From an uncultured Thermoanaerobaculia bacterium (GTDB lineage Bacteria > Acidobacteriota > Thermoanaerobaculia > Multivoradales > Multivoraceae), in NCBI GenBank assembly GCA_951812325.1, contig OX638294.1, positions 2,768,859 to 2,832,858 of the forward strand: a stretch of DNA of 64,000 nt. The letters are read 5' to 3'. Positions 1 to 64,000 of the stretch are shown here, piece after piece. Both the position numbers and the translations under genes were made by a program. How positions within the stretch are numbered: position 1 is the first letter of the stretch; every line of letters starts with the position of its first letter. Under the pieces are notes generated by a model, which was given only the letters and a program-made list of their open reading frames with translations, was not told the DNA's origin and made no database searches.

Positions 1-208
1 ATGTCCGCCGGCTCGGCCGGTCTCCCGACCCCACGGCGCGCGAGCTGTGATCGTCTTGCTTGTTGAAGTTCGCAGAGACCACGCGGCGCGGCTGCTCCGC
101 GTCCGCTGGCTCGGCCAGTCTCCCGACCCCACGGTGGGCGATCTGTGACCATCTGGCCGGTTGAAGTTCGCAGAGACCACGCGGCGCGGCTGCTCCGCGT
201 CCGCTGGC
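1..208. repeat. 98-bp tandem duplication covering the 5' end of the DUF971 gene
   Basis: Bases 4-110 recur at 102-208 with a shift of exactly 98 bp. The stretch around 63-110 matches 161-208 essentially perfectly, and the block starting GCTCGGCC at 11 recurs at 109 with few changes. The unit spans the upstream region plus the first codons of the DUF971 gene. The array may continue left of the window, because the similarity runs to base 1. Confidence 0.9.
47..148 (+). pseudogene. Duplicated N-terminal stub of the DUF971 gene
   Basis: The upstream copy of the 98-bp duplication carries its own GTG at 47 and encodes about the same 16 residues (VEVRRDHAARLLRVRW) as the real gene. It then runs through the repeat into a stop just past the true GTG at 145. 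It is a by-product of the tandem duplication and would give a 33-residue peptide if translated. Its stop overlaps the functional start (TGA at 146-148), so translational coupling is possible but unproven. Confidence 0.6.
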
Positions 209-495
209 AGGACGGCCACGAGAGCGACTACGAGTACGACGTTCTGCGCGGCTACTGCCCGTGCGCGATGTGCCAGGGCCACAACGCGGGCCCGCTCCGG
301 TATCAGCCGCCGCCGCGGCCGGTGACCGCCCACACCGTGTCCCAGGTGGGCAACTACGCGCTCGGCATCGCCTGGTCCGACGGCCACTGGACCGGCATCT
401 ACCGCTTCGACCTCCTGCGCCGCCTCTGCCCGTGCGACGAGTGCCGGACGGCACGATCACAGGCCGGCGAGAGGGGGGTCGGCAAGGACGGCTAG
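145..495 (+). CDS. DUF971 / gamma-butyrobetaine hydroxylase-like N-terminal domain protein
   Basis: A 116-residue protein that is a single DUF971 domain, the small fold also found at the N terminus of gamma-butyrobetaine hydroxylases. Visible hallmarks are W-x-DGHES near residue 22, a CPCAMCQGH cysteine cluster around residue 39, an internal YALGIAWSDGHWTGIYRF segment and a second CPCDEC cluster near the C terminus. The cysteine pairs suggest metal or Fe-S binding, as proposed for stand-alone members near Fe-S or Moco genes. The 3' end overlaps the convergent mobA gene by 39 bp. The GTG start lies inside a recent 98-bp duplication. The molecular function is not established. Confidence 0.85.
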   Translation: MTIWPVEVRRDHAARLLRVRWQDGHESDYEYDVLRGYCPCAMCQGHNAGPLRYQPPPRPVTAHTVSQVGNYALGIAWSDGHWTGIYRFDLLRRLCPCDECRTARSQAGERGVGKDG

Positions 496-1119
496 GCGTC
501 GAGCGCGAGCCCAGTCGTCGGCCGTGTTCACGTTCAGCAGAACGTGGTCCGGATCGCCGAACCTGCCGGCATCGATCGCTTCGACCCGGAGACCGGAGTC
601 CTGGAGCGTCGGATAGAGGCGAAAGTCTCCCCCGGCGCCCCGGCGTTCGAGCAACTCCAGGGCGGACGGCTTCCACAGCGCGCAGGTGGGGTTCATCGAC
701 CACCTATCCGTCGGGTCAAGAGCCGCCGCCGCCAGGTCAGCCCGGCTATCGGCGAGGGCAGCCAGCAGCTTCACCGGCACGAGCGGCAGATCGCAGGCAA
801 GCACCAGTAGCTCCCGGTCGGGCCGCGACCGCGCCGCTCCGAGGACACCGGCCGCCGGTCCCGCGCCGGGGCCGTCCGGACTGGCCTCGACCGGTACGTC
901 GGTTCCCGCCGGGATGCTCCCAATGCCGGCGTTTCCTGCGGCCACGAGGACTCTCTCGACCCCCTTGACCGCTGCCAGTCGATCGACCGCCCATTCGACC
1001 AACGTGGGCCCCGCCTCGTCCCCCCGCCGACCCGGCAGTCGAAGGCCCGCCTTGCTCTGCCCCAGCCGGCTACCCGCACCCCCGGCCAGCACGACCCCGA
1101 CAAGCGGCTTCGCCCTCAA
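457..1119 (-). CDS. mobA: Molybdenum cofactor guanylyltransferase MobA
   Basis: A 220-residue nucleotidyltransferase expected to transfer GMP from GTP to molybdopterin, forming the bis-MGD type cofactor in the cytosol. The N-terminal signature LAGGAGSRLGQSK (about residues 11-23) is the GTP-binding loop, followed by a LACDLPLV metal-binding Asp motif near residue 108. Length is normal for MobA (about 190-220). It could in principle be a MobA-like protein for another nucleotide (MocA or CofC type), but the LAGGxSxRxGxxK motif fits MobA. It converges with the DUF971 gene and no other Moco genes are seen here. Confidence 0.8.
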   Translation of the reverse strand: MRAKPLVGVVLAGGAGSRLGQSKAGLRLPGRRGDEAGPTLVEWAVDRLAAVKGVERVLVAAGNAGIGSIPAGTDVPVEASPDGPGAGPAAGVLGAARSRPDRELLVLACDLPLVPVKLLAALADSRADLAAAALDPTDRWSMNPTCALWKPSALELLERRGAGGDFRLYPTLQDSGLRVEAIDAGRFGDPDHVLLNVNTADDWARARRLAVLADPPLAGL

Positions 1120-1515
1120 GTCGCCGCGCTCCCACCGGGCGGCCCGCCAGCTCGACGCCGTCCCGCCCGTTCAGAGCCCTGTGGGGAGGGTCCCTGCGGA
1201 CTCGAAGCGAGCGACGCTTGATGCCAGTTCGGAAGCCGGAGCGTACCGAAGCGAGCGGAGTGGAGTGAGCGCCAACCCTTCGCATTCTTCGGCAGCGCGA
1301 ACCCGGGTAGCGCGATCCTCGCCACCCGTGAACGAGTCCCTGCGTCCGTCATCGGCGCAAGAATGGCACGGCCGCTGGACCCTCCGCCCAAAGGCCCTGA
1401 AGCGGCGCGTGCAAGCAACGACCCCCACACGCCCCGCCGTCCGGCGCGGACTGGTAGGCTGCGCCGCGCCTGCGGCATGTGGCCTCAGGCGGATTCCTCT
1501 CTGGAGACCCTTCAG
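1120..1515. other. Intergenic stretch with a diverged double-hairpin repeat
   Basis: No convincing gene is seen between mobA and the cyclophilin gene. Bases 1302-1362 resemble, with many substitutions, the double-hairpin repeat found intact at 17161-17222 (CCCGGGT, then GCCACCCG, then GAGTCC, then GGCGCA in the same order). The rest shows no feature I can support. Confidence 0.5.
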
Positions 1516-2103
1516 ATGCACAGTTCACAAGCCGGACCATGGAGTCGCTTCTTGATTTACGCTGCTACGACCGTTCTGCTCGCCGCTCCGGCGATGGGCC
1601 AGGACGCGGCCCCGAGGGTCGCCCTCGAAACGAACCACGGCACGATCGTGCTCGAACTCGATCAGGAGAAGGCGCCGATCACGGTCGCGAACTTCCTGCA
1701 GTACGCGGAGCGGGGTTGGTACGACGGCACGATCTTTCACCGGGTGATGGACAGCTTCATGATCCAGGGCGGCGGGTTCACCCCGGACATGCAGCAGAAG
1801 ATCACGCGGCCGCCGATAAGGAACGAGGCTGACAACGGGCTTCTGAACGACCGCGGCACGGCGGCCATGGCCAGGACGGAAGACCCGGACAGTGCCACGG
1901 CCCAGTTCTTCATCAACCTTGAGGACAATGCCTTCCTCAATCGCGAGGAGGCTCACGACGGGGTTGGCTACGCCGTGTTCGGCAGGGTGGTCGAAGGCAT
2001 GGAGGTGGTCGATGCGATCGCGAAGGTCAAGACTGCCAGCAGGTCCGGCCATCAGAACGTGCCCGTCGAGACCGTCACCCTGATCAGCGCCAAGGTGCAG
2101 TAG
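1516..2103 (+). CDS. Secreted cyclophilin-type peptidyl-prolyl cis-trans isomerase
   Basis: A 195-residue protein. An N-terminal hydrophobic signal segment (FLIYAATTVLLAAPAMG, residues about 9-25) is followed by a complete cyclophilin domain. Family marks are ALETNHGTIVLELD, FHRVMDSFMIQGG (catalytic Arg and substrate-binding loop), a SATAQFFINLEDN segment and GYAVFGRVVEGMEVVD. The role is proline isomerisation during folding, here predicted in the periplasm. The ATG at 1516 is chosen because it directly precedes the signal peptide and has GGAG about 9 nt upstream; a longer in-frame extension begins at 1363 but lacks these features. No operon partner is seen. Confidence 0.9.
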   Translation: MHSSQAGPWSRFLIYAATTVLLAAPAMGQDAAPRVALETNHGTIVLELDQEKAPITVANFLQYAERGWYDGTIFHRVMDSFMIQGGGFTPDMQQKITRPPIRNEADNGLLNDRGTAAMARTEDPDSATAQFFINLEDNAFLNREEAHDGVGYAVFGRVVEGMEVVDAIAKVKTASRSGHQNVPVETVTLISAKVQ

Positions 2104-2233
2104 CCCACCGCTGCGGCACGTGCAGTGACAGCAGGCGGCCGGGATGCGCCCGCTTGCATGGAACGAAGATCCGCGGCCTCGCGCGACCCCTCCTGGGCGC
2201 CGGGTCGCTCCGGGGCGGCCGGCTGGTTCGTGG

Positions 2234-2318
2234 TGGTGCCGAAGGCCGGACTCGAACCGGCACGGGTTGCCCCACACGGCCCTCAACCGTGCGCGTCTAC
2301 CAATTCCGCCACTTCGGC
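2234..2318 (-). tRNA. tRNA-Leu (anticodon GAG)
   Basis: On the minus strand the sequence begins GCCGAAG and ends CTTCGGC-A-CCA, so the acceptor stem pairs over 7 bp and CCA is encoded. The anticodon stem is CACGG/CCGTG with loop TTGAGGG, giving GAG. A long variable arm and the GGTTCGAGTCC T-arm fit class II tRNA-Leu. The gene is 85 nt with CCA and lies just downstream of secG on the same strand. Confidence 0.95.
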
Positions 2319-2336
2319 TCTGTCACGTCCCGCTGG

Positions 2337-2738
2337 TCAGCCCTGGTTGCCGCTCCCGTCGACGGCGTCCGGCTCGCCGGTCGCGCCGCCGTCCTCCGCC
2401 GGAGCTCTCCCGGGCTCTTCCGCCGGTGTGGCCGGCGCGGCGCCAGGCGCCGGCTCGGTGGCTTCGACCTCGTCCGTGACGGAATCGACGCCGCTCATGA
2501 CCGACGATGTGCCCTGCTTCTGGACGATGTTGATGGTCAGCGTCGTCATGATGAAGAGCACGAAGCAGACGACAGTCAGCTTGTGCAGCAGAGTCGCCGC
2601 TCCTCTGGCGCCGAAAGCGGCCTGAGACGCGCCGCCGCCGAATACGGACAGATCGGCTCCCTTGCCCTGCTGGAGCAGCACGACGAGAATCAGGAATAGC
2701 GAGAGCGCCACATGGACGGTGTAGAAGACGAGAATCAC
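2337..2738 (-). CDS. secG: Preprotein translocase subunit SecG
   Basis: A 133-residue inner-membrane protein, the small accessory subunit of SecYEG. Two membrane helices are visible (FYTVHVALSLFLILVVLLQQ at about residues 4-23 and LTVVCFVLFIMTTLTINIV at about 52-70). They are separated by the conserved GKGADLSVFGGGASQAAFGARG loop. A Pro/Ala/Glu/Gly-rich C-terminal tail of about 55 residues makes it longer than E. coli SecG (110). The GTG start at 2738 has GGAG 6 nt upstream. It lies 28 bp downstream of tpiA on the same strand, the common secG-tpiA-pgk arrangement. Confidence 0.92.
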   Translation of the reverse strand: MILVFYTVHVALSLFLILVVLLQQGKGADLSVFGGGASQAAFGARGAATLLHKLTVVCFVLFIMTTLTINIVQKQGTSSVMSGVDSVTDEVEATEPAPGAAPATPAEEPGRAPAEDGGATGEPDAVDGSGNQG

Positions 2739-2766
2739 GGGAGTCTCCTTGAGGCGGTTCCGTTGA

Positions 2767-3549
2767 TCACGGCGCCGCAGCGCTGCCGGAATCCGCAGAA
2801 AGACGAATGATACGCAGGAACGAGGCAGGATCAAGACTTGCGCCGCCAATGAGAAAGCCGTCGATGTCCGGGCGGCTCAGCAGATCGCGGCAATTTTCCG
2901 TGTTGACCGAGCCGCCGTAGAGGATGCGCGCGGCATCGCCCAGGCCGGCCCGGCGGTTGTTCAGCACGCTTCGCAGATGGCTGTGGACGGCCGCCGCAAT
3001 CCCGGGTGAAGCACTCAGTCCGGTGCCGATCGCCCACACCGGTTCATAGGCGAGCACGGCGCCGGCGCCAGCGCCCGCGTCGGCTGTGTCGAGCACCGCC
3101 AGGGCGCTGGCCAACTGGCCCTCCAGGACGGTCTCGGTCCTGCCCTGCTCACGTTGCTCCGGCGTTTCGCCGACGCACACGACGGGCGTCATGCCGCACC
3201 CGAGCGCTCGCTTCGCCTTGCGCGCCACGTCGGAGTTCGATTCGCCGTGGTACTGGCGGCGCTCCGAGTGCCCGGCCAGAACCCATGCGGCGCCGGCATC
3301 CCGAGCCTGGGCGGCGGCGACATCGCCGGTGTAGGCGCCCTTCTCTTCCCCATGCACGTCCTGCGCCCCCACCGAAACCCACCGCGGCATGGCGCGGGCA
3401 GCCAGGCCCAGGTGGACCGGGGTCGGGAACAGGACGATGTCGACCTCCGTCTCCGGCCCTGCTGCTGCCAGCGCTTCGGCGTAGGCGGCGACATCGCCTC
3501 CCAGGAGGTTCATTTTCCAGTTGCCGGCGATGATCGGTGTGCGCTTCAT
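2767..3549 (-). CDS. tpiA: Triose-phosphate isomerase
   Basis: A 260-residue TIM-barrel enzyme interconverting dihydroxyacetone phosphate and glyceraldehyde-3-phosphate in glycolysis and gluconeogenesis. Catalytic residues are visible: Lys12 in GNWKMN, His94 in AGHSERR and Glu169 in AYEPVWAIGTG. The phosphate-binding YGGSVN motif is near residue 213. Length is normal. It follows pgk with a 3-bp gap and precedes secG, so the three form an operon. A 62-bp piece of this gene (3333-3394) is found again at 9839-9900. Confidence 0.96.
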   Translation of the reverse strand: MKRTPIIAGNWKMNLLGGDVAAYAEALAAAGPETEVDIVLFPTPVHLGLAARAMPRWVSVGAQDVHGEEKGAYTGDVAAAQARDAGAAWVLAGHSERRQYHGESNSDVARKAKRALGCGMTPVVCVGETPEQREQGRTETVLEGQLASALAVLDTADAGAGAGAVLAYEPVWAIGTGLSASPGIAAAVHSHLRSVLNNRRAGLGDAARILYGGSVNTENCRDLLSRPDIDGFLIGGASLDPASFLRIIRLSADSGSAAAP

Positions 3550-3552
3550 TCC

Positions 3553-4803
3553 CTACCCTCCGAGTGCTTGCGGCGCCCTGCGCGGCGCCGCCCTGCGCAA
3601 CGCCTCGATGGCAGGCAGTTGTTCCCCCGCGAGCAACGCGAGCGAAGCGCCGCCGCCGGTCGACACGTGGTCGATCCGGTCGGAAAGGCCCTCCTGCTTC
3701 ACGGCGGCGACGGTCTCACCGCCGCCGACCGCGGCAAAGCCCGGGCAGGCGGCGACGGCCCGCGCCATCGCCCGGCTGCCGGCGTCGAAGGGCGGCGTCT
3801 CGAAGACTCCCATGGGACCGTTCCAGAACAGCGTCGCGGCGTCGGCGATCGACGCGTCGAAGGCGGCGCGGGTCTCCGGCCCGATGTCGACCGCGAGCCA
3901 CCCGGCCGGCACGCCGGCCTGGACCGGCACGGTACGGATCCGCCGCTCGGACGGAGTCGACTCGAGCGAGTCGGTGATCACGAGATCGACCGGCAGGACC
4001 AGGTCGGAACCCCGGGTCGCTGCTTCGGTCTCGATCTCCCGCGCCAGATCGAGGCTCTCCCGTTCGACCAGCGAAGAACCGAGTGCCGCGCCGCCGGCAG
4101 CGAGAAGGGTGTTCGACATGCCCCCGCCGACGAGGACCCGACGGGCGAGCGGCAACAGGCGCCTCAGCGCATCGATCTTGCCGCGGATCTTCGCGCCGCC
4201 GACGACCAGCGCGAAGGGCTGCGGCGGATCGTCGAGGAGACGGCCGAGCTGGCGCAGTTCCCGCTCCAGGAGCAGACCGCCGAAGGCGCGGTCCACCCGG
4301 CCGCAGATGGCCGCCGTCGATGCGTGAGCTCGGTGCGCGGCGCCGAAGGCGTCGTTCACGTAGATCCCGCCCAGGGCCGCGAGCTCGGCCGCCAGCGCCG
4401 GATCGTTGCGCTCCTCTCCGGCGTGGAACCGAACGTTCTCGCACAGGCAGACGTCGCCGTCGCCGAGGGCGGCCGCGGCCTCGAGGGCTACCGCGCCGAC
4501 GCAGTCCCCGGCGAAGGCGACGGGTTGGTCGAGTACCCGCGCCAGTGCGTCGGCCACCGGGCGCAGGCTGAGTTCGGGGTCGACCCTGCCGCCGGGCCGG
4601 CCGCGGTGGGAGAGCAGGAGAACCCGGGCGCCGGCTTCGCGGAGGGTGCGGATCGTCGGGGCGGCTTCGTGCAGCCTGGTTGCGTCCAGCACCAACCCGT
4701 TCGCCATGGGGACGTTGAAGTCGACCCGTACGACGACTCGGCGGCCGCGCAGGTCCAGGGAACCGTCGCCGAGGGCGGCTTGTAGGTCGAGGGAAGGCGT
4801 CAC
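3553..4803 (-). CDS. pgk: Phosphoglycerate kinase
   Basis: A 416-residue cytosolic kinase transferring phosphate between 1,3-bisphosphoglycerate and ADP. Signatures are VVVRVDFNVP near the N terminus, LLSHRGRPGG, NVRFHAGEE, the adenine/hinge loop GGGMSNTLLAAGG and the C-terminal FWNGPMGVFE and VGGGETVAA segments. The GTG start at 4803 leaves about 20 residues before VVVRVDFNVP, as in other PGKs. No strong Shine-Dalgarno sequence is visible, and in-frame extension further upstream would run into tsaD. It is first gene of the pgk-tpiA-secG set and diverges from tsaD across 58 bp. Confidence 0.94.
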   Translation of the reverse strand: MTPSLDLQAALGDGSLDLRGRRVVVRVDFNVPMANGLVLDATRLHEAAPTIRTLREAGARVLLLSHRGRPGGRVDPELSLRPVADALARVLDQPVAFAGDCVGAVALEAAAALGDGDVCLCENVRFHAGEERNDPALAAELAALGGIYVNDAFGAAHRAHASTAAICGRVDRAFGGLLLERELRQLGRLLDDPPQPFALVVGGAKIRGKIDALRRLLPLARRVLVGGGMSNTLLAAGGAALGSSLVERESLDLAREIETEAATRGSDLVLPVDLVITDSLESTPSERRIRTVPVQAGVPAGWLAVDIGPETRAAFDASIADAATLFWNGPMGVFETPPFDAGSRAMARAVAACPGFAAVGGGETVAAVKQEGLSDRIDHVSTGGGASLALLAGEQLPAIEALRRAAPRRAPQALGG

Positions 4804-4861
4804 GGTCGGTTGGCTCGCGCACGCTACCCTGCGCGAGACTGCGGAGGATAACGTCCCTGGC

Positions 4862-6025
4862 ATGTCCATTCCGAACGGGGCTGCGGAGGCGTTCCGGGGG
4901 TTCGTTCTCGGCATCGAAACCTCCTGCGACGACACCGCCTGCGCCGTCCTCGACGGTGAGGGTCGGGTGCTCTCCTCCCAGGTCTCGAGCCAGCTGGAGG
5001 TCCATCGCGCGTTCGGAGGCGTGGTTCCGGAAGCGGCGTCGCGCGAGCATCTGCGGAACTGGCCGGCCGTGTCTGAGGCTGCGCTTGCCGGGGCCGGGAT
5101 CGGCTGGCCGGACATCGGGGCGGTTGCGGCAACGCGCGGACCGGGTCTGGTGGGATCGCTCCTGGTCGGTCTCTCCCTCGGCAAGGCGCTCAGCTACGCG
5201 CTGGGCCTACCGTTCCTCGCGGTGCATCACCTGGAAGGGCATCTCTTTTCGCCTCTGTTGCGGAGCGGGGAGGCAAGCCGGCCGGTACCCGAGTCCATGC
5301 TGGGCCTGGTCGTGTCCGGCGGCCACACCAGCCTGCTGGAGGTCGATGGCGGGTCGGGTTCCGTGACCAGCCTCGCGGAGACCCGTGACGACGCGGTGGG
5401 GGAAGCGTTCGACAAGGTTGGCCGCCGGCTAGGTCTGCCTTTTCCGGGCGGTGCGGAGGTCGACCGGCTGGCCGAACTGGGCGATCCGTCGGCGCGGCGG
5501 TTCGGCGCCGCGAGGATCAGCTCGAACGAGTTGGCGTTCTCCTACTCGGGCCTGAAGAGCCAGGCCCTGCGCGCGCTCGGGGAGATCGAGACCAGGACCG
5601 TGATTCCGCCGTCAGCGCTCGGGGGCGACGATGCGGCGTGGCCCCGGGAGGTACTCGACCTGCTGGCGGACTTCCGGCGCGCCGCCGTGGCCCAGCTGAT
5701 CCAGCGTCTGAACCGTCTCTGCGATGAGCGCCCGGTGGCCCGCCTCTCGGTGTCGGGCGGCGTGGCGGCGAACCGGCTGTTGCGGCGGGAGGTGACCGCC
5801 TGGGGCGAACGCCGCGGCGTCGAGGTGATGCTCGTGCCGCTCCGCTTCAGCGGCGACAACGCGGCCATGATCGCCCACGCCGGCTTGCTGCGCCTCCGCA
5901 TGGGCGACACGGACGATCCGCGCGCAGCGGACGCGGAGAGCCGGATTCCCTTCGCGCCGGGCCCGGACGCATGCAGGCGCTCGGCTGCCACCCGTCGTAT
6001 CCGCGCTCAACGCGCGAGTACCTGA
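4862..6025 (+). CDS. tsaD: tRNA N6-adenosine threonylcarbamoyltransferase TsaD
   Basis: A 387-residue ASKHA-fold enzyme that installs t6A37 on ANN-decoding tRNAs together with TsaB, TsaC and TsaE. Family marks are GIETSCDDTACAVLD (residues 18-31), the metal-binding HHLEGH motif (122-127), VSGGHTSL, the GEAFDKVGR segment and the C-terminal VSGGVAANRLLR and SGDNAAMIA motifs. The ATG at 4862 fits the family start. The last nine or so codons (RRIRAQRAST) are encoded by the first copy of a short repeat seen again downstream at 6068-6094, so the C terminus looks extended by repeat sequence. Confidence 0.95.
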   Translation: MSIPNGAAEAFRGFVLGIETSCDDTACAVLDGEGRVLSSQVSSQLEVHRAFGGVVPEAASREHLRNWPAVSEAALAGAGIGWPDIGAVAATRGPGLVGSLLVGLSLGKALSYALGLPFLAVHHLEGHLFSPLLRSGEASRPVPESMLGLVVSGGHTSLLEVDGGSGSVTSLAETRDDAVGEAFDKVGRRLGLPFPGGAEVDRLAELGDPSARRFGAARISSNELAFSYSGLKSQALRALGEIETRTVIPPSALGGDDAAWPREVLDLLADFRRAAVAQLIQRLNRLCDERPVARLSVSGGVAANRLLRREVTAWGERRGVEVMLVPLRFSGDNAAMIAHAGLLRLRMGDTDDPRAADAESRIPFAPGPDACRRSAATRRIRAQRAST

Positions 6026-6143
6026 GGCGACGAGAACCGACGAAGACCGCGACACGGCAGACCACGACCCGTCGTATCCGCGCTCACGCGCGAGCGCCTG
6101 CCGCCCGGGTTCCGGGCAGGGCCCGTCGTGAGCGCGCGATGAG
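5991..6143. repeat. Short repeated units at the tsaD 3' end
   Basis: CCCGTCGTATCCGCGCTC followed by (A)ACGCGCGAG occurs at 5991-6018 and again at 6068-6094, 77 bp apart. A more diverged piece (CCCGTCGTGAGCGCGCG) lies near 6120-6136. The GCGCTC-ACGCGCGAGC portion can form a small hairpin. The first copy encodes the end of TsaD. No gene is seen from 6026 to 6238. Confidence 0.7.
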
Positions 6144-6238
6144 CTGCCCCGGTCTTCCGATCCCGGCCGGTCGAGGCGCCCGGGAACTTCGCCTCCGAAC
6201 GCCGCGGAGCAGATTCCGGGGCGCGAGGTCGCGGGCGG

Positions 6239-7018
6239 TCACTCCATCACGCCCTGCACCGGCGACGAAGCCGTTGCATACAGCTTTCTGGGGATGCGCC
6301 CCGCGTTCGCTGCGAGCCAACCGGCTTCCACCGCCAGTTTCATCGCCCGCGCCATCCGCACCGGATCCTCGGCGCCGGCGACGCCGGTGTTCATCAATAC
6401 GCCGTCCGCGCCGAGTTCCATCGCCAGGGCGGCGTCGCTGGCGGTGCCGACGCCGGCGTCCACGATCACCGGCACGTTGGCCTGCTCCACGATGATCCGG
6501 AGATTGGCGGGATTGCGGATGCCCATGCCGGAGCCGATCGGCGCGGCCAGCGGCATCACGGCGGCGGCGCCGAGGTCCTCCAGCTTGCGGCAGGTGATCG
6601 GATCGTCCGTCGTGTACGGGAGTACGACGAATCCCTCGCCGACGAGTTCCCGCGTCGCCGCGAGAAGTTCCTCGTTGTCGGGGAAGAGGGTCTTCTCGTC
6701 GCCGATCACCTCCAGCTTGACCCAGTTCCAGCCGCCGAGTTCGCGCGCCAGGCGGGCGGTGCGGATCGCGGCGTCCGCGGTGTAGCAGGCGGCCGTGTTG
6801 GGAAGCAGCAGGTAGCGATCCTGATCGATGTGGTCGATCAGGGAGCCCTTCCCCAGGTCGTCGAGGTTCACTCGCCGCAGGGCCGCGGTCACCATCTCGG
6901 TTCCCGCGGCGGCGAAGGCGTCGACCATGACCTGCTCGTCGCGGTACTTGCCCGTTCCAAGGATGAGCCGCGAGTGGAACTCGCGCCCGGCGACAACGAG
7001 GGGCTTCGGCTTGTTCAT
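6239..7018 (-). CDS. thiG: Thiazole synthase ThiG
   Basis: A 259-residue TIM-barrel enzyme that forms the thiazole phosphate moiety of thiamine from deoxyxylulose-5-phosphate, dehydroglycine or iminoacetate, and ThiS thiocarboxylate. Conserved segments are [16 protein letters not shown]-like ([12 protein letters not shown]), the Schiff-base Lys101 in WVKLEVIGD, and the phosphate-binding [18 protein letters not shown] and [11 protein letters not shown] loops. Length is typical (about 255-265). The ATG at 7018 lies 13 bp after the kinase gene, suggesting one transcript. No thiS, thiF or thiO is nearby and no THI-box riboswitch was recognised; thiL is about 54 kb away. Confidence 0.95.
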
Positions 7019-7031
7019 GTCGGTTCGGATC

Positions 7032-7682
7032 TCAGGTGCTCTGTGCGGGGACCACGTACTGGATGCCCCGGATCGGTCGGGTGATGTGGTGCAGCAGTTC
7101 CTCGAAGTCCTTGGACTTGTGCTCAAAGTCGAGGTTGCGGCTGTCCACCACGAGAAGCGGTGATTGATCGTAGTGGTAGTAGTAGTGGTTGTAGGCCTCG
7201 ATCAGCTGCGACAGGTAGTCGGCCGAGATGTTCTGCTCGATGTCCCGCGAGCGCTTGCGGATGCGGGCCATGCAGGTTTCCACGTCGGCGGTCAGGAAAA
7301 TCAGCAGGTCCGGTCCGCGCAGCTGTGGCTCCAGCAGGTCGTAGAGCTTCTCGAACAGCATCAACTCGTCGTCGACCAGGTTGAGGTACGCGAACAGCCT
7401 GCTCTTGGCGAAAGTGTAGTCCGCGAGGCGTATGGGATCGAAGAGATCGCCCTGGGCCAGCTCCAGTTGCTGCTTGTAGCGGGTCAGCAGGAAGTAGAGC
7501 TCGGTCTGGAACGCCGTCCCGGGCCGGTCGCGGTAGAAGGCCTCGAGGAAGGGGTTGTCCACGTCCTCGAGGATCTTCACGCCCTCGAACCGCTGCGCGA
7601 GCATCTCGACGAGGGTCGTCTTGCCTACGCCAATTGGCCCGTCAACGGCCAGGTAGCGGTACACGGGCGCGTCAACGGGCAC
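7032..7682 (-). CDS. Deoxynucleoside kinase (dAdo/dCyd/dGuo kinase family)
   Basis: A 216-residue nucleoside salvage kinase. The P-loop GPIGVGKTT spans residues 15-23, followed by the [14 protein letters not shown] segment, the [15 protein letters not shown] substrate region and the LID motif [10 protein letters not shown]. The family phosphorylates deoxyadenosine, deoxyguanosine or deoxycytidine; the exact substrate cannot be read from sequence. The GTG at 7682 is the only start near the P-loop. A TATAGT -10-like box ends 8 nt upstream of the start, so the transcript may be nearly leaderless. It is followed by thiG after 13 bp. Confidence 0.88.
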
Positions 7683-7689
7683 TGCGCGG

Positions 7690-7718
7690 ACTATACAATC
7701 CCCCACAGGCGCCTGGGA
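7690..7718 (-). promoter_or_regulatory. Candidate promoter of the deoxynucleoside kinase gene
   Basis: On the minus strand TATAGT (7695-7690) lies 8 nt before the GTG start, which would put transcription initiation almost at the start codon. The -35 region about 17 bp upstream (7718-7713, TCCCAG) is poor. The call rests on the -10 match only. Confidence 0.35.
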
Positions 7719-7787
7719 CCGTCGGTGGCGGCAGGTTCGCGGGGCCCATGAGACGGCAAGAGGACTTTCGGGAGGGGGACGAGCGAA

Positions 7788-8714
7788 GTGGATCCCTGGT
7801 GGCGTAGACCGGTAGCCGAGGATGGAACTGCCCAACCGGCGCCGGCGGGCGCCAGCGGCCCGGCCGCGGATGAGACCGAGCCGGCCGTGGACACATCGCC
7901 GCTCCCGGCCGACGCCGGGTCGCCGGGCGGGGACGCGGGAGGAGGCGATGAGGCGCGGGAAGCCGTGGTCGAACCTGCGGTTCAGGAGGAAGTGGCTCCG
8001 CAGACGCCTGCCTCTGACCGTGAAGACGCTGGTGATGGGCATGTCTCCCCGGCCCTCGAGGCGGCGACCGAACCGGCGAAGCCGGCGCAAACGACTCCCG
8101 CCGACGAGGACGGGAAGCCTGCCCCGAAACGGCGTCGCCGTCGCCGCCGTCGCGGCGGTCGGGGCCGCGGCCGGGGGCCGAAGCCTGACGGACCGTCAGG
8201 CGCGGTGGAGAAGGCAGTGGAGAAGACCGCACCCGCGGCCGCCGGGCCGGCTCGCCCGTCGCGGCCGCAGGCCGGACGAGCCGCAGTGCTCCTTGATCTG
8301 GGCGCTCTGAAACGCGACCTGGGCGAGGCCGCGGTGCTCGATCCGGAAGGTCTGTTCGCGCGCCTTGACGGGGACCTGGGGAAACTCGTCCTGCGACGCG
8401 TCTATGCGGACGCGCGGGACCGCGATCTGGATCGGGCCGCGCTCCACGGCGGCGGGGCTGAAGTCGTCGACGTGCCGGCGAACATGGAGGAACGCGGTTG
8501 TTCCGCCGCGGTGCGGATCGTGGTGGACGCCCTGGAGCTCTGCTACACGAAGCGCGGCGTGAACACGATGGTGCTCGCGGCCTCGTCGGTGCAGATGCTG
8601 CCGCTCGTGGCCAAGCTGCAACAGAACGGCGTCACGGTGATCGGCCTCGGCGGAGCGGGCGCCAACGCCCAGGTGCGCGGCCAGTGCGACCGCTTCATCG
8701 ACCTGGGCTGCTAG
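7788..8714 (+). CDS. NYN (LabA/DUF88-type) domain protein with a basic, disordered N terminus
   Basis: A 308-residue protein. Residues 1-105 are Pro/Ala/Glu/Asp-rich and low complexity. Residues about 113-130 are an extreme Arg/Lys/Gly block (KRRRRRRRRGGRGRGRGPK), resembling RNA-binding tails. Residues about 165-305 form a NYN/PIN-like nuclease fold: AAVLLDLGALKRD, RRVYADARD, a VDVPANMEERGCSAAVRIVVDALEL segment with acidic residues, and TMVLAASSVQMLPLVAKLQQNGVTVIGLG. The expected role is RNA metabolism. The first acidic motif is retained (LLDLG). The GTG start has a strong GGAGGGGG site upstream. It is monocistronic and diverges from the kinase gene. Confidence 0.75.
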   Translation: MDPWWRRPVAEDGTAQPAPAGASGPAADETEPAVDTSPLPADAGSPGGDAGGGDEAREAVVEPAVQEEVAPQTPASDREDAGDGHVSPALEAATEPAKPAQTTPADEDGKPAPKRRRRRRRRGGRGRGRGPKPDGPSGAVEKAVEKTAPAAAGPARPSRPQAGRAAVLLDLGALKRDLGEAAVLDPEGLFARLDGDLGKLVLRRVYADARDRDLDRAALHGGGAEVVDVPANMEERGCSAAVRIVVDALELCYTKRGVNTMVLAASSVQMLPLVAKLQQNGVTVIGLGGAGANAQVRGQCDRFIDLGC

Positions 8715-8942
8715 CAGCGCGACACGGACTCAGCGGCCAACGCCGCCGCCGGCTGGCGCGAGTGACTGGCGCCATGTGTGGCAACAGTTGCGATCGCCAG
8801 GGCGCGCCGGCAAGCGCCGCCGACCTGGACAAGCTCCGGCAGGCCTTCAGGCCTCGGAAGATCATTCGGAACGGGACGAGCAGGGGTCCCGGTTGGCCCC
8901 GCAAGCTGCTAGGATGCCGCCCGCGCGTCCGGACGCGCCCGT

Positions 8943-9019
8943 GCACCCTTAGCTCAACTGGATAGAGCGTTGGACTACGGATCCAAAGGTTGGGGGTTCG
9001 ACTCCTCCAGGGTGCGCCA
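8943..9019 (+). tRNA. tRNA-Arg (anticodon ACG)
   Basis: The 7-bp acceptor stem GCACCCT/AGGGTGC is followed by discriminator G and encoded CCA. The anticodon stem is TTGGA/TCCAA with loop CTACGGA, giving ACG. The D-arm (GCTC/GAGC) and T-arm (GGGGGTTCGACTCCTCC) are intact. The gene is 77 nt. The 228 bp between the NYN gene and this tRNA hold no gene I can support. Confidence 0.96.
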
Positions 9020-9060
9020 CTCCATCGACCGGCAGCGGGGAACCGTTTCAGGCGCTTCGC

Positions 9061-9738
9061 CTACCAGGGCGCCAGCCGCTCTTCGGTGCTGGCCTGCAGT
9101 CTCCGAATCGCGTCCACGACATCGACCTTCTTCGGATCGAGCAGCCAGAGAAGGGTCGCCCCGCGAACGGCGGCGAGAACCTCGAAGGCCGTCTCGGCGG
9201 GGTTGAGGTCGGTTCGGATCTCACCGGTCTCCTGTCCTTCGCGAACGGCCCGTTCGATTGCGGCGGCGAAGTTCTCGTTGCCCGCCCGAAACAGGTCGAT
9301 CTTCCCTTTCAGGGGCCCCAGCGATTCCGTCATCAGCATGAAGAGGGCGCGCATCCACTGGTCGGCGTCGCGCAGCAGTTCGGAGTAGCCGCTGAAGATG
9401 CGGTTCAGGCTGGCGAGGCCGGCCACTCCCTGTACCGGATCGAACACGTCGCTTCCGGCCTGGGTCTGCAGGAGCGTGACAATCGCCTCCGCAATCCCCT
9501 CCTTGGAGCCGAAGCGCAGCGACACGAGAGCGCTGGAGTAGCCGGCCTGCCTTCCGATCTGCTCCAGGGTGGTCGATGTGTAACCCTGACGCCCGAACAG
9601 AGTCGCGGCGGCGAGCAGGATTTCACGTTCGGATTCGGCTCGACGCTCCGCCTGGGTGCGGCGGGCACGACGGACGTCGGCCTGGCTGGTTCCCGAATTC
9701 AAGCGGCTGGACTCTGACAAGCGGCTGGACTCCGACAA
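9061..9738 (-). CDS. TetR/AcrR-family transcriptional regulator
   Basis: The C-terminal 200 or so residues are a classic TetR protein. The helix-turn-helix reads REILLAAATLFGRQGYTSTTLEQIGRQAGYSSALVSLRFGSKEGI, followed by a variable ligand-binding domain. No ATG or GTG lies close to the HTH. Three in-frame TTG codons (9738, 9720, 9702) sit in an 18-bp repeated segment, so the start is uncertain; the farthest is given. It faces away from two acyl-CoA dehydrogenase genes across a 434-bp gap and may regulate them, as TetR proteins often do for acyl-CoA catabolism. That link is inferred. Confidence 0.8.
   Translation of the reverse strand: MSESSRLSESSRLNSGTSQADVRRARRTQAERRAESEREILLAAATLFGRQGYTSTTLEQIGRQAGYSSALVSLRFGSKEGIAEAIVTLLQTQAGSDVFDPVQGVAGLASLNRIFSGYSELLRDADQWMRALFMLMTESLGPLKGKIDLFRAGNENFAAAIERAVREGQETGEIRTDLNPAETAFEVLAAVRGATLLWLLDPKKVDVVDAIRRLQASTEERLAPW
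9700..9738. repeat. 18-bp direct repeat at the TetR start region
   Basis: AAGCGGCTGGACTCTGAC and AAGCGGCTGGACTCCGAC lie back to back at 9701-9718 and 9719-9736, followed by another AAGC. On the minus strand they encode a repeated LSESSR and supply three alternative TTG starts. Confidence 0.85.
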
Positions 9739-10172
9739 GCGTGGCCCTGGATCAGGCAGGGATGGTGACTCGTGACACGGCGGGATTCTGGCTCCAGGAT
9801 CGTCGCCGACTCTATCCCCGGCCCCTGCGGGCCGTTGCAGGCGCCCTTCTCTTCGGCATGCACGTCCTGCGCTCCGACCGAAACCCGCGGCGGCATGGCG
9901 GTCACCGGCCGCGTCGGCGGCTTTAGCGCTGTGGGCCCGCGCAGTGGGCCCGCGTTGTGTACCCGTTGCCACTTGCCGCGAGACCAGCCGTTGGGCCAGG
10001 GGGCTAGCCGGAGGGTGTCTTTCAGCGCACGGGGAGCGAACGGCGGACCGTCGTGTCCGCGGATGCCGAATGCGCTTCGGTTACGCTCCGGATGCCAGGT
10101 CGGGCCTCGGCTGCTACCGCTGGGCCCGGAACCTGCTGCTGGCCCGGGCCTTGGCCGACGGGAGAAGAAAGC
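9739..10172. other. Gap between the TetR gene and the acyl-CoA dehydrogenase operon
   Basis: No full gene is seen. It contains a 62-bp stretch homologous to the tpiA coding region (9839-9900) and a GC-rich segment with GTGGGCCCGCG repeated near 9930-9955. The promoter of the dehydrogenase genes should lie here, but I cannot point to clear boxes. Confidence 0.5.
9839..9900 (-). pseudogene. tpiA gene fragment
   Basis: These 62 bp match tpiA 3333-3394 at 56 of 62 positions without gaps. On the minus strand they read VSVGAQDVHAEEKGA in frame, against VSVGAQDVHGEEKGA in the real TpiA. No similarity to tpiA is seen on either side, so this is an isolated scrap of a triose-phosphate isomerase gene. 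Confidence 0.75.
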
Positions 10173-11273
10173 GTGCAGACGGAGTTCTCGAGCGAGCAGC
10201 AGCTTCTCCGCGACGTCGTGTCGCGGGCGCTCCGGGACAAGTCGCCGCCCGGTGCGGTGCGCGAGCTGATGGCATCGGACCGGGGCTACGACCCCGCCGT
10301 GTGGCAGGAACTCGGCGCCGGTGCGGGACTGGCCGGCGTCCACGTTCCTGAAGCCTGGGGCGGCGCCGGCGGTGGGCCGGTCGAGCTCGGCATCGTCGCG
10401 GAGGAAATGGGGCGGACACTGTTCTGCGGTCCCTTCTTCGCCTCGGCCGTGATGGCCGGAAACGCCCTGATGGAGGCGGCGGACGAGTCCGCGCGGGCCG
10501 AGCTGCTGCCGGGCGTCGCCTCGGGTTCGGTGATCGCGGCCCTGGTCCTCGACGATCTGAACAGCCCGGCCGCCGTCGGCGGCTCGCTTCGCGCGAGGGA
10601 CGACGGGCGGCTCGCGGGAACGGCGGCGATCGTGGTCGATGCCCACGTCGCCGACCTGCTGCTGGTGGTCGCGCGGACGGGCCCCGACCTCGGACTCCAC
10701 GCAGTCGGGTCCGGCGCGCCCGGGCTCGAGATCGAGCCGCTCCAGGTCGTGGATCCGACGCGCAAGCTCTCCCGGGTCACCTTTGCGGGCGTTCCGGCGC
10801 GACCGATCGGCACGGTCGGCGGCGAGGCCCTGAACCGGACCTGGGATCTCATGTCCTCCGCGCTGGCCCACGAGATGATCGGCGGCGCCCAGCGGCTCTT
10901 CGAGTCCACCGTCGCCTACACCAAGGAGCGTTTCCAGTTCGGCCGGCCGATCGGCTCTTTCCAGGCGCTCAAGCACCGCTGTGCCGACCTGCTGCTCGAG
11001 ATCGAGCTCGCCCGCGCGGTCACCCACCACGCGGCACGCTGCCTGGCCGCTGGTGAGGGCGAGCCCTGGGCCGCAAGCATGGCCAAGGCGGCCGCCGCCG
11101 ACGCCTTCATGAGCGCGGCGAGAGCTGGAATCCAGCTGCGAGGCGGGATCGGCTTCACCTGGGAGGACGACACCCACCTGTGGTTCAAGCGTGCCAAGAG
11201 TTCCGAGGTGCTGCTCGGCACCCCGGCGATTCACCGCGAGCGGATGATGACCATGCTCGAGGGTGCGGCATGA
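10173..11273 (+). CDS. Acyl-CoA dehydrogenase family protein (first subunit of a pair)
   Basis: A 366-residue ACAD-fold flavoprotein. It shows the N-terminal helical domain (EFSSEQQLLRDVVSRALRD), a central beta domain and the C-terminal helical domain including AHEMIGGAQRLFESTVAYTKERFQFGRPIGSFQALKH and QLRGGIGFTWEDDTHLWFKR. It is shorter than its partner and ends RERMM rather than with the usual DEI-R segment. Adjacent ACAD pairs in actinobacterial steroid and acyl side-chain catabolism act as heteromers, and the 4-bp overlap with the next gene suggests the same here. The GTG at 10173 has GGAG upstream. Substrate unknown. Confidence 0.85.
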   Translation: MQTEFSSEQQLLRDVVSRALRDKSPPGAVRELMASDRGYDPAVWQELGAGAGLAGVHVPEAWGGAGGGPVELGIVAEEMGRTLFCGPFFASAVMAGNALMEAADESARAELLPGVASGSVIAALVLDDLNSPAAVGGSLRARDDGRLAGTAAIVVDAHVADLLLVVARTGPDLGLHAVGSGAPGLEIEPLQVVDPTRKLSRVTFAGVPARPIGTVGGEALNRTWDLMSSALAHEMIGGAQRLFESTVAYTKERFQFGRPIGSFQALKHRCADLLLEIELARAVTHHAARCLAAGEGEPWAASMAKAAAADAFMSAARAGIQLRGGIGFTWEDDTHLWFKRAKSSEVLLGTPAIHRERMMTMLEGAA

Positions 11274-12514
11274 CGCCGGAACAGATTCGGAGAGAAGTCT
11301 CGGCCTGGCTGGACGCGAACTGGCGGATCGATCGTCCCCTGCTCGAGTGGCGGAACATCCTGCTCGAGGGTGGCTGGGCGGCGCCCCACTGGCCGGAGGA
11401 GTGGCACGGACGCGGCTTCACGCTCGACCAGGCCATGGTGGTCTCCGAGGTCTTCAGGGAGATGGACGTGGTGCCGGCCGCTCAGGTCGGCCCCCGCGGG
11501 CTGGCATCGGAGACGATCCTCGCCTGCGGGTCGGACGACCAGAAGGAGCGCTATCTCAAGCCGATCCTGACCGGCGAGGACACCTGGTGCCAGCTCTTCA
11601 GCGAGCCCGGCAGCGGCTCTGATCTGGCCGGCCTGAGCACCCGGGCCGAGTTCGTGGATGGCCGGTGGATCATCAACGGCCAGAAGGTCTGGAACACGAG
11701 CGCGCACCACGCGGACTTCGGGCTGCTCGTCGCCCGCACCGACCGGGACGTACCGAAGCACCAGGGGATCAGCTACTTCCTCCTCGACATGCGGCAGCCG
11801 GGGGTCGAGGCGCGGCCGCTGAGGCAGATGAATGGCCACCAGTCCTTCAACGAGGTGTTCATGACCAATGCCGTCGTGTCGCCCGAGGACCTGATCGGCG
11901 GCGAGGGCAACGGCTGGCACGTGGCGAAGACCACGCTCTCCTTCGAACGGCGCGGTTTCAGCCGGCGGGTCCGGGGGTCTTCGCTCGACGGGCCGAAGCA
12001 GGGGCCCATCTACGAGGAGTACGAAGAGGAGCTCCGGATCGCCGCCGAGCCCTACACCTGGTATCCGCAGCGCGAGGGGCGGGTCGATCTGGTCCTGCCG
12101 CGTGCCCGGGAGACCGGAGCGATCCACGATCCGGCGGTTCGGCAGCAGATCGCGAAGCTGATCTGTCTGCACTCGGGAGCGAGGCTCGCCGCCGACAGCG
12201 CCGAGGCAGGGCGCAGGGCCGGCACGACGGAGATCATCCCGGCCGGATCGATCGGCAAGCTGGCCGCGAGCGTCATCGCCCGGCAGGCCTCCCACGTCCA
12301 CACGATGATCTCGGGCGCCGACGCGTTGCTGAGCGGGCCTGACTCCGCCGCAGACGGGATGATCGCCGAGGTCCTGGTCTCGGTGCCGGCGATCTCGATC
12401 GCCGGCGGCACGGACGAGATCCAGCGCAACATCATCTCGGAGCGCGTCCTGGGAATGCCGAAGGGATACCGCGCCGACCAGGGCCCGTTCCGCGACATCA
12501 AGCGCAACGCGTGA
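11270..12514 (+). CDS. Acyl-CoA dehydrogenase (second subunit)
   Basis: A 414-residue ACAD flavoprotein. Marks are APHWPEEWHGRGFT in the N-terminal domain, WCQLFSEPGSGSDLAGLSTRAEFVDGRWIINGQKVWNTSAHHAD in the FAD-binding beta domain and GGTDEIQRNIISERVLGMPK at the C terminus. Between FERRGFSRR (about residue 225) and IHDPAVRQQI there is an unusually long stretch of about 50 residues where most relatives have about 20-30. Its ATG overlaps the upstream stop (ATGA), indicating tight coupling. It likely oxidises an acyl-CoA thioester at the alpha-beta bond and passes electrons to ETF. Confidence 0.88.
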   Translation: MTPEQIRREVSAWLDANWRIDRPLLEWRNILLEGGWAAPHWPEEWHGRGFTLDQAMVVSEVFREMDVVPAAQVGPRGLASETILACGSDDQKERYLKPILTGEDTWCQLFSEPGSGSDLAGLSTRAEFVDGRWIINGQKVWNTSAHHADFGLLVARTDRDVPKHQGISYFLLDMRQPGVEARPLRQMNGHQSFNEVFMTNAVVSPEDLIGGEGNGWHVAKTTLSFERRGFSRRVRGSSLDGPKQGPIYEEYEEELRIAAEPYTWYPQREGRVDLVLPRARETGAIHDPAVRQQIAKLICLHSGARLAADSAEAGRRAGTTEIIPAGSIGKLAASVIARQASHVHTMISGADALLSGPDSAADGMIAEVLVSVPAISIAGGTDEIQRNIISERVLGMPKGYRADQGPFRDIKRNA

Positions 12515-12517
12515 ACG

Positions 12518-12568
12518 CGGGATGCATGGCCGCTCGAATGCAGCGCGACTTCTGCCACGGGCTGCTAG
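12518..12568. mobile_element. End fragment of the CTAG-associated MITE
   Basis: About 50 bp match the right end of the complete element at 17039-17286: GGGATGCATGGCCG, then TCGAATGCAGCGCGACTT, then GCCACGGGCTGC followed by TAG. Read on the minus strand, the terminal repeat begins exactly at the TAG stop codon of the LLM oxidoreductase gene (12567-12565). Confidence 0.75.
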
Positions 12569-13632
12569 CCCCGCAGGAGCGGCAGGACGTTGTCCGTGAA
12601 CCGCTCGGCGGCTTCACGCGCCGGGGGGCTTGGCGAGGCGAAGTTGGGTCCGGTGACCGCGAACTTGTCGATACCCAGATCGAGCAGTGCCCCGATCCGT
12701 GCCGCGCAGTGCTCCGGGCTGCCGATGATCGCGTACTCGTCGACGAACTCGTCCGTGAGCGCCGCGGTCTGCTGCCCGCCTTCGCGGCCGTGGGCGGTCA
12801 TGTCGTAGCTGTCGTGGAGCTTGTGGAACACGTCGGCCTGTTGCTCGTCGGCTGGTCCGGCGATCTCCCCGTACATCACGGAGAAGCGGGCGAACAGGCC
12901 GGTGGAGGCGCGGCCCAGTTCACGGCCGACCCGCACATCATCGCAGCAGACGACGTTCACGTAGGCGCCGAACTGAAGCGACGCCGGGTCGCGGCCGGCC
13001 TCCGCGGCGGCACTGCGGGCGGTCTCGATTCCCCAGGCGACGCGCTTCGGGTCGGCGCCGACCGCAAGCACCACCCGGTCGGCCTGGCGGGCGGCGATTC
13101 CGATCACTTTCGGGCCCGTGGCCGCGACCTCGACGGGAACCTTCGGTCCGTCGCCGATCCAGCGGATCGCGCTGGCCGAGGGACCGTGCGCCAGCCCGAG
13201 CTTCTCGGCATGCGGCGCGGCGTCGTCAGAAACGCCGGCGTTCTCGAAGTCCACCTGCTCGCCGCGCAGGTAGGTCTGCAGGTTGGCGAGGTGGTCCTCG
13301 AACCATCCCAGGCGCGCGGGCGCCCGGCCGAGGTGCGCCAGAGCGCTGTCGCCGCGGCCGATGCCGAGAACCATCCGGCCCCGTGACAAGGTTTGCACCG
13401 AGAGGGCCGAGGATGCCGTAACCGCCGGGTGCCGCGTGACCGGGTTCGTCACCGAAGTCGCGAGCCCCAACTTCCTGGTCGTCGTCGCCGCCAGGGCGAG
13501 AAAGACGTACGGGTCGCCGGAGAGGTTCTGCGAATCGACGACGTCTACGCCGTCCCAGCCCCGGTCCTCGGCCTCGAGGGCGAACTCGGCAGCGCGGGTT
13601 GGCGCGGCGACGGTCTTGGTCCAGAACTCCAT
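12565..13632 (-). CDS. LLM-class (luciferase-like, probably F420-dependent) oxidoreductase
   Basis: A 355-residue TIM-barrel protein of the bacterial luciferase-like superfamily. It starts MEFWTKTVAAPTRAAEFALEAEDRGWDGVDVVDSQ, and shows the LATSVTNPVTRHP strand-4 motif, GRMVLGIGRGDSAL and PVEVAATGPKVIGIAARQADRV, all typical of F420-dependent LLM enzymes. Substrate and cofactor (F420 or FMN) cannot be decided from sequence. The ATG at 13632 has GGAGGAG upstream. Its TAG stop coincides with a MITE end. It diverges from the PQQ-propeller gene. Confidence 0.85.
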   Translation of the reverse strand: MEFWTKTVAAPTRAAEFALEAEDRGWDGVDVVDSQNLSGDPYVFLALAATTTRKLGLATSVTNPVTRHPAVTASSALSVQTLSRGRMVLGIGRGDSALAHLGRAPARLGWFEDHLANLQTYLRGEQVDFENAGVSDDAAPHAEKLGLAHGPSASAIRWIGDGPKVPVEVAATGPKVIGIAARQADRVVLAVGADPKRVAWGIETARSAAAEAGRDPASLQFGAYVNVVCCDDVRVGRELGRASTGLFARFSVMYGEIAGPADEQQADVFHKLHDSYDMTAHGREGGQQTAALTDEFVDEYAIIGSPEHCAARIGALLDLGIDKFAVTGPNFASPSPPAREAAERFTDNVLPLLRG

Positions 13633-13785
13633 GGCGTCTGCTCCTCCGTGCTTGGTCCTGATGGTGAACTGCACGATACCGGCTGGCCGCATCGAACGCC
13701 CACGCCGCTCGAGTACCATCCGGCTTCCGCACGCGGCGGGCCCGGTCGAATGCTGGCCGGCCAGCCAGTAAACGAAGGGGCGACG

Positions 13786-15039
13786 ATGCGACTGACGTTC
13801 AGAACAGGAGTTCGCCTGCTCGCGGCAGGCCTGGTTGCGGCCGGATTCGGCTCTGCGGCCCACGCCGACGACTGGCTGCAGTGGCGCGGCCCCGACCGCG
13901 CCGGAATCTCGACCGAGACCGGCCTGCTCGACGAGTGGCCGCCGGAAGGTCCCGCGGTCAACTGGCAGATCGAGACGCTCGGCCATGGCTACGGAACGGT
14001 CTCCGTCGAGGGCGAGGCGATCTACGTCCAGGGCGCCCGGGACGGCCAGAGTGCGGTCTTCCGCCTGCGCGCCGGCGACGGCGGCGAGGAGTGGATACGA
14101 AAGCTGGGCCCTCTCTACGACCACCCGAACAGGGGCGACGGTCCGCGCTCCGTGCCGACCATCGTTGGCGACTCGCTCTTCGTCCTGAACGGGATGGGCG
14201 AGGCGGCGAGGATCGCGAAGGACTCGGGCGAAGTGATCTGGCAGTTCAACATGCTCGAGCGCTTCGGCAGCCCGAACACCCGGTGGGGCATCAGCGAGTC
14301 GCCGCTCGTCGTGCGCAACCGGGTGTTCGTCATGCCGGGCGGCCGCGACGGTGCGATCGCCGCACTCTCGGTCGCCGACGGCAGCACGATCTGGCGCTCC
14401 AGTGAACTCGGCGACGTGGCTTCCTACTCTTCCCTCATCCTGCGAGAGATCGCGGGCGCCGAGGTCCTGCTCGGCTTCACGGGGGAGGCCGGGGTTGGCG
14501 TTCGCGCCGACGACGGGAAGCTGCTCTGGCGCTACGAGCGGCCGTCGACGCAGCACGCGATCAACATCACGACTCCGGTGCTGGTGGAGAACCTGGTCTT
14601 CTACACGGCGTCGTACGGCGTCGGCGGGGGCGCGCTCGCGATCACCGCCGAGGACGAAGGCGGCGCCTTTCACAGCGAGGAGGCGTACTTCGGAACGCGC
14701 CTTCAGAACCACCACGGCGGCGTCGTCGCTCACGAGGGAACTCTCTACAGCTTCTTCGGTCCGGCGCTGACCGCGGTGGACGCGAAGACCGGAGAGGTCC
14801 ACTGGCGAACCCGGAGTGTCGGCAAGGGTTCCCTGGTAATGGCCGACGGCAAGCTCTTCATGCTGAGTGAGCGCAACAAGGTCGGTCTCGCCCTGGCGAC
14901 GCCCGAGGGTTACGAGGAGCGCGGCCGCTTCGAGAGCGAGAAGCGCGGCGGCCCCACCTGGGCGCACCCCGTGGTTGCCAACGGAGCGTTCTACATCCGC
15001 GACCAGGCGTTCCTGACGTCGTACGACGTTGCCAAGTAA
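13786..15039 (+). CDS. Secreted PQQ-like beta-propeller repeat protein
   Basis: A 417-residue exported protein with an Arg-start signal peptide (MRLTFRTGVRLLAAGLVAAGFGSAAHA). The mature part begins DDWLQWRGPDRAGIS, the hallmark opening of PQQ-like (BamB/WD40-type) propellers. Repeated blades contain DGKLLWRYE, DGSTIWRSS, TGEVHWRTRS and SGEVIWQFN. No dehydrogenase active-site residues can be assigned, so it may be a structural or binding propeller. The ATG at 13786 is preceded by AAGGGG. The next gene, a secreted carboxylesterase, starts 21 bp downstream, so co-transcription is likely. Confidence 0.88.
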   Translation: MRLTFRTGVRLLAAGLVAAGFGSAAHADDWLQWRGPDRAGISTETGLLDEWPPEGPAVNWQIETLGHGYGTVSVEGEAIYVQGARDGQSAVFRLRAGDGGEEWIRKLGPLYDHPNRGDGPRSVPTIVGDSLFVLNGMGEAARIAKDSGEVIWQFNMLERFGSPNTRWGISESPLVVRNRVFVMPGGRDGAIAALSVADGSTIWRSSELGDVASYSSLILREIAGAEVLLGFTGEAGVGVRADDGKLLWRYERPSTQHAINITTPVLVENLVFYTASYGVGGGALAITAEDEGGAFHSEEAYFGTRLQNHHGGVVAHEGTLYSFFGPALTAVDAKTGEVHWRTRSVGKGSLVMADGKLFMLSERNKVGLALATPEGYEERGRFESEKRGGPTWAHPVVANGAFYIRDQAFLTSYDVAK

Positions 15040-15060
15040 CCTGACGGGAGGAACGAGTCG

Positions 15061-16665
15061 ATGAGTGTCCCCGTACGGCGTCGTCCCGGCTGGGTTCTGG
15101 CCGGCACGATGCTGCTGGCGGTCGCCGCCGCGGGCGCCCAAACCCTGCCGCCACTGGTCAAGCTGACCTCGAGCGGCTACGTCATCGGGTACGTCTCCGA
15201 GGACGACGCGTCCGTCCGGGTCTTCCTCGGCGTTCCCTACGCCGAACCGCCGGTCGGGGACCTGCGCTTCCGGCCGCCGCGGCCCCCGACGCCACCGGAG
15301 GTGCCCATCGACGCGCTCTTCGAGCCGCCCTCGTGCATGCAGTCGCCCTACCGTGAGGGTAGCTTCCATGCCCAGCCTCCGGAGGAAGTCAGCGAGGACT
15401 GCCTGTACCTCAATCTCTGGACGGCGGCGGAATCCGACAATGATCGCCTGCCGGTCATGGTCTGGATTCACGGCGGGGCGCTTACCCGCGGGTCGGGTTC
15501 GCTGCCGCTCTACGACGGAACGGCGCTGGCCCGGAAAGGCGTCGTCGTCGTGACGGTGAACTACCGCCTCGGGCCCTTTGGCTATCTCGCCCATCCCGCC
15601 CTGTCGGCCGAGTCCGACCAGGGCACATCAGGCAACTACGGCGTCCTTGACCAAGTCCTCGCGCTCGAGTGGGTGCGGGACAACATCGCGACCTTCGGCG
15701 GCGACTTGGACCGGGTGACGATCTTCGGCGAGTCGGCCGGGTCCTGGAGCGTCAACGTGCTGCAGGCTTCGCCGCTGGCCCGGGGCCTGTTCCACCGTGT
15801 GATCGGCCAGAGCGGCGGCTATTTCGACGGGCTGCCGGAACTCCGGTCGTCCGGGGACGGCTCGGCCGAGGGCGCCGGCGAGGCCTTCGTGAAGCGTCTC
15901 GGCATCGAAGGCGAAGGCGCGGCCGCCAGCCTGCGCGAATTGGACGCCGAGACGATCCTCGCCGAGGCCTCCAAACAGGGCGCCTTCGCGACCAGGCCGA
16001 ACGTCGACGGTTGGGTGTTGCCGCAGCAGGTCGCCGAGATCTACCGGGCCGGCGAACAGGCCGACGTGCCCGTGCTCGTCGGCTCGAACCGCGATGAGGC
16101 GACGAGCCTGATGGGCCGCATGCTGCCCTCCACGAAGTCCGCGGTCGAGTTCCTGGTCAAGAGCCAGTTCGCCGACGTGGCCGACGAGTTCTTCGAGGCC
16201 TATCCGGCGCCGACCGACGACGAGGCGAGGAGGGCTTTCATCGACGCCTTCTCCGACCGCATGTTCGCCTGGCAGATGAAGACCTGGGCGGTTCTCTCGG
16301 AGACCGTGCCGTCGCCTGCCTACCTGTACTTCTTCACGCACGCCCCGCCGCACCCGGAGAAGGACTTCTACGGCGCCTACCACGCGGCGGAGATCGCCTA
16401 CGCGTTCGACAACCTGGACAAGCTGGAGTACGAGTACGCGGAAGAGGACCGCGAACTCGCCGAGGCGATGTCCGGCTACTGGGTCGCTTTCGCTTCCACC
16501 GGCGACCCCAACCCGCTGGGCGGATCGGACCTTCCGGCGTGGCCGGAGTACGAGAAAGACGGGGCGCGGCACCTGGAGTTCGGCTCGACGATCGAGCCGG
16601 GCAGCAAGCTCCACGAACGGCGCATGGCATTATGGGACCGTTTCTTCGAGGTGACCCAGCCATGA
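15061..16665 (+). CDS. Secreted type-B carboxylesterase (para-nitrobenzyl esterase family)
   Basis: A 534-residue alpha/beta hydrolase with a signal peptide (about residues 1-26, ending AAAGAQ). The oxyanion loop is WIHGGAL (135-141), the nucleophile Ser225 lies in the FGESAG elbow, a Glu/Asp acid lies in GSNRDEATSL, and the His is in YGAYHAAEIAYAF. The EDCLYLNLW cysteine-containing motif and the YRLGPFGYLAHP segment are typical. It hydrolyses carboxylic esters, probably in the periplasm. It follows the propeller gene by 21 bp and overlaps the next small gene by 4 bp (ATGA), forming a three-gene unit. Confidence 0.92.
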   Translation: MSVPVRRRPGWVLAGTMLLAVAAAGAQTLPPLVKLTSSGYVIGYVSEDDASVRVFLGVPYAEPPVGDLRFRPPRPPTPPEVPIDALFEPPSCMQSPYREGSFHAQPPEEVSEDCLYLNLWTAAESDNDRLPVMVWIHGGALTRGSGSLPLYDGTALARKGVVVVTVNYRLGPFGYLAHPALSAESDQGTSGNYGVLDQVLALEWVRDNIATFGGDLDRVTIFGESAGSWSVNVLQASPLARGLFHRVIGQSGGYFDGLPELRSSGDGSAEGAGEAFVKRLGIEGEGAAASLRELDAETILAEASKQGAFATRPNVDGWVLPQQVAEIYRAGEQADVPVLVGSNRDEATSLMGRMLPSTKSAVEFLVKSQFADVADEFFEAYPAPTDDEARRAFIDAFSDRMFAWQMKTWAVLSETVPSPAYLYFFTHAPPHPEKDFYGAYHAAEIAYAFDNLDKLEYEYAEEDRELAEAMSGYWVAFASTGDPNPLGGSDLPAWPEYEKDGARHLEFGSTIEPGSKLHERRMALWDRFFEVTQP

Positions 16666-17039
16666 ATCGACGCGCAGCCTTTGCGATCGCAATCGCCTTT
16701 CTCCTCTCACTTTCCGCTGTGGCGCCGGCGCAGCAGGATGGGCCGCCGCTCAATCCGGTCGGCCTGACGGGCCTCGCCTGGGGCGCCTGGATTCGGCCCG
16801 ACACGAAGATGGAGGACTGGGTTCAGATGGGGAAGGTCGTGTGCCGGGGGGAGGAGTTCTGCAAGATCAACGTCTTCGACGGCCCGGAACTCGCCACCCA
16901 CATCGATCCCGTTCCCGAGGAGAACCGGAAGGCCTTGAAGTACGTGTTCACGTACGAGGAAGGCGAGTCTCCGTCCGTGACCGTCCGCGAGGTTCATCCC
17001 GAAGAGGGCAAGGAACCCCAGGAGTGGACCTTCGACTAG
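16662..17039 (+). CDS. Small secreted protein of unknown function
   Basis: A 125-residue protein with a clear signal peptide (MNRRAAFAIAIAFLLSLSAVAPAQ) and an acidic mature part. It has one Cys pair (VCRGEEFCKI near residue 66) that could form a disulfide. I do not recognise a named domain. It is translationally coupled to the carboxylesterase gene. Its stop codon TAG (17037-17039) is also the first part of the terminal repeat of a MITE, so the reading frame ends at the insertion point. Confidence 0.75.
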   Translation: MNRRAAFAIAIAFLLSLSAVAPAQQDGPPLNPVGLTGLAWGAWIRPDTKMEDWVQMGKVVCRGEEFCKINVFDGPELATHIDPVPEENRKALKYVFTYEEGESPSVTVREVHPEEGKEPQEWTFD

Positions 17040-17286
17040 CAGCCCGTGGCGAAAGTCCGTGTGGCGCCGAGAGCGGTCCAGGCGCCCGTCCAGCAAGGCG
17101 CGACGAGGGAGCGTATCGGGCCGCCCGCAATCCCGGGAACAAGGGCGACCGAGAAGGTTGCCCGGGTGGCGCGCTCCGCGCCACCCGCGAACCAGTCCGT
17201 GCGCCCGTGATCGGGCGCACGGATGTCACGATGCCGGGCGGGATGCATGACCGATCGAATGCAGCGCGACTTTCGCCACGGGCTGC
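17039..17286. mobile_element. Complete MITE-like element, 248 bp, with perfect 19-bp terminal inverted repeats
   Basis: GCAGCCCGTGGCGAAAGTC at 17039-17057 is exactly the reverse complement of 17268-17286. The interior is non-coding and includes the double-hairpin block at 17161-17222. The left end sits in CTAG formed by the stop codon of the preceding gene. A second copy of the same length lies at 53278-53524, and partial copies are at 12518, 24958, 60432 and 63928. No transposase is encoded, so mobilisation would need an enzyme in trans. Confidence 0.88.
17161..17222 (+). repeat. Double-hairpin interspersed repeat (copy inside the MITE)
   Basis: GGTGGCGCG...CGCGCCACC and CCGTGCGCCC...GGGCGCACGG form two adjacent hairpins joined by CGAACCAGT. 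Related copies occur at 21907-21968, 27899-27960 and 41469-41506 in opposite orientation, and diverged at 1302-1362. Confidence 0.8.
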
Positions 17287-17298
17287 CTGACCGCTGGG

Positions 17299-17360
17299 TG
17301 CGCCGGCCGTGGCGCGGGTCTGCTGACCCGCGAGAGAGGTCGTGCCGCGAAGCGGCATGC
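17299..17360. repeat. Second short intergenic repeat with hairpin
   Basis: GGCGCGGGTC-TGCT-GACCCGCGAGAGA followed by CGTGCCGCGAAGCGGCA. A close relative is at 21979-22031, and its second half recurs at 27975-28000 (GCGCCGCGAAGCGGCGA). It lies downstream of the mmsA stop codon and could act as a transcript-end hairpin. Confidence 0.65.
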
Positions 17361-17374
17361 CCGAGTTGCTGACG

Positions 17375-18862
<1,488 letters not shown>

Positions 18863-18936
18863 GGCGGTTGTCTCCTGCTGCCCAGCCTACTCGCAGCACT
18901 CGCGAGGAACTGCCCGACGGGTTCCGATAGCCACAG

Positions 18937-18965
18937 TTGACCGAAGAGAGATCCTGCGCTACGTT
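18937..18965 (+). promoter_or_regulatory. Candidate sigma-70 promoter of the toxin-antitoxin operon
   Basis: TTGACC (18937-18942), a 17-bp spacer and TACGTT (18960-18965) precede the antitoxin ATG by 29 bp. The -35 is strong and the -10 is weak. Confidence 0.5.
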
Positions 18966-18994
18966 CCTACACACATTTCCTACGTGGAGTTCCC

Positions 18995-19339
18995 ATGCAG
19001 TCGGTCAACGTCAGGCAGCTCAAGAACAATCCCTCCGAGGCTCTTCGTAGCGCCGCGGAAGCACCCGTGCTCGTGCTGAAGGGCGATCACCCGGAAGCCC
19101 TGCTTCTTCACCTCGATCTGGAACGGCTGCCCGACAAGCCGGATGTCTTGCTGGCCCTCGGGGCCGCCTTGTTCCAGAGCGGCGCCGTCTCTCTGGGCCG
19201 CGCGGCCCGTGTAGCGAGCGTCTCCGTAGGGGCGATGATCAGCCACCTGTCCCGGCTGGGCGTCGCAGCGGTTCAAGGGGACCGCGACGATGCCAAGGCG
19301 GACCTCGAGACTCTCGAGGAATGGCTCGCCACGTCCTGA
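18995..19339 (+). CDS. Antitoxin: Phd/YefM-like N terminus joined to a UPF0175 HTH
   Basis: A 114-residue protein. Residues 1-45 (MQSVNVRQLKNNPSEALRSAAEAPVLVLKGDHPEALLLHLD) look like a Phd/YefM DNA-binding antitoxin arm. Residues about 50-95 (ALGAALFQSGAVSLGRAARVASVSVGAMISHLSRLGV) match the UPF0175 helix-turn-helix. Both families are antitoxins of PIN-domain toxins. The ATG has GGAG 6 nt upstream and the downstream toxin gene overlaps it by 19 bp. It probably represses its own promoter and neutralises the toxin. Confidence 0.8.
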   Translation: MQSVNVRQLKNNPSEALRSAAEAPVLVLKGDHPEALLLHLDLERLPDKPDVLLALGAALFQSGAVSLGRAARVASVSVGAMISHLSRLGVAAVQGDRDDAKADLETLEEWLATS

Positions 19340-19911
19340 CCGACGCCAGTCCTCTCGTTGGACTCTCTCGGGTTGGGGGGGTGGACTGGCTGAGAGAACT
19401 CTTCGGAACGGTCGAGATGACGTCGGCCGTTCGGAAAGAACTTGAACGAGGACAATTGGAGCCGGCCATCCTTTCGGCCCTGGATCAGGGCTGGCTTCGA
19501 ACCCGTCCTGGTGAGCCGCTCGGCGATTCTCCGCCTCACCTTGGTCCTGGCGAGTGGTCCACGATCGTCGCGGCTCGTGAGCACACGGGGCAGGTTCTCG
19601 TGCTCGTGGACGATCGGCTGGCCCGACGGGAGGCGCGGGCAGCGGGCCTCGGTGTGGCGGGCACGGCAGCCATCGTCGGGCTCGCTCGCCGGCGCGGCCT
19701 GATCGAGTCCGCTCGCGATGTGTTCGAGCGACTCCTCCGCTCCGACTTTCGGATCACGCCGGAGGTCGTCCTTGCTGTTCTGGAAGCGCCGGAGCCGCCA
19801 GGCATCGTGCCGGATCACGTCTGCGAACAGGTCGGAGCGCGGGCGCGCGAGCGAGGGCTAACGCTAACCAAGGAGAGGCTCGCGGAGATCCTGGAGGATC
19901 GGGAGGGCTAG
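19321..19911 (+). CDS. PIN-like toxin, DUF3368 family, with C-terminal extension
   Basis: A 196-residue putative ribonuclease. The PIN fold is visible: LTDASPLVGLSRVG (first catalytic Asp8), TSAVRKELERG, LGPGEWSTIVAA (acidic Glu) and VLVDDRLARREARAAGLGVAGTAAIVGLARRRGLI (Asp pair). DUF3368 toxins are usually about 150-160 residues; here a roughly 35-residue tail (CEQVGARARERGLTLTKERLAEILED) is added, with charged helices. Overlap with the antitoxin gene indicates a coupled TA operon. Confidence 0.82.
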   Translation: MARHVLTDASPLVGLSRVGGVDWLRELFGTVEMTSAVRKELERGQLEPAILSALDQGWLRTRPGEPLGDSPPHLGPGEWSTIVAAREHTGQVLVLVDDRLARREARAAGLGVAGTAAIVGLARRRGLIESARDVFERLLRSDFRITPEVVLAVLEAPEPPGIVPDHVCEQVGARARERGLTLTKERLAEILEDREG

Positions 19912-19960
19912 ACGCCTGAAGCGTTCGTGCTGCGGGGTTCCGTAGCGCCGGCAGCCGACG

Positions 19961-20632
19961 CTACTCGTCGCAGTCCTCGTAGCGCCAGTGCCAGGGTTCC
20001 CAGTCGAAGCCGCCGGCGTTGCCCAGGGGGTAGCTCTCGGTGAAGCAGAAGTCCGCCGCGCGTTCCTTCAGCCACTGGTACGCCGGTACGTCCTTGAACT
20101 CCGCGTCGCTGGGCACGAAGTCGACGGCGCGGCCGGTGATGTGTTCGGAGTAGCCGGGCGGCGCGGTCCAGCGGACGGCGTTGAGGAACGGTCGGCCGGT
20201 CTTCAGGAGGCCTTCCAGCAGTCTCTTCTGGAAGCCGTGGCTGCGGAAACCCGAGTCCACCTGTAGCGCGATCCCGTCGTCCCGGGCAGCGGCAGCCATC
20301 GCGGCCACGGCGTCGCGCGTCTTGGAGGTGACGTAGATCTCGAACTCGCCGGTCAGGTCGCCGGGCGCCTTCGCCAGCGCGGTCGGGTCGGCGGCCTCTG
20401 TGATTCGGTTGCTGCGCCACGGGGGCGGCACTTCGTACAGGACGCCGTTCAGTTCGACCCTTTCGACCGCCTCCTCTGCTGGATCCTGCGGCTCGACCGC
20501 CACAGGGAGCGCCAGGAGCAATGCGCACAGGCCGCCGCGCACGAGCGCGCAGCGCGCAGAATTCCTTGAGCGCGGTTCCCGAGAGCCTTCCTGCCTCGTC
20601 GTCATCTCCCTGTCCAAGCCTTCCCGAACCAC
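19961..20632 (-). CDS. VanY-type D-alanyl-D-alanine carboxypeptidase, secreted
   Basis: A 223-residue zinc peptidase. A hydrophobic signal segment (GGLCALLLALPVAVEP, about residues 32-48) precedes the catalytic domain. Motifs are DSGFRSHGFQ, SEHITGRAVDF (zinc His and Asp) and EPWHWRY (catalytic Glu/His). It trims D-Ala from peptidoglycan stem peptides in the periplasm. The first Met is given; an in-frame Met at codon 10 (20605) gives a more usual signal-peptide length. It is convergent with the TA operon and seems monocistronic. Confidence 0.85.
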   Translation of the reverse strand: MVREGLDREMTTRQEGSREPRSRNSARCALVRGGLCALLLALPVAVEPQDPAEEAVERVELNGVLYEVPPPWRSNRITEAADPTALAKAPGDLTGEFEIYVTSKTRDAVAAMAAAARDDGIALQVDSGFRSHGFQKRLLEGLLKTGRPFLNAVRWTAPPGYSEHITGRAVDFVPSDAEFKDVPAYQWLKERAADFCFTESYPLGNAGGFDWEPWHWRYEDCDE

Positions 20633-20663
20633 TGTAACCGCCGAACGCCGCGCTCGAAGTGAG

Positions 20664-20691
20664 TTCCTGAGGGGCCGGTCAGTGCTAGAAT
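20664..20691 (+). promoter_or_regulatory. Candidate promoter for the downstream secreted protein
   Basis: TTCCTG (20664-20669), a 16-bp spacer and TAGAAT (20686-20691) lie 55 bp upstream of the start at 20746. The -10 matches at five of six positions and the -35 is weak. Confidence 0.4.
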
Positions 20692-20745
20692 GGCGGCCCG
20701 CTCGCAGTCAGCAATCCGCGTTCCCCGAAGGGAAGGACCCAAGCC

Positions 20746-21819
20746 ATGCGCAAGCTCACCCTCGCCTCGCTCGCTCTGTTCCTCATCGCCCTGCCGGCCC
20801 TGGCCGCGGAGGGAGACGGCATCAAGCGGATGCCGAACGGCAAGCCCGATCTGTCAGGCGTTTACGACGCCGGCACGGTAACCCCCGTCGACCGTCCTCC
20901 CCAGTACGGCGACAACCTGTACCTGGCGCCCGAGGAGGCGCAGGCGATGGAAGAGGAGAGAGAGGCGTTCTGGCGGGAAGTCGAGGAAGAGGGCAAGGGC
21001 GGCGGCGCCGAGCGGACCGCGCCGGTCAAGGGCGGCGACGGCGACAACCGCTTCGGCGGCGGCGGTGTCGGCGGCTACAACGCGTTCTGGATCGACCCGG
21101 GCTCCCAGGCGGTCGTCGTGGACGGCAGGTTCCGCACCTCGATCATCTACGAGCCGAAGAACGGTCGCCGGCCCCAGATGACGCCCGCGGCCATGCGCCG
21201 GATGGCGACGAACTTCGCGTCGTTCATTCACGACAACGACGGCACGGCCTCTTGGCTTGACCATGACGGCACCGGGCCCTTCGACGGCCCCGAAACCCTC
21301 GCCCTGGCCGAGCGCTGTCTGCTCGGCTTCGTCGGCGGTCCCCCGCTGCTGCCCAGCCTGTACAACAACTACGCGCGGATCGTGCAGACCGAGAACCACG
21401 TCGTCATCATGGCGGAGATGGTCCATGACGCCCGGATCGTCCGCATTGACGACGAGCACAGCCCCGACGACGTGAACTGGTGGCTCGGCGACGGCGTCGG
21501 CCACTGGGACGGCGACACTCTCGTCGTCAACACGCGCAACTTCCGCAACCAGACCGGCCTCCCCGGCGGCAGCGAGACGATGCACGTGGAAGAGCGCTTT
21601 ACCCGCACCGAGGACGGCAATCTGCTCTACCACTTCCGGGTCGACGATCCCGAGTCGTGGACGGCGCCCTGGGCCGGCGAGTACACCTGGCAGGCCAAGG
21701 ACAGCCGCGTCTACGAGTACGCCTGCCACGAAGGCAACTACGCGATGGGCAACGTTCTGCGCGGGGCCCGCCTGCTTGAATCGGAGTACGACCAGCCGCA
21801 GAGTTCCGGCGGCGAATAG
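20746..21819 (+). CDS. Secreted protein of an expanded, uncharacterised family
   Basis: A 357-residue exported protein with signal peptide MRKLTLASLALFLIALPALA. The mature part begins with a PNGKPDLSGVYDAG segment and continues with GVGHWDGDTLVVNTRNF, HVEERFTRTEDGNLLYHFRVDDPESWTAPW and a closing YEYACHEGNYAMGNVLRGAR. These motifs recur in a large family of uncharacterised proteins common in Acidobacteriota-type genomes. A Glu-rich then Gly-rich insert lies at about residues 62-110. I do not know its biochemical role; a lipocalin-like beta-rich fold is plausible but unproven. The stop is followed directly by interspersed repeats. Confidence 0.75.
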   Translation: MRKLTLASLALFLIALPALAAEGDGIKRMPNGKPDLSGVYDAGTVTPVDRPPQYGDNLYLAPEEAQAMEEEREAFWREVEEEGKGGGAERTAPVKGGDGDNRFGGGGVGGYNAFWIDPGSQAVVVDGRFRTSIIYEPKNGRRPQMTPAAMRRMATNFASFIHDNDGTASWLDHDGTGPFDGPETLALAERCLLGFVGGPPLLPSLYNNYARIVQTENHVVIMAEMVHDARIVRIDDEHSPDDVNWWLGDGVGHWDGDTLVVNTRNFRNQTGLPGGSETMHVEERFTRTEDGNLLYHFRVDDPESWTAPWAGEYTWQAKDSRVYEYACHEGNYAMGNVLRGARLLESEYDQPQSSGGE

Positions 21820-21825
21820 GTCCAC

Positions 21826-22031
21826 CGGGTGCGCCGGGCAGCCATCCGTGCGCCCGCTTACGCGCGTCCGCCTCGGTCAGATTCAGTCGTCGCGCCGGGC
21901 AGCCATCCGTGCGCCCGCTTACGCGCGCACGGACTGGTTCACGTATGGCGCTCGTCGTGCCACCTTGGGTTCTGGCCGGCTTTGGCCGCGGGTCTTCTGA
22001 CCCGCGGGAGACAACGCGCCGCGAAGCGGCG
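21826..22031. repeat. Cluster of intergenic repeats
   Basis: GCGCCGGGCAGCCATCCGTG followed by CGCCCGCTTACGCGCG occurs twice (about 21831 and 21894). The second copy continues into a full double-hairpin repeat in reverse orientation (21907-21968: CCGTGCGCCC/GCGCGCACGG, ACTGGTTC, GTGCCACC). Then follows the GGTCTTCTGACCCGC / CGCCGCGAAGCGGC repeat (21979-22031). It lies between converging genes, a usual place for termination hairpins. Confidence 0.75.
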
Positions 22032-22042
22032 AGCCTGGCGCC

Positions 22043-23161
22043 TCATTCCCACCGAAACGCCCACACGGCGAGCCCGAAGCAGACGACGGCCCAGGCGGCC
22101 AGCCCCAGGATCGGCCCGCCCTGGCTGAACAGCGTCTCGCCGCTGTTCACCATGGCTCGCATCGCGTCGGCCAGGAAGGTCAGCGGCAGGAACTTCGCGA
22201 ACCCGAGGAGCCAGTCCGGCAGCACCGCCTGAGAGAAGAACACGCCTGACAGGAACATCATCGGCAGCGACACGATGTTGGCGAGCGGCGCCGCCGTGTT
22301 CTCGGTCTTCGCGATGCCGGAGATCGCCAGGCCCAGTGAGGCGAACACGAAGCCGCCGAGGAAGATGAGGGGGATCACCTCGAGCCAGAACAGGGGATAG
22401 CCCGGGGCGACGTCGACGCGGGAGACGAAGATGCCGACGAGCAGGAGGACGTTCGTCTGGATCACGAGCAGCAGGAGCCTGGTCGCGAGCGAGCCCGCCA
22501 GGAAGTGATTCGGGCCGATGGGCGTAGCGTGCAGACGCTTCAACACGCCCTGGTTGCGCAGCCGGACGAGCGTGAAAACGATGCCGAAGAGCGCGCTCTG
22601 CATGATCGACAGCGAGACGATGCCGGGCACGATGAACCCCTTGTACCCCTGGCCGCGGCCCGCGACTTCGTTGGGGGAAATCGTCGCCCAGTTCTCGACT
22701 CGGTACTCCGCGGGAACGTCGGCGACGGACAGGAAGACGCCTTCCAGGGCCTGGCCGAGGATGGACCGGGCGGCCTCCGCCTCCTGGGCCTTTCTGCCGT
22801 CGAACGTGAGGTCGATGGCCGATGAGGCGCCGAGTTCGCCGAAGCCCTCCGGGATCACCATCACCGCGGTGATGTCGCCGGCCAGGACCTCCGTTCGCAG
22901 GACCTCTGCGTCGTCGGACTCAGGGACGTCGAAGAGCGGTTCGCCGCCGAGATCTCCCTTCAACACGGACACCAGCAGCGCCGAGGTCTGGTTCTTCGCC
23001 TGATCGACGATGCCCACACTCGGCGGGGAGAAGCCGCCGAAGTCGAAGAGGCCGAAGGCGACCATGATGACGGTCGGAAAGGCCAGCGACCAGAAGAGCG
23101 CCGCCCGGTCGCGGAAGAACATCTTGAGCTCGGCGACGATGAACGCCGCGTAGATCTTCAC
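22043..23161 (-). CDS. ABC-2 type exporter permease
   Basis: A 372-residue inner-membrane permease of the ABC-2/YhfP-YbhS type. It has one N-terminal membrane helix (LFWSLAFPTVIMVAFGLFDFG), a large extracytoplasmic domain (about residues 45-175) and five further C-terminal helices (IVSLSIMQSALFGIVFTLV through AVVCFGLAVWAF). The LKRLHATPI segment is conserved in this family. It is encoded 9 bp downstream of its ATPase. Substrate unknown (drug, lipid or polymer export). Confidence 0.88.
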   Translation of the reverse strand: MKIYAAFIVAELKMFFRDRAALFWSLAFPTVIMVAFGLFDFGGFSPPSVGIVDQAKNQTSALLVSVLKGDLGGEPLFDVPESDDAEVLRTEVLAGDITAVMVIPEGFGELGASSAIDLTFDGRKAQEAEAARSILGQALEGVFLSVADVPAEYRVENWATISPNEVAGRGQGYKGFIVPGIVSLSIMQSALFGIVFTLVRLRNQGVLKRLHATPIGPNHFLAGSLATRLLLLVIQTNVLLLVGIFVSRVDVAPGYPLFWLEVIPLIFLGGFVFASLGLAISGIAKTENTAAPLANIVSLPMMFLSGVFFSQAVLPDWLLGFAKFLPLTFLADAMRAMVNSGETLFSQGGPILGLAAWAVVCFGLAVWAFRWE

Positions 23162-23170
23162 CTCGTGGCC

Positions 23171-23932
23171 CTACTCGACGAGCTGGCGCCCGGTCAGATC
23201 GAGGAAGACGTCTTCCAGCGTCAGGGCGCCGTCCCTGCGGACCGACTGGCCGCCGCGGTGCGCCAACTGCTGGATCAGGGTCTGCGGCGCGTCCACCGCG
23301 ACGATGGCGCCGCGGTCGATGACCGCCACGCGGTCGCAGAGCACCTCCGCCTCTTCCATGTAGTGGGTGGTCAGCATGATCGCCAGGCCGTCGGAGCGCA
23401 GGCCGTCGATCAGTTTCCACATCCTGCGGCGCGCCTGGGGGTCGAGCCCGGTGGTCGGTTCATCGAAGAACATGGCGACGGGCTGGTTCACCATGGCGAC
23501 CGCGATCGAGAAACGCTGCCTCTGACCGCCGGAGAGATGCACGTAGCGCGACCGCGCCCGATCCGCGAGGTCGACCCTGGCCAGCATCTCGTCCGGCGAC
23601 GCGTCCGAGCCGTAGAGGGTGGCGAACAACTGGACCGTCTCGCGGAGGGTCAGGTTGTCGAAGAACGCGTTCTGCTGGAGTTGGACTCCAATCATGGCCT
23701 TGACCCGACGCCGGTTCTTCTTCACGCCGACGCCGTTGATGAACGCTTCGCCGCCGTCCGCCTCGCGAAGCCCCTCCAGGATCTCGACCGTGGTCGTCTT
23801 GCCGGCCCCGTTCGGACCCAGCATGCCGAAGATCTCGCCGCGATGAACCTGGAACGAGACCCCGTTGACGGCCACACGTTCCCTGTAGCTCTTTCGCAGG
23901 TCCTGCACGTCGATCACGACGTCGTTGGCCAT
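23171..23932 (-). CDS. ABC transporter ATP-binding protein
   Basis: A 253-residue ATPase with Walker A GPNGAGKTT, Q-loop (GVQLQQNAFF), signature LSGGQRQR, Walker B VAMFFDEPTTGLD and the H-loop LTTHYMEEAE. This is the CcmA/YbhF-like family that drives ABC-2 permeases. The ATG at 23932 is followed by a typical NDVVIDVQDLRKSY start. It pairs with the permease gene immediately downstream. Confidence 0.92.
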   Translation of the reverse strand: MANDVVIDVQDLRKSYRERVAVNGVSFQVHRGEIFGMLGPNGAGKTTTVEILEGLREADGGEAFINGVGVKKNRRRVKAMIGVQLQQNAFFDNLTLRETVQLFATLYGSDASPDEMLARVDLADRARSRYVHLSGGQRQRFSIAVAMVNQPVAMFFDEPTTGLDPQARRRMWKLIDGLRSDGLAIMLTTHYMEEAEVLCDRVAVIDRGAIVAVDAPQTLIQQLAHRGGQSVRRDGALTLEDVFLDLTGRQLVE

Positions 23933-23975
23933 CGCGGCGCCTGACGGAGGGGTGGGGTTCTGCAGGAGGACGCAC

Positions 23976-24935
23976 TCAGTCGTCGAGGCTTGCCCAGACG
24001 TAGCCGATCCAGACCGGTTCCGGCGACAGCGGGCCGTTGCCGTAGGGCGCGAACTTCTCCGGCAGGCCGTCCTTGCGGACCTCTTCGAGCGACCTGCCGG
24101 CGCTCTTCTGCTCGGCGATGTACTCGATCGTCTCCGCCACGTAGTCGTGGTACTTCTGCAGATCTGCCTTCGTCGCCAGGGGCCCGTGGCCGGGGATGAT
24201 CCTGGTCTCCTCGTCGACGATCTCGAGGAGTTGGGCCATGTTGTCGCGCAGGCCGAGGGCGCTGCCGCCGACATCCCGGTCGATGTACGGGTAGCCGCCG
24301 AGGTTGGGGAACTGGTCGCCGGCGTGGACCACGTTCGAGTCGCGGAAATGGACCGCCGCGTCGCCGTCCGTGTGGGCCGGGTTGCCGAAGTGGATCACGT
24401 CGATCGCCTCGCCGTTCCAGTGCAGGGTGACGCTCTCGTTGAAGGTCACGATCGGCAAGGCCTCGGGCGGGAACGGGGTGGCCGAGAAGTTCGCCCCGGC
24501 GTGCCGGTTCTCCAGCAGGCGCCGGCGCACGTTCGCGTGTGCGACGATCGCGGAATCCGCCCCGAAGGCCGCGTTGCCGCCGGCGTGATCGAAGTGGTAG
24601 TGGGAGTTGACGACGAAGTCGATCCTGCCCTCCTGGATCTTCGCCACCGCCGCCTTGATCTTCGGCGCCACCGGGATCATCGCGTCGTCGACGATCAGGA
24701 TGCCGTCCTCGCCCGCGGATACGGCCAGGTTGCCCGCCAGCCCGGGCTCGGGCAGGAGCAGGTAGACCGTGTCGCTCAACTGCGTCTGGCGCCAGACGAT
24801 CTGTTCGCCCGCCTGTCTGGCCCAGTCGTCGATGTCGAGTTGGGCGGCGGCCGGGATGGCGGCCAAGGCGGTGAACGCGACCGCAAGGAAAGTGCAGGTC
24901 AGGAAGAAGCCGTTGTTCAGGGTCCGCTCGGTCAT
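23976..24935 (-). CDS. Secreted metallo-beta-lactamase-fold hydrolase
   Basis: A 319-residue protein with a signal peptide (FFLTCTFLAVAFTALAAIPAAAQ). The MBL metal motif is HYHFDHAGG (HxHxDH), followed by a second His in GNPAHTDGDAAVHF and the GDQFPNLGGYPYID and IPGHGPLA segments, giving a binuclear zinc site. It is of the type annotated as cyclase- or quinoprotein-relay-like MBL hydrolases; substrate unknown. The ATG at 24935 is chosen because it follows GGAGGAAAG. The ABC ATPase starts 43 bp downstream, so they may be co-transcribed. Confidence 0.87.
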   Translation of the reverse strand: MTERTLNNGFFLTCTFLAVAFTALAAIPAAAQLDIDDWARQAGEQIVWRQTQLSDTVYLLLPEPGLAGNLAVSAGEDGILIVDDAMIPVAPKIKAAVAKIQEGRIDFVVNSHYHFDHAGGNAAFGADSAIVAHANVRRRLLENRHAGANFSATPFPPEALPIVTFNESVTLHWNGEAIDVIHFGNPAHTDGDAAVHFRDSNVVHAGDQFPNLGGYPYIDRDVGGSALGLRDNMAQLLEIVDEETRIIPGHGPLATKADLQKYHDYVAETIEYIAEQKSAGRSLEEVRKDGLPEKFAPYGNGPLSPEPVWIGYVWASLDD

Positions 24936-24957
24936 CTCTTCTTTCCTCCCTGGCAGA

Positions 24958-25050
24958 TCAGCTGGCGGAAGTCCGTGCCGCACCGGGAGCGGTCAGGCGC
25001 ATGTCCGGCAAGGCGCGACGAGAGAGCATACCGGGCCGCCACTCAACCAG
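24958..25050. mobile_element. Left-half fragment of the CTAG-associated MITE
   Basis: CTGGCGGAAGTCCGTG, then GAGCGGTCAGGCGC, then GGCAAGGCGCGACGAGAGAG, then ACCGGGCCGCC follow the left half of the 17039 element in order. The terminal repeat is decayed and no right end is found. It lies in the leader region upstream of the MBL hydrolase gene. Confidence 0.65.
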
Positions 25051-25201
25051 GCGCGGAACGTGGCCGCGGCGTGTACCGCAGCGTGAATCCGATCGCGCGA
25101 TCGGCCGCTTCTCCGCGGCGTTGGCCCTCGAGACGGCCGAAGCCGCCGCGCCGCGCCGCGTGTCCTGATCCTGATCGGCGGCTTCTCCCCCCGGAGACTC
25201 T

Positions 25202-25846
25202 TCAACGCCGCGAACCTGGGTGCAGCCGCCGGGTCTCCTCGGTGGAGGCCAGCACCACGAGACCATTTGCCCCTTCGATCGCGACCCGCAGTTCCGGCGC
25301 TCCCGCCGACACCTCCGCGTTCAGCCCCAGGCTCGTCAGCACCGCACCGAGATTGTCCGCATCAGGCGCGGAGATCCCGAAGGACACGAGCGTCCCGCCC
25401 ACCGGTGTCGTCCTGGCCGGATGGGGAGCGTCCCGCCAGTCGATGAAGAAGGGCATGCCGTAGCCGCCCGCCTGCGGGAAGAGCAGGTCCCACACCAGGA
25501 GTCCGCCGTCTGCCGTGCGGCGTGTCGTCTCCACCGGGCCGGTCGACGGGATCCCGGCCTCCTCGAGCAACCCCTTGGTGACGACGAGATCGCCCTGCGC
25601 CGCCCAGGTCACGAGCCCTCCGGCGCTCATCGCGGCCATGCCGGCGACCATCTGACTTTCGACCGGCTGCGCCGGGTCCGGCGCGATGATCTCAAGGTAC
25701 GTGTCGCCCAGGCTCAGCAAGGCATTGCGCGTGCCGAGCCCCTCGTGTGAGCCGCCGACCGCCGGCGCCACGCCGAACACCTCCTCGGCCCAGGCCATGC
25801 CCTGGTCGAGATCGGCAACCGCGTACATGAAGTGATCTGTCTTCAT
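25202..25846 (-). CDS. Glyoxalase-like (VOC superfamily) domain protein
   Basis: A 214-residue protein of the glyoxalase-like domain type. It begins MKTDHFMYAVADLDQGMAWAEEVFGVAPAVGGSHEGLGTRNALLSLGDTYLEIIAPDP, with the metal-ligand positions His5 and the Glu in YLEII. It ends with a second half-module (LVSFGISAPDADNLGAVLTSLGL). Substrate not inferable. It seems monocistronic; about 226 bp without a gene separate it from the next small genes. Confidence 0.8.
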   Translation of the reverse strand: MKTDHFMYAVADLDQGMAWAEEVFGVAPAVGGSHEGLGTRNALLSLGDTYLEIIAPDPAQPVESQMVAGMAAMSAGGLVTWAAQGDLVVTKGLLEEAGIPSTGPVETTRRTADGGLLVWDLLFPQAGGYGMPFFIDWRDAPHPARTTPVGGTLVSFGISAPDADNLGAVLTSLGLNAEVSAGAPELRVAIEGANGLVVLASTEETRRLHPGSRR

Positions 25847-26073
25847 CGGTTCCCCCTGTGGTCGGATTCGGCCGATTGCGGAGGGCTCGCCGTCACTGAC
25901 GGCGGATCCCCGGCCGCGGCATCGGCTGGATTACCGGCCCGTGGCATGAGTCCGGGTGGCGCGTTCCCCAGCCGCGGGGCTCACCGAATCGCCGTGGTGA
26001 CCTTGGGCGGAACGAGAGGTGACGGGATTGGCCTGTCACGCGGTTTCGGAGCAAGCCGTCGGAAGGCCTCCAG

Positions 26074-26478
26074 TCACGGGCGTTTGACGACGACCTGCAG
26101 CAGCCTGGACAGGCCGGTGATTACAGCCCAGCCGGCCAGGGCGACAGGCACGGCAGTGGCGATTCTGGTGGCGGTTTCCCGCTGGACGTCGTTCCCCAGG
26201 AATGCCATGTAGAAGAGGAAGGCGATTGCTACCAGGAGCGAGCCAAGAAACGTCCAGATCAGCAACCGAGCGAAGCCGAGCCGCTCTCGCTCGCTGGTCG
26301 CTCCGATCTCCAGGGCTCTGGAGTGGTACTGGAACTGGCGTTCGTCCTGAGTGTTTGCCAGCTCCAGCGCAAACCGGTCAAGGTCGGTTCTGCGATTGTC
26401 CCGGTCGATTCGGCCTTGCTCCAGTTCAATGAGATCCCTGATCGCCCCGAGCCTGCTCAGCCCCTTACCTTCGGTCAC
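26074..26478 (-). CDS. Small membrane protein with an N-terminal coiled coil
   Basis: A 134-residue protein. Residues 12-70 are charged and helical (LIELEQGRIDRDNRRTDLDRFALELANTQDERQFQYHSRALE), probably a coiled coil. Two membrane helices follow (LLIWTFLGSLLVAIAFLFYMAFLG and IATAVPVALAGWAVITGLSRLL). I recognise no family. Its GTG start overlaps the stop of the upstream small gene (GTGA), so the pair is an operon. Confidence 0.6.
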   Translation of the reverse strand: MTEGKGLSRLGAIRDLIELEQGRIDRDNRRTDLDRFALELANTQDERQFQYHSRALEIGATSERERLGFARLLIWTFLGSLLVAIAFLFYMAFLGNDVQRETATRIATAVPVALAGWAVITGLSRLLQVVVKRP

Positions 26479-26720
26479 TGGCCGTAATTTCGCGCTAGCG
26501 GCCGGAGAAGCGGCCGGAGCCGTGGCCTGCTGAGGAAGCCAAGAGGAACCGAGCGCACCACGTATCCGGCGCCATATGGCGAACGCTCGACGCGAATCAC
26601 CCAGCCGGACGCGGCGGCGTCCCTCTTGCGCAGCCGAGCCGCTTCCTCTGCGGCTTCCAGTGACTCGAAGAAGATCTGTCTCTCACTGCCGGGCGGGGTA
26701 TCTGGAAGCGCTTCACTCAT
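26475..26720 (-). CDS. Small hypothetical protein
   Basis: An 81-residue protein starting MSEALPDTPPGSERQIFFESLEAAEEAARLRKR, with a short alternating segment GWVIRVERSPYGAGYVVRSVPLGFLSRP and a basic C terminus. A longer in-frame start exists at 26774. No family is recognised. Coupling to the membrane protein gene suggests a joint role. Confidence 0.5.
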   Translation of the reverse strand: MSEALPDTPPGSERQIFFESLEAAEEAARLRKRDAAASGWVIRVERSPYGAGYVVRSVPLGFLSRPRLRPLLRPLARNYGQ

Positions 26721-26862
26721 TGGATCAGTGGCTCCTCGGCGGTTCAGGACGGGCACAATGGAGCTTAGCAGCATCCACGTGGTCCGCGTAGCACTAGCGC
26801 TGTCCAGCGAGCTGTCCAGCGAGAGGTGAGCGTGAGCCGGTGGGATCGGGGATCATCGGAGG

Positions 26863-27260
26863 ATGATCCCCACTCTCCAGACCCACGGACATCAGACACT
26901 TGAGGAGGTTCGCCGTTTCCTGTCGGGCAACGAGGCGGTGGACTTCGTGCTTTCCGACCGTCTTTCGGCGCTACTCGTTCATCGTCGAGACGCTGGTCAA
27001 GTTCCGTTACCGCGCGCTGCCGCAGCGCGACAAGGGCTCGATCCGGGCATACATGATGAAGATGATCGGGAAGTCGGAGTCGCAGGTGACGCGCCTGATC
27101 CGGCAGTACCTGGATACGGGCCGCGTCCGGGACCGCCGGGGCGCGCAGGCTCATGCCTTCCGTCGCCGCTCCACGAAGGCCGACATCGGTCTTCTGGCCC
27201 TAAGGGGTCGACGAGGCGCTTGACCAACTGTGCGGGCACGCCAGTGCCCAGCGCGATACC
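26863..27260 (+). pseudogene. Frameshifted remnant of an integrase-core transposase N terminus
   Basis: Three reading frames read in sequence resemble the N-terminal DNA-binding part of integrase-core transposases. The first is TLEEVRRFLSGNEAVDFVLSDR. The second is FRRYSFIVETLVKFRYRALPQRDKGSIRAYMMKMIGKSESQVTRLIRQYLDTGRVRDRRGAQAHAFRRRSTKADIGLLAL. The third, after a further shift, is VDEALDQLCGHA. The catalytic DDE domain is absent. It is a dead insertion-sequence fragment, and the exact family is not certain. Confidence 0.6.
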
Positions 27261-27268
27261 CTTAGGGT

Positions 27269-27293
27269 GGCAGACGGTACGGAACCGTCTGCC
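27269..27293. terminator. Strong hairpin, possible terminator
   Basis: GGCAGACGGT and ACCGTCTGCC form a perfect 10-bp stem around a 5-nt loop. There is no clear T-run, so it may be an element end or a factor-assisted terminator. It lies between the transposase remnant and the next gene. Confidence 0.45.
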
Positions 27294-27449
27294 GCTTCTG
27301 GAAACCAACCCCGAACCGACCGGGATCGAAGCCTCTCTACCGTCGCCGCTCCACGCTCGTTTCTCTGTTGGAAAACACTCCCCGGGCAACGCAGGACGGT
27401 TCCAGGAACGTGCGCCGCAGGAACAGACCCGCAACCGGAGGAGCCCCCA

Positions 27450-27821
27450 ATGAAACAGTCCATCCTGATCGCCGTCTCCCTCCTTCTTGCCCTCGCGCCC
27501 GCCGCGCTGGCCGCCGACAACGCCCCCGTCCTCGGCAAGTGGGCGTCGAAGACCGAGACACCCCAAGGTACCTTCGAGGTCGTGTACGAGTTCACGGAAG
27601 TCGACGGCGAACTCAAGGGCGCCTGGACCAACCCGCGCCGGAACGGCGACCTGGAGAACGTGTCCTGGGACGGCGAGACGCTCAAGTTCGGCCGTGAGGC
27701 CAGCATGGGCGGCCAGACCTTCAACCTCAACTTCGAGGCGACGGTCGACGGCGACACGATGACCGGCAAGATGATTGGCCCCCGCCGCGAGCGCGAGTTC
27801 ACGGCTACACGTACCGAGTAG
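27450..27821 (+). CDS. Small secreted beta-rich protein
   Basis: A 123-residue protein with signal peptide MKQSILIAVSLLLALAPAALA. The mature part (VLGKWASKTETPQGTFEVVYEFTEVDGELKGAWTNPR and TVDGDTMTGKMIG) looks like a small beta-barrel of the kind annotated as lipocalin-like in these bacteria. Function unknown. The ATG at 27450 has GGAGGAG upstream. The stop is followed by interspersed repeats. Confidence 0.72.
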   Translation: MKQSILIAVSLLLALAPAALAADNAPVLGKWASKTETPQGTFEVVYEFTEVDGELKGAWTNPRRNGDLENVSWDGETLKFGREASMGGQTFNLNFEATVDGDTMTGKMIGPRREREFTATRTE

Positions 27822-27829
27822 TCGCACAC

Positions 27830-28016
27830 TGCGTGCGGCGTCCCCGCCGGCTTGCGATGCCCCAAGGCCGTCGCGCACCGGGTTCGCCGGCGTGCGATCC
27901 GCGCGCCCGCGGACGGGCGCACGGACCGGTTCGTGGCTGGCGTGGACCGCGCCACCCGGGTTCCCGCCGGTTTCCGAGAGGACGCGCCGCGAAGCGGCGA
28001 CCAACCTGCGCCACCA
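27830..28016. repeat. Interspersed repeats between two secreted-protein genes
   Basis: 27899-27960 is a reverse-orientation double-hairpin repeat (CGCGCGCCC...GGGCGCACGG, ACCGGTTCG, GCGCCACCCGGG). 27975-28000 carries GACGCGCCGCGAAGCGGCGA. No gene lies here. Confidence 0.7.
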
Positions 28017-28032
28017 GCTCTGCGACCGACCT

Positions 28033-29589
28033 GTGAAGTACTCCCTGATCGCCTCCTTCGCCGCCCTCGCCCTGGCAGCCGCCCTACCCGCCGCGGCGCA
28101 ACGGTTTCCGCCGCCCCTCTACCCCTCCACCGAGCCCGCCCGCACCTGCGAGAGCCTCACCGACGTCGAACTCGCCGACGCCACCGTCGAATCGGCGACT
28201 CTCGAAACCGCCGGCCCTGCCGGCCCTCCCTACTGCCAGGCGACCGTCGCCGCCACCCACCCGCCGGCCAACGACCGCATCACGATCTGGGTCGCTCTCC
28301 CGACCCAAAGCTGGAACGGCCGCTTCCTCGGCACCGGCGGCGGCGGCTTCTCCGGCGGCAGTCCACGCCCGCTCCCGGCCGCTGTTCGGGAAGGCTTCGC
28401 GGCCGCCGCCACCGACACGGGCCACGAGGGCGCGAGCGGCAGCTTCGCGCTTGGCGCCGACGGCGCTCTCGATTGGATGCTGATCCGCGACAACGCCTAC
28501 CTCGGCATCCACGCGATGACCCGGGTCGGCAAGGAACTGACCGCCTCCTTCTACGACCGGCAGCCGAAGTACTCGTACTTCCGCGGCTGCTCGACCGGCG
28601 GACGCCAGGGGCTGATGCAGGTCCAGCGCTACCCCGATGACTACGACGGCGTCCTTTCCGGTGCGCCGGCGATCAACTGGGACCGGCTGCACGTCGCCCA
28701 GATGTGGGGACAGCTCGTCTTGCTGGAAGCGGGCCACTTCGTGCGCCCGTGCGCCTTCCGGCTAGCCCAGGCAAGGGCGGTCGAAGCCTGCGACTTGCAG
28801 GACGGCGTCGCCGACGGCGTGATCCCGGAGCCGCGGCAGTGCCCGTTCGATCCCGCGGAACTCCTGGGCGCAGACTCCGGGGATTGCGGGCCGATCACCG
28901 AGGCCGACATCGCCGTCCTCAGGAAGATCCACGAAGGTCCCCGCAGGCACGACGGCTCCTTCCTCTGGTACGGCCTGGCGCGCGGAACCGACTTCCTGCC
29001 TCTGAATCAGACCGCCGGCGACCCCATCGACGGAGCACCGATGCGGATCACCCTGGACTGGTTCCGCTACTTCCTGGCGCGCGACCCGGACTTCGACTGG
29101 GCCGGCCTCACCCAAGCCTCCTACGAACAGTACTGGGACCAGTCAGTCGAAGAGTTCGGGCGCGTGTTCGGCACGGACCGCACCGATCTGTCCGGCTTCC
29201 GCGACAGCGACGGCAAGGCGATCGTCTGGCACGGTTGGAACGATCCCCTGATCTACGCCCAGGGCACGGTCGACTGGTTCGAGGGCGTCGAGAACCGCAT
29301 GGACGACACCGGCGACTTCCTTCGCCTGTTCATGGCGCCAGGCGCCAGGCACTGCCGCGACATGCCCGGCATCACCCCCGAGAACCCCTTCGCCGCCCTC
29401 GTCCGCTGGGTCGAGGATGGCGTTCCACCCGACACGCTGTACGCCGCGCGTCGGAACGACGACGGCGAGGTCCTCCAATCGCGGCCGATCTGCCGCTACC
29501 CGAAGTCCGCGGTCTACTCGGGCGACGGCGACCCCGGGGACGCCGCGAGCTTCGAGTGCAGGGAAGAAGTTGCCCCTCTCCCACCCTGA
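28033..29589 (+). CDS. Secreted tannase/feruloyl-esterase family hydrolase
   Basis: A 518-residue protein with a signal peptide (MKYSLIASFAALALAAALPAAAQ). The nucleophile Ser187 sits in GCSTGGRQG, preceded by the Cys that disulfide-bonds to the Cys next to the catalytic His (ARHCRDMPG) in this family. A lid domain with further cysteines (CAFRL, CDLQDG, CPFDP, DCGP) also fits. It hydrolyses galloyl or feruloyl esters of plant-type phenolics, and the specific substrate is unknown. The start is GTG. The last 76 bp overlap the oppositely oriented prolyl oligopeptidase gene. Confidence 0.9.
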   Translation: MKYSLIASFAALALAAALPAAAQRFPPPLYPSTEPARTCESLTDVELADATVESATLETAGPAGPPYCQATVAATHPPANDRITIWVALPTQSWNGRFLGTGGGGFSGGSPRPLPAAVREGFAAAATDTGHEGASGSFALGADGALDWMLIRDNAYLGIHAMTRVGKELTASFYDRQPKYSYFRGCSTGGRQGLMQVQRYPDDYDGVLSGAPAINWDRLHVAQMWGQLVLLEAGHFVRPCAFRLAQARAVEACDLQDGVADGVIPEPRQCPFDPAELLGADSGDCGPITEADIAVLRKIHEGPRRHDGSFLWYGLARGTDFLPLNQTAGDPIDGAPMRITLDWFRYFLARDPDFDWAGLTQASYEQYWDQSVEEFGRVFGTDRTDLSGFRDSDGKAIVWHGWNDPLIYAQGTVDWFEGVENRMDDTGDFLRLFMAPGARHCRDMPGITPENPFAALVRWVEDGVPPDTLYAARRNDDGEVLQSRPICRYPKSAVYSGDGDPGDAASFECREEVAPLPP

Positions 29590-31796
29590 CCGACGCTGAG
29601 CACTCGGACCTTCAAGAGAGAGGACCCAATGGCCCGACTAGGACCAGGCGACGATTCCCGCTCCTGCTCCGCTCCCGCTCCCGGCGCCCCCAACCCCGTC
29701 TGCGTCAACAGGAACGTCGCCTCCGCGGCCACGAACTCGATCCGTTCCGACATCGGCAGACCGCGACTCGCGGCGTGGCCCGCATACCGGTGATAACGCA
29801 TGATGACCGGCAGGCCCGAGCTGGTCGCCGCCTGCAACCGGGCCGCGACCTTGCGGGCCTGGAGCGGCGGCACCCGGGTGTCGCGGTCGCCCTGGGTCAG
29901 CATGACGGCCGGGTAGGCGACGCCGTCGCGGATCGCCTGGTAGGGCGAGAATCCGCGCAGGGACTCGAACTGGTCGGGAATCCCGCCGTCGCCGTACTCG
30001 AGCAGGGCGGGCATGTTGTTCGCCTCGGTGAAGGTGTAGAAGCGGATCAGGTCGAGTTCGGGGAAGCCGCAGAGGACGGCGCGGTAGAGGTCGGGCCGCT
30101 GGGTCAGGGAAGCGCCCACCAGCAGGCCGCCGTTGCTCGCGCCGTGGATCGCCAGGCGATCCGGGTCGCTGTAGCCCTCGGCAATCAGCCATTCGCCGGC
30201 CGCGATGAAGTCGTCGAACACGGTCTGCTTGTTGTGGAGCATCCCGGCCTGGTGCCACTCCTCGCCGTACTCGCTGCCGCCCCGGAGCGTGGCGACGGCG
30301 TAGACGCCGCCGGCCTCGAGCCATAGCGCCGCCAGCGGATTGAACCGCGGGGTCAGGGAGACGTTGAACCCGCCGTAGCCGTTGAGCAGGGCGGGTGTGC
30401 TCCCGTCGGGCTCGAAGCCCTTCTTGTGGGCGATGTACATCGGTGCGGAGGCGCCGTCCTTCGAGGTGTAGCGGACCTGCTTCAGGACGTAGCCGGCGCC
30501 GTCGAAAGGCGCTTGCGGTTCCCGGAAGACCTCGCGCTCGCCCGTGTCGAGATCGAGCAGGTAGGTGACGGGCGGCTGCAGGTAGGAGGCGAGCGACAGC
30601 AGCGCCCTGCCCTCGCCGGCCCCCCGGATCGTGGCGTTGTGGTGGTCGGGCGCCTCGACCTCGCGGGCCGGCGTGCCGTCGAGGTCGAAGACGCGGATCC
30701 GGCTCGCCACGTGGTGCAGGTAGGTCAGGTAGAGCTTGCCGTCGATGACCGACATGCCCTGCAGGACGTCCTCGGCCTCCGGCACGACCTCGCGCCAGTC
30801 AGCAACCTCCGGCCGCTCGAGATCGATTTCCATCAACCGGTTGAGCGGCGCATCCAGGTTCGTGCGCACGAAGAGCCGGCCGTCGTCGTGGTGGGTGTTG
30901 AAGAGTGCCTCCATCCCTTTGACGATCGGCGTCACGTTCCAGGTTCCGATCTCCACGAGGTACAGGTCGCTCCGGGCCCATCCGTGCTGGACGCCGACGA
31001 GCAGCTTCGTTTCGTCGAGCTGCTCGGCGCGGACGAAGGAGCGCGGCCCGATTCCCTCGCCGAACACGAGGACGTCGTCCGCCCGGTACGTCCCGAACCG
31101 GTGGAAGCGGACGCGTGAACCCTCGTGTCGATCCCGGACCGTGTAGTAGATGCCGCTGCCGTCCTTCGCGAAGAAGGCCTGGTCGTTCAGCGCCCGCGGC
31201 ATGACGAAGTCGAGGTCGACGTTCTGCTCCAGGTCGCGCAGGCGGACCGTCGTCTCGTCCTCGCCGCCGATGCGGACGTTGTAGAGCATCTGCCCTCCGT
31301 CGGACGAAACGGCGACGATGCCGAGGTGCGCGTACTCGCTGCCGGCTTCCGCCGGGTCGATCACGACCTCGTACTCGCCAGCCGGATCGATCTTCGAGGG
31401 CCCGGCCTCCACATCCTCCGGCGCCGGTCGGCGCACGATGGACGCCAGTTCCTCGCCGGCCCGGCGCAGGGTGAAGAGCTCGTAGTCGCCCGCCTTGTTC
31501 GGGTTGCCGATGGCCGGCGTGTCGATCAGCTCGGCCAGCCGCCGCTTCGCCCATCCCCGTTCCGGCGGGTCGCCGACGATCAGCTCGGCGTACTCGTTCT
31601 GCCGGTCGATGAAGGCGCGGGTCTCCTCGCTGTCCTGGTCCTCCAGCCACCGGTAGGGATCCTCGAACTCGACGCCGTGGAGCGTCTCGGTGAAGGGGAT
31701 CCGCTCCGTCTCGGGCGGCGGCGGATAGCCGCCGCCGCAGGCCATGAGGCAGAGGAGAAGCAGGTTGACGCAGGTTGGCGTCAGTGTTCCTGGCAT
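29514..31796 (-). CDS. Prolyl oligopeptidase family serine peptidase, lipoprotein
   Basis: A 760-residue S9A peptidase. An N-terminal lipoprotein signal with lipobox LMAC ([12 protein letters not shown]) implies membrane anchoring. Then follow [14 protein letters not shown], a seven-bladed propeller and the alpha/beta hydrolase domain with catalytic Ser554 (HGASNGGLL), Asp639 (GDRDTRV) and His674 (YAGHAASRG). It cleaves short peptides after proline. The final 60 or so residues after TQTGLG are unlike the family and are encoded antisense to the tannase gene end, suggesting loss of the original stop. The ATG at 31796 is set by the lipoprotein signal. Confidence 0.92.
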
Positions 31797-32062
31797 GGGC
31801 CAGGATCCGATCGAGGGGCGTGTCAGGGCATCCGCCAAGGGCTCTGCGTGCCGGTCGAGTCTGCGACCTGGGAACGGTTGAACGGCTCTCGCGGGTCGCG
31901 GCATATGGGATTTGGCCATAGGATCACCGATCCTATGGCGACTGGACACTGCCTCGCGGCGTGCTGTGCGGACTGTTTGGTGGGTGGGCCGTCGGCTCAG
32001 CGCAGCGAGCGAGCATGGCGGCAGACGTACCGGGCGCTCGACCACGGTCCGGTCAAGGGTCA

Positions 32063-32602
32063 ATGCGACATTGTTGTCGGCCGCGATTTCCCGCGGTCGA
32101 TCGAGAGCTTCGCCGCGGCGTTCTTCAGGTCGGGGTTGCGGAGGGAAGCGGCATCAGCCTGGAGGGTCGGGAGTTCGCTCTGGTGCAGTTCCACTTCCAT
32201 CTGCCCAGCGACCACACCGTGGATGGGAGTGCCGCCCCGATGGAGGTTCACTTCGTGCATGCCGCTGCGGAGGGTGATCTGGCGGTGATCGGAGTCCTCA
32301 TGGAGTCGGGCGAAGCCGATCCGGCCGTCCGGAGCCTCAGGGAGGCGATTCCGTCCGGCGGCGAATCGGCGGGAGCATTGGCGGCGTTCGATGCGCGCCC
32401 ACTGCTGCCGGAAGGAGGCAGCCACTACCGCTATCCGGGTTCGCTGACCACGCCGCCCTGCTCGGAGATCGTCAGTTGGGTGGTCATGGCGGAGTCGACC
32501 ACCGTTTCGCAGGAGCAGATCGACGCCTTCGCGGCTCTCTATCCGATGAACGCGCGCCCGGTGCAGCCGCTTGAGGAACGCACGATCGAACTGCGACAGT
32601 AG
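32063..32602 (+). pseudogene. Alpha-carbonic anhydrase lacking its N-terminal third
   Basis: From about base 32120 the frame encodes the core of an alpha-carbonic anhydrase: LVQFHFHLPSDH and PMEVHFVH carry all three zinc histidines, and YRYPGSLTTPPCSE carries the active-site threonines. The end NARPVQPLEERTIEL is also typical. The first 75-80 residues of the family (signal peptide, WxY and QSPI segments) are missing. The sequence ahead of the homology (MRHCCRPRFPAVDRELRRG) looks random. Most likely a 5'-truncated gene; the ATG at 32063 is only the nearest in-frame start. The 266 bp upstream hold no gene. Confidence 0.7.
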
Positions 32603-32682
32603 ATGGGCGGAGGAATCGCGGGAGGACGGCCGGTGAGAGCACTCGTCTTCGCCTTGGGACGGGAGTCCGGCAGGAACCCCGG

Positions 32683-33432
32683 GTGAAGATTCTCGTCATC
32701 GCCGATGTCCATGGGAACGCCGCGGCGCTCTCGGCCGTCCTGGAGAAGGAGCGGGACGCCGACGCGGCGATCTTTCTCGGCGACACCGTCCTCTCGGGTC
32801 CGCAGCCGAACGGGACGATGGCTCTCCTCGGCAGCCTCGACGGGGTCCTGATCGCGGGCAACCACGACCTGGAGATGCTGGACCCGGAGCGGTTCGAGGG
32901 CTGGCCGGCTCCATGGCGCGCCTACACCTGCTGGATCCTCGACTCCCTGGAGTCGCCCGGCTGGGATCTGCTCCGCGAGCTGCAGCCGGAGGGGGTCTGC
33001 GAGGTCGGCGGCCAGCGCGTGTTCCTGCACCACGGCGTGTTGCCGGACATGCCTCGACAGGCGTTGCCCGACACACCCGACGATCGGCTGATCGCCCTGG
33101 CTCGGGGCTCGGACTGCCCTCTGGTGCTCTTCGGTCACTCGCACATCCAGTTCCGGCGCACGATCGGCGGGCAGGAGTTCATCAATCCCGGCAGCGTCGG
33201 TCAGCCGCGCTGCGGCCGGCGCGTCGCCTGCTATGGCGTGCTCGAAGACGGCGTGTTCCGGCACCGCCAGGCGGAGTACGACCCGGCTCCGTGGCTCGAG
33301 GCCCTCGATGGCATTCGGCCGCTCGACGCGTTTCCGGAGTTCCGGGAGTGGCTGAAGCGGGCCCTGCTCAGCGGGTACGGGATCGGCGAACGGGAGCCGT
33401 GGACGCGATTTGCGCGGGAGGGCTACGTGTAG
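32683..33432 (+). CDS. Calcineurin-like metallophosphoesterase (YfcE/MPE family)
   Basis: A 249-residue dinuclear-metal phosphodiesterase. All motifs are present: IADVHGN, FLGDTV, AGNHDLE, VFLHHGV and FGHSHIQF, followed by NPGSVGQPR. The C terminus has a PEFREWLKR helical tail. The substrate is unknown. The GTG start follows a GGAACCCCGG leader. It lies between the carbonic anhydrase remnant and a convergent gene pair. Confidence 0.88.
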   Translation: MKILVIADVHGNAAALSAVLEKERDADAAIFLGDTVLSGPQPNGTMALLGSLDGVLIAGNHDLEMLDPERFEGWPAPWRAYTCWILDSLESPGWDLLRELQPEGVCEVGGQRVFLHHGVLPDMPRQALPDTPDDRLIALARGSDCPLVLFGHSHIQFRRTIGGQEFINPGSVGQPRCGRRVACYGVLEDGVFRHRQAEYDPAPWLEALDGIRPLDAFPEFREWLKRALLSGYGIGEREPWTRFAREGYV

Positions 33433-33595
33433 CGCGCGCCTGCGGGTTGCCCGGGCAGCCCGCGGCGCCGATCCGGGAAGTCCTTCCATGAAGTCCCGAA
33501 CCTCGTCCAGGGATCGAAGTCGCTCGATTTCGAGGCGGTGTGGTCGTGGGAGCACGACCAACGGAGCGTGGTTCTGGCGAGTCCGTCACTCGGCG

Positions 33596-33871
33596 TCATT
33601 GTCCGCGGCGAATGCGTTCGATGCTCGATTCCAGACGCTGGGAGAGACGGCGCTTCTCGGTGCGGTAGTTCTCTTCTTCCTGGTGACGCTTGGCCGGATC
33701 GGGGGACCGGTTCTTGCGGTGGAGGATCTCGAGTTCGGCGAGCTTCGCCCGGTGGCGGCTCCGTGCGTCCTCGATGAGGCGGCGCTGGTCCTCGTTCAGT
33801 GCGTCCTGCCGCGGCGCGGCGATGCCGCTGCTCTCCAGCTTCTCGAGCGCCCTCTCCCAGGCTGACTTCAT
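33596..33871 (-). CDS. Small charged coiled-coil protein downstream of mcmA
   Basis: A 91-residue, strongly charged helical protein ([54 protein letters not shown]...) with no membrane segment. I recognise no named family. The ATG at 33871 lies 22 bp after the mcmA stop, so it is probably the last gene of that transcript. Its functional link to the mutase is unknown. Confidence 0.65.
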
Positions 33872-33893
33872 CGCTGGTCCTCCGGACGGTGCG

Positions 33894-35462
33894 TCACCGC
33901 TGGTACTCGCCCCAGACCGCCCGCAGCCGGTCCGATATTTCGCCCAGGGTGCCGCGCTGCCGGACGCAGTCGAGGATCCATGGCACGAGATTCCGCTCTC
34001 CGCCGGCCTCGCGCTGCAGCCGGTCCAGAGCTGCGGCGGCGGCCGTCGTGTCCCGTTCCTCGCGTACCCGGCGTACGCGCTCGACCTGCCGCGCCTCGGC
34101 GGCGGGATCGACGGCGAGGAACTGGGCATCCCCGGACTCTTCCTGGGTGTAGGCATTGACGCCGACGATCACCTCGCCCTTCGATTCGACCGCCAGTTGA
34201 TGGCGATAGGCGGCGCTCGCGATCTCGTTCTGCTGATAGCCCTCCTCGATGGCCCGGGCGGCGCCGCCGAGTTCCTCGATCTGCTCGATCATCCGCCGCG
34301 CCTGCCGCGCGAGCGTGGCGGTCAGCGCTTCGACCGCCCAGGAACCTCCGAGGGGATCGGCCACGTCGGCCACACCCGTCTCGTGGGCGACGATCTGCTG
34401 GCTGCGCAGAGCGACCCGCGCCGAGGTCTCGGTGGGCAGGCCGAGCGCTTCGTCGGCGCCGTTGGTGTGCAGCGACTGTGTGCCTCCGCAGACGGCCGCC
34501 AGCGCCTGGATGGCGACGCGGGCGACGTTGTTCTCCGGCTGTTGGGCGGTGAGCGTCGATCCGCCGGTCTGGGCGTGGAAGCGGAGCCAGCAGGAACGCT
34601 CGTTCCGCGGCTGGTAGCGCTCGCGGACCAGCTCGGCCCACAGCTGGCGCGCGGCGCGGAACTTCGCGACCTCTTCCAGGAAGTGGTTGTGGGCGTTGAA
34701 GAAGAAGGACAGCCGGGGTGCGAAGCTGTCGATGTCGAGGCCTCGGGCGAGCACCAGGTCGACGTAGCAGAGCGCGTTGGCGAGCGTGAAGGCGATCTCC
34801 TGGGCCGCCGTCGAACCCGCTTCGCGGATGTGGTAGCCGGAGATGGAGATCGGGTTCCAACGCGGCGCCTGTTCGGAGCAGAAGGCGATCAGGTCCGTGA
34901 CCAGGCGCAGCGAGTGCCGCGGCGGGTAGATGTGGGTGCCGCGGGCGATGTACTCCTTGAGGATGTCGTTCTGCACCGTGCCGCCGACCGCGGTCCACGG
35001 AACGCCCTGCTCCTCCGCGACGGCCAGGTACATGGAAAGCAGGATCGCCGCTGTCGAGTTGATCGTCATCGAGGTCGTCACCTGACCGAGCGGGATGCCG
35101 TCGAAGAGCGTCCTCATGTCCTCCAGGCTGTCGATCGCCACGCCGACTCGACCCACCTCGCCGCGGGCGGCCGCGGCGTCCGAGTCGTAGCCGATCTGGG
35201 TGGGGAGGTCGAAGGCGACGGAGAGGCCGGTCGTTCCCTGTTCGAGCAGGTAGCGGTAGCGGCGGTTCGATTCGGCGGCGCCGGCGTAGCCGGCGTACTG
35301 GCGCATTGTCCACAGCCGCTTGCGGTACATGTCCCGGTAGAGCCCGCGGGTGAAGGGGAACGAGCCTGGCGGGGCGGTGCTGTCTCCGCCGTCGGCCTGA
35401 ACGTCCTCCGGCGCGAAGAAGGACGGTAGTTCGATCTCCGAACTCGTCGTGCGGGCAGCCAC
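33894..35462 (-). CDS. Methylmalonyl-CoA mutase large (catalytic) subunit, archaeal/split type
   Basis: A 522-residue acyl-CoA mutase TIM-barrel subunit. Marks are [81 protein letters not shown], and [20 protein letters not shown]. The RQYAG tyrosine is the residue associated with methylmalonyl rather than isobutyryl substrates. There is no C-terminal B12-binding domain (no DxHxxG), so a separate small subunit must exist elsewhere. It isomerises (R)-methylmalonyl-CoA to succinyl-CoA, linking to mmsA. It diverges from nrdJ across 244 bp. Confidence 0.9.
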
Positions 35463-35706
35463 GGGACGTGAGCTTATCGCTGCCGTGAATCCGCAGGATC
35501 CGGGGCCTCTTTCCGAAGGTCTTCCGCATACATCGCTGCACCGCCATAGGACGATGGAAGCGCATATCTAGTGGTCTCGCGGTGCGTTGATGCCTACATG
35601 GTGTGGTTTCGGGTGGCGTTCCGGGTTGCGCCACTGGAACCCGCTGGGCTACAGTTGCTGGCTCACCACAACGCAGCCTCGAGTGAGGCCGGGCGGGGAG
35701 GAGCAT

Positions 35707-38586
35707 ATGGCGTTCATCGGTTCAGGCGCTCGCGAGGGCGGTGACGGCAGCGTTTCAGGGACGGTTTCAGCGGGCGGGCGGCAGGTGATGGAGGCGCCCG
35801 CCGCGGTCGGCGCCGCGCGGTCGGCGCCGACCGCCGGCGCACCGGCGCCAACCTCGAGACCTGCCGGCCTGACCATCGAGCGGCGCTACACCGAGCCCGG
35901 CGTCCACCCCTTCGACTGCATCGAGTGGGACGTCCGCGACGCCGTGATCGCCAACGAGAAGGGCGAATCCGTGTTCGAGCAGCGAGGCGTCGAGGTGCCG
36001 AGGGCCTGGTCGCAGACCGCGACTAACGTCGTCGCGTCGAAGTACTTCTACGGCCGGTTGGGCACTCCCGAACGCGAATCGAGCGTGCGTCAACTGATCT
36101 CCCGGGTGGTGGACAGGATCGCGGCATGGGGGCGCGGGGGCGGCTACTTCTCGTCGGAGGCGGACGCCGAGTCCTTCCACGCGGAACTGACCCACATCCT
36201 TCTCAACCAGTACGCGTGCTTCAACTCGCCGGTGTGGTTCAACGTCGGGATCGAAGAGCGCCCGCAGTGTTCGGCGTGCTTCATCAACTCGGTCGAGGAC
36301 ACGATGCAGTCGATTCTCGGTCTGGCCAGGACCGAGGGCATGCTGTTCAAGTTCGGGTCGGGTACCGGCACCAACCTGTCGGCTCTCCGGTCCTCCGCCG
36401 AGACCCTGGCCGGCGGCGGAACGGCATCGGGGCCGGTGTCGTTCATGCGCGGTTTCGACGCCTTCGCCGGTGTGATCAAGAGCGGCGGCCAGACCAGGCG
36501 CGCCGCGAAGATGGTCATCCTGGATGCCGATCACCCGGACATCAAGGAGTTCATCGGCTGCAAGGAGGTCGAGGAGCGCAAGGCCTGGGCCCTGATCGAG
36601 GCCGGCTACGACGCCGGCTTCAACGTCCCCGGCGGCGCCTACGATTCGATCTTCTACCAGAATGCGAACCACTCGGTGCGCGCCACGAACGAGTTCATGC
36701 GCGCTGTCGTGGACGACGGCGAGTGGACGACGACGGCGGTGACCGACGGCCGGCCCATGGCCAGCCACCGGGCGGCGGAACTGCAGCAGATGATCGCCGA
36801 GTCGACCTGGGTCTGCGGCGATCCGGGCATGCAGTTCGATTCGACGATCAACCGTTGGCACACCTGCCCGAACACGGACCGGATCAACGCGAGCAACCCG
36901 TGCAGCGAGTACATGTTCCTGGACGACACGGCCTGCAACCTGGCGTCGCTGAACCTGCTGCGGTTCTACGACCCGGGCTCCGGCTTCGACACGGCGTCGT
37001 TCCGGCACGCCTGCGAGATCGTGATCACGGCGCAGGAGATCATCGTCGACAACGCGAGCTATCCGACGGCGAGGATCGGGGAGAACTCCCACGCGTACCG
37101 GCCTCTGGGCATCGGCTACGCGAACCTGGGCGCGTTGCTGATGGCGCGCGGCCTTCCCTACGACTCGGAAGCCGGCCGCGACTACGCCGGCGCGATCACT
37201 GCCCTGATGTCCGGATCGTCGTACCTGCAGTCGACCCGCATCGCCGCGGTCAAGGGGCCGTTTGAGGGCTTCGAGGCGAACCGGGCGCCGATGCTGAAGG
37301 TGATGGACATGCACCGGGCCGGGCTGCGCAACATCGACCCGGCTCACGTACCGCTCGAGATCCTGAACGCGGCCAGGAAATCGTGGGACGGCGTGGTCGA
37401 GCAGGGTGAGAAGAACGGCATCCGCAACAGCCAGATCTCGGTGCTGGCGCCCACCGGCACGATCGCCTTCATGATGGACTGCGACACGACCGGGGTCGAG
37501 CCCGACATCGCCCTCGTCAAGTACAAGAAGCTGGTCGGCGGCGGCATGATCAAGATCGTCAACCGCACCGTGCCCCTGGCGCTGGAGCGCCTGGGCTACG
37601 AGAAGTCGGAGATCCGGCGGATCGTCGAGTACATCGACGACCACGACACGATCGAGGGCGCCCCCCACCTCGCCGATGAGCACCTGTCGGTGTTCGATTG
37701 CGCCTTCAAGCCGGCTCACGGCGCGCGGTCCATTCATCATCTTGGCCACCTGCGGATGCTGGCGGCGGCGCAGCCGTTCATTTCCGGAGCGATCAGCAAG
37801 ACGATCAACATGCCGGAGGAGTCGACGGTCGAGGAGATCCGGGATGCCTACATCGAGGGCTGGAAACTGGGTCTCAAGGCGGTGGCGATCTATCGGGACG
37901 GTTGCAAGCGCTCGCAGCCCCTGTCGACCACGAGCGACGAGCCGCAGGGCGACGACGACCTGCAGGCCGTCGTGGACGCGCGCATTGCGGCCGGCGTGTC
38001 CCGCCGCCGCCTGCCGGACGAACGGCAGGCGGTCACCCACAAGTTCTCGATCAACGGGCATGAGGGCTTCGTCACCGTCGGCCTCTACGAGGACGGCCAG
38101 CCGGGTGAGATCTTCCTGCTCATGGCGAAGGAGGGATCGACCATCTCCGGCTTGATGGACTCGTTCGCCCAGGCGGTGTCCGTGGCCCTTCAGTACGGGG
38201 TCCCCCTTCAGATCCTGGTGGACAAGTTCACGCACAGCCGCTTCGAGCCCTCGGGCTTCACCAAGAACCCCGAGATTCCGATGGCGAAGTCGGTCATGGA
38301 CTACATCTTCAGGTGGCTGGCGTCGAAGTTCCTGTCGCCGGAAGCGCAGGAGGTCGCGGGAGTGATCCATCGCGCGGAACCGCGAGCGCAGGCGAAGCAG
38401 CCGAAGAAGGCGAACGGCACGACCGCGGAAGAGGCAGCGACCGGAGACGGGGCGGGCCAACTGGCCCCGGTCACGTTCCTGCTGCAGCAGGACGCGCCGT
38501 CCTGCCACGAGTGCGGATCGATCATGGTGCGCAACGGCAGTTGCTACAAGTGCATGAATTGCGGCTCCACCAGCGGCTGCAGTTGA
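35707..38586 (+). CDS. nrdJ: Vitamin B12-dependent ribonucleoside-diphosphate reductase (class II)
   Basis: A 959-residue class II RNR making deoxyribonucleotides with adenosylcobalamin, so it is oxygen-independent. Key segments are [54 protein letters not shown] (finger-loop Cys and catalytic acid), [19 protein letters not shown], and the C-terminal zinc ribbon [26 protein letters not shown]. The ATG at 35707 follows a near-perfect GGGGAGGAG site. A Pro/Ala/Gly-rich roughly 50-residue N-terminal extension precedes the reductase core. No class I or III RNR is seen nearby. Confidence 0.96.
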
Positions 38587-38612
38587 GCCTCGCAGGCTGC
38601 TAGGCTGCGCCG

Positions 38613-38975
38613 GTGACAAGGGGGCTTCCAATCGGGCTGCTGGCGGCCTTGGGGTTGGCGGCGGCAGTTGGTCGTGTTCTTCGGGCTCGCCGCGGCGCCG
38701 CCGGACGTGTCGGAGCTCGATCCTTTCCTGACGAGCTTCCGGCTGGACACCCTGGACGGATCGCGCCTGGGGCCGCCGGATTTGCGAGGAGAGGTCGTGG
38801 TGGTCGACATCTGGGCCACCTGGTGCAAGCCGTGCGATGTCCAGGCGCAGATCCTGGAGGGACTGCACGAGGAGTACGCCGACCAGGGTGTGTCGTTCCT
38901 GGCCCTGAACACGGGCGCGGTGTTCTGCCCGGCGCCTCGTCCTTCGGCGCGACGGCAGGCCAGCTCGCGCGTGAC
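38613..38975 (+). pseudogene. Broken second copy of the tlpA-like thioredoxin gene
   Basis: This region is homologous to the intact gene at 43417-43968, starting from the GCTGCTAGGCT leader and the start codon (GTG here). After about 20 codons (MTRGLPIGLLAALGLAAAVG) the frame shifts. The thioredoxin core SELDPFLTSFRLDTLDGSRLG...DIWATWCKPCDVQAQILEGLHEEYADQGVSFLALNTG is then in the next frame. Directly after LNTG the sequence jumps to the equivalent of the intact protein's last codons, so about 200 bp are deleted. Cys-x2-Cys is kept but the fold cannot be completed. Confidence 0.8.
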
Positions 38976-39449
38976 GATGGCGCGCGCCCTGCGCTGGGAG
39001 TAGCTGCAGCCAGGAGGCTGCACGGCAGACGCCGGAAAGCGGCGCTGCGCGCCGAAAGCCGGCCAGAGGGCCGACGCACCCGGTCTTGCCGCGCAGCTTC
39101 CTGGCGGCTGCCGAGCTGAAAGGAAAGGAGGGGTTGCTTTCAAGCAACCCCTCCCTGGTTTGAATCGCGCGCCGGTCGGTTCAAGCCGCCCGGCGCGGAG
39201 ATTGAAGTTTGAGGCAGGTCCGGACGGTGTCCGGAAGGTGGGCTGCAGTTCCTCTGGCCGCGGACGCGGTCCAGTCGCAACCCGGTGGGTGACGCGACAC
39301 GGGAGTCGGGGCTTGACGCCGGCGACCCGGTGCCGCCTGTGTAAGGAGTATACGGCAGTCGAGGCGAGAGTGTCTACCGCCGGGGCGAAATTTCTGCGGA
39401 TTCTTCGCCCGGAGAGGTCTGCCCGGTTGGATTTACACTCCGCGCGCTC
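38976..39449. other. Non-coding stretch between the tlpA remnant and carB
   Basis: No gene is seen. GCAGCC-AGGAGGCTGCACGGCAG near 39008 has an imperfect inverted counterpart near 39085-39112 (CGCGCAGCTTCCTGGCGGCTGC), so this may be another small palindromic element. A strong hairpin is at 39127-39154. Near 39376-39414, GGGGCGAA and TTCGCCC can pair just upstream of carB. Confidence 0.5.
39127..39154 (-). terminator. Perfect 13-bp hairpin, terminator-like
   Basis: GGAGGGGTTGCTT at 39127-39139 and AAGCAACCCCTCC at 39142-39154 pair perfectly around a 2-nt gap. On the minus strand the stem is followed by TTTCCTTTC, so it best suits minus-strand termination. On the plus strand it is followed by CTGGTTT. 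Confidence 0.6.
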
Positions 39450-41417
<1,968 letters not shown>

Positions 41418-41427
<10 letters not shown>

Positions 41428-41512
41428 CTGAGCCGGCGCGGGAGAAACCGGGTGCGCCGGCCTGCCATCCGTGCGCCCACTGACGGGCGCACGGACTGGT
41501 TCGCGGCACTCA
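41418..41512. repeat. Hairpins after carB, including a partial double-hairpin repeat
   Basis: GCCGGC-TAGCTGA-GCCGGC spans the carB stop. At 41469-41494 CCGTGCGCCC and GGGCGCACGG form a perfect 10-bp stem followed by ACTGGTTCGCGG, the first half of the interspersed double-hairpin repeat. The repeat abuts the 3' end of the CDGSH gene. Confidence 0.7.
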
Positions 41513-41749
41513 GTCCAGGAACCTGTGGCTGCCGTCGCAGTGCGGCATCTTGTTGCTCCGCTTGCATTGGCAGAGCGCGACCCTGCGGTCCTCCTCCAAG
41601 GTCAAGCGCATCGGCTCGAACTCCGTGCCGCGGTGAGAGCCGTCGCAGAACGGCTGATTCTCCGACCGGCCGCAGCGGCACCACCAGTAGGTCCCGGCCT
41701 CCAGTTCAATCTTGGCGGGCACTCGGGCCGCGATGCGGGGTTCGGTCAT
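41510..41749 (-). CDS. Twin CDGSH iron-sulfur domain protein
   Basis: A 79-residue protein with two CDGSH [2Fe-2S] motifs: CRCGRSENQPFCDGSH (residues about 24-39) and CQCKRSNKMPHCDGSH (about 60-75), each with three Cys and one His. Bacterial members of the mitoNEET-like family bind redox-active labile clusters. The ATG at 41749 has AGGAA about 9 nt upstream. It is monocistronic; its exact partner is unknown. Confidence 0.9.
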   Translation of the reverse strand: MTEPRIAARVPAKIELEAGTYWWCRCGRSENQPFCDGSHRGTEFEPMRLTLEEDRRVALCQCKRSNKMPHCDGSHRFLD

Positions 41750-41931
41750 CAGCGTGGTTCCTTTGTCAGGGGAGGAAGGAGGCGGTACAGGGTACCGGAA
41801 CAGGGTTCGCTCCCGTCGCGACCCGACCACCTGCATCGGTCGCCGTCGTCTTGACAGTAGACTGGTTGCCGTGTCGGATCCAGACGGCCTGAACACGAAC
41901 AACGACCTGACGACTGCATTGCACAACGGTC

Positions 41932-42573
41932 TTGAGCTTGCGCGCAACAGCTAGCCACCCCGGTCGTTGGCGGCGGTTCTGGCAGCCGTCAACCGTTTCC
42001 GGCGGCCGCCGGGCCCAGGTTGCGAACCTGTCCTGGCGCGACCTGCTGAACCGCCCCGACGCCCTGATCCTCGACATCGCGCAGACACGGCCAGCCGGCC
42101 GCTCCGACACGGTCCTGATCGCGCTGATCGACACGACCGGCGCGGCTCGGTTTGCCGCGCGGTTTGCGGCCATCGGAGGGCTGCTGCCTCGTGTCGCGGT
42201 CGCTGGCGCCGGAACAAGAAAAGCGGAAGTCGCAACCGCCCACGGCCCAGCCGGCAACCTGCCCGGGGGCGCCAATGTCCTGCCCTGGTCCGAGGTCCAC
42301 GACCCTCTCCTCAAAACGCTCGAGGCCGCCGGCGTCGTTCTGGCCTGGAATGCCCCGTCGAGAGCTCGACTTCTCGCCCGGACCGCCCGGAAACACGGCC
42401 TGCCCACGACACCGGTACGGTGGCGCGACCTCCGCGCGGAGTACCGGAGACTGGGCTACCTGAACGAGAGCCTGACGAGCGCCACCGGGTGGCGAGCCGG
42501 CGGCCGCGCGACTCCGGGAACGCTGGGCTCGTGCCATCGGCTACTCGAGCTCATGAACGCCTACAGCAACTGA
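41932..42573 (+). CDS. DnaQ/RNase T-like exonuclease-fold protein lacking catalytic residues
   Basis: A 213-residue protein whose body lines up with DEDDh 3'-5' exonucleases: ALILDIAQTRPAGRSDTVLIALIDTTG (ExoI), VLPWSEVHDPLLKTLEAAGVVLAWNAPSRARLLARTARKHGLPTTPVRWRDL (ExoII) and TPGTLGSCHRLLELMNAY (ExoIII). Only the first Asp remains. The DxE Glu is Ala, the ExoII Asp is Arg, and the ExoIII His and Asp are Pro and Ser. It is probably inactive as a nuclease, either a pseudoenzyme or a decaying gene. The TTG start at 41932 is uncertain. Confidence 0.55.
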   Translation: MSLRATASHPGRWRRFWQPSTVSGGRRAQVANLSWRDLLNRPDALILDIAQTRPAGRSDTVLIALIDTTGAARFAARFAAIGGLLPRVAVAGAGTRKAEVATAHGPAGNLPGGANVLPWSEVHDPLLKTLEAAGVVLAWNAPSRARLLARTARKHGLPTTPVRWRDLRAEYRRLGYLNESLTSATGWRAGGRATPGTLGSCHRLLELMNAYSN

Positions 42574-42817
42574 GCCCACCTGGTCGCACGCCACGGCCGC
42601 CAATGTTGCCAGAGCGTGCCTGCGGGTGCTTCCCGAGCGATGCAGGGGCAGCCTGATTGGTTCGAAGACGTCAGTGTGGCCGACAAGGTGCCTGCGGGCT
42701 CGGTGGACCTTAGTTGCTTGGGATGTGGAGAAGATCGGTGGTGTAGATTGGAGGCATGCGAATGTGGCTGGAGTGGGCCGAAGCTCTGGGAGTGGAACAA
42801 TAGGGGCTACTCGTGTC

Positions 42818-43363
42818 ATGAGATGGTTGTTCGTTGTGGGCGCCCTCGGTGCATTCTTCCTTCCCGCAACTCCTGTTGGTTCTCAAGTAGACCCGGAACC
42901 TGGGCGGGTCGTGGTGGTGGGCGCGGCCGGCGTACCCGCTGGCGCGGCAAAGGTCACGGTGCTTCGGCCGGCGGCACAGCAAGTGTCGATGGCGGGAGGG
43001 GTTACGCCCGCGTCCTCGGTTCAGGGCGCTTCTCCGATTGAAGCGATTCTGCTGCGGACCGAGACCACCTCGGAGGGCGTAGTCAAGGATGCCTTGCCCC
43101 GGCTCCGCGGTCTGACGCTGATGGTCGACCACCCGGCACATCTTCCGTTCATTGGCGTGTACCCGAATGAGGCGCCGCCCGGTGTTATTCGGCTGCGACC
43201 CGGGCGAATGGCGAAGGGCGCCGTCCTGGAGGCGGACGGCGGAGAGCCGGTGGTCGGCGCGCGGGTCTGCGCGTTCTGGCGGGACGCGGGTTTGCTCGCG
43301 TCGTTCGGGCCGAGAACGGTCCGGCGCGCCCTCTCGACGCAGCGTGACCTTGACGCCGGCTGA
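42818..43363 (+). CDS. Secreted carboxypeptidase-regulatory-like protein, probably truncated
   Basis: A 181-residue protein with signal peptide MRWLFVVGALGAFFLPATPVGSQ. A domain near the C terminus (GRMAKGAVLEADGGEPVVGARVCAF) resembles carboxypeptidase regulatory-like repeats, which normally occur in multi-domain proteins of several hundred residues. The reading frame stops soon after at RALSTQRDLDAG, so this is probably the N-terminal stub of a longer ancestor. The intact tlpA gene starts 53 bp downstream. No 300-bp gap is present, but 42574-42817 holds no gene. Confidence 0.5.
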   Translation: MRWLFVVGALGAFFLPATPVGSQVDPEPGRVVVVGAAGVPAGAAKVTVLRPAAQQVSMAGGVTPASSVQGASPIEAILLRTETTSEGVVKDALPRLRGLTLMVDHPAHLPFIGVYPNEAPPGVIRLRPGRMAKGAVLEADGGEPVVGARVCAFWRDAGLLASFGPRTVRRALSTQRDLDAG

Positions 43364-43416
43364 TGGCCCGCGCTGGATGGAACCTGCCAAGTCCGACAGC
43401 CTGCTAGGCTAACGCC

Positions 43417-43968
43417 ATGACAAGGCGTTTGGCGATCGGCATGCTGATCGGTCTGGGGGGTCTGGCGGCCGTGTTGGTCACGGTTCTGGGCTTTGCCGGC
43501 ACACGCTTGAACCCGATGGTCGAACCGCTCGAGACCTCCGAACTCGATCCGATCCTGACCAGCTTCCAGCTCGACACCCTGGACGGATCGCGTCTGGGTC
43601 CGCCGGACTTGCGCGGAGACGTGGTGGTGGTCGATATCTGGGCCACCTGGTGCAAGCCATGCGATGTCCAGGCGAGGATTCTTGAGGGGCTGCGGGAGGA
43701 GTACGCCGATCAGGGCGTGGCGTTCCTGGCCCTGAACACCGGCGAGGATCCGGAAACGGTTCGCAAGCACGTTGAAGAGAAGCCGTTCGGTTACCCGGTG
43801 CTGCTCGATCCCGAGGCGGAGGTCACGCGTACCGCGGGCCTCTTCGGCCTGCCCACGCTCCTGGTGCTCGACCGACTCGGGGAGGTGTCCTACATCTCGG
43901 TCGGTCTGACCGGCGCGAGCGTGGTGCGCAACGCGATCGAGAAGGCCCGCGCCTCCTCCTCCGGCTGA
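43417..43968 (+). CDS. TlpA/ResA-like membrane-anchored thioredoxin
   Basis: A 183-residue protein. An N-terminal membrane anchor (residues 5-28) precedes a thioredoxin fold with the redox pair Cys79/Cys82 in WATWCKPCD. It also has the TlpA-type cis-Pro loop (TAGLFGLPTLLVLDRLG). It would work outside the cytoplasmic membrane as a disulfide reductase, for example in cytochrome c or envelope protein maturation. A damaged paralogue sits 4.8 kb upstream at 38613. The downstream small Cys-rich gene starts 58 bp later. Confidence 0.88.
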   Translation: MTRRLAIGMLIGLGGLAAVLVTVLGFAGTRLNPMVEPLETSELDPILTSFQLDTLDGSRLGPPDLRGDVVVVDIWATWCKPCDVQARILEGLREEYADQGVAFLALNTGEDPETVRKHVEEKPFGYPVLLDPEAEVTRTAGLFGLPTLLVLDRLGEVSYISVGLTGASVVRNAIEKARASSSG

Positions 43969-44026
43969 GACCGCCTTCCCGGCTGCCCGTTCCCGTGTCC
44001 CGCTCGCAGGAGGTCCCCACGGCGCC

Positions 44027-44263
44027 GTGATCAACATTCGCAACCTCTCGATCAAGTGCGGCCACTGCGACACGTTCCAGACGCTGTGCGCATACCGCCG
44101 GCGCGAGGAGTGGAACGTCTACACCTACGAGTGCGAGAACGACGTTTGCGACCCGGAGTTGAGCCGCACGCTGCTCGAGGTGCCGGGCGAACTGGACGAG
44201 TTCGCGCATCGGGATCCGACCTGGAGGCACGGCGAGCGCCATACTGGCGGCGGCCACGACTGA
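44027..44263 (+). CDS. Small cysteine-rich protein, possible zinc ribbon
   Basis: A 78-residue protein with KCGHC (Cys11, Cys14), Cys21 and ECENDVC (Cys36, Cys41), which could form a zinc ribbon. I recognise no named family. The GTG start follows AGGAGG about 12 nt upstream. It lies between tlpA and the methyltransferase gene on the same strand. Confidence 0.65.
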   Translation: MINIRNLSIKCGHCDTFQTLCAYRRREEWNVYTYECENDVCDPELSRTLLEVPGELDEFAHRDPTWRHGERHTGGGHD

Positions 44264-44300
44264 CCCGTAGCTCGGGCCTCTGAGATCGCGGAGAACGGCT

Positions 44301-45584
44301 GTGCCGGCCCCACGGAAACAGCCCCTGTCGGCTGAACGCCTGGAGAACCTCGCCGCGCTGGCGGGGATCAGCCGTCTTGAGCTGACGATCGAGAAGGTCG
44401 TGCAGGGCGGTGACGGCCTGGCGCGCTGGCGCGATCTGCCGATCTTCGTGCCGCGGGCTGCACCGGGCGATGTGGTGGAGGCGCGGATCACCGAACGCCG
44501 TCCCGGCTACGCCCGCGCCGAGATCGAAGAGGTGATTTCACCCGGTCCCTTGCGCCGGGAGGCTCCCTGCCCGTTCTACGCCCGCTGCGGGGGCTGCCAA
44601 CTCCAGCACATCGAAGACGATGCGCAGCTCGGACTCAAGGCGGCCGCCGCCCTGGAAGCCCTGCGCCGGTTGGGCGGCATCGATCCGGCTCAGCTCGCGC
44701 GTTGTCATGTCGGAGAACCGGTCGCGGACCGGCGGTGGGGCTACCGCCTTCGCGCCCGGGTCCACGTCCAGCAGGATGAGGACGGGACGACGGGCGTCGG
44801 CTTCCGCCGTCGCCGCAGCCACGACCTGGTGCGTGTCGACCGCTGCCCGGTACTGGCGCCCGCGCTTGAAGCGAGTTTGCCGGATCTGCCCCGGTTGCTG
44901 GACGAGGCCGCGCGGTCAGGCAAGGCCGCGCCGGGCCGCCTCAGCCTGGCCACGGAGGGCCTCGGCGAAGACAGCCTCGTGGTCGCGTCGCCCCCCGTGG
45001 TCGGGCTGCCGGCCGGCCCGCTGGAGATCGAGCTGCCGGGACGTCGCCTGACCTTCGACGCGCGTTGCTTCGTCCAGGCGCACGGCGGATTGCTGGAGAC
45101 GCTGGCACGGTCGGCGGTTGGCGACTTCGAGGGCGAGACGGCGGTCGACCTCTACGCGGGAGTCGGCTTCTTCACCGTCGGCCTGGCCGACCGCTACGGC
45201 GCGGTGACGGCCGTCGAAGCCGAGTCGGTTGCCGCGCGCTACGCGCGGAACAACCTGCGGCTGAACGGCTTGCGCCACTGTCAGGTCGAGCGGGCGGCGG
45301 TCGAGAGCTGGGTCGACGGCAAGGCGGGCGGCGAGGGCCTCGCGAACGGACTCGACCGCGTGCTCGTGGACCCGCCGCGGGTCGGTCTGTCATGGAACGT
45401 CCGACGTGCCCTGCTGCGCGCCGCCCCGGCCCGGTTGACCTACGTGTCGTGCGATCCGGCGACGCTGGCGCGCGACCTCGGAGCACTGACCCGCGACTTC
45501 GACCTGGAGTCGATCACCTTCTTCGACATGTTCCCCCAGACCGCCCACCTGGAGACGGTGGTCCAGTTGCGGCGGCGCGGCTGA
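44301..45584 (+). CDS. rlmD: TrmA/RlmD-type uracil-C5 RNA methyltransferase
   Basis: A 427-residue SAM-dependent enzyme of the RlmCD/TrmA family. An N-terminal TRAM domain (LTIEKVVQGGDGLARW...VPRAAPGDVVEARI) precedes the [4Fe-4S] cysteines CPFYARCGGCQLQH. The methyltransferase core shows DLYAGVGFFTVGLA, the VDPPRVGLS loop and the nucleophile Cys in YVSCDPATLARDL. It methylates U1939 or U747 of 23S rRNA (or tRNA U54); the specificity cannot be settled from sequence alone. The GTG start is 37 bp after the previous gene. Confidence 0.9.
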   Translation: MPAPRKQPLSAERLENLAALAGISRLELTIEKVVQGGDGLARWRDLPIFVPRAAPGDVVEARITERRPGYARAEIEEVISPGPLRREAPCPFYARCGGCQLQHIEDDAQLGLKAAAALEALRRLGGIDPAQLARCHVGEPVADRRWGYRLRARVHVQQDEDGTTGVGFRRRRSHDLVRVDRCPVLAPALEASLPDLPRLLDEAARSGKAAPGRLSLATEGLGEDSLVVASPPVVGLPAGPLEIELPGRRLTFDARCFVQAHGGLLETLARSAVGDFEGETAVDLYAGVGFFTVGLADRYGAVTAVEAESVAARYARNNLRLNGLRHCQVERAAVESWVDGKAGGEGLANGLDRVLVDPPRVGLSWNVRRALLRAAPARLTYVSCDPATLARDLGALTRDFDLESITFFDMFPQTAHLETVVQLRRRG

Positions 45585-45613
45585 AGGGGCCCTTCAGTGC
45601 GGAGTGGGTTCTC

Positions 45614-46585
45614 CTACTCGGTTACCCAGGGCGTGCCGTCGAGGTGGGCCTGGTAGTGGTTTGCCAGCCCGGCCTTGCGGTGGCGGGAGGCGGCCCGGAA
45701 GTCGGGGTTCATCGTCATCTGGATGAAGGCCTTTCGGGTGGGGAAGAACATGATGGCGGCGGCGTGCCACGGGGGGGCGGAGGGTCCGATCATCACTTGC
45801 TCGACTGTCGTGCTGAAGGCGACGCGGCCTCCCAGGTCGGCAAGGACCTGGCCGGCGGCGGCAACGTACCTGGAGAAGGCCTCCTGGCCCGAGACGTTCG
45901 CGGCTTGTGTGCCGTACTCCTCGTCGGCTGGGCTGTACTGCGCGCGTTCGTTGAACTGGAACAGGTTGAGCGCGGCGACGGGCGTTTCGGGGTCGAGCGC
46001 GGCGAGAGTTGCGAGTTGACTGTCGTCAGGTTCGAATCTGGTGTTCAGGGCGGCTTCCTTTCGTGGAGGCTGGTCGGGCCGTGGGCGACCGGCAAGCTGG
46101 AGACTGCGCCGGTAGCTGGCGCCCTGCCCCGGGGTCTCGGTCACGGTGACCTCCACGACATCGATTTGATGGTGAAGGTGCGCCCATCGATCCCGGAGAC
46201 GCTGCCAGAGGAAGCGCGCGAGCGCCTCGACCGTCACGTTGGCGACGGGCAGCAGGACGACCTCCGGGGACGGGAACTCGTAGCGCCGCGAGTCGAAGAC
46301 CGCCGCCATCGTCTCACCGCGGTGGGTCAGTCCGAGGTGGGGACACTTCGCCGGCAGAAGGACCTTCTCGTCCAGGACGGCGCATTCGGCGCGGATATCC
46401 CGCTTCGCGGTGGTGGCGGGGACCAGGAAGTCCAGGTCATCGACCTCGGATCCGCTCAACTCGACCGTGACCCGGTAGTTGTGGCCGTGCAGCGGTTCCG
46501 CTTCGCTGTCGCCGAAGACAGTGAAGTGCGCGGCGGAGAACTTGAAGTCCTCCTTGCCGAGGCGAAGGGAAAACGTGCCGGACAC
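45614..46585 (-). CDS. Fusion of a 6-pyruvoyl-tetrahydropterin synthase-like domain with a DUF1330 domain
   Basis: A 323-residue two-domain protein. Residues 1-165 are PTPS/QueD-like: FKFSAAHF (zinc His20), LHGHNYRVTVEL (zinc His33 and His35), and a late NVTVEALARFLWQRL helix. The catalytic Cys expected four residues before HGH is Ala29, next to Glu30. That resembles Cys-less PTPS paralogues such as the PTPS-III group that acts on dihydroneopterin. Residues about 195-323 are DUF1330 (VAALNLFQFNERAQY, FSRYVAAAGQ, FPTRKAFIQMTMNPDFRAASRHRKAGL). Divergent folE supports a pterin role. The GTG start is at 46585. Confidence 0.82.
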   Translation of the reverse strand: MSGTFSLRLGKEDFKFSAAHFTVFGDSEAEPLHGHNYRVTVELSGSEVDDLDFLVPATTAKRDIRAECAVLDEKVLLPAKCPHLGLTHRGETMAAVFDSRRYEFPSPEVVLLPVANVTVEALARFLWQRLRDRWAHLHHQIDVVEVTVTETPGQGASYRRSLQLAGRPRPDQPPRKEAALNTRFEPDDSQLATLAALDPETPVAALNLFQFNERAQYSPADEEYGTQAANVSGQEAFSRYVAAAGQVLADLGGRVAFSTTVEQVMIGPSAPPWHAAAIMFFPTRKAFIQMTMNPDFRAASRHRKAGLANHYQAHLDGTPWVTE

Positions 46586-46620
46586 GGGCCGATCGTAGCC
46601 TCCGGCCGGTCCGCCGGCTG

Positions 46621-46848
46621 CTACAGCAGGTCGGCGACCGCGGACTCGACTTCGCCGTCGTCGGGGAAGCGGCCGAGTTGCCTCTTGGAGAACACGGATC
46701 GGCCGTCGAGGGCGACTTCGAAGACGCCGCCGCTGCCGTCGACCAGCTCGGAATCGAGGTTGAACCGCTCCTTCAACTGAGACGCCAGACCGGCGGCTCG
46801 GGGGCGGTAGTTTCACATCACGCAGTATTCGATCGTGACTCGGCTCAT
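46621..46848 (-). CDS. SelW/Rdx-family selenoprotein with in-frame UGA (CxxU)
   Basis: Read through one in-frame TGA (46815-46813), this is a 75-residue protein starting MSRVTIEYCVM-U-NYRPRAAGLASQ and ending AVADLL. It is a complete SelW-like (Rdx) thioredoxin-fold protein with the redox motif C9-V-M-U12. The segment GGVFEVALDGRSVFSKRQLGRFPDDGEVE is the conserved second half of the family. A hairpin with GGUCU in its loop lies just after the UGA. The family is a small redox protein with Cys or Sec at position U12. It precedes the PTPS-DUF1330 gene by 35 bp. A conventional gene caller would miss it. Confidence 0.85.
46779..46799 (-). promoter_or_regulatory. Bacterial SECIS-like hairpin
   Basis: Starting 13 nt after the UGA on the minus strand, GAGCCGCC-GGTCT-GGCGTCTC forms a stem of seven pairs with one C-U mismatch and an apical GGUCU. 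The E. coli fdhF SECIS has the same GGUCU in its SelB-binding loop. The loop begins 21 nt after the UGA, within the usual range. Confidence 0.75.
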
Positions 46849-46893
46849 TTGGGTCCCGGTTCGGCAGTTGTCTTGAGCGGCCTACGGTAGCAT

Positions 46894-47538
46894 GTGCCGA
46901 TGCGAGTCCTGGAGCCGGTTGAGACGATTGCGGAACGCGAGCGAAGGCAGCAGGAGCTTGCGGCAGCGAGCCCGGGCGTCGAGCGGGTGGAGCGTCTTGC
47001 GGAGCGCGTCCGCGAGGTGCTCGTCGAACTCGGCCTCGATCTGGACGAACCGAATCTGCGCACCACTCACGAGCGGGTGGCCCGGATGTATCTGGAGATG
47101 TTTCGCGGTCTCGACCAGGGGTCGCAGCCGCGGGTCACGACCTTCCCGAACGACGAGAACTACCGGGCGATGGTCATGGAGAAGAACATTCCCTTCTACT
47201 CCATGTGTTCGCATCACCTGGTGCCGTTCTACGGCCACGCGCACATCGCCTACGTGCCCGGCGACAAGATTCTGGGGCTGTCCAAGTTCGCGCGCATTCT
47301 CGAGTTCTACGCCAAGCGGCCGCAGCTCCAGGAACGGCTCACCGAGCAGGTGGTCAGCTTCCTCGAGGAGGAACTCCGGCCGCGCGGCGCGATGGTCGTG
47401 ATCGAGGCGCGCCACCTCTGTGTCGAGATGCGCGGCGTCGAGAAGTCCGGCGCGATGACGGTGACGTCGGCCCTCCGGGGCATCTTCCACGAGCGACCGA
47501 TCCGGCAGGAGTTCCTGGATCTCCTGAAGGTTCGTTGA
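46894..47538 (+). CDS. folE: GTP cyclohydrolase I
   Basis: A 214-residue enzyme converting GTP to 7,8-dihydroneopterin triphosphate, the first step of folate and pterin synthesis. Family marks are RTTHERVARMYLEMF, FYSMCSHHLVPFYGHAHIAYVPGDKILGLSKFARI (zinc Cys and His), and VVIEARHLCVEMRGVEKSGAMTVTSALRG (second zinc Cys). The GTG at 46894 is given; the ATG at 46900 is equally possible. It diverges from the selenoprotein gene by 45 bp and its stop overlaps the start of the GWxTD gene (TGATG). Confidence 0.95.
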   Translation: MPMRVLEPVETIAERERRQQELAAASPGVERVERLAERVREVLVELGLDLDEPNLRTTHERVARMYLEMFRGLDQGSQPRVTTFPNDENYRAMVMEKNIPFYSMCSHHLVPFYGHAHIAYVPGDKILGLSKFARILEFYAKRPQLQERLTEQVVSFLEEELRPRGAMVVIEARHLCVEMRGVEKSGAMTVTSALRGIFHERPIRQEFLDLLKVR

Positions 47539-48161
47539 TGTTGCGGCGCCCGGCCGCCCTGGTACTGGTACTGGTACTGGCACTGGCCCTGGTTCTGGGC
47601 GCGGCCCAGGCGGCCATGGCTGCGGACAGTCTCGAGCGGCTTGATCCGGACGACCTGATCAATCCCTTCCTGGGGCCCGCCTTCACGCGCTGGCTGGTGG
47701 GTCCGGTGGGCCAGCTCGCCGACGAGGAGGAGCGGACCCTCTTCCTGCTGCTCGAATCGAACGAGGAGGCGGAGGCCTTCGTCGAGCAGTTCTGGAGTCG
47801 CAGGGAGGACGCGCTGAAACGGCAGTTCGAGTCGCGGGCTGCCGAGGCGGACAAGCGCTACTCGGAGTCGGGCCTGCTCGGCCGCCGAACGGATCGCGGC
47901 ATGGTCCATGTCCTGTTCGGCGAGCCGGAGAAGACGGAGTGGGAGGAGCACCGCAACGTCGATGACCCGGACGTCGAACTCTGGACGTACCCGAAGGGCG
48001 CGGCCAGGGGACTGAACGGCAGGAAGCCGTCCCGCCGATACCGCTTCGCCCGCGACGGCGATGTGATGCGGCTGTTCTCCAACGACCCGAACGACCCGGC
48101 CAACCGCCGCCGCCAGATGATACGCCGCATCAGGGACCCCTCCCGCCGTCCCTGGCGATAG
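47538..48161 (+). CDS. Secreted GWxTD-domain protein
   Basis: A 207-residue exported protein. The signal peptide contains a Val/Leu/Ala run (ALVLVLVLALALVLGAAQAAMA) encoded by tandem CTGGTA-type hexamers. The mature part carries the GWxTD domain: a FVEQFWSRREDAL helix, RYSESGLLGRRTDRGMVHVLFGEPEKTEW (here GRRTD in place of GWxTD) and DPDVELWTYPKG. The domain is typical of Acidobacteriota and some Bacteroidota, and its function is unknown. Translation is coupled to folE by a TGATG overlap. Confidence 0.85.
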   Translation: MLRRPAALVLVLVLALALVLGAAQAAMAADSLERLDPDDLINPFLGPAFTRWLVGPVGQLADEEERTLFLLLESNEEAEAFVEQFWSRREDALKRQFESRAAEADKRYSESGLLGRRTDRGMVHVLFGEPEKTEWEEHRNVDDPDVELWTYPKGAARGLNGRKPSRRYRFARDGDVMRLFSNDPNDPANRRRQMIRRIRDPSRRPWR

Positions 48162-48261
48162 CGACCGAAAGCGGGCCCGCGCCGCGGGCGGCTGCAGCCC
48201 GCCCGGCCGCGGCAGCGCCGCCGAGCGGGCCGGCGTCCGCCTCGCCCGCGAGGGGAGCCCG

Positions 48262-48537
48262 CTACGCCGGTTCGCCGATCGCGTCGAAGTCGAGCCGGCC
48301 CGCGGGGTCGGCGTCGGCCGGGAAGAGGAAGTCCTTCATGTGGCGGGAGAGGGTCGCCTGGGCTTCCGGTTCCATGAAGTTCAGGCGGAGTTCGTTGATC
48401 ACCTTGATCTCCATCGCCATCCATTCGCCCCAGCAGCCGGCGCAGACGCGGGCGGCGACCTCCTCGCCGAGGGAACCGGGGAACGGGGGATCGCCCAGGG
48501 CTTCCCGTTGCTCTTCGCAGCGTGCGCAGACGATCAT
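48262..48537 (-). CDS. YggX-like Fe(II)-trafficking family protein with two CxxC pairs
   Basis: A 91-residue protein resembling YggX/Fe(2+)-trafficking proteins: PPFPGSLGEEVAARVCAGCWGEWMAMEIKVINELRLNFMEPEAQATLSRHMKDFLFP aligns along the YggX core (EWxxxQxxLINExRLNxxDPxAxxxL). CARC (residues 4-7) and CAGC (32-35) form a likely metal site, as in longer Cys-containing members. The proposed role is protection of Fe-S clusters. Its start overlaps the mlaD stop by 4 bp. Confidence 0.8.
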   Translation of the reverse strand: MIVCARCEEQREALGDPPFPGSLGEEVAARVCAGCWGEWMAMEIKVINELRLNFMEPEAQATLSRHMKDFLFPADADPAGRLDFDAIGEPA

Positions 48538-49694
48538 CGGCCCTCCTCCGGCGCGCCGGACCCGGCGTCCGTTGCCGCGTTCTGCGCGTCCTTGTAGCGT
48601 TTCTTGATCCCCGCCTTCTGACGGTTGCGGATCAGCCAGCGGAGCAGCTTCGATTCGTTGATGCCGACGACGAGATCGTCCAGCGCCTGGTAGATCGCGG
48701 GGTCGTTGATCAGCCTGGCCGCGGTGCCGTCGCCCTCGGAGACCCGCTCCAGGGTGGAATTCAGGCGCTGCAGGAGTTGCTCCACCTCGGTGGTCAACGA
48801 TTCGCTCAGTTCCTCGTCGGTCAGCAGCCGGGGCAGCAGACCGTCGGCGTCCCTGAGATCGGCGGCGATGGCGCGCAGGTCGGCGGCGGCGCCCTGTGTG
48901 TCGGCCATCGTCGATTCGAAGCGGGTCTTCAGTTCGGCGTCGTGGAGGAGGGCCGCCGCCAGGCCGTCGCCTTCACGCAGCTGGGTCAGGGTTTCGTCGA
49001 TCGTGTCGAGGGACGACGTGAGCTGGTCACCCAACTCATCGTCGGTCAGCAGGCGGCCGAGCACCCCGTGGCCCGCCTCCACCTGGCTGGTCAGCCGATC
49101 GATCGACTCCAGTGCGTTGATCACGGTGTCGGTGATCCTCTGGTCTTCGCGGCCGGCGACCAGCTCGCCGAGCAGTCCTTCGCCGCGCTCCATGCGGCCG
49201 AGGATCGTCGACAGCGAGTGGGCGGTCAGGACGATGTGATCGACCACGTCGGCGCCGCTGGCGATCAGGTCGTCGACATCGGTGGGCAGGGCGGCCGGGA
49301 TCTCGTCGCCCGGATTCAGGAGCACCGCCCCGGGCGAACCCGAGGTGATCTCGACGTACTTGTCGCCGAGCAGTCCCAGGGTCTTGATCCTGGCCAGGGA
49401 ATCGCGGCGCAGCCGGTTCGCGTAGCGGCGTTCGACACTGATCCGCACTTCCAGCATCTCGCTCTCCGGCCGCTCGCTGAGCAGGATGCGGTCCACCTTT
49501 CCGACCGTGACGCCGTTCAGCTGGACCGGGTTGTCCTCGGCCAGACCGGCGGCGTTGGGGAACATGATGCGGTAGGAGTTGCTGGCCCGGAACAGGAAGC
49601 TCTGATTGCCGATGGCGAGGATGAAGCCGGCCAGGACGACGAGTGCGCCCAGCACGGTCAGCCCCACTCTGGCAGTGTTCGGATCACGCTGCAT
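48534..49694 (-). CDS. mlaD: MlaD/MCE-family lipid-transport protein
   Basis: A 386-residue protein anchored by an N-terminal helix (VGLTVLGALVVLAGFILAIG). It is followed by one MCE domain (YRIMFPNAAGLAEDNPVQLNGVTVGKVDRI...IKTLGLLGDKYVEI, residues about 35-120) and a long helical region with repeated GxGLLxxLL/GD-type turns (GEGLLGELV, GHGVLGRLL, GDGLAAALL, ADGLLPRLL). The helical part probably forms the periplasmic tube. It is the substrate-binding component of the Mla phospholipid transporter. It overlaps the ATPase gene by 11 bp. Confidence 0.92.
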   Translation of the reverse strand: MQRDPNTARVGLTVLGALVVLAGFILAIGNQSFLFRASNSYRIMFPNAAGLAEDNPVQLNGVTVGKVDRILLSERPESEMLEVRISVERRYANRLRRDSLARIKTLGLLGDKYVEITSGSPGAVLLNPGDEIPAALPTDVDDLIASGADVVDHIVLTAHSLSTILGRMERGEGLLGELVAGREDQRITDTVINALESIDRLTSQVEAGHGVLGRLLTDDELGDQLTSSLDTIDETLTQLREGDGLAAALLHDAELKTRFESTMADTQGAAADLRAIAADLRDADGLLPRLLTDEELSESLTTEVEQLLQRLNSTLERVSEGDGTAARLINDPAIYQALDDLVVGINESKLLRWLIRNRQKAGIKKRYKDAQNAATDAGSGAPEEGR

Positions 49695-50484
49695 CGATGT
49701 CCTCCTTTGCGGACGGCTGTCGAACTTCCAGGAATGCCCCGAGTGCCGTGTCCGTGCTGCGTTCGGCTTGCGCCCAGGTGCCGATGAAGCGGAACCGGCC
49801 TCCGTCGAGGAGCGCCACGCGGTCGCCCACCTCGCGGGCGAGTCGCAGATCATGGGTGACGACGACGGACGTCGTGCCGAACCTCTTCTGGGTGCTGCGG
49901 ATCAGACTGGAGATCGTTGCCGAGGTCACGGGATCGAGGCCGGCCGTCGGCTCGTCGTAGAGCACGACCTCGGGGTTCAGGACCAGGGAGCGGGCGAGCG
50001 CGACCCGTTTCTTCATGCCGCCGGACAGGGCCGAGGGCATGCGCTCCTCGATGCCGGACAAGCCCACCCACGCCAAGGCGTCGGCAACACGCTCGCGGAT
50101 CTCTTCCTCGCTCAACCGGTGGTGCTCACGGAGGGGAAAGGCAACGTTCTCGAGCACGTTGATCGAGTCGAAGAGGGCTCCGGACTGGAACTGCATCGCC
50201 ATTCGTCGCCGCAGGGGGTACAACTGGCGCTCGGTCAGCCGCACGAGATCCGCTCCCTCGAACAGGACCGTGCCCGCATCGGCCTCGTCGAGTCCGTTGA
50301 GCTGGCGCAGAGTCAGGCTCTTGCCGGAGCCGGAACGGCCGAGGATCACCAGGCACTCGCCGCGCATGACGTCGAAACTCAGGTCGTCGAGAACCGCGCG
50401 GTCGCCGAATCGACGGCAGAGCCCGCGGACCACGTAGAGCGCCTCGCCGCGACCCGGATGCGGCCGCCCGTCAGGCGAGGACAT
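49684..50484 (-). CDS. mlaF: Mla-type ABC transporter ATP-binding protein
   Basis: A 266-residue ATPase with Walker A GRSGSGKS, the MlaF-like FQSGALFDSINVLENVAFPL Q-loop segment, signature SALSGGMKKRVALARSLVLNPEVVLYDEPTAGLDP and switch His in VVTHDL. It energises phospholipid exchange between membranes. It overlaps mlaE by 14 bp and mlaD by 11 bp. Confidence 0.94.
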   Translation of the reverse strand: MSSPDGRPHPGRGEALYVVRGLCRRFGDRAVLDDLSFDVMRGECLVILGRSGSGKSLTLRQLNGLDEADAGTVLFEGADLVRLTERQLYPLRRRMAMQFQSGALFDSINVLENVAFPLREHHRLSEEEIRERVADALAWVGLSGIEERMPSALSGGMKKRVALARSLVLNPEVVLYDEPTAGLDPVTSATISSLIRSTQKRFGTTSVVVTHDLRLAREVGDRVALLDGGRFRFIGTWAQAERSTDTALGAFLEVRQPSAKEDIDAA

Positions 50485-51265
50485 GGAAAAGCTTGGTCAG
50501 AAAGAAGTCAGATACGAGGACCATGATCGATGCCCAGACCACGGTCCTGGTCGTGGCGCGCCCGACCCCCTCGGCGCCGCCGGTCGCGGTGAGGCCGTTG
50601 TAGCAGCCGATGGTGGCGATGAACCCGGCGAAGAAGACGGACTTGCCCAGACCGTTCAGCACGTCGCCCAGGGTCAGGGCCTGCAGGACATCGTTCGTGT
50701 AGAGGCCGTAGGACACGTTCAACTGGTTCGTGGCGATGAACAGGCCGCCGAGGATGCCCAGGAAGTCACCCAGGATGGTGAGCACGGGCAGCATGAACAG
50801 GCTGGCGGCAAGTTTCGGCACGACCAGCTTCTTTACCGGATCGGCCGCCATGGAGCGCATCGCATCGACCTGCTCGGTGACCTTCATCGTGCCCAGTTCC
50901 GCGGTCATGCCGGAACCGATCCGGCCGCCGACGATCAGCGCGACGAGTACCGGTCCGAGTTCCCTGGTCAGCGACTTGGACACCACGCTTCCGATGTAGT
51001 ACTTGACGCCCAGTTCCGGCAGACTGTAGGCCGTCTGCAGAGCCAGTACCATGCCGGTGAACAGGGTGGTGACCGCGGCGACGCCGAGGGAGCTGACGCC
51101 GAGGTGTTCCATCTGATGAAGCCATGACCGGAACTCGTAAGGTGGTCTGGCCATGGCGGTCAGGCCGCGGCCGGCCAGAAGAGACAACGCGCCGAAGTGG
51201 CGCAGCGGGGCCGCGAAATCGATCAGAATCCTGGGTGCAGCCTGTTTCATCAGCCCGCGGGGCAA
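50471..51265 (-). CDS. mlaE: Mla-type ABC transporter permease
   Basis: A 264-residue MlaE permease. Characteristic segments are GVAAVTTLFTGMVLALQTAYSLPELGVKYYIGSVVSKSLTRELGPVLVALIVGGRIGSGMTAELGTMKVTEQVDAMRSMAADPVKKLVVPKLAA, with four to five membrane helices. It is the first gene of the mlaE-mlaF-mlaD-yggX-like operon. It diverges from plsC over 170 bp that hold no gene. Confidence 0.94.
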   Translation of the reverse strand: MPRGLMKQAAPRILIDFAAPLRHFGALSLLAGRGLTAMARPPYEFRSWLHQMEHLGVSSLGVAAVTTLFTGMVLALQTAYSLPELGVKYYIGSVVSKSLTRELGPVLVALIVGGRIGSGMTAELGTMKVTEQVDAMRSMAADPVKKLVVPKLAASLFMLPVLTILGDFLGILGGLFIATNQLNVSYGLYTNDVLQALTLGDVLNGLGKSVFFAGFIATIGCYNGLTATGGAEGVGRATTRTVVWASIMVLVSDFFLTKLFHVLA

Positions 51266-51435
51266 GTACTTGGCGCGTGTCGTGCTCGCGGCGCGTGCCT
51301 GGTGTTAGCTTCCCCTTCCGGGGAGCGTTGAGCAAGACCTTGTCCAAACGGCATCCTACCGTCGCAAGCTCGGCACATGGCCCGAGTGCGTGCCTCGGCG
51401 CGTCCCCTCCACCCGGCGAAGCTCGGGCCGGTGGA

Positions 51436-52212
51436 GTGTCGTCGCCGCGGCCGGCGGCCTGGGCGCTGGCGGTCGCGTCCGTCACGGGCAACCTGTATCT
51501 CGTCTTCGGCAGCGTTCTGATGGGGGTTGCCGCGGCCGCCGCCTCGTGCCTGCCGGGCCGCGACTGGGCGGGAGTGGTCGCGCGGCTGTGGGCCCGGGGG
51601 CTGCTCTTGACGAGCGGTGTCCGGCTGCGCCTCCACTACGCGGGCGGCGACCTCGCGGCCTGGCGCGCGGCGGCGGAAGGTCGTCCACTGGTGTACATGG
51701 CGAACCACAGGAGTCTCTACGACGTGGCCGCCCTGCTCGCGATTCTGGAATCGCCGGTGCGCTTCCTGACCAAGCGCAGCCTGTTCCGCCTGCCGGGATT
51801 CGGCTGGGGGCTCAAGGCGGCGGGTTTCGTGCCGGTGGACCGTGACGATCGCAGCCGTGCGGTCGAGACGTTCGCCGTCGCCGGCAAGTTGCTGGCCTCG
51901 GGAGTCTCCCTGGTCGTGTTCCCGGAGGAGACCCGGAGTTCCGGACCCCGGATGAAGCCGTTTCGGCGCGGCGGCTTCCTGCTGGCTCTCAAGGGACGGG
52001 CGCCGGTCGCCCCGATCGGCATCCGCGGCGCCGGCCGCATCCGGCGCAAGGGCGCGCTGGCGGTGCGGCCGGCCACCGTCGAGTTGTTCTTCGGCGAGGT
52101 GATGGACCCGATCGGCCTGGGAGTGCGTGGACGAAGGACGTTCATGGTGGATGTGGAGCGGTGCGTTGGCCGGTTGGCGAATCTGGGGACTGCGGGAGAA
52201 GGCAATGGCTGA
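51436..52212 (+). CDS. plsC: 1-acylglycerol-3-phosphate acyltransferase (PlsC-like)
   Basis: A 258-residue membrane acyltransferase. An N-terminal hydrophobic region (LYLVFGSVLMGVAAAAASCLPG) precedes the HX4D catalytic motif NHRSLYD, the FLTKRSLFRLPGFGWGLKAAGFVPVDR segment and the VFPEETRS motif. It probably makes phosphatidic acid. The start is uncertain: GTG 51436 is given, with longer in-frame TTG options upstream but no good ribosome-binding site. It overlaps mrp by 8 bp. Confidence 0.85.
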   Translation: MSSPRPAAWALAVASVTGNLYLVFGSVLMGVAAAAASCLPGRDWAGVVARLWARGLLLTSGVRLRLHYAGGDLAAWRAAAEGRPLVYMANHRSLYDVAALLAILESPVRFLTKRSLFRLPGFGWGLKAAGFVPVDRDDRSRAVETFAVAGKLLASGVSLVVFPEETRSSGPRMKPFRRGGFLLALKGRAPVAPIGIRGAGRIRRKGALAVRPATVELFFGEVMDPIGLGVRGRRTFMVDVERCVGRLANLGTAGEGNG

Positions 52213-53278
52213 AGCGATCGAGAACAGGGTGCGCGAGTGCCTCCGGACGATCACCTTCCCGGGCATGAAACGGGACATCGTCTCATTCGGTTTCGTGCAG
52301 CGGGTGGGTGTGAGCGGAGGCGAGGTGGTGGTTGATCTGCGTGTGCCGACACGGGACGCCGGCGCCGCCCGGGAGATCCGGCGCCGAATCGCGGATGCGG
52401 TCGGCTCGCTTGACGGCGTTTCGAACGTGCGGGTGTCGCTGGAAGTGGCGACGGCGCCCGCTCCGGCCACGGCACGGGACCCATCCCTGCTGCCGGGGGT
52501 GTCCCGCATCGTGGCGGTGGCCAGCGGCAAGGGCGGCGTCGGCAAGTCCACCGTGGCGACCAACCTGAGTGCGGCCATGGCGGCCGCCGGGCTGCGGGTG
52601 GGACTGCTCGACGCGGACATCTACGGCCCCTCGATCCCGTTGATGTTCGGTATCGACCGCCGGCCCGAGATCGTGGACGGCAAGATACAACCCTTCAAGC
52701 GCCACGGCGTGCGGGTCATGTCGCTCGGCTTCCTCCTGGATCCGGACACGCCGGTGATCTGGCGGGGGCCGATGGTCATGAAGGCGCTCGGCCAACTCCT
52801 CGGCGACGTGGACTGGGGTGAGCTCGACTACCTGCTGCTCGACCTGCCGCCCGGTACCGGGGATGCGGCGCTCACCCTGACGCAGAAGCTGCCCCTGTCC
52901 GGGGCCGTGATCGTCTCGACGCCCCAGGACGTGGCCCTGATCGATGCGCGCAAGGGGCTCGCCATGTTCCGCAAGGTCGAGGTTCCGGTGCTGGGAATGA
53001 TCGAGAACATGTCCACCTTCGTCTGCCCCCATTGCGGCGAGACGACGGACATCTTCAAGCGGGGAGGCGTTGAGCGCACCGCGGAGCTGCTGGACTGCGA
53101 GCTCCTGGGGGCGATTCCGCTTGACGGCGCGCTGGTGCGGGGCAGCGACGCGGGTGTCCCGATCGTCGTCGCGGCGCCCGACGGTGAGCATGCCGGCATC
53201 TTCCAGGACATCGTTGCGGCGGTTGAGCGCCGGCTCCTGGAACTGGCGTCCGCTCGACCGAGTTTGACGATCGTCTAG
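52205..53278 (+). CDS. Mrp/ApbC-type Fe-S cluster carrier ATPase
   Basis: A 357-residue P-loop ATPase. The N-terminal MIP18/DUF59 domain (residues about 1-85) is followed by the deviant Walker A ASGKGGVGKST (106-116), the IYGPSIPLMFG and DYLLLDLPPGTGDAALT segments, and CPHC (cluster-binding CxxC). It transfers Fe-S clusters to apoproteins. The TAG stop (53276-53278) is the start of a MITE terminal repeat. Confidence 0.93.
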   Translation: MAEAIENRVRECLRTITFPGMKRDIVSFGFVQRVGVSGGEVVVDLRVPTRDAGAAREIRRRIADAVGSLDGVSNVRVSLEVATAPAPATARDPSLLPGVSRIVAVASGKGGVGKSTVATNLSAAMAAAGLRVGLLDADIYGPSIPLMFGIDRRPEIVDGKIQPFKRHGVRVMSLGFLLDPDTPVIWRGPMVMKALGQLLGDVDWGELDYLLLDLPPGTGDAALTLTQKLPLSGAVIVSTPQDVALIDARKGLAMFRKVEVPVLGMIENMSTFVCPHCGETTDIFKRGGVERTAELLDCELLGAIPLDGALVRGSDAGVPIVVAAPDGEHAGIFQDIVAAVERRLLELASARPSLTIV

Positions 53279-53524
53279 CAGGCCGTGGTGAACGTCCGTG
53301 TCGCATCCGGAGCGGTCAGGCGCCCGTCCAGCAGGGCGCGGCGGGGGAGCGTATCGCGCCGCCTGCAATCCCGCGAACAGGGGCGACCGGGGAGCAACCC
53401 GGGCGGCGCGTCCCGCGCCACGCGCGACCCGCCTCCGGGTGCGGGTCCTCGAGCACCCGGAGGGCACGACGCCGGACGGGATGCATGGCCGATCGAATGC
53501 GGCGTGACGCTTGCCGCGGTCCGC
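53278..53524. mobile_element. Second MITE-like element, diverged terminal repeats
   Basis: This is collinear with the 17039 element: GCAGGCCGTGGTGAACGTCC left end, GAGCGGTCAGGCGCCCGTCC, GGGGAGCGTATCGCGCCGCC, ACGGGATGCATGGCCGATCG and right end GACGCTTGCCGCGGTCCGC. Both ends sit in CTAG (53275-53278 and 53524-53527). The left CTAG includes the mrp stop codon. The next gene starts 17 bp beyond. Confidence 0.85.
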
Positions 53525-53541
53525 TAGCGAGCGGTCGTCGA

Positions 53542-54219
53542 ATGCCTGTCGTTGTGGTCGCCGATGCGCACCTGGGCGGCCCCGGGGGTGGCGGTGAAGA
53601 GCTTGCCGATCAGCTCCGGACGCTCGAGTCCGCGCGCTGTGAGCGGGTGCTGTTTCTCGGCGACCTGTTCCATCTCTGGATCGGTTCCCGTCGTTTCGAA
53701 ACCCCGGAGGTACGGCTGCTCGCACCCGTGATCCGGGATCTGAGGCGGCGTGGAATCCGGGTTTCCTACGTGGAGGGGAATCGGGATTTCTTCCTCGCCG
53801 GCGGCCCATACGACGACCTCTTCGACGACTACGGACTCGAGGTCCGCTTCCGGACCGCCGGCGTGAGGTACCTCGCCGTTCACGGCGACGGGTTGAACCC
53901 CGGCGACTGGCGCTACCGCTGCTGGCGCAGGCTGTCGAAGAACCCGGTCAGCCGGTGGCTGGTGTTCCGGCTGCCGCCCTTGCTCGGCCGCCGACTCGTG
54001 ACCTCGACCGAACGGGGGCTTTCGGTCACCAACCTGGAACACAAGAGCCGGATCCCGGAAGGGATGATCCGCCGTTACGCCGCCCGGCGTCTCGCTGAGG
54101 GCCACGACGTGCTCCTGCTCGGACACTTCCACGCCGCCCGCAGGTGGCTTCAGGGCGGCGGCGAGGTGCGGATCGCGAACGCCTGGTTTCACGACAGGGA
54201 GTTGCTGTGGCTGGAGTGA
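53542..54219 (+). CDS. LpxH-like UDP-2,3-diacylglucosamine diphosphatase family metallophosphoesterase
   Basis: A 225-residue calcineurin-like phosphoesterase with VADAHLGG, FLGDLFHLWIG, VEGNRDFFL, AVHGDGLN and LGHFHAARRW motifs. The FLGDLF and EGNRDF spacing is like LpxH, which releases lipid X in lipid A synthesis. It is somewhat shorter than E. coli LpxH (240), so a related UDP-sugar or nucleotide hydrolase is possible. Its stop overlaps the beginning of aroA. Confidence 0.75.
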   Translation: MPVVVVADAHLGGPGGGGEELADQLRTLESARCERVLFLGDLFHLWIGSRRFETPEVRLLAPVIRDLRRRGIRVSYVEGNRDFFLAGGPYDDLFDDYGLEVRFRTAGVRYLAVHGDGLNPGDWRYRCWRRLSKNPVSRWLVFRLPPLLGRRLVTSTERGLSVTNLEHKSRIPEGMIRRYAARRLAEGHDVLLLGHFHAARRWLQGGGEVRIANAWFHDRELLWLE

Positions 54220-55529
54220 ACGGTCCCCTGCCGGACCTCTACCCGGTTCGGCGCGCCGGGTGCGTTGCAGGTGTCGTCGAGCCCCCGGGTTCGAAGAGCA
54301 TCTCGCATCGGGCGTTGAACCTGGCGCTGATCGGGCAGCGGCCCGTGACGATCGAGAATCTCCTCGACGCGGAGGACATCGCCGCCTTCTCCAACGCCCT
54401 GAAGCGTATGGGCTGGCAGATGGAGCGCGTCTCCGGCGCCGAGGTGCGGATCGAACCGCCTGGCGGGCCGCCCGATTCGCCGGTACGGCTGGACTGCCGG
54501 AGCGCGGGGACGCTGTTGCGGTTCCTGGTCGCGAGTTGCGCGGTGACGCCGGGCGAGTGGATTGTCGACGGGTCGCCCCGGTTGCGTGAGCGACCGATCG
54601 GACCACTCCTCGACGCTCTGCGTCAACTCGGCTCGAGCGTTGACGAGCTTGGCCGGGCCGGCTGCGCGCCGGTTCGGATCCGGGGCGGCGCGCTGACCGG
54701 CGGTCGAGTCGAGATCGATGCGGGCGAGTCGAGTCAGTACGTCTCCGCGCTGCTCATGGCGGGACTGCGAGCAGAGGGGCCGATCGAAGTTCTCGCGCCC
54801 TTTCTCGTCTCTAGTCCCTATGTGGACACAACTCTCCAGGTCATGGCCGACTTCGGTTGTTCCCTGGCCTCCGGGGGCGCCGGAGGGGCGCGCGAATTCC
54901 GGATGGAACCCCACAGGCCGGAGGCGCCCGCCGGTCGCTATCGCGTCGCCGGCGACGACTCCGCGGCCGCTTACCCGGCCGCGGCGGCGGCGTTGTGCGG
55001 TGGCCGCGTGAAGCTGCGGGGACTGGCTTCCGCGTCGACCCAGGGCGACCGGGCATTCCTCGGGCTCCTGGAGGCGATGGGCGCCGCAGTACGGACGGCG
55101 CCGGGGGAGATCGAGGTCGAAGGCAACGGTCAGCTTCGGGCGCTCGACCGCGATCTCTCCGAGATGCCCGACCAGGTCCCCACGCTTGCCGCGGTGGCCT
55201 CCTTTGCCCACGGCGTCACGACGATTCGCAACGTGGCGCACCTGCGGATCAAGGAGAGTGACCGCCTGGCGGCGATCGGAACCGAGCTGCGCCGGTCCGG
55301 GGTCTCGGTGGAAGAACTGCCGGACGGTCTGCGCATCGAGGGAAACCCTGCTCTGACCGCGGCGCCCGGTTCGCCCCGCATCTCGATCGACACCTACGAC
55401 GATCACCGCATCGCGATGAGCATGGCTCTCGTCGGCCTCCGGCGGGGAGGGCTGTCGATTCGTCGGCCGTCGGTGGTTGCCAAGTCCTACCCCGGCTTCT
55501 GGGCCGACCTGGAGGGGATTGCACCTTGA
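54207..55529 (+). CDS. aroA: 3-phosphoshikimate 1-carboxyvinyltransferase (EPSP synthase)
   Basis: A 440-residue shikimate-pathway enzyme. Marks are [28 protein letters not shown] (the LDxGNAGT region), [72 protein letters not shown] and [14 protein letters not shown]. The GTG at 54207 has AGGGAG 5 nt upstream; a second GTG at 54216 overlaps the previous stop (GTGA). It overlaps the following regulator by TTGA. Confidence 0.95.
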
Positions 55530-58500
55530 CTACTTCCGTCTGCCGTCTACGCCATCAGTCGTTGGAGGCCGTCGCCGCCAACGCGGGAGTGGTCCTTCTC
55601 GCCGAGAGCAACCTGGCGGATCGGCAACGAGCCGCTCTGCTGCTTCAGGGCGCGGCGCTGCTCGCCCATCTGCGAACCGCCGGCTGGCGGTTGCAGTCCT
55701 GGGGAGGACTGCTGGTCGATGGACGGTGCGTGCTCCGTGTCGATCCGGAACTGGTGGCGCCGGCGCGAGCCGAACAGTCGACCCAGATCGAACTGACGCG
55801 ACTCGTGTCCTGTTTGTTCGGGAGTACGGAGATGGCCGGTCGAAGCGCCGTGCGAGCACAGCTCCGGCCGGTGGTCGGGGCCTGGCGGGACCTGCTTCTG
55901 CCTCTGCCGGCTGATCGGCTCGTCGCGGACATTCTGGATCATGCTCCCTTCCTGTGGGAAGGCGCCTACCGGGACGCGAGGCTGTCCCTGCTTGCGGTGC
56001 ACGAACGCGGGGAAGGCGAGGAGGTGGTCGTCGTCGGTCATCCACGGTGGCGTCGGTCCCTGCTGCGGGCCGCCGGCCCCGACCGGGAACGGCTGTCGAA
56101 CGTGGTGGGCAGCGACGAGGCTCGGGACCATTGGCTCGGCGACAAGGCTTCGGGCGGGCCGATCGACTGGATTGCCCGGGGTGATTGGCGGCGAGCGCTG
56201 GAGGAGTCCCTGCGAGAGCCGATCGTCGGGCCGGCCGAGCGGAGCGCGGTGGCGCGGGCATTCCTCGACGGGGGCCGGTTCAAGGCGGCGCTGGCACTGG
56301 TCGAGCGCTCCCGGCGAACGGAGGACATCCTGATTCGGCTCAAGAGTCTGGTGAGGATGGATCGAATGGCCGCAGCACGCCGCGCTCTGACGGCACTTGA
56401 GGGTCGCCGCCTGGTCGGTGCGACGAAGCTGGAGGAGTGCGAGGAGGCGATCAGGATCCATGCGGCCGCGGGTCGCCCGGCTCAGCTCAGGGCCTGGGCG
56501 AAGCAGGCCCTCGAGGCGGCGGTCGGTCCGTATGCCGGTCGGGGCCGGGCACTGGCCTTGCTGGCGCTGCGCGAGGTCGACGGGTCTGTCGAGACGGCCT
56601 CTTCGTCCGACCCGGCGGTCTTGTCCGACCCGGAAGGGAAACCGGCAGACCGGACGGAACCGGCAGACTGGACGTCGTGCCTGGCGCTGGCACGCTTCGC
56701 GATGGACCGCGGGCGCTTCCAGGTTGCTGACGGAGCGCTGGGCACGGCACTGAGGCAGTTCCGAAGAGAACTGCCGATCTACGAGCGTGCCAGCCTGTGG
56801 AACGAGCTGGCGACGCATCGACTCCTGGTGGACGATTGGGCTGGCGCGGAGCGTGCCGCGCGGGTTTCCGTGAAGCTCTTCCGGTGTTGCGATGGACCTG
56901 CCGGGAGGGCCGGTGCGCATGGCAATCTCGCGGAGGCCCGGATTCGCGCCGGCCGCCTGTCCGGCATCCGGGAAACGATCGACAGCCTGCGGCGCGTGAG
57001 TCTGATGGCCGGGAGTGCTGACGGCATGGTCGATGTGCGACAGCTCGAAGCGCGCCTCGACCTGGCGGAGGGTCGGTGGAGTTCGGCCCTGGAATCCTGC
57101 AGGTCCGCTCTGGATGAACTGCGGAAGCGGCAACTGCGAGGAGGCCGGCAGCGAGCGCTTCGCGTACTCTCGAGCCGGGCTCTGGTGCACTTGGGGCGCA
57201 GGCAGGAAGCGCGAGAGGAACTCCTGGCAGCGCTTCCTCTGCCGGTCGGGGATGGCTTCGGGGGCGTGCGAGCCGGAAGCGACGATCTGGCCGCCACCTT
57301 TCTTCTGGTCGGGCTTCGGGAGGAGGCGCGGGCCGTTGCGGCGGGCTCCGCCTGTGCGGACCTGTGGGCGGCGGTCAGTGAGGACCGGGCCCCGGGCAGC
57401 AACGACTGGCAGCGGTTCGAAGACCAGGGGGCCTACCCCTGCGCGCTGGCGATCCACGACCTCGTCTGTCTGGGCGTCGGGAACGTGCCGGTGAGGTTGC
57501 TCGAATCGGCAGTGCACACTCTGGCCGAGGCAGGCGCCGAGCCGCTCGCGCAGCGTGTGGACGCCGCCCGGCGGGGTCCCTGGAGAGCTCTTCGAGCCTT
57601 TCTCGACGCGGAAGAGTTCGACTCGCGGGCGTTCCATGTGTTGCTTGCGGCCGCCGGTCACCCCGAGGCACGGATCGCGGTCCACGAATCCAGCGACGCG
57701 GGAGGACGGGACGAGTCCACGGACGTCCTGCTGGAGGGACCCGGCGGCTCGGAACAGTTCTCGGTCGGTGTACCTGCCGGCAGACTGGTACTGAGTGCAA
57801 ACGGGATCGGGGAGCCGACCCGGGCCCTGCTCACCGTGATCGCTGGCCGGACGCCGGCCGCGTTCGGTCGCCGCCGGGAGTTCCTGGAGGTGGCGGAGGA
57901 GAAAGAGTCGGCGGCGCCTCGCCTGATCGGTCGGAGCAAGCTGTTGCTGGCGGCCCGGGAGCGGGTCGCGAAGCTGGCATTGCACGATCTGCCGGTGCTG
58001 ATTCTGGGAGAGTCGGGCACGGGCAAGGAACTGCTGGCCCGGTGGCTTCACGATTCGAGCGCCAGGGCCGCCGGACCCTGGCAGGCCGTGAACTGCGCTG
58101 CTCTTCCCGAAGGTCTTGTCGTGTCGGACCTGTTCGGTCATCGGCGAGGTTCCTTCACCGGCGCCGACCGGGAACGGATCGGCGTGCTCGAGAGCGGCGA
58201 AGGCGGCACGGTGTTTCTCGACGAGATTGCGGAACTGCCGCTGTCAGCGCAGGCGATGCTCCTGCGGGCCCTGCAGGAGGGCGAGATACGACGGGTCGGC
58301 GAGAGCCGACCACGTCATGTGGACTTCCGTCTCGTTTCGGCGACCCACCGCGATCTCCCGGCCATGGTCGAGGCCGGCGAGTTCAGAGAAGATCTCTACT
58401 ACCGGCTCGGGGTGGCGACCGTGGAAGCTCCGGCCCTGCGCGACCGCGACGGCGACATCATGCTCCTGGCGCACCACTTTCTCGGTTTGTTCAGCGGCGC

Positions 58501-58840
58501 CCGGGAAGCGCAGCGGTTCAGCGAAGACGCGCGCAAGCGGCTGCTCGAGCATCCATGGCCCGGGAATGTAAGAGAACTTCGCAACGTGGTCGAAAGCGCC
58601 GTGGCGCTTGGTGAAGGCTCGGAGATCACGACCGGGGTGCTGGGACTTCCCGGGTTGCCGCGGCGCCCACCCCAGGTGGACGGCGCCAGCTATCACTGGA
58701 AGCTGGAACAGTACCGGCGCGGTCTGATCCGCAAGGCGCTGCAGGACGCCGGTGGCAATCAGGCGCGTGCGGCGCGGGCTCTCGGAATGAGTCGACAGGC
58801 GCTGTCGTACCTGGTGCGAAAGCAGAACTACGCTCTTTGA
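55526..58840 (+). CDS. Very large sigma-54-dependent activator with a TPR-like N-terminal region
   Basis: A 1104-residue protein. The first 790 or so residues are helical and TPR-like (repeated A/L/E/R pairs such as [21 protein letters not shown] and [19 protein letters not shown]) with no receiver, GAF or PAS motif seen. The AAA+ domain follows with Walker A GESGTGKE, the sigma-54 loop GSFTGA (canonical GAFTGA), Walker B GTVFLDEI and the R-finger region. A Fis-type HTH ([24 protein letters not shown]) ends the protein. The TTG start overlaps the aroA stop and has GGAGGGG upstream. It should activate sigma-54 promoters in response to a signal sensed through the TPR-like part. Confidence 0.88.
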
Positions 58841-58855
58841 GGTAGTGTACAAGCT

Positions 58856-58895
58856 ACCGGGCCGGGCCCGGTCTGGTCGTACATTCTGCTATGAT
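58856..58895 (+). promoter_or_regulatory. Palindrome plus extended -10 promoter ahead of the MerR-array gene
   Basis: ACCGGGCC-G-GGCCCGGT (58856-58872) is a perfect 8-bp inverted repeat. It lies just upstream of TGCTATGAT (58887-58895), an extended -10 box. The GTG start of the downstream gene is 69 bp further. The palindrome overlaps the -35 region and is a plausible operator. Confidence 0.5.
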
Positions 58896-58964
58896 CTGTC
58901 AAGCGCGTTCCGAATCAGAGGAACACAGGTACACCGAGTCAGGTCGAAGAGGGGGAATACCGGG

Positions 58965-60434
58965 GTGAGTGCAGCGGCTGCTGGAGGAAGGAACCTGTTG
59001 ACATTGGGTGAGGTTGCGCGCCAGGCGGAGGTCTCCATGGCCACGGCGCAACGCTACAAGAAGCTCTATCAGGATCGAATCCCCTCGGAGGGCGACGGAC
59101 GCAAGCAGCGATACCCGGCCGACGCCGTCAGGATCTTCAAGGAGTTGAAGAAAGAACGGATCTCGAAGCGTGGCGCCGGTCCCGGGCGGAAGCCGCCGAA
59201 GGCTGCTGCCGCCGATGCGGGGCTTCTGACGCTTTCGAGCATCGGCGCACAGACGGGTATCTCCTATCCGACCCTGCAGCGCTACGTGAAGCTGTTCAGC
59301 GATCGGATTCCCCACGAAGGCGTCGGGCGCAAGCGGCGCTACCATCCGGAGTCGGTTGCCGTCTTTCGTCAGCTGCGGGCCGAGAGCAGGCCGGGCCGGA
59401 AACCGAAGGCGACGGCAGCGGAGGCGGCCGGTCCGAAACTGCTCACGTTGACGGCGATAGGCCAGCAGACGGGCATCTCCGGCCCGACCCTGCAGCGTTA
59501 CGTGAAGTTGTACGGTAATCGGATTCCGCACGAGGGGGAAGGCCGGAAGCGGCGCTACTATCCGGAGGCCGTGGCGGTTTTCCGTGAGCTCCGGTCGCAG
59601 AGCAGGCGGGGCCGGAAGCCGAAGGCGACGGCAGCGGAGGCGGCCGGTCCGAAACTGCTCACGTTGACGGCGATAGGCCAGCAGACGGGCATCTCCGGCC
59701 CGACCCTGCAGCGTTACGTGAAGTTGTACGGTAATCGGATTCCGCACGAGGGGGAAGGCCGGAAGCGGCGCTACCATCCGGAGGCCGTGGCGGTTTTCCG
59801 TGAGCTCCGGTCGCAGAGCAGGCGGGGCCGGAAGCCGAAGGCGACGGTCGAGGCCGCTCCGCCCGAGGAGGCCACATCACCCGAGGCCGCTTCGCCCGAG
59901 ACCGCATCACCCGAGGAGGTTTCAACACCCGAGAGGGCCGCCGCACCCGAGGCCCCAACACCCGAGCAGGTCGCAACACCTGAAGAGGCCACGGCGCCCG
60001 AGGACGCCACGGCGCCCGAGAAGGCCGCTGCACCCGAGGAGGCCGCTGCGCCCGAGGAGGCTGCTGCACCCGAGAAGGCCGCTGCACCCGAGGAGGCCGC
60101 TGCGCCCGAGGAGGCTGCTGCACCCGAGAAGGCCGCTGCACCCGAGGAGGCCGCTGCGCCCGAGGAGGCTGCTGCACCCGAGGAGGCCGCTGCGCCCGAG
60201 GAGGCTGCGGCGCCCGAGGAGGCCGCTGCGCCCGAGGAGGCTGCGGCGCCCGAGGAAGCCGCGGCGCCGGCAGGGAAGCCGGAGGCGCCGGCCGCGGAGG
60301 TTCCAGGGAAGGCCGCTTCCGCTGCGGTTCCGGATGGCGTCGAGGCTCGACTGGCTGCCCTCGAGGCCCAGGTGCGTCTGGTGCTGGAGAAGCTCGAGCA
60401 ACCGGTCACGATCACGCTCCGGGCAGACCGTTAG
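58965..60434 (+). CDS. Protein with four tandem MerR-like DNA-binding modules and a Glu/Ala/Pro-rich tail
   Basis: A 489-residue protein. Four modules of about 72-76 residues begin at residues 11, 87, 159 and 231. Each reads LLTLxxIGxQTGIS-x-PTLQRYVKLYxxRIPHEGxGRKRRYxPEAVAVFRELR, a MerR/excisionase-like winged HTH, followed by an AT-hook-like RRGRKPKA linker. Module 1 is most diverged; modules 3 and 4 are almost identical. Residues about 298-435 are imperfect (APEEAA/APEKAA) hexads, acidic and extended. The last 40 or so residues (VEARLAALEAQVRLVLEKLEQ) are a coiled coil. It probably binds DNA as an oligomer, bridging or coating sites. The GTG start has GAGGGGG upstream. Confidence 0.85.
   Translation: MSAAAAGGRNLLTLGEVARQAEVSMATAQRYKKLYQDRIPSEGDGRKQRYPADAVRIFKELKKERISKRGAGPGRKPPKAAAADAGLLTLSSIGAQTGISYPTLQRYVKLFSDRIPHEGVGRKRRYHPESVAVFRQLRAESRPGRKPKATAAEAAGPKLLTLTAIGQQTGISGPTLQRYVKLYGNRIPHEGEGRKRRYYPEAVAVFRELRSQSRRGRKPKATAAEAAGPKLLTLTAIGQQTGISGPTLQRYVKLYGNRIPHEGEGRKRRYHPEAVAVFRELRSQSRRGRKPKATVEAAPPEEATSPEAASPETASPEEVSTPERAAAPEAPTPEQVATPEEATAPEDATAPEKAAAPEEAAAPEEAAAPEKAAAPEEAAAPEEAAAPEKAAAPEEAAAPEEAAAPEEAAAPEEAAAPEEAAAPEEAAAPEEAAAPAGKPEAPAAEVPGKAASAAVPDGVEARLAALEAQVRLVLEKLEQPVTITLRADR
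59403..59834 (+). repeat. 216-bp in-frame tandem duplication
   Basis: 59403-59618 and 59619-59834 are near-identical, exactly 72 codons each. A difference I can see is CTACTATCC versus CTACCATCC. They encode modules 3 and 4 of the MerR-array protein, so one DNA-binding module was duplicated recently. Confidence 0.95.
59860..60270 (+). repeat. Degenerate 18-bp coding repeats (hexapeptide array)
   Basis: Units such as CCCGAGGAGGCCGCTGCG are repeated about twenty times with small changes, encoding PEEAAA-type hexads. This is a variable-length candidate microsatellite within the gene. Confidence 0.92.
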
Positions 60435-60475
60435 CAGCCGGCGGCAGAAGCTCGCGTCGCACCGGGAGCGGTGAG
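60432..60475. mobile_element. MITE left-end fragment at the stop codon of the MerR-array gene
   Basis: TAGCAGCCGGCGGCAGAAGC, then CGTCGCACCGGGAGCGGTGAGG follow the left end of the 17039 and 24958 elements. TAG is the stop codon of the MerR-array gene. The rest of the element is missing. Confidence 0.65.
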
Positions 60476-60556
60476 GTTGATACCGGTGACGCTGCTGTCT
60501 GTTGGCTTGAGTTCTCGGCGCGACCGAAGCCGTCGCGGACTGGTTGGCGTTGGCGG

Positions 60557-61546
60557 TCAGGCCAGATGATCCCAGCCCTTCGGCAGCAGAGGTTCGAGGA
60601 TTCCGTCGCTTCGCAGCAGACTCATGCCGGCCTGGCGGGTGATGCTGCCGATGCACCGGCAGCCGGGACGGTTGAACTCCGTATGGGCCGGCAGCGTGAA
60701 CAGCAGGACGTAGTCCTCCCCGCCGCCGAGGACCAGATCGATTGGATCGAGCTCCAGGTAGCTGGCCAGACGCCGGGCGTCCGGGCGAAGCGAGACCTTG
60801 CGCTCGTGCAGGACGCAGCCGGCGCCGGCGGGGCGGCAGAGACGGCCGGCGTCGACCGCCAGACCGTCTGAAATGTCGATTGCCGACACACTTGGCGTCC
60901 GCTTCGCGAGGATCAGTCCGAGTTCGAGCTGAGGCAGGGGATCAAGGTGCCGGCGCACGGCCCGGCTCGCTGCGCGCGTCAGGTCGGGTGGCAGGCCGTC
61001 CGGCAGCCGGGGTTTGCGTCCGACGATCCGGGCGCCCCGCCGCACCAGCTCGAGTCCGAGCGCGGACTCACCGACCGGGCCGCCAAGCCAGAGGTCGTCA
61101 CCGGGGCGGGCTGCGCCGCGGGCGAGGGGGGAACTGTCTGCCGGCACCTCCCCGATCACGGTGAGGCTGGCGTCGAGGTGACCCGGCGCTGCGGGGCGGG
61201 CGGTATCGCCGCCGATCAGCTCGATTCCGTAGCGCCGGGTTCGGCGCACCAGGGCGGCCAGGAACCGTCGCGCCGTCTTGTCGTCGTCGACCGCGAGCGC
61301 CAGGAGTGCCCAGCGCGGTTCGGCGCCGGTGGCGGCAAGGTCGGAGAGGCTGACCGCGAGAAGCCGGCGCGCGGCCGCGGCGGGATCGAGATCGATCGGA
61401 ATGTGCACATTCGATCGTTGGGTATCGACGGTGAGAGCGAACTTCCGGCCGGCGATCTCCAGCAGGGCCGCGTCGTCGCCGATCCGATTGCCGGTACCCG
61501 CGAGGTTCGCGAGCCAGGCGGTCAGCCCGTCTTCGCCGCCGGCCAG
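60557..61546 (-). CDS. thiL: Thiamine-monophosphate kinase ThiL
   Basis: A roughly 329-residue kinase that phosphorylates TMP to TPP, the last step of thiamine cofactor synthesis. Marks are RIGDDAALLEI (metal-binding Asp pair), LTVDTQRSNVHIP, the VSLSDLAATGAEPRWALLALAV segment, ELIGGDTARP, AIDISDGLAVDAGRLC and LGGGEDYVLLFTLP. There is no ATG, GTG or TTG in frame near the expected N terminus. A CTG at 61546, 10 nt after a GGAGGA site, fits and is given here, overlapping the lon end by 25 bp. The start is therefore tentative. Confidence 0.9.
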   Translation of the reverse strand: MAGGEDGLTAWLANLAGTGNRIGDDAALLEIAGRKFALTVDTQRSNVHIPIDLDPAAAARRLLAVSLSDLAATGAEPRWALLALAVDDDKTARRFLAALVRRTRRYGIELIGGDTARPAAPGHLDASLTVIGEVPADSSPLARGAARPGDDLWLGGPVGESALGLELVRRGARIVGRKPRLPDGLPPDLTRAASRAVRRHLDPLPQLELGLILAKRTPSVSAIDISDGLAVDAGRLCRPAGAGCVLHERKVSLRPDARRLASYLELDPIDLVLGGGEDYVLLFTLPAHTEFNRPGCRCIGSITRQAGMSLLRSDGILEPLLPKGWDHLA

Positions 61547-63918
61547 GACTGCGGTTCCTCCGGGTCGAGCAGTGCGGTCTCGAGAACCTGATCGAAGTGA
61601 TCGACGAACAGCAGTTCGAGGCCGCGCCGCACCGCAGCCGGGATCTCCGGCAGGTCCCTGCGGTTCCGTTCGGGCAGAACCACCTTCCGAATACCCGCGC
61701 CGCGGGCGGCCAGCAGCTTCTCCTTCAGACCGCCGACCGGGAGAACCTCGCCTCTCAGGGTGATTTCTCCCGTCATCGCGATCGTGCGATCGATGGGGCG
61801 CCCGCTCTGGACCGAGACGATCGCGGCGGCGATCGTGATTCCGGCCGATGGGCCGTCCTTCGGTACCGACCCGGCAGGGACGTGAATGTGGAGATCGTGG
61901 CGACGGAGATAGTCGGGGTCCGCGCCAGCCCGACCATCGGGCTTCGCGGCCCGCGCGCAACTCAGCGCGGCCTGCGCCGATTCCCTCATGACTTCGCCGA
62001 GTTGACCGGTCAGCACCAGCCTGCCCCTGCCCCGCGACGCGGCTACTTCGATCAACAGGAGATCGCCTCCGGCGGCGGTCCAGGCAAGTCCGGTCGCGAC
62101 GCCTATCCGGTCGCGGTCGAGCAACTCTTCGCTGAAGTGACGTGGCTGGCCCAGCAGAGCCTTCAACCTGGCCGGGGTGATCCGCAGTTTGCGGTTGTCT
62201 CCGCGCGCAACGCGCACGGCGGCCTTGCGGCACAGGGTTGCAAGCTCCCGCTCGAGATTGCGTACGCCCGCTTCCTTCGTGTAGCTGCGGATCACATCGC
62301 GCAGCGCGGCAGAGGTGACTTCGAGAGCCTCCTGCGGCAAACCGTTCTCCGCGATCGCTTTAGGAATCAGGTGGCGGCGTGCGATCAGCACCTTCTCGTC
62401 CTCGGTGTAGCCGGAGAGACGAAGCACTTCGAGGCGATCGAGAAAGGCCGGTGGAATGGGTTCGAGCAGGTTCGCCGTGGCGATGAAGAGAACTCGCGAC
62501 AGGTCGTACTCGACCCCGAGATAGTGGTCCCTGAACGTGGAGTTCTGCTCGGGATCCAGAACTTCGAGCAGGGCCGCCGCGGGATCGCCTCGGTAGTCGG
62601 CGCCCAGCTTGTCGATCTCGTCCAGCATGAAGACGGGGTTGCCGGTTCCGGCCTGGTTCAGTCCCTGGATGATGCGCCCCGGTAGCGATCCGACGTAGGT
62701 GCGCCGGTGGCCCCGAATCTCCCCCTCGTCGCGGACGCCGCCCAGGGAGATGCGGACGAACTTGCGGTCGATGGCGCGCGCAATGGAACGGCCAAGCGAG
62801 GTCTTGCCGACGCCCGGGGGACCGACCAGGCAGAGGATCGGCCCCTTGGCGTCAGGTTTCAGGCGCCTCACGGCAAGGTATTCGAGCACCCTCTCCTTGA
62901 TGGGGTCGAGGTCGTAGTGGTCTTCGTCGAGCACGCCGCGGGCGTGGTCCAGGTCGATCCGGTCCTTGCTCAGGTTCGCCCAGGGCAGTCCGGTCAACCA
63001 GTCCAGGTGGCTCCGGATGGTCGCGTTCTCGGCGCTGTCGGGAGAGCTTCGCTCGAGCCTCCGGACCTGGCGCTCCACCTCGGCGGCCGCTTCTTCGGTC
63101 AGGCCGCGTTCCTCGATCGCGCGCAGGTAGCGGTCGATGTCTCCGTGAAGATCGTCGCTCTCTCCGAGCTCCTCCAGGATGGCCTTCATCTGCTGGCGCA
63201 GGAAGTACTCGCGCTGGCTCCGGTCCATCTCGCTCCTGGCCTTCGCGGAGATGCGCTGCTGCATTTCGAGCAGTTCGATCTCGCGCCTCAACAGGTCCCC
63301 CACCCGTCGCAGCCGCTGCATCGGCCGGATCGTCGCCAGCACGCTCTGAGCCTCCTCCGGCCGGAGGCCCAGGTTGCTCGCGGCGAGGTCCGCGAGCCGA
63401 CCGGGGCGATCCAGGTTGGCGGCGATCACCATGACCTCGGACGAGATGTCCTTGCCGAGGTTGACCGCCGTCTCCAGACCTTCCTTGACGCTTCGGACGA
63501 GAGCTTCGGCCTCGAGCTGGTTCGGAGCCTCCTGGTCTTCGTCGACTTCCACCACGCGGGCGCGCGGGAAGGGGTCGGTCTGGCTCAGATGCCTGAGTCG
63601 CGCCCGCGCCAGGCCCTGGATCAGGATCCGGACCCGACCGTCCGGCAACTTCAGCATGCGCATGATCGAGGCCGCCGTGCCGATCTCGTGGAGGTCGGCC
63701 TGCCCGGGTTCCTCGACGGAGCTGTCGCGTAGCGGCGCGAGGAGGATGATGCGGTCGTTGCTCAGCGCGTCTTCGACGGCAAGCATGCTGCGGTCGCGGC
63801 TGATCGAGAGTGGCAGGATGATGAAGGGAAAGATGACCTCATCCTCGAGCGGCAGGACCGGCAGGACGTCGGGCAGAACGATGACATCCGGCTGTTCCTT
63901 GTCCAGCGGCTCGGCCAT
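61522..63918 (-). CDS. lon: ATP-dependent protease Lon
   Basis: A 798-residue Lon protease. An N-terminal substrate-binding domain ([19 protein letters not shown]) is followed by the AAA+ module with Walker [10 protein letters not shown], Walker [12 protein letters not shown] and [24 protein letters not shown]. The C-terminal serine protease domain carries the catalytic Ser in KDGPSAGIT and Lys in [10 protein letters not shown]. It degrades misfolded and regulatory proteins in the cytosol. Length is normal. The ATG at 63918 is the family start. thiL overlaps its 3' end. Confidence 0.96.
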
Positions 63919-63927
63919 GTCGCCACG

Positions 63928-63978
63928 CTAGCAGCCCCGGGCCGGAAGTCGCGCTGGCATCTGAACGGCATCTGAACG
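63928..63978. repeat. MITE-end-like sequence and an 11-bp tandem repeat upstream of lon
   Basis: CTAGCAGCCCCGGGCCGGAA followed by GTCGCGCTGG at 63928-63956 resembles the MITE terminal repeat, again starting in CTAG. GGCATCTGAAC then occurs twice in tandem (63956-63977). The window ends shortly after. Confidence 0.55.
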
Positions 63979-64000
63979 GCGCTGCGCATCCCCTTCCAAC

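Follow-up and report, generated by a model that had tools for sequence, protein, structure and literature searches.

Is a short reading frame that a single TGA interrupts the relic of a broken gene, or an intact gene in which that codon is translated? This question is raised by the minus strand of the window, by which we mean the whole 64,000-nucleotide stretch of DNA from an uncultured Thermoanaerobaculia bacterium that was analysed here. An earlier note on this DNA had claimed that the strand can be read from an ATG at 46848 to a TAG at 46621, open but for one TGA at codon 12. Translation confirmed this reading: the frame contains only that one TGA, and its terminator is TAG. The gene and the codon in question are located as follows.

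46621..46848, minus strand: predicted selW-like (Rdx family) selenoprotein gene, 75 amino acids, ATG 46848 to TAG 46621 with TGA read as Sec; based on profiles, orthologues and pN/pS.
46815-46813, minus strand: in-frame TGA, codon 12, putative second redox residue of CVMU; based on translation and homologues.

When the TGA is written as U, the frame translates up to its TAG as MSRVTIEYCVMUNYRPRAAGLASQLKERFNLDSELVDGSGGVFEVALDGRSVFSKRQLGRFPDDGEVESAVADLL. It had also been claimed that nothing would appear here in a standard gene call, which is only partly right: a bare list of open reading frames gives a 51-residue fragment with a TTG start (46776-46621) in place of the whole gene, and the family is modelled in NCBIfam.

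Profile searches with the 75-residue product gave 69.3 bits for Pfam Rdx (PF10262, cutoff 22.6), 94.5 bits for NCBIfam NF041051, ‘SelT/SelW/SelH family (seleno)protein’ (cutoff 88), and 60.4 bits for TIGR02174 (cutoff 34.2). The Rdx and SelT/W/H profiles cover the product over its full length and above their curated cutoffs, and the first two scores bear out the claim that the residues around the TGA, and the remainder to the end of the protein, fit the SelW family. The motif at the TGA is of the CxxU type (CVMU), with the TGA aligned to the Cys codon (TGC) of Cys homologues. Among relatives of known structure, Cys forms including 2fa8 and 3dex were found with an E-value of 5e-10, aligned from residue 3 to 73-75 with a Cys under the TGA. 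The Cys-form Rdx structures (2fa8, 3dex, 2p0g and 2oka) share the family with the window protein over nearly its full length. However, they have Cys at the second redox position, where the window protein would have Sec; they are approximately three residues longer before the GG-F strand, and their chains are longer (103-108 residues). From these solved relatives, found by sequence, we infer a thioredoxin-like fold. No Cys paralogue of the protein was found in its own genome, where the window gene is the sole significant homologue.

The closest relatives of the gene are in metagenome-assembled genomes labelled Thermoanaerobaculia, Holophagales or Acidobacteria (83-96% identity), and remoter homologues occur in Thermodesulfovibrionia, Thermodesulfobacteriota, Planctomycetota, KSB1, Gemmatimonadota and Latescibacteria. 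Codon 12 is TGA in 27 of 28 genome loci and TGC in the remaining one, from Rhizobium. The earlier note had proposed a search for Cys homologues with Cys at this codon, and all aligned rows indeed show only Sec (TGA) or Cys (TGC) there. We also surveyed 247 Acidobacteriota genomes, sampled evenly. A selW-like match was found in 76 of them, of which 72 carry the TGA (counted as one TGA within each match, the CxxU position being read from aligned rows only) and four have no stop, all four having TGC. The survey shows SelW in Acidobacteriota to be overwhelmingly of the predicted Sec form. This agrees with the Sec-rich ratio in the Global Ocean Sampling metagenomes, where SelW-like proteins are the largest selenoprotein family, with 427 Sec and 56 Cys forms (PMC2398784). 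In addition, six Acidobacteriota genomes (G043, G219, G226, G109, G235 and G037) have, besides this match, another SelW-like one that contains a TGA and is more distant. One selW copy, at a contig edge (L036, 1-216), carries an additional TAG in frame, changed from AAG, 3' of the SECIS; this may be either an assembly error or a recent loss.

The distribution of the TGA bears on the simplest alternative, namely that the gene is a SelW pseudogene or a decaying gene whose Cys at codon 12 (TGC or TGT) mutated to a stop. Cys forms of the family do exist, and the TGA itself is the sole support for such decay, yet the same TGA is present in 72 genomes of the phylum as well as in Planctomycetota, Gemmatimonadota, KSB1 and others. 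Coding constraint, measured on 17 orthologues within the genus, likewise opposes decay. The variable sites 3' of the TGA number 14, 5 and 30 at codon positions 1, 2 and 3, and pN/pS after the TGA is 0.226 in the true frame versus 1.21 and 4.64 in the alternative frames, indicating that the frame past the TGA is under purifying selection. Identity is 92% between ATG and TAG versus 43% and 31% in the two 300-base flanks (an ungapped comparison that understates flank similarity), and this drop supports the placed start and stop. Given the conservation of the TGA, the purifying selection and a covarying hairpin 3' of the TGA (described below), we consider the pseudogene explanation refuted and assign it next to no probability. 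Chance is also excluded for the protein, because of its Rdx and NF041051 scores, the retention of TGA and frame across several phyla, and the low pN/pS. As read from these comparisons, the gene that appears to be broken by a stop is an intact gene for a predicted selenium-containing redox protein of the SelW family.

If the TGA is decoded as Sec, then the decoding machinery should be encoded in the same genome, and the earlier note had predicted selA, selB, selC and selD elsewhere in it. A single contig of 4.63 Mb contains the window, and selA, selB, selD and a tRNA-Sec with the UCA anticodon are all present in the genome. The matches to selA (434 bits), selB (313 bits plus its C-terminal piece, in an open frame of 745 residues) and selD (252 bits) are above their curated cutoffs, and the tRNA-Sec was found with 74.7 bits by Rfam and as tRNA-SeC with anticodon TCA by ARAGORN, its CCA end being encoded. 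The active site of SelD reads CGGCAAK, so SelD is of the Cys form. The selD match (G000:C1:4243727-4244662, L010) lies in an 814-residue open reading frame, the front half of which, judged by eye, resembles an NADH dehydrogenase-type (Ndh) protein. Ndh-SelD fusions with a CxxC motif have been described (PMC2398784), and this reading frame looks like them.

Among the surveyed genomes, selA was found in 69 of the 72 with the TGA form versus 92 of the 175 others (odds ratio 20.75, p 1.8e-12, Fisher test uncorrected for kinship). The three TGA genomes without selA all carry selB, so that the absence of selA is probably an assembly gap. Of the four Cys-form genomes, one (G056) has neither selA nor selB, and the other three have both. 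These distributions argue against readthrough or suppression of the UGA with an ordinary amino acid, for example Trp or Cys, in which no SECIS-directed Sec insertion would take place. Either selA or selB occurs in all 72 TGA-form genomes, Cys is the sole alternative residue seen, and the hairpin fits the bacterial SECIS model and covaries; we therefore regard readthrough as highly improbable.

Recoding of the UGA as Sec would also involve a SECIS element, and the earlier note had claimed a stem starting 13 nt after the UGA with GGUCU in its loop. Folding reproduced this hairpin, with the stem at 46799-46779 and the loop at 46791-46787.

46779..46799, minus strand: candidate SECIS hairpin, 13 nt past the TGA, the copy in the window having a single C-U mismatch; based on fold, covariation and covariance model.
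46787..46791, minus strand: apical loop GGUCU; based on fold and homologous sequences.

The SECIS of E. coli fdhF has the same apical loop, GGUCU, on a stem just past the UGA; the window hairpin differs from it in having a stem whose sequence is bound to that of the SelW coding region. The loop of 5 nt lies 21 nt from the UGA, on a stem of 4+3 bp around one mismatch (GAG-C-CGCC / GGCG-U-CUC). This internal C-U mismatch arose because Ala (GCT) became Ser (TCT) in the window copy, and the hairpin alone folds with -8.9 kcal/mol (range -8.9 to -10.4) versus -16.1 kcal/mol for the genus consensus, in which the mismatch is closed. The bacterial SECIS model has a loop of 3-9 nt with G in its first two positions, a stem of 4-16 bp, 16-37 nt from UGA to loop and an energy of at most -7.5 kcal/mol (PMC13188914), and the window hairpin agrees with it in loop, stem, spacing and energy.

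Could the hairpin be no more than a by-product, formed because the coding stretch here (A-A-G-L-A) is conserved and GC-rich, with the true SECIS lying elsewhere or being unneeded? Its energy is no better than that of shuffled sequence (z 0.34 to -0.70); these near-zero scores are consistent with such a by-product, and the case for the hairpin rests on covariation. Among 57 distinct homologous TGA sequences, some of them close relatives whose counts are not independent events, the loop is GGUCU in 26 and AGUCU in 13. The loop-closing pair 24-30, between two third codon bases, is paired in all 57, as C-G in 48 and G-C in nine and never mixed. Pair 21-33, again between third bases, is kept in 56 of the 57 as C-G, U-A, U-G, G-U or G-C. 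Most of these covarying changes are silent (GCC...CTG versus GCG...CTC), so that protein conservation does not explain them. In 31 rows selected for their diversity, the proportion of paired cells was 85.7%, whereas shuffles gave 72.8% and slid registers no more than 56.6%, and the covariation score was 0.416 versus 0.182 and at most 0.124, respectively; the signal was thus lost when the register was slid. Within the genus, none of seven third positions inside the hairpin varies, versus 30 of 56 elsewhere (p 0.011). A genome scan with SECIS covariance model R1 ranked the SelW hairpin as the top site (24.7 bits, E 0.3, 150 of 5785 candidates scored), and an Rfam search of the region gave chance matches only, below the gathering scores. 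With the silent third positions changing together, we give the by-product explanation very little credence. The SECIS-bearing DNA GCCGCCGGTCTGGCGG is identical among Acidobacteriota, Planctomycetota and Gemmatimonadota (L040, L041 and L043, near 3001-3060), which may reflect either double constraint or gene transfer.

We conclude that the locus is almost certainly a functional gene for a SelW-like (Rdx family) selenoprotein, with Sec predicted to be inserted at the UGA under the direction of SelB and the SECIS, and a probable thiol/selenol oxidoreductase as its product. Three observations weigh against this reading: the window hairpin does not fold better than shuffles, it has a mismatch that the genus consensus lacks, and the copy in L036 has the additional TAG. 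Bacterial Sec decoding via SelB, tRNA-Sec and SECIS is established (PMC1794560). Here, SelB carrying Sec-tRNA-Sec (UCA) would bind the GGUCU-loop hairpin just 3' of the UGA, and codon 12 would be read as Sec in place of termination. In the resulting 75-residue protein, which would adopt a thioredoxin-like fold, the CVMU redox pair would lie close to the N-terminus, and the protein would most likely act as a small thiol/selenol oxidoreductase. We infer Sec insertion, fold and redox role from the family, within which the protein is probably a CxxU thioredoxin-like oxidoreductase.

The neighbouring genes were also compared among relatives.

46894..47538, plus strand: folE (GTP cyclohydrolase I), divergent neighbour; Pfam PF01227, 216.8 bits.
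45614..46585, minus strand: PTPS/QueD-like protein with a C-terminal DUF1330 domain, downstream of selW; profile matches.

The selW gene lies head to head with folE in the genus and in some remoter relatives (L038 and L059). The gene downstream of selW varies between relatives, also within the genus, and we therefore rejected an operon link between selW and the PTPS gene. Around selW, the relatives compared showed no operon from which a substrate could be named. The DUF1330 domain of the PTPS/QueD-like protein was matched with 27.3 bits (E 4.7e-6); the PTPS at this place seems to be without it in some relatives.

Does this genus of Acidobacteriota have no other selenoprotein, or hardly any? 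If so, then the entire selenocysteine machinery would be kept for one 75-residue protein. In the scan of the genome (150 of 5785 candidates scored), 21 other sites were found, just one of which has a TGA at a suitable distance; we did not count that site, as its frame extends no further than 28 codons in each direction. The SECIS-model scan is weak in that other selenoproteins may have different SECIS sequences. The selenoprotein FdhA was not found in the genome, the three partial matches all being under the curated cutoff and having no internal stop. We consider such a solitary selenoprotein unlikely.

Among bacteria, selenoproteins of the SelW-like CxxU type (PF10262) form a family that is already established (PMC1794560, PMC2398784, PMC13188914), and the SELENOW-like entry for PF10262 is tabulated with CxxU (PMC13188914). 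The window gene shares with them the family, the CxxU motif, the position of Sec and a SECIS directly 3' of the UGA. There is no essential difference; what is new is the sequence, from an uncultured Acidobacteriota lineage. The gene is a real but fairly ordinary SelW member, and its biology is already known. It neatly illustrates how a selenoprotein gene would be overlooked or cut short in a routine gene list, and the silent compensatory changes in its putative SECIS provide support, from sequence alone, for a recoding element.

Follow-up and report, generated by a model that had tools for sequence, protein, structure and literature searches.

MerR-like DNA-binding heads normally work as symmetric dimers, and the RacA protein of Bacillus has one head. 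BldC from Streptomyces has a MerR-like winged helix-turn-helix (wHTH) and forms cooperative oligomers on direct repeats (PMC5859096), and TraN of the Enterococcus plasmid pIP501 carries two winged-helix domains arranged as an internal dimer (PMC6540685). These three are the closest known systems to the predicted protein described here, which is encoded in a 64,000-nucleotide stretch of DNA from an uncultured Thermoanaerobaculia bacterium (referred to below as the window) and which carries four MerR-like modules in one chain. A family in which such heads are strung on a single chain, and which most of an order has kept at a housekeeping locus, would add a further design for organising or regulating DNA.

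Four MerR-like modules in one chain

The gene at positions 58965–60434 of the forward strand is real: the 489-aa open reading frame begins with GTG and has an AGGGGG ribosome site upstream, and the start codon and the VSAAAAG that comes after it (VSAAVAG in a few cases) are kept in 20 other genomes of the window's genus. The product contains four modules of about 62 residues each, with module 1 at 58995–59180 (recognition helix SMATAQRYKK), module 2 at 59223–59408 (SYPTLQRYVK), module 3 at 59439–59624 (SGPTLQRYVK) and module 4 at 59655–59840, all on the forward strand, and Tandem Repeats Finder (TRF) reports modules 2–4 as 2.8 copies of a 72-residue (216-bp) period with a 91% match. The initial annotation had read the sequence as four such modules and had proposed a profile search with one of them as a check. 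All four were found by the module profile (E-values of 3e-28 to 4e-33, with the profile itself containing three of them), the whole protein matches Pfam MerR_1 (PF13411) at 1.5e-13, which is above the cut-off, as well as HTH_17 at 4.9e-12, and the fold matches described below agree with this. No sensor, enzyme or other domain was found in the Pfam search.

AlphaFold models the window protein as four compact modules with pLDDT values of about 90, including module 1, joined by disordered linkers and followed by a disordered acidic tract, and a single module modelled in isolation also reaches a pLDDT of 90 (the pTM of the full chain is 0.27, and the relative placement of the modules is not usable). 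The structural neighbours of the module are the HiNmlR, CadR, SoxR and CueR heads, RacA, GlnR, CbpM, TraN and BldC, with Z-scores of 4 to 7.6 overall and up to 7.1–7.6 against MerR-family heads; these values are middling, as expected for domains so small, and MerR-like heads dominate the match list. The top Foldseek match is the RacA DNA-binding domain (probability 0.99, TM 0.68, E-value 0.09), and the module aligns with TraN at Z 4.5 and with BldC at Z 4.2 (2.7 Å over 49 residues), placing BldC below RacA or NmlR, though small differences in Z carry little meaning. Searches of PDB sequences gave no significant match. The prediction and the structural matches bear out the MerR-like winged fold claimed earlier, and the failure of the modules to fold in this way, which had been named as the point on which the claim could fall, was not seen.

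In an alignment of 21 modules R20 and R39 are invariant, and R20 is the equivalent of BldC Arg30 when residues 1–51 of the model are placed in register with residues 11–60 of 6amk. Arg30 reads a YpG step in BldC and the arginine is also used by RacA (PMC5859096). The modules have a basic wing as well (GRKRRY), and so combine the Arg30 equivalent in the recognition helix with the basic wing seen in BldC. They also have the winged HTH of classical MerR proteins. The long antiparallel dimerisation helix of the latter is absent from the models, in which the post-wing helix is 11–17 residues long and is followed by a linker, and the C-terminal effector-binding domain is absent from both the AlphaFold model and the Pfam matches, with a disordered acidic tract and a 21-residue helix making up the C-terminus instead. 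Because of the fold and these residues, we consider it very likely that each head would bind DNA.

Distribution of the family and changes in module number and charge

Of the 72 genomes of the order (phylum Acidobacteriota), 53 carry a homolog, each as one main copy, and the other 19, some of which are incomplete, have no match; 51 of the 60 nearest relatives match by sequence (some to the acidic tract only). The family is absent from the rest of the 396 genomes sampled across the phylum, except that one family of a different class has a relative with a single module; in these proteins (L065 and L066) a longer region of helical appearance and then another C-terminal segment come after the module. 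Additional, weaker module-bearing proteins, which we regard as paralogues, occur in a few members of the order (G027, G029, G042, G047 and G435).

The family was previously unnamed, and its layout corresponds to none of the families in Pfam, NCBIfam, PHROG or PADLOC. In agreement with the earlier remark that no described system of this kind was known, none was found in these libraries or in the PDB, nor did literature searches on tandem MerR domains, nucleoid-associated proteins in this class, or mad1 find anything. The component parts are already known and it is their assembly that is new. It should be noted that the PADLOC mad1 profile matches all four modules singly (2.6e-21) and is likely to produce a false defence annotation for this family.

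Sequence comparison places a two-module form, with two distinct modules, a basic K/A/P linker and a basic tail, at the ancestral position. In the phylogenetic tree, the sequences of module 1 (SMPTLQRYKKLYQDRIPSxGxGRKQRY) fall into one order-wide clade and those of module 2 (SYPTLxRYVK...GRxRRF) into another (support 100/99), and the two have remained separate and conserved since the ancestor of the order. Modules 2, 3 and 4 of the window's genus form one clade (95/84) in which module 3 arose from module 2 at the level of the genus, and module 4 then arose from module 3 in the window by a near-perfect 216-bp duplication (227 of 230 bp identical at an offset of 216, with 98% protein identity). 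The recognition helices differ among modules 1, 2 and 3, yet each is kept by position. Three modules were counted in every other genus member read, with an assembly gap interrupting one of these proteins, and only the window has four, which it combines with an acidic tail. The initial annotation was thus right to see multiple heads per chain, although the four-module layout itself is a local elaboration of a two-module family.

The linkers of the window protein (PGRKPPKA, RPGRKPKA, RRGRKPKA and RRGRKPKA) are basic, and about 10 residues separate module 2 from 3 and 3 from 4; the inter-module linker of the two-module relatives is 20–89 residues long. Described earlier as AT-hook-like, the window linkers have GRK where the AT-hook core has GRP and hence are not true AT-hooks. 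The KRGRPRK found after module 1 in two-module relatives resembles an AT-hook in sequence but scores below the Pfam AT_hook cut-off (14.2 compared with 17.4 bits in one of them).

A tract of about 23 copies of an 18-bp repeat (59850–60262, forward strand; identified by TRF) encodes acidic hexads of the APEEAA type and is predicted to be disordered, with pLDDT around or below 50. As another frame of the same DNA reads RPRRPL, we considered whether the tract might be a frame-shifted basic tail; however, 15 aligned repeat units show 21 minor differences, 17 of them at third codon positions when read in the acidic frame, which marks this frame as the one under constraint rather than as a shadow ORF, and the mostly synonymous differences rule out the frame shift (pairwise synonymous and non-synonymous differences number 147 and 61 in the acidic frame compared with 45 and 175, and 0 and 220, in the other two, noting that the repeats are not independent). 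In place of the basic tail of the relatives (in L002, for example, KRRRARKARPRRK), the window protein has GKPEAPAAEVPGK and the acidic repeats. Because of this exchange its charges almost balance (73 K/R and 70 D/E residues, pI 8.7), whereas all 23 tabulated relatives have a pI of 10.5–11.7 and K/R-rich linkers and tails. The acidic hexad tail noted initially is therefore present in the window but is not the general design, as the tail is basic in the two-module form placed as ancestral.

The chain closes with a helix, VEARLAALEAQVRLVLEKLEQ (60333–60395, forward strand; residues 457–477 in the AlphaFold model), and then a conserved PxTITL end. The helix is conserved within the genus, and in form across the order. 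The C-terminal coiled coil proposed earlier is not supported by the model, which shows a single helix of only 21 residues there.

Promoter, leader and neighbouring genes

The best sigma-70 promoter reaches p ≤ 0.05 in 20 of the 34 upstream regions of the family (against shuffles that kept base composition only), often as TTGACA-17-GATAAT, whereas the five neighbour genes put through the same test, with approximated start codons, each had 0 to 4 such matches. The presence of a near-consensus promoter in most families suggests high constitutive expression. The window's genus is without the strong -35/-10 seen elsewhere and has an extended -10 element instead, TGCTATGAT (58887–58895, forward strand), and the TTCTGCTAT block hardly varies across 21 genomes of the genus. 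Directly downstream lies an inverted repeat, GTTCC-N8-GGAAC (58907–58924), which is a candidate autoregulatory site; TTCC...GGAA-like arms, though imperfect, are found at the same place in relatives. Inspection of the leaders by eye found no direct-repeat operator. A second palindrome, ACCGGGCCGGGCCCGGT (58856–58872), had been proposed as DNA for a binding test, but it is not conserved in 20 relatives from the genus and we reject it as an operator. It sits directly past the stop of the preceding gene, where a transcript end is likelier than an operator, and it is probably the end of that gene.

Across nine families the gene order is conserved as aroA, a sigma-54-type activator, the multi-module gene and then the convergent thiL-like, lon and nrdR genes, with a convergent lon no more than three genes away in 31 of 35 loci, and in the window's genus hrcA, grpE and dnaJ are found beyond nrdR. 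The activator (window positions 55526–58840) matches Sigma54_activat at 1.6e-63 and has GSFTGA in place of GAFTGA, and its long N-terminal half is largely unassigned (possibly TPR). It was not found in two members of the genus, in which an unrelated gene precedes the multi-module gene. An obligatory functional pairing of the two can be ruled out, as either gene occurs without the other in several genomes.

Possible functions and comparison with known systems

We favour the explanation that this is an abundant chromosomal DNA-binding protein of the architectural or global-regulator type with many linked heads, and give it about an even chance of being correct. The basic flexible linkers, strong promoters, single conserved copy and lack of a sensor domain all point in this direction, and the wHTH fold, the invariant arginine, the basic relatives and the conserved locus also count in its favour; against it, the window protein is nearly neutral and its genus lacks the strong -35/-10. 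The recognition helix of each module would sit in a major groove, with the basic wing reaching into the minor groove next to it, flexible linkers would let two (ancestrally), three or four heads hold adjacent or separate sites, and the conserved C-terminal helix may join chains together so that segments of DNA would be coated or bridged. We infer a role in organising the nucleoid, one of the two roles that the initial annotation had suggested. The lasting difference between the recognition helices of modules 1 and 2 speaks for some choice of sequence; these two modules probably recognise half-sites that are not alike, so that binding would be at least partly sequence-selective, and their conservation as distinct modules since the ancestor of the order is as compatible with specific sites as with general packing. 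With the basic linker and tail gone from the window lineage, its extra heads may serve as compensation, and DNA binding may be weakened by, or face competition from, the acidic tail; that this tail acts as an internal DNA mimic tuning binding is speculation. Replacement of HU was ruled out, as every one of the 60 relatives searched has HU, and the lack of a match in 19 of the 72 genomes of the order means that the multi-module protein is not indispensable.

The main rival is a sequence-specific regulator acting at a limited number of promoters, possibly including its own, in which the modules would lie head-to-tail on direct repeats as in BldC but covalently joined, with extra modules lengthening the footprint. 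Varying numbers of BldC wHTHs line up head-to-tail on 9-bp direct repeats (PMC5859096), the module model can be aligned with BldC, and the recognition helices of modules 1–3 are different but conserved by position. This arrangement is most plausible for modules 2 to 4 because their spacing of only about 10 residues is short enough for adjacent sites, but the longer linkers of the two-module relatives are too loose to dictate tandem packing, the leaders have no evident direct-repeat operator, and the structural match is weaker than that to RacA or NmlR, to the extent that such small gaps mean anything. We see it as a credible but less probable explanation, and favour the architectural or global role over it. 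Chromosome anchoring or segregation in the manner of RacA, with heads at origin-near sites and the C-terminal helix on a polar or membrane partner, is suggested by the top Foldseek match, by the similar plan of an HTH and a C-terminal helix, and by the position of dnaA (G000:C1:2727900-2728382), which is about 40 kb before the window start and about 99 kb from the multi-module gene. However, dnaA is about 0.3 Mb away in two relatives with both genes on one contig, making origin proximity weak as a conserved trait, the NCBIfam RacA scores are 24.5 and 16.9 bits compared with a cut-off of 165, and the helix is short, which leaves this explanation unlikely.

Two further possibilities come from the neighbourhood and from profile matches. 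The MerR-like fold, weak HspR profile matches and synteny with lon and, farther off, hrcA, grpE and dnaJ might indicate a heat-shock regulator of the HspR kind, but the profile score is 20.6 bits compared with a cut-off of 105, HAIR-like sites are rarer in the genome than a reversed control with none at the genes of the lon and hrcA–grpE–dnaJ neighbourhood, and HrcA is present as the usual regulator; with the HAIR search negative, HspR was rejected, and we give such a role very little credence. Even less probable is an excisionase or repressor array derived from a phage or mobile element, despite PHROG excisionase and PADLOC mad1 profiles matching the modules, as there were no matches in the phages, plasmids and viral contigs searched and the gene has a fixed housekeeping locus in nine families.

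Returning to the architectural or global role, the near-identical modules 3 and 4 and the exchange of a basic for an acidic tail provide a natural series (two, three or four heads with basic or acidic tails) in which the influence of valency and tail charge on DNA binding and bridging could be tested. More tentatively, this may be a bacterial chromatin family that tunes its grip on DNA through head number, from two to three to four, and tail charge, with the window species just past the last step.

Of the known systems, BldC is similar in being a small MerR-like wHTH without an effector domain, with the equivalent arginine, a basic wing and several heads in a row on DNA. However, BldC is a single 68-residue module that oligomerises only on DNA, whereas the family has two to four modules that are not stand-alone wHTHs but are covalently joined by disordered linkers and followed by a C-terminal helix. 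RacA shares the MerR-like head and the plan of a linker and C-terminal helix, but its family profile is below cut-off and there is no sign of polar anchoring in the multi-module family. TraN also has two MerR-like winged DNA-binding heads in one chain, though those of TraN form an internal dimer at a plasmid operator, in contrast to the two to four modules on flexible linkers seen here. CarH and the MerR-family regulators have the same wHTH fold, and CarH likewise puts several MerR heads on one operator, but the multi-module family has neither an effector domain nor an antiparallel dimerisation helix after each module. Finally, basic-tailed nucleoid proteins include those with H1-like tails and AT-hook proteins, and resemble the family in their K/A/P-rich disordered basic linkers and in the RGRP-type motif of the two-module relatives; the family differs from them in its ordered multi-wHTH core, and in the window form the basic tail has been lost and an acidic one gained.
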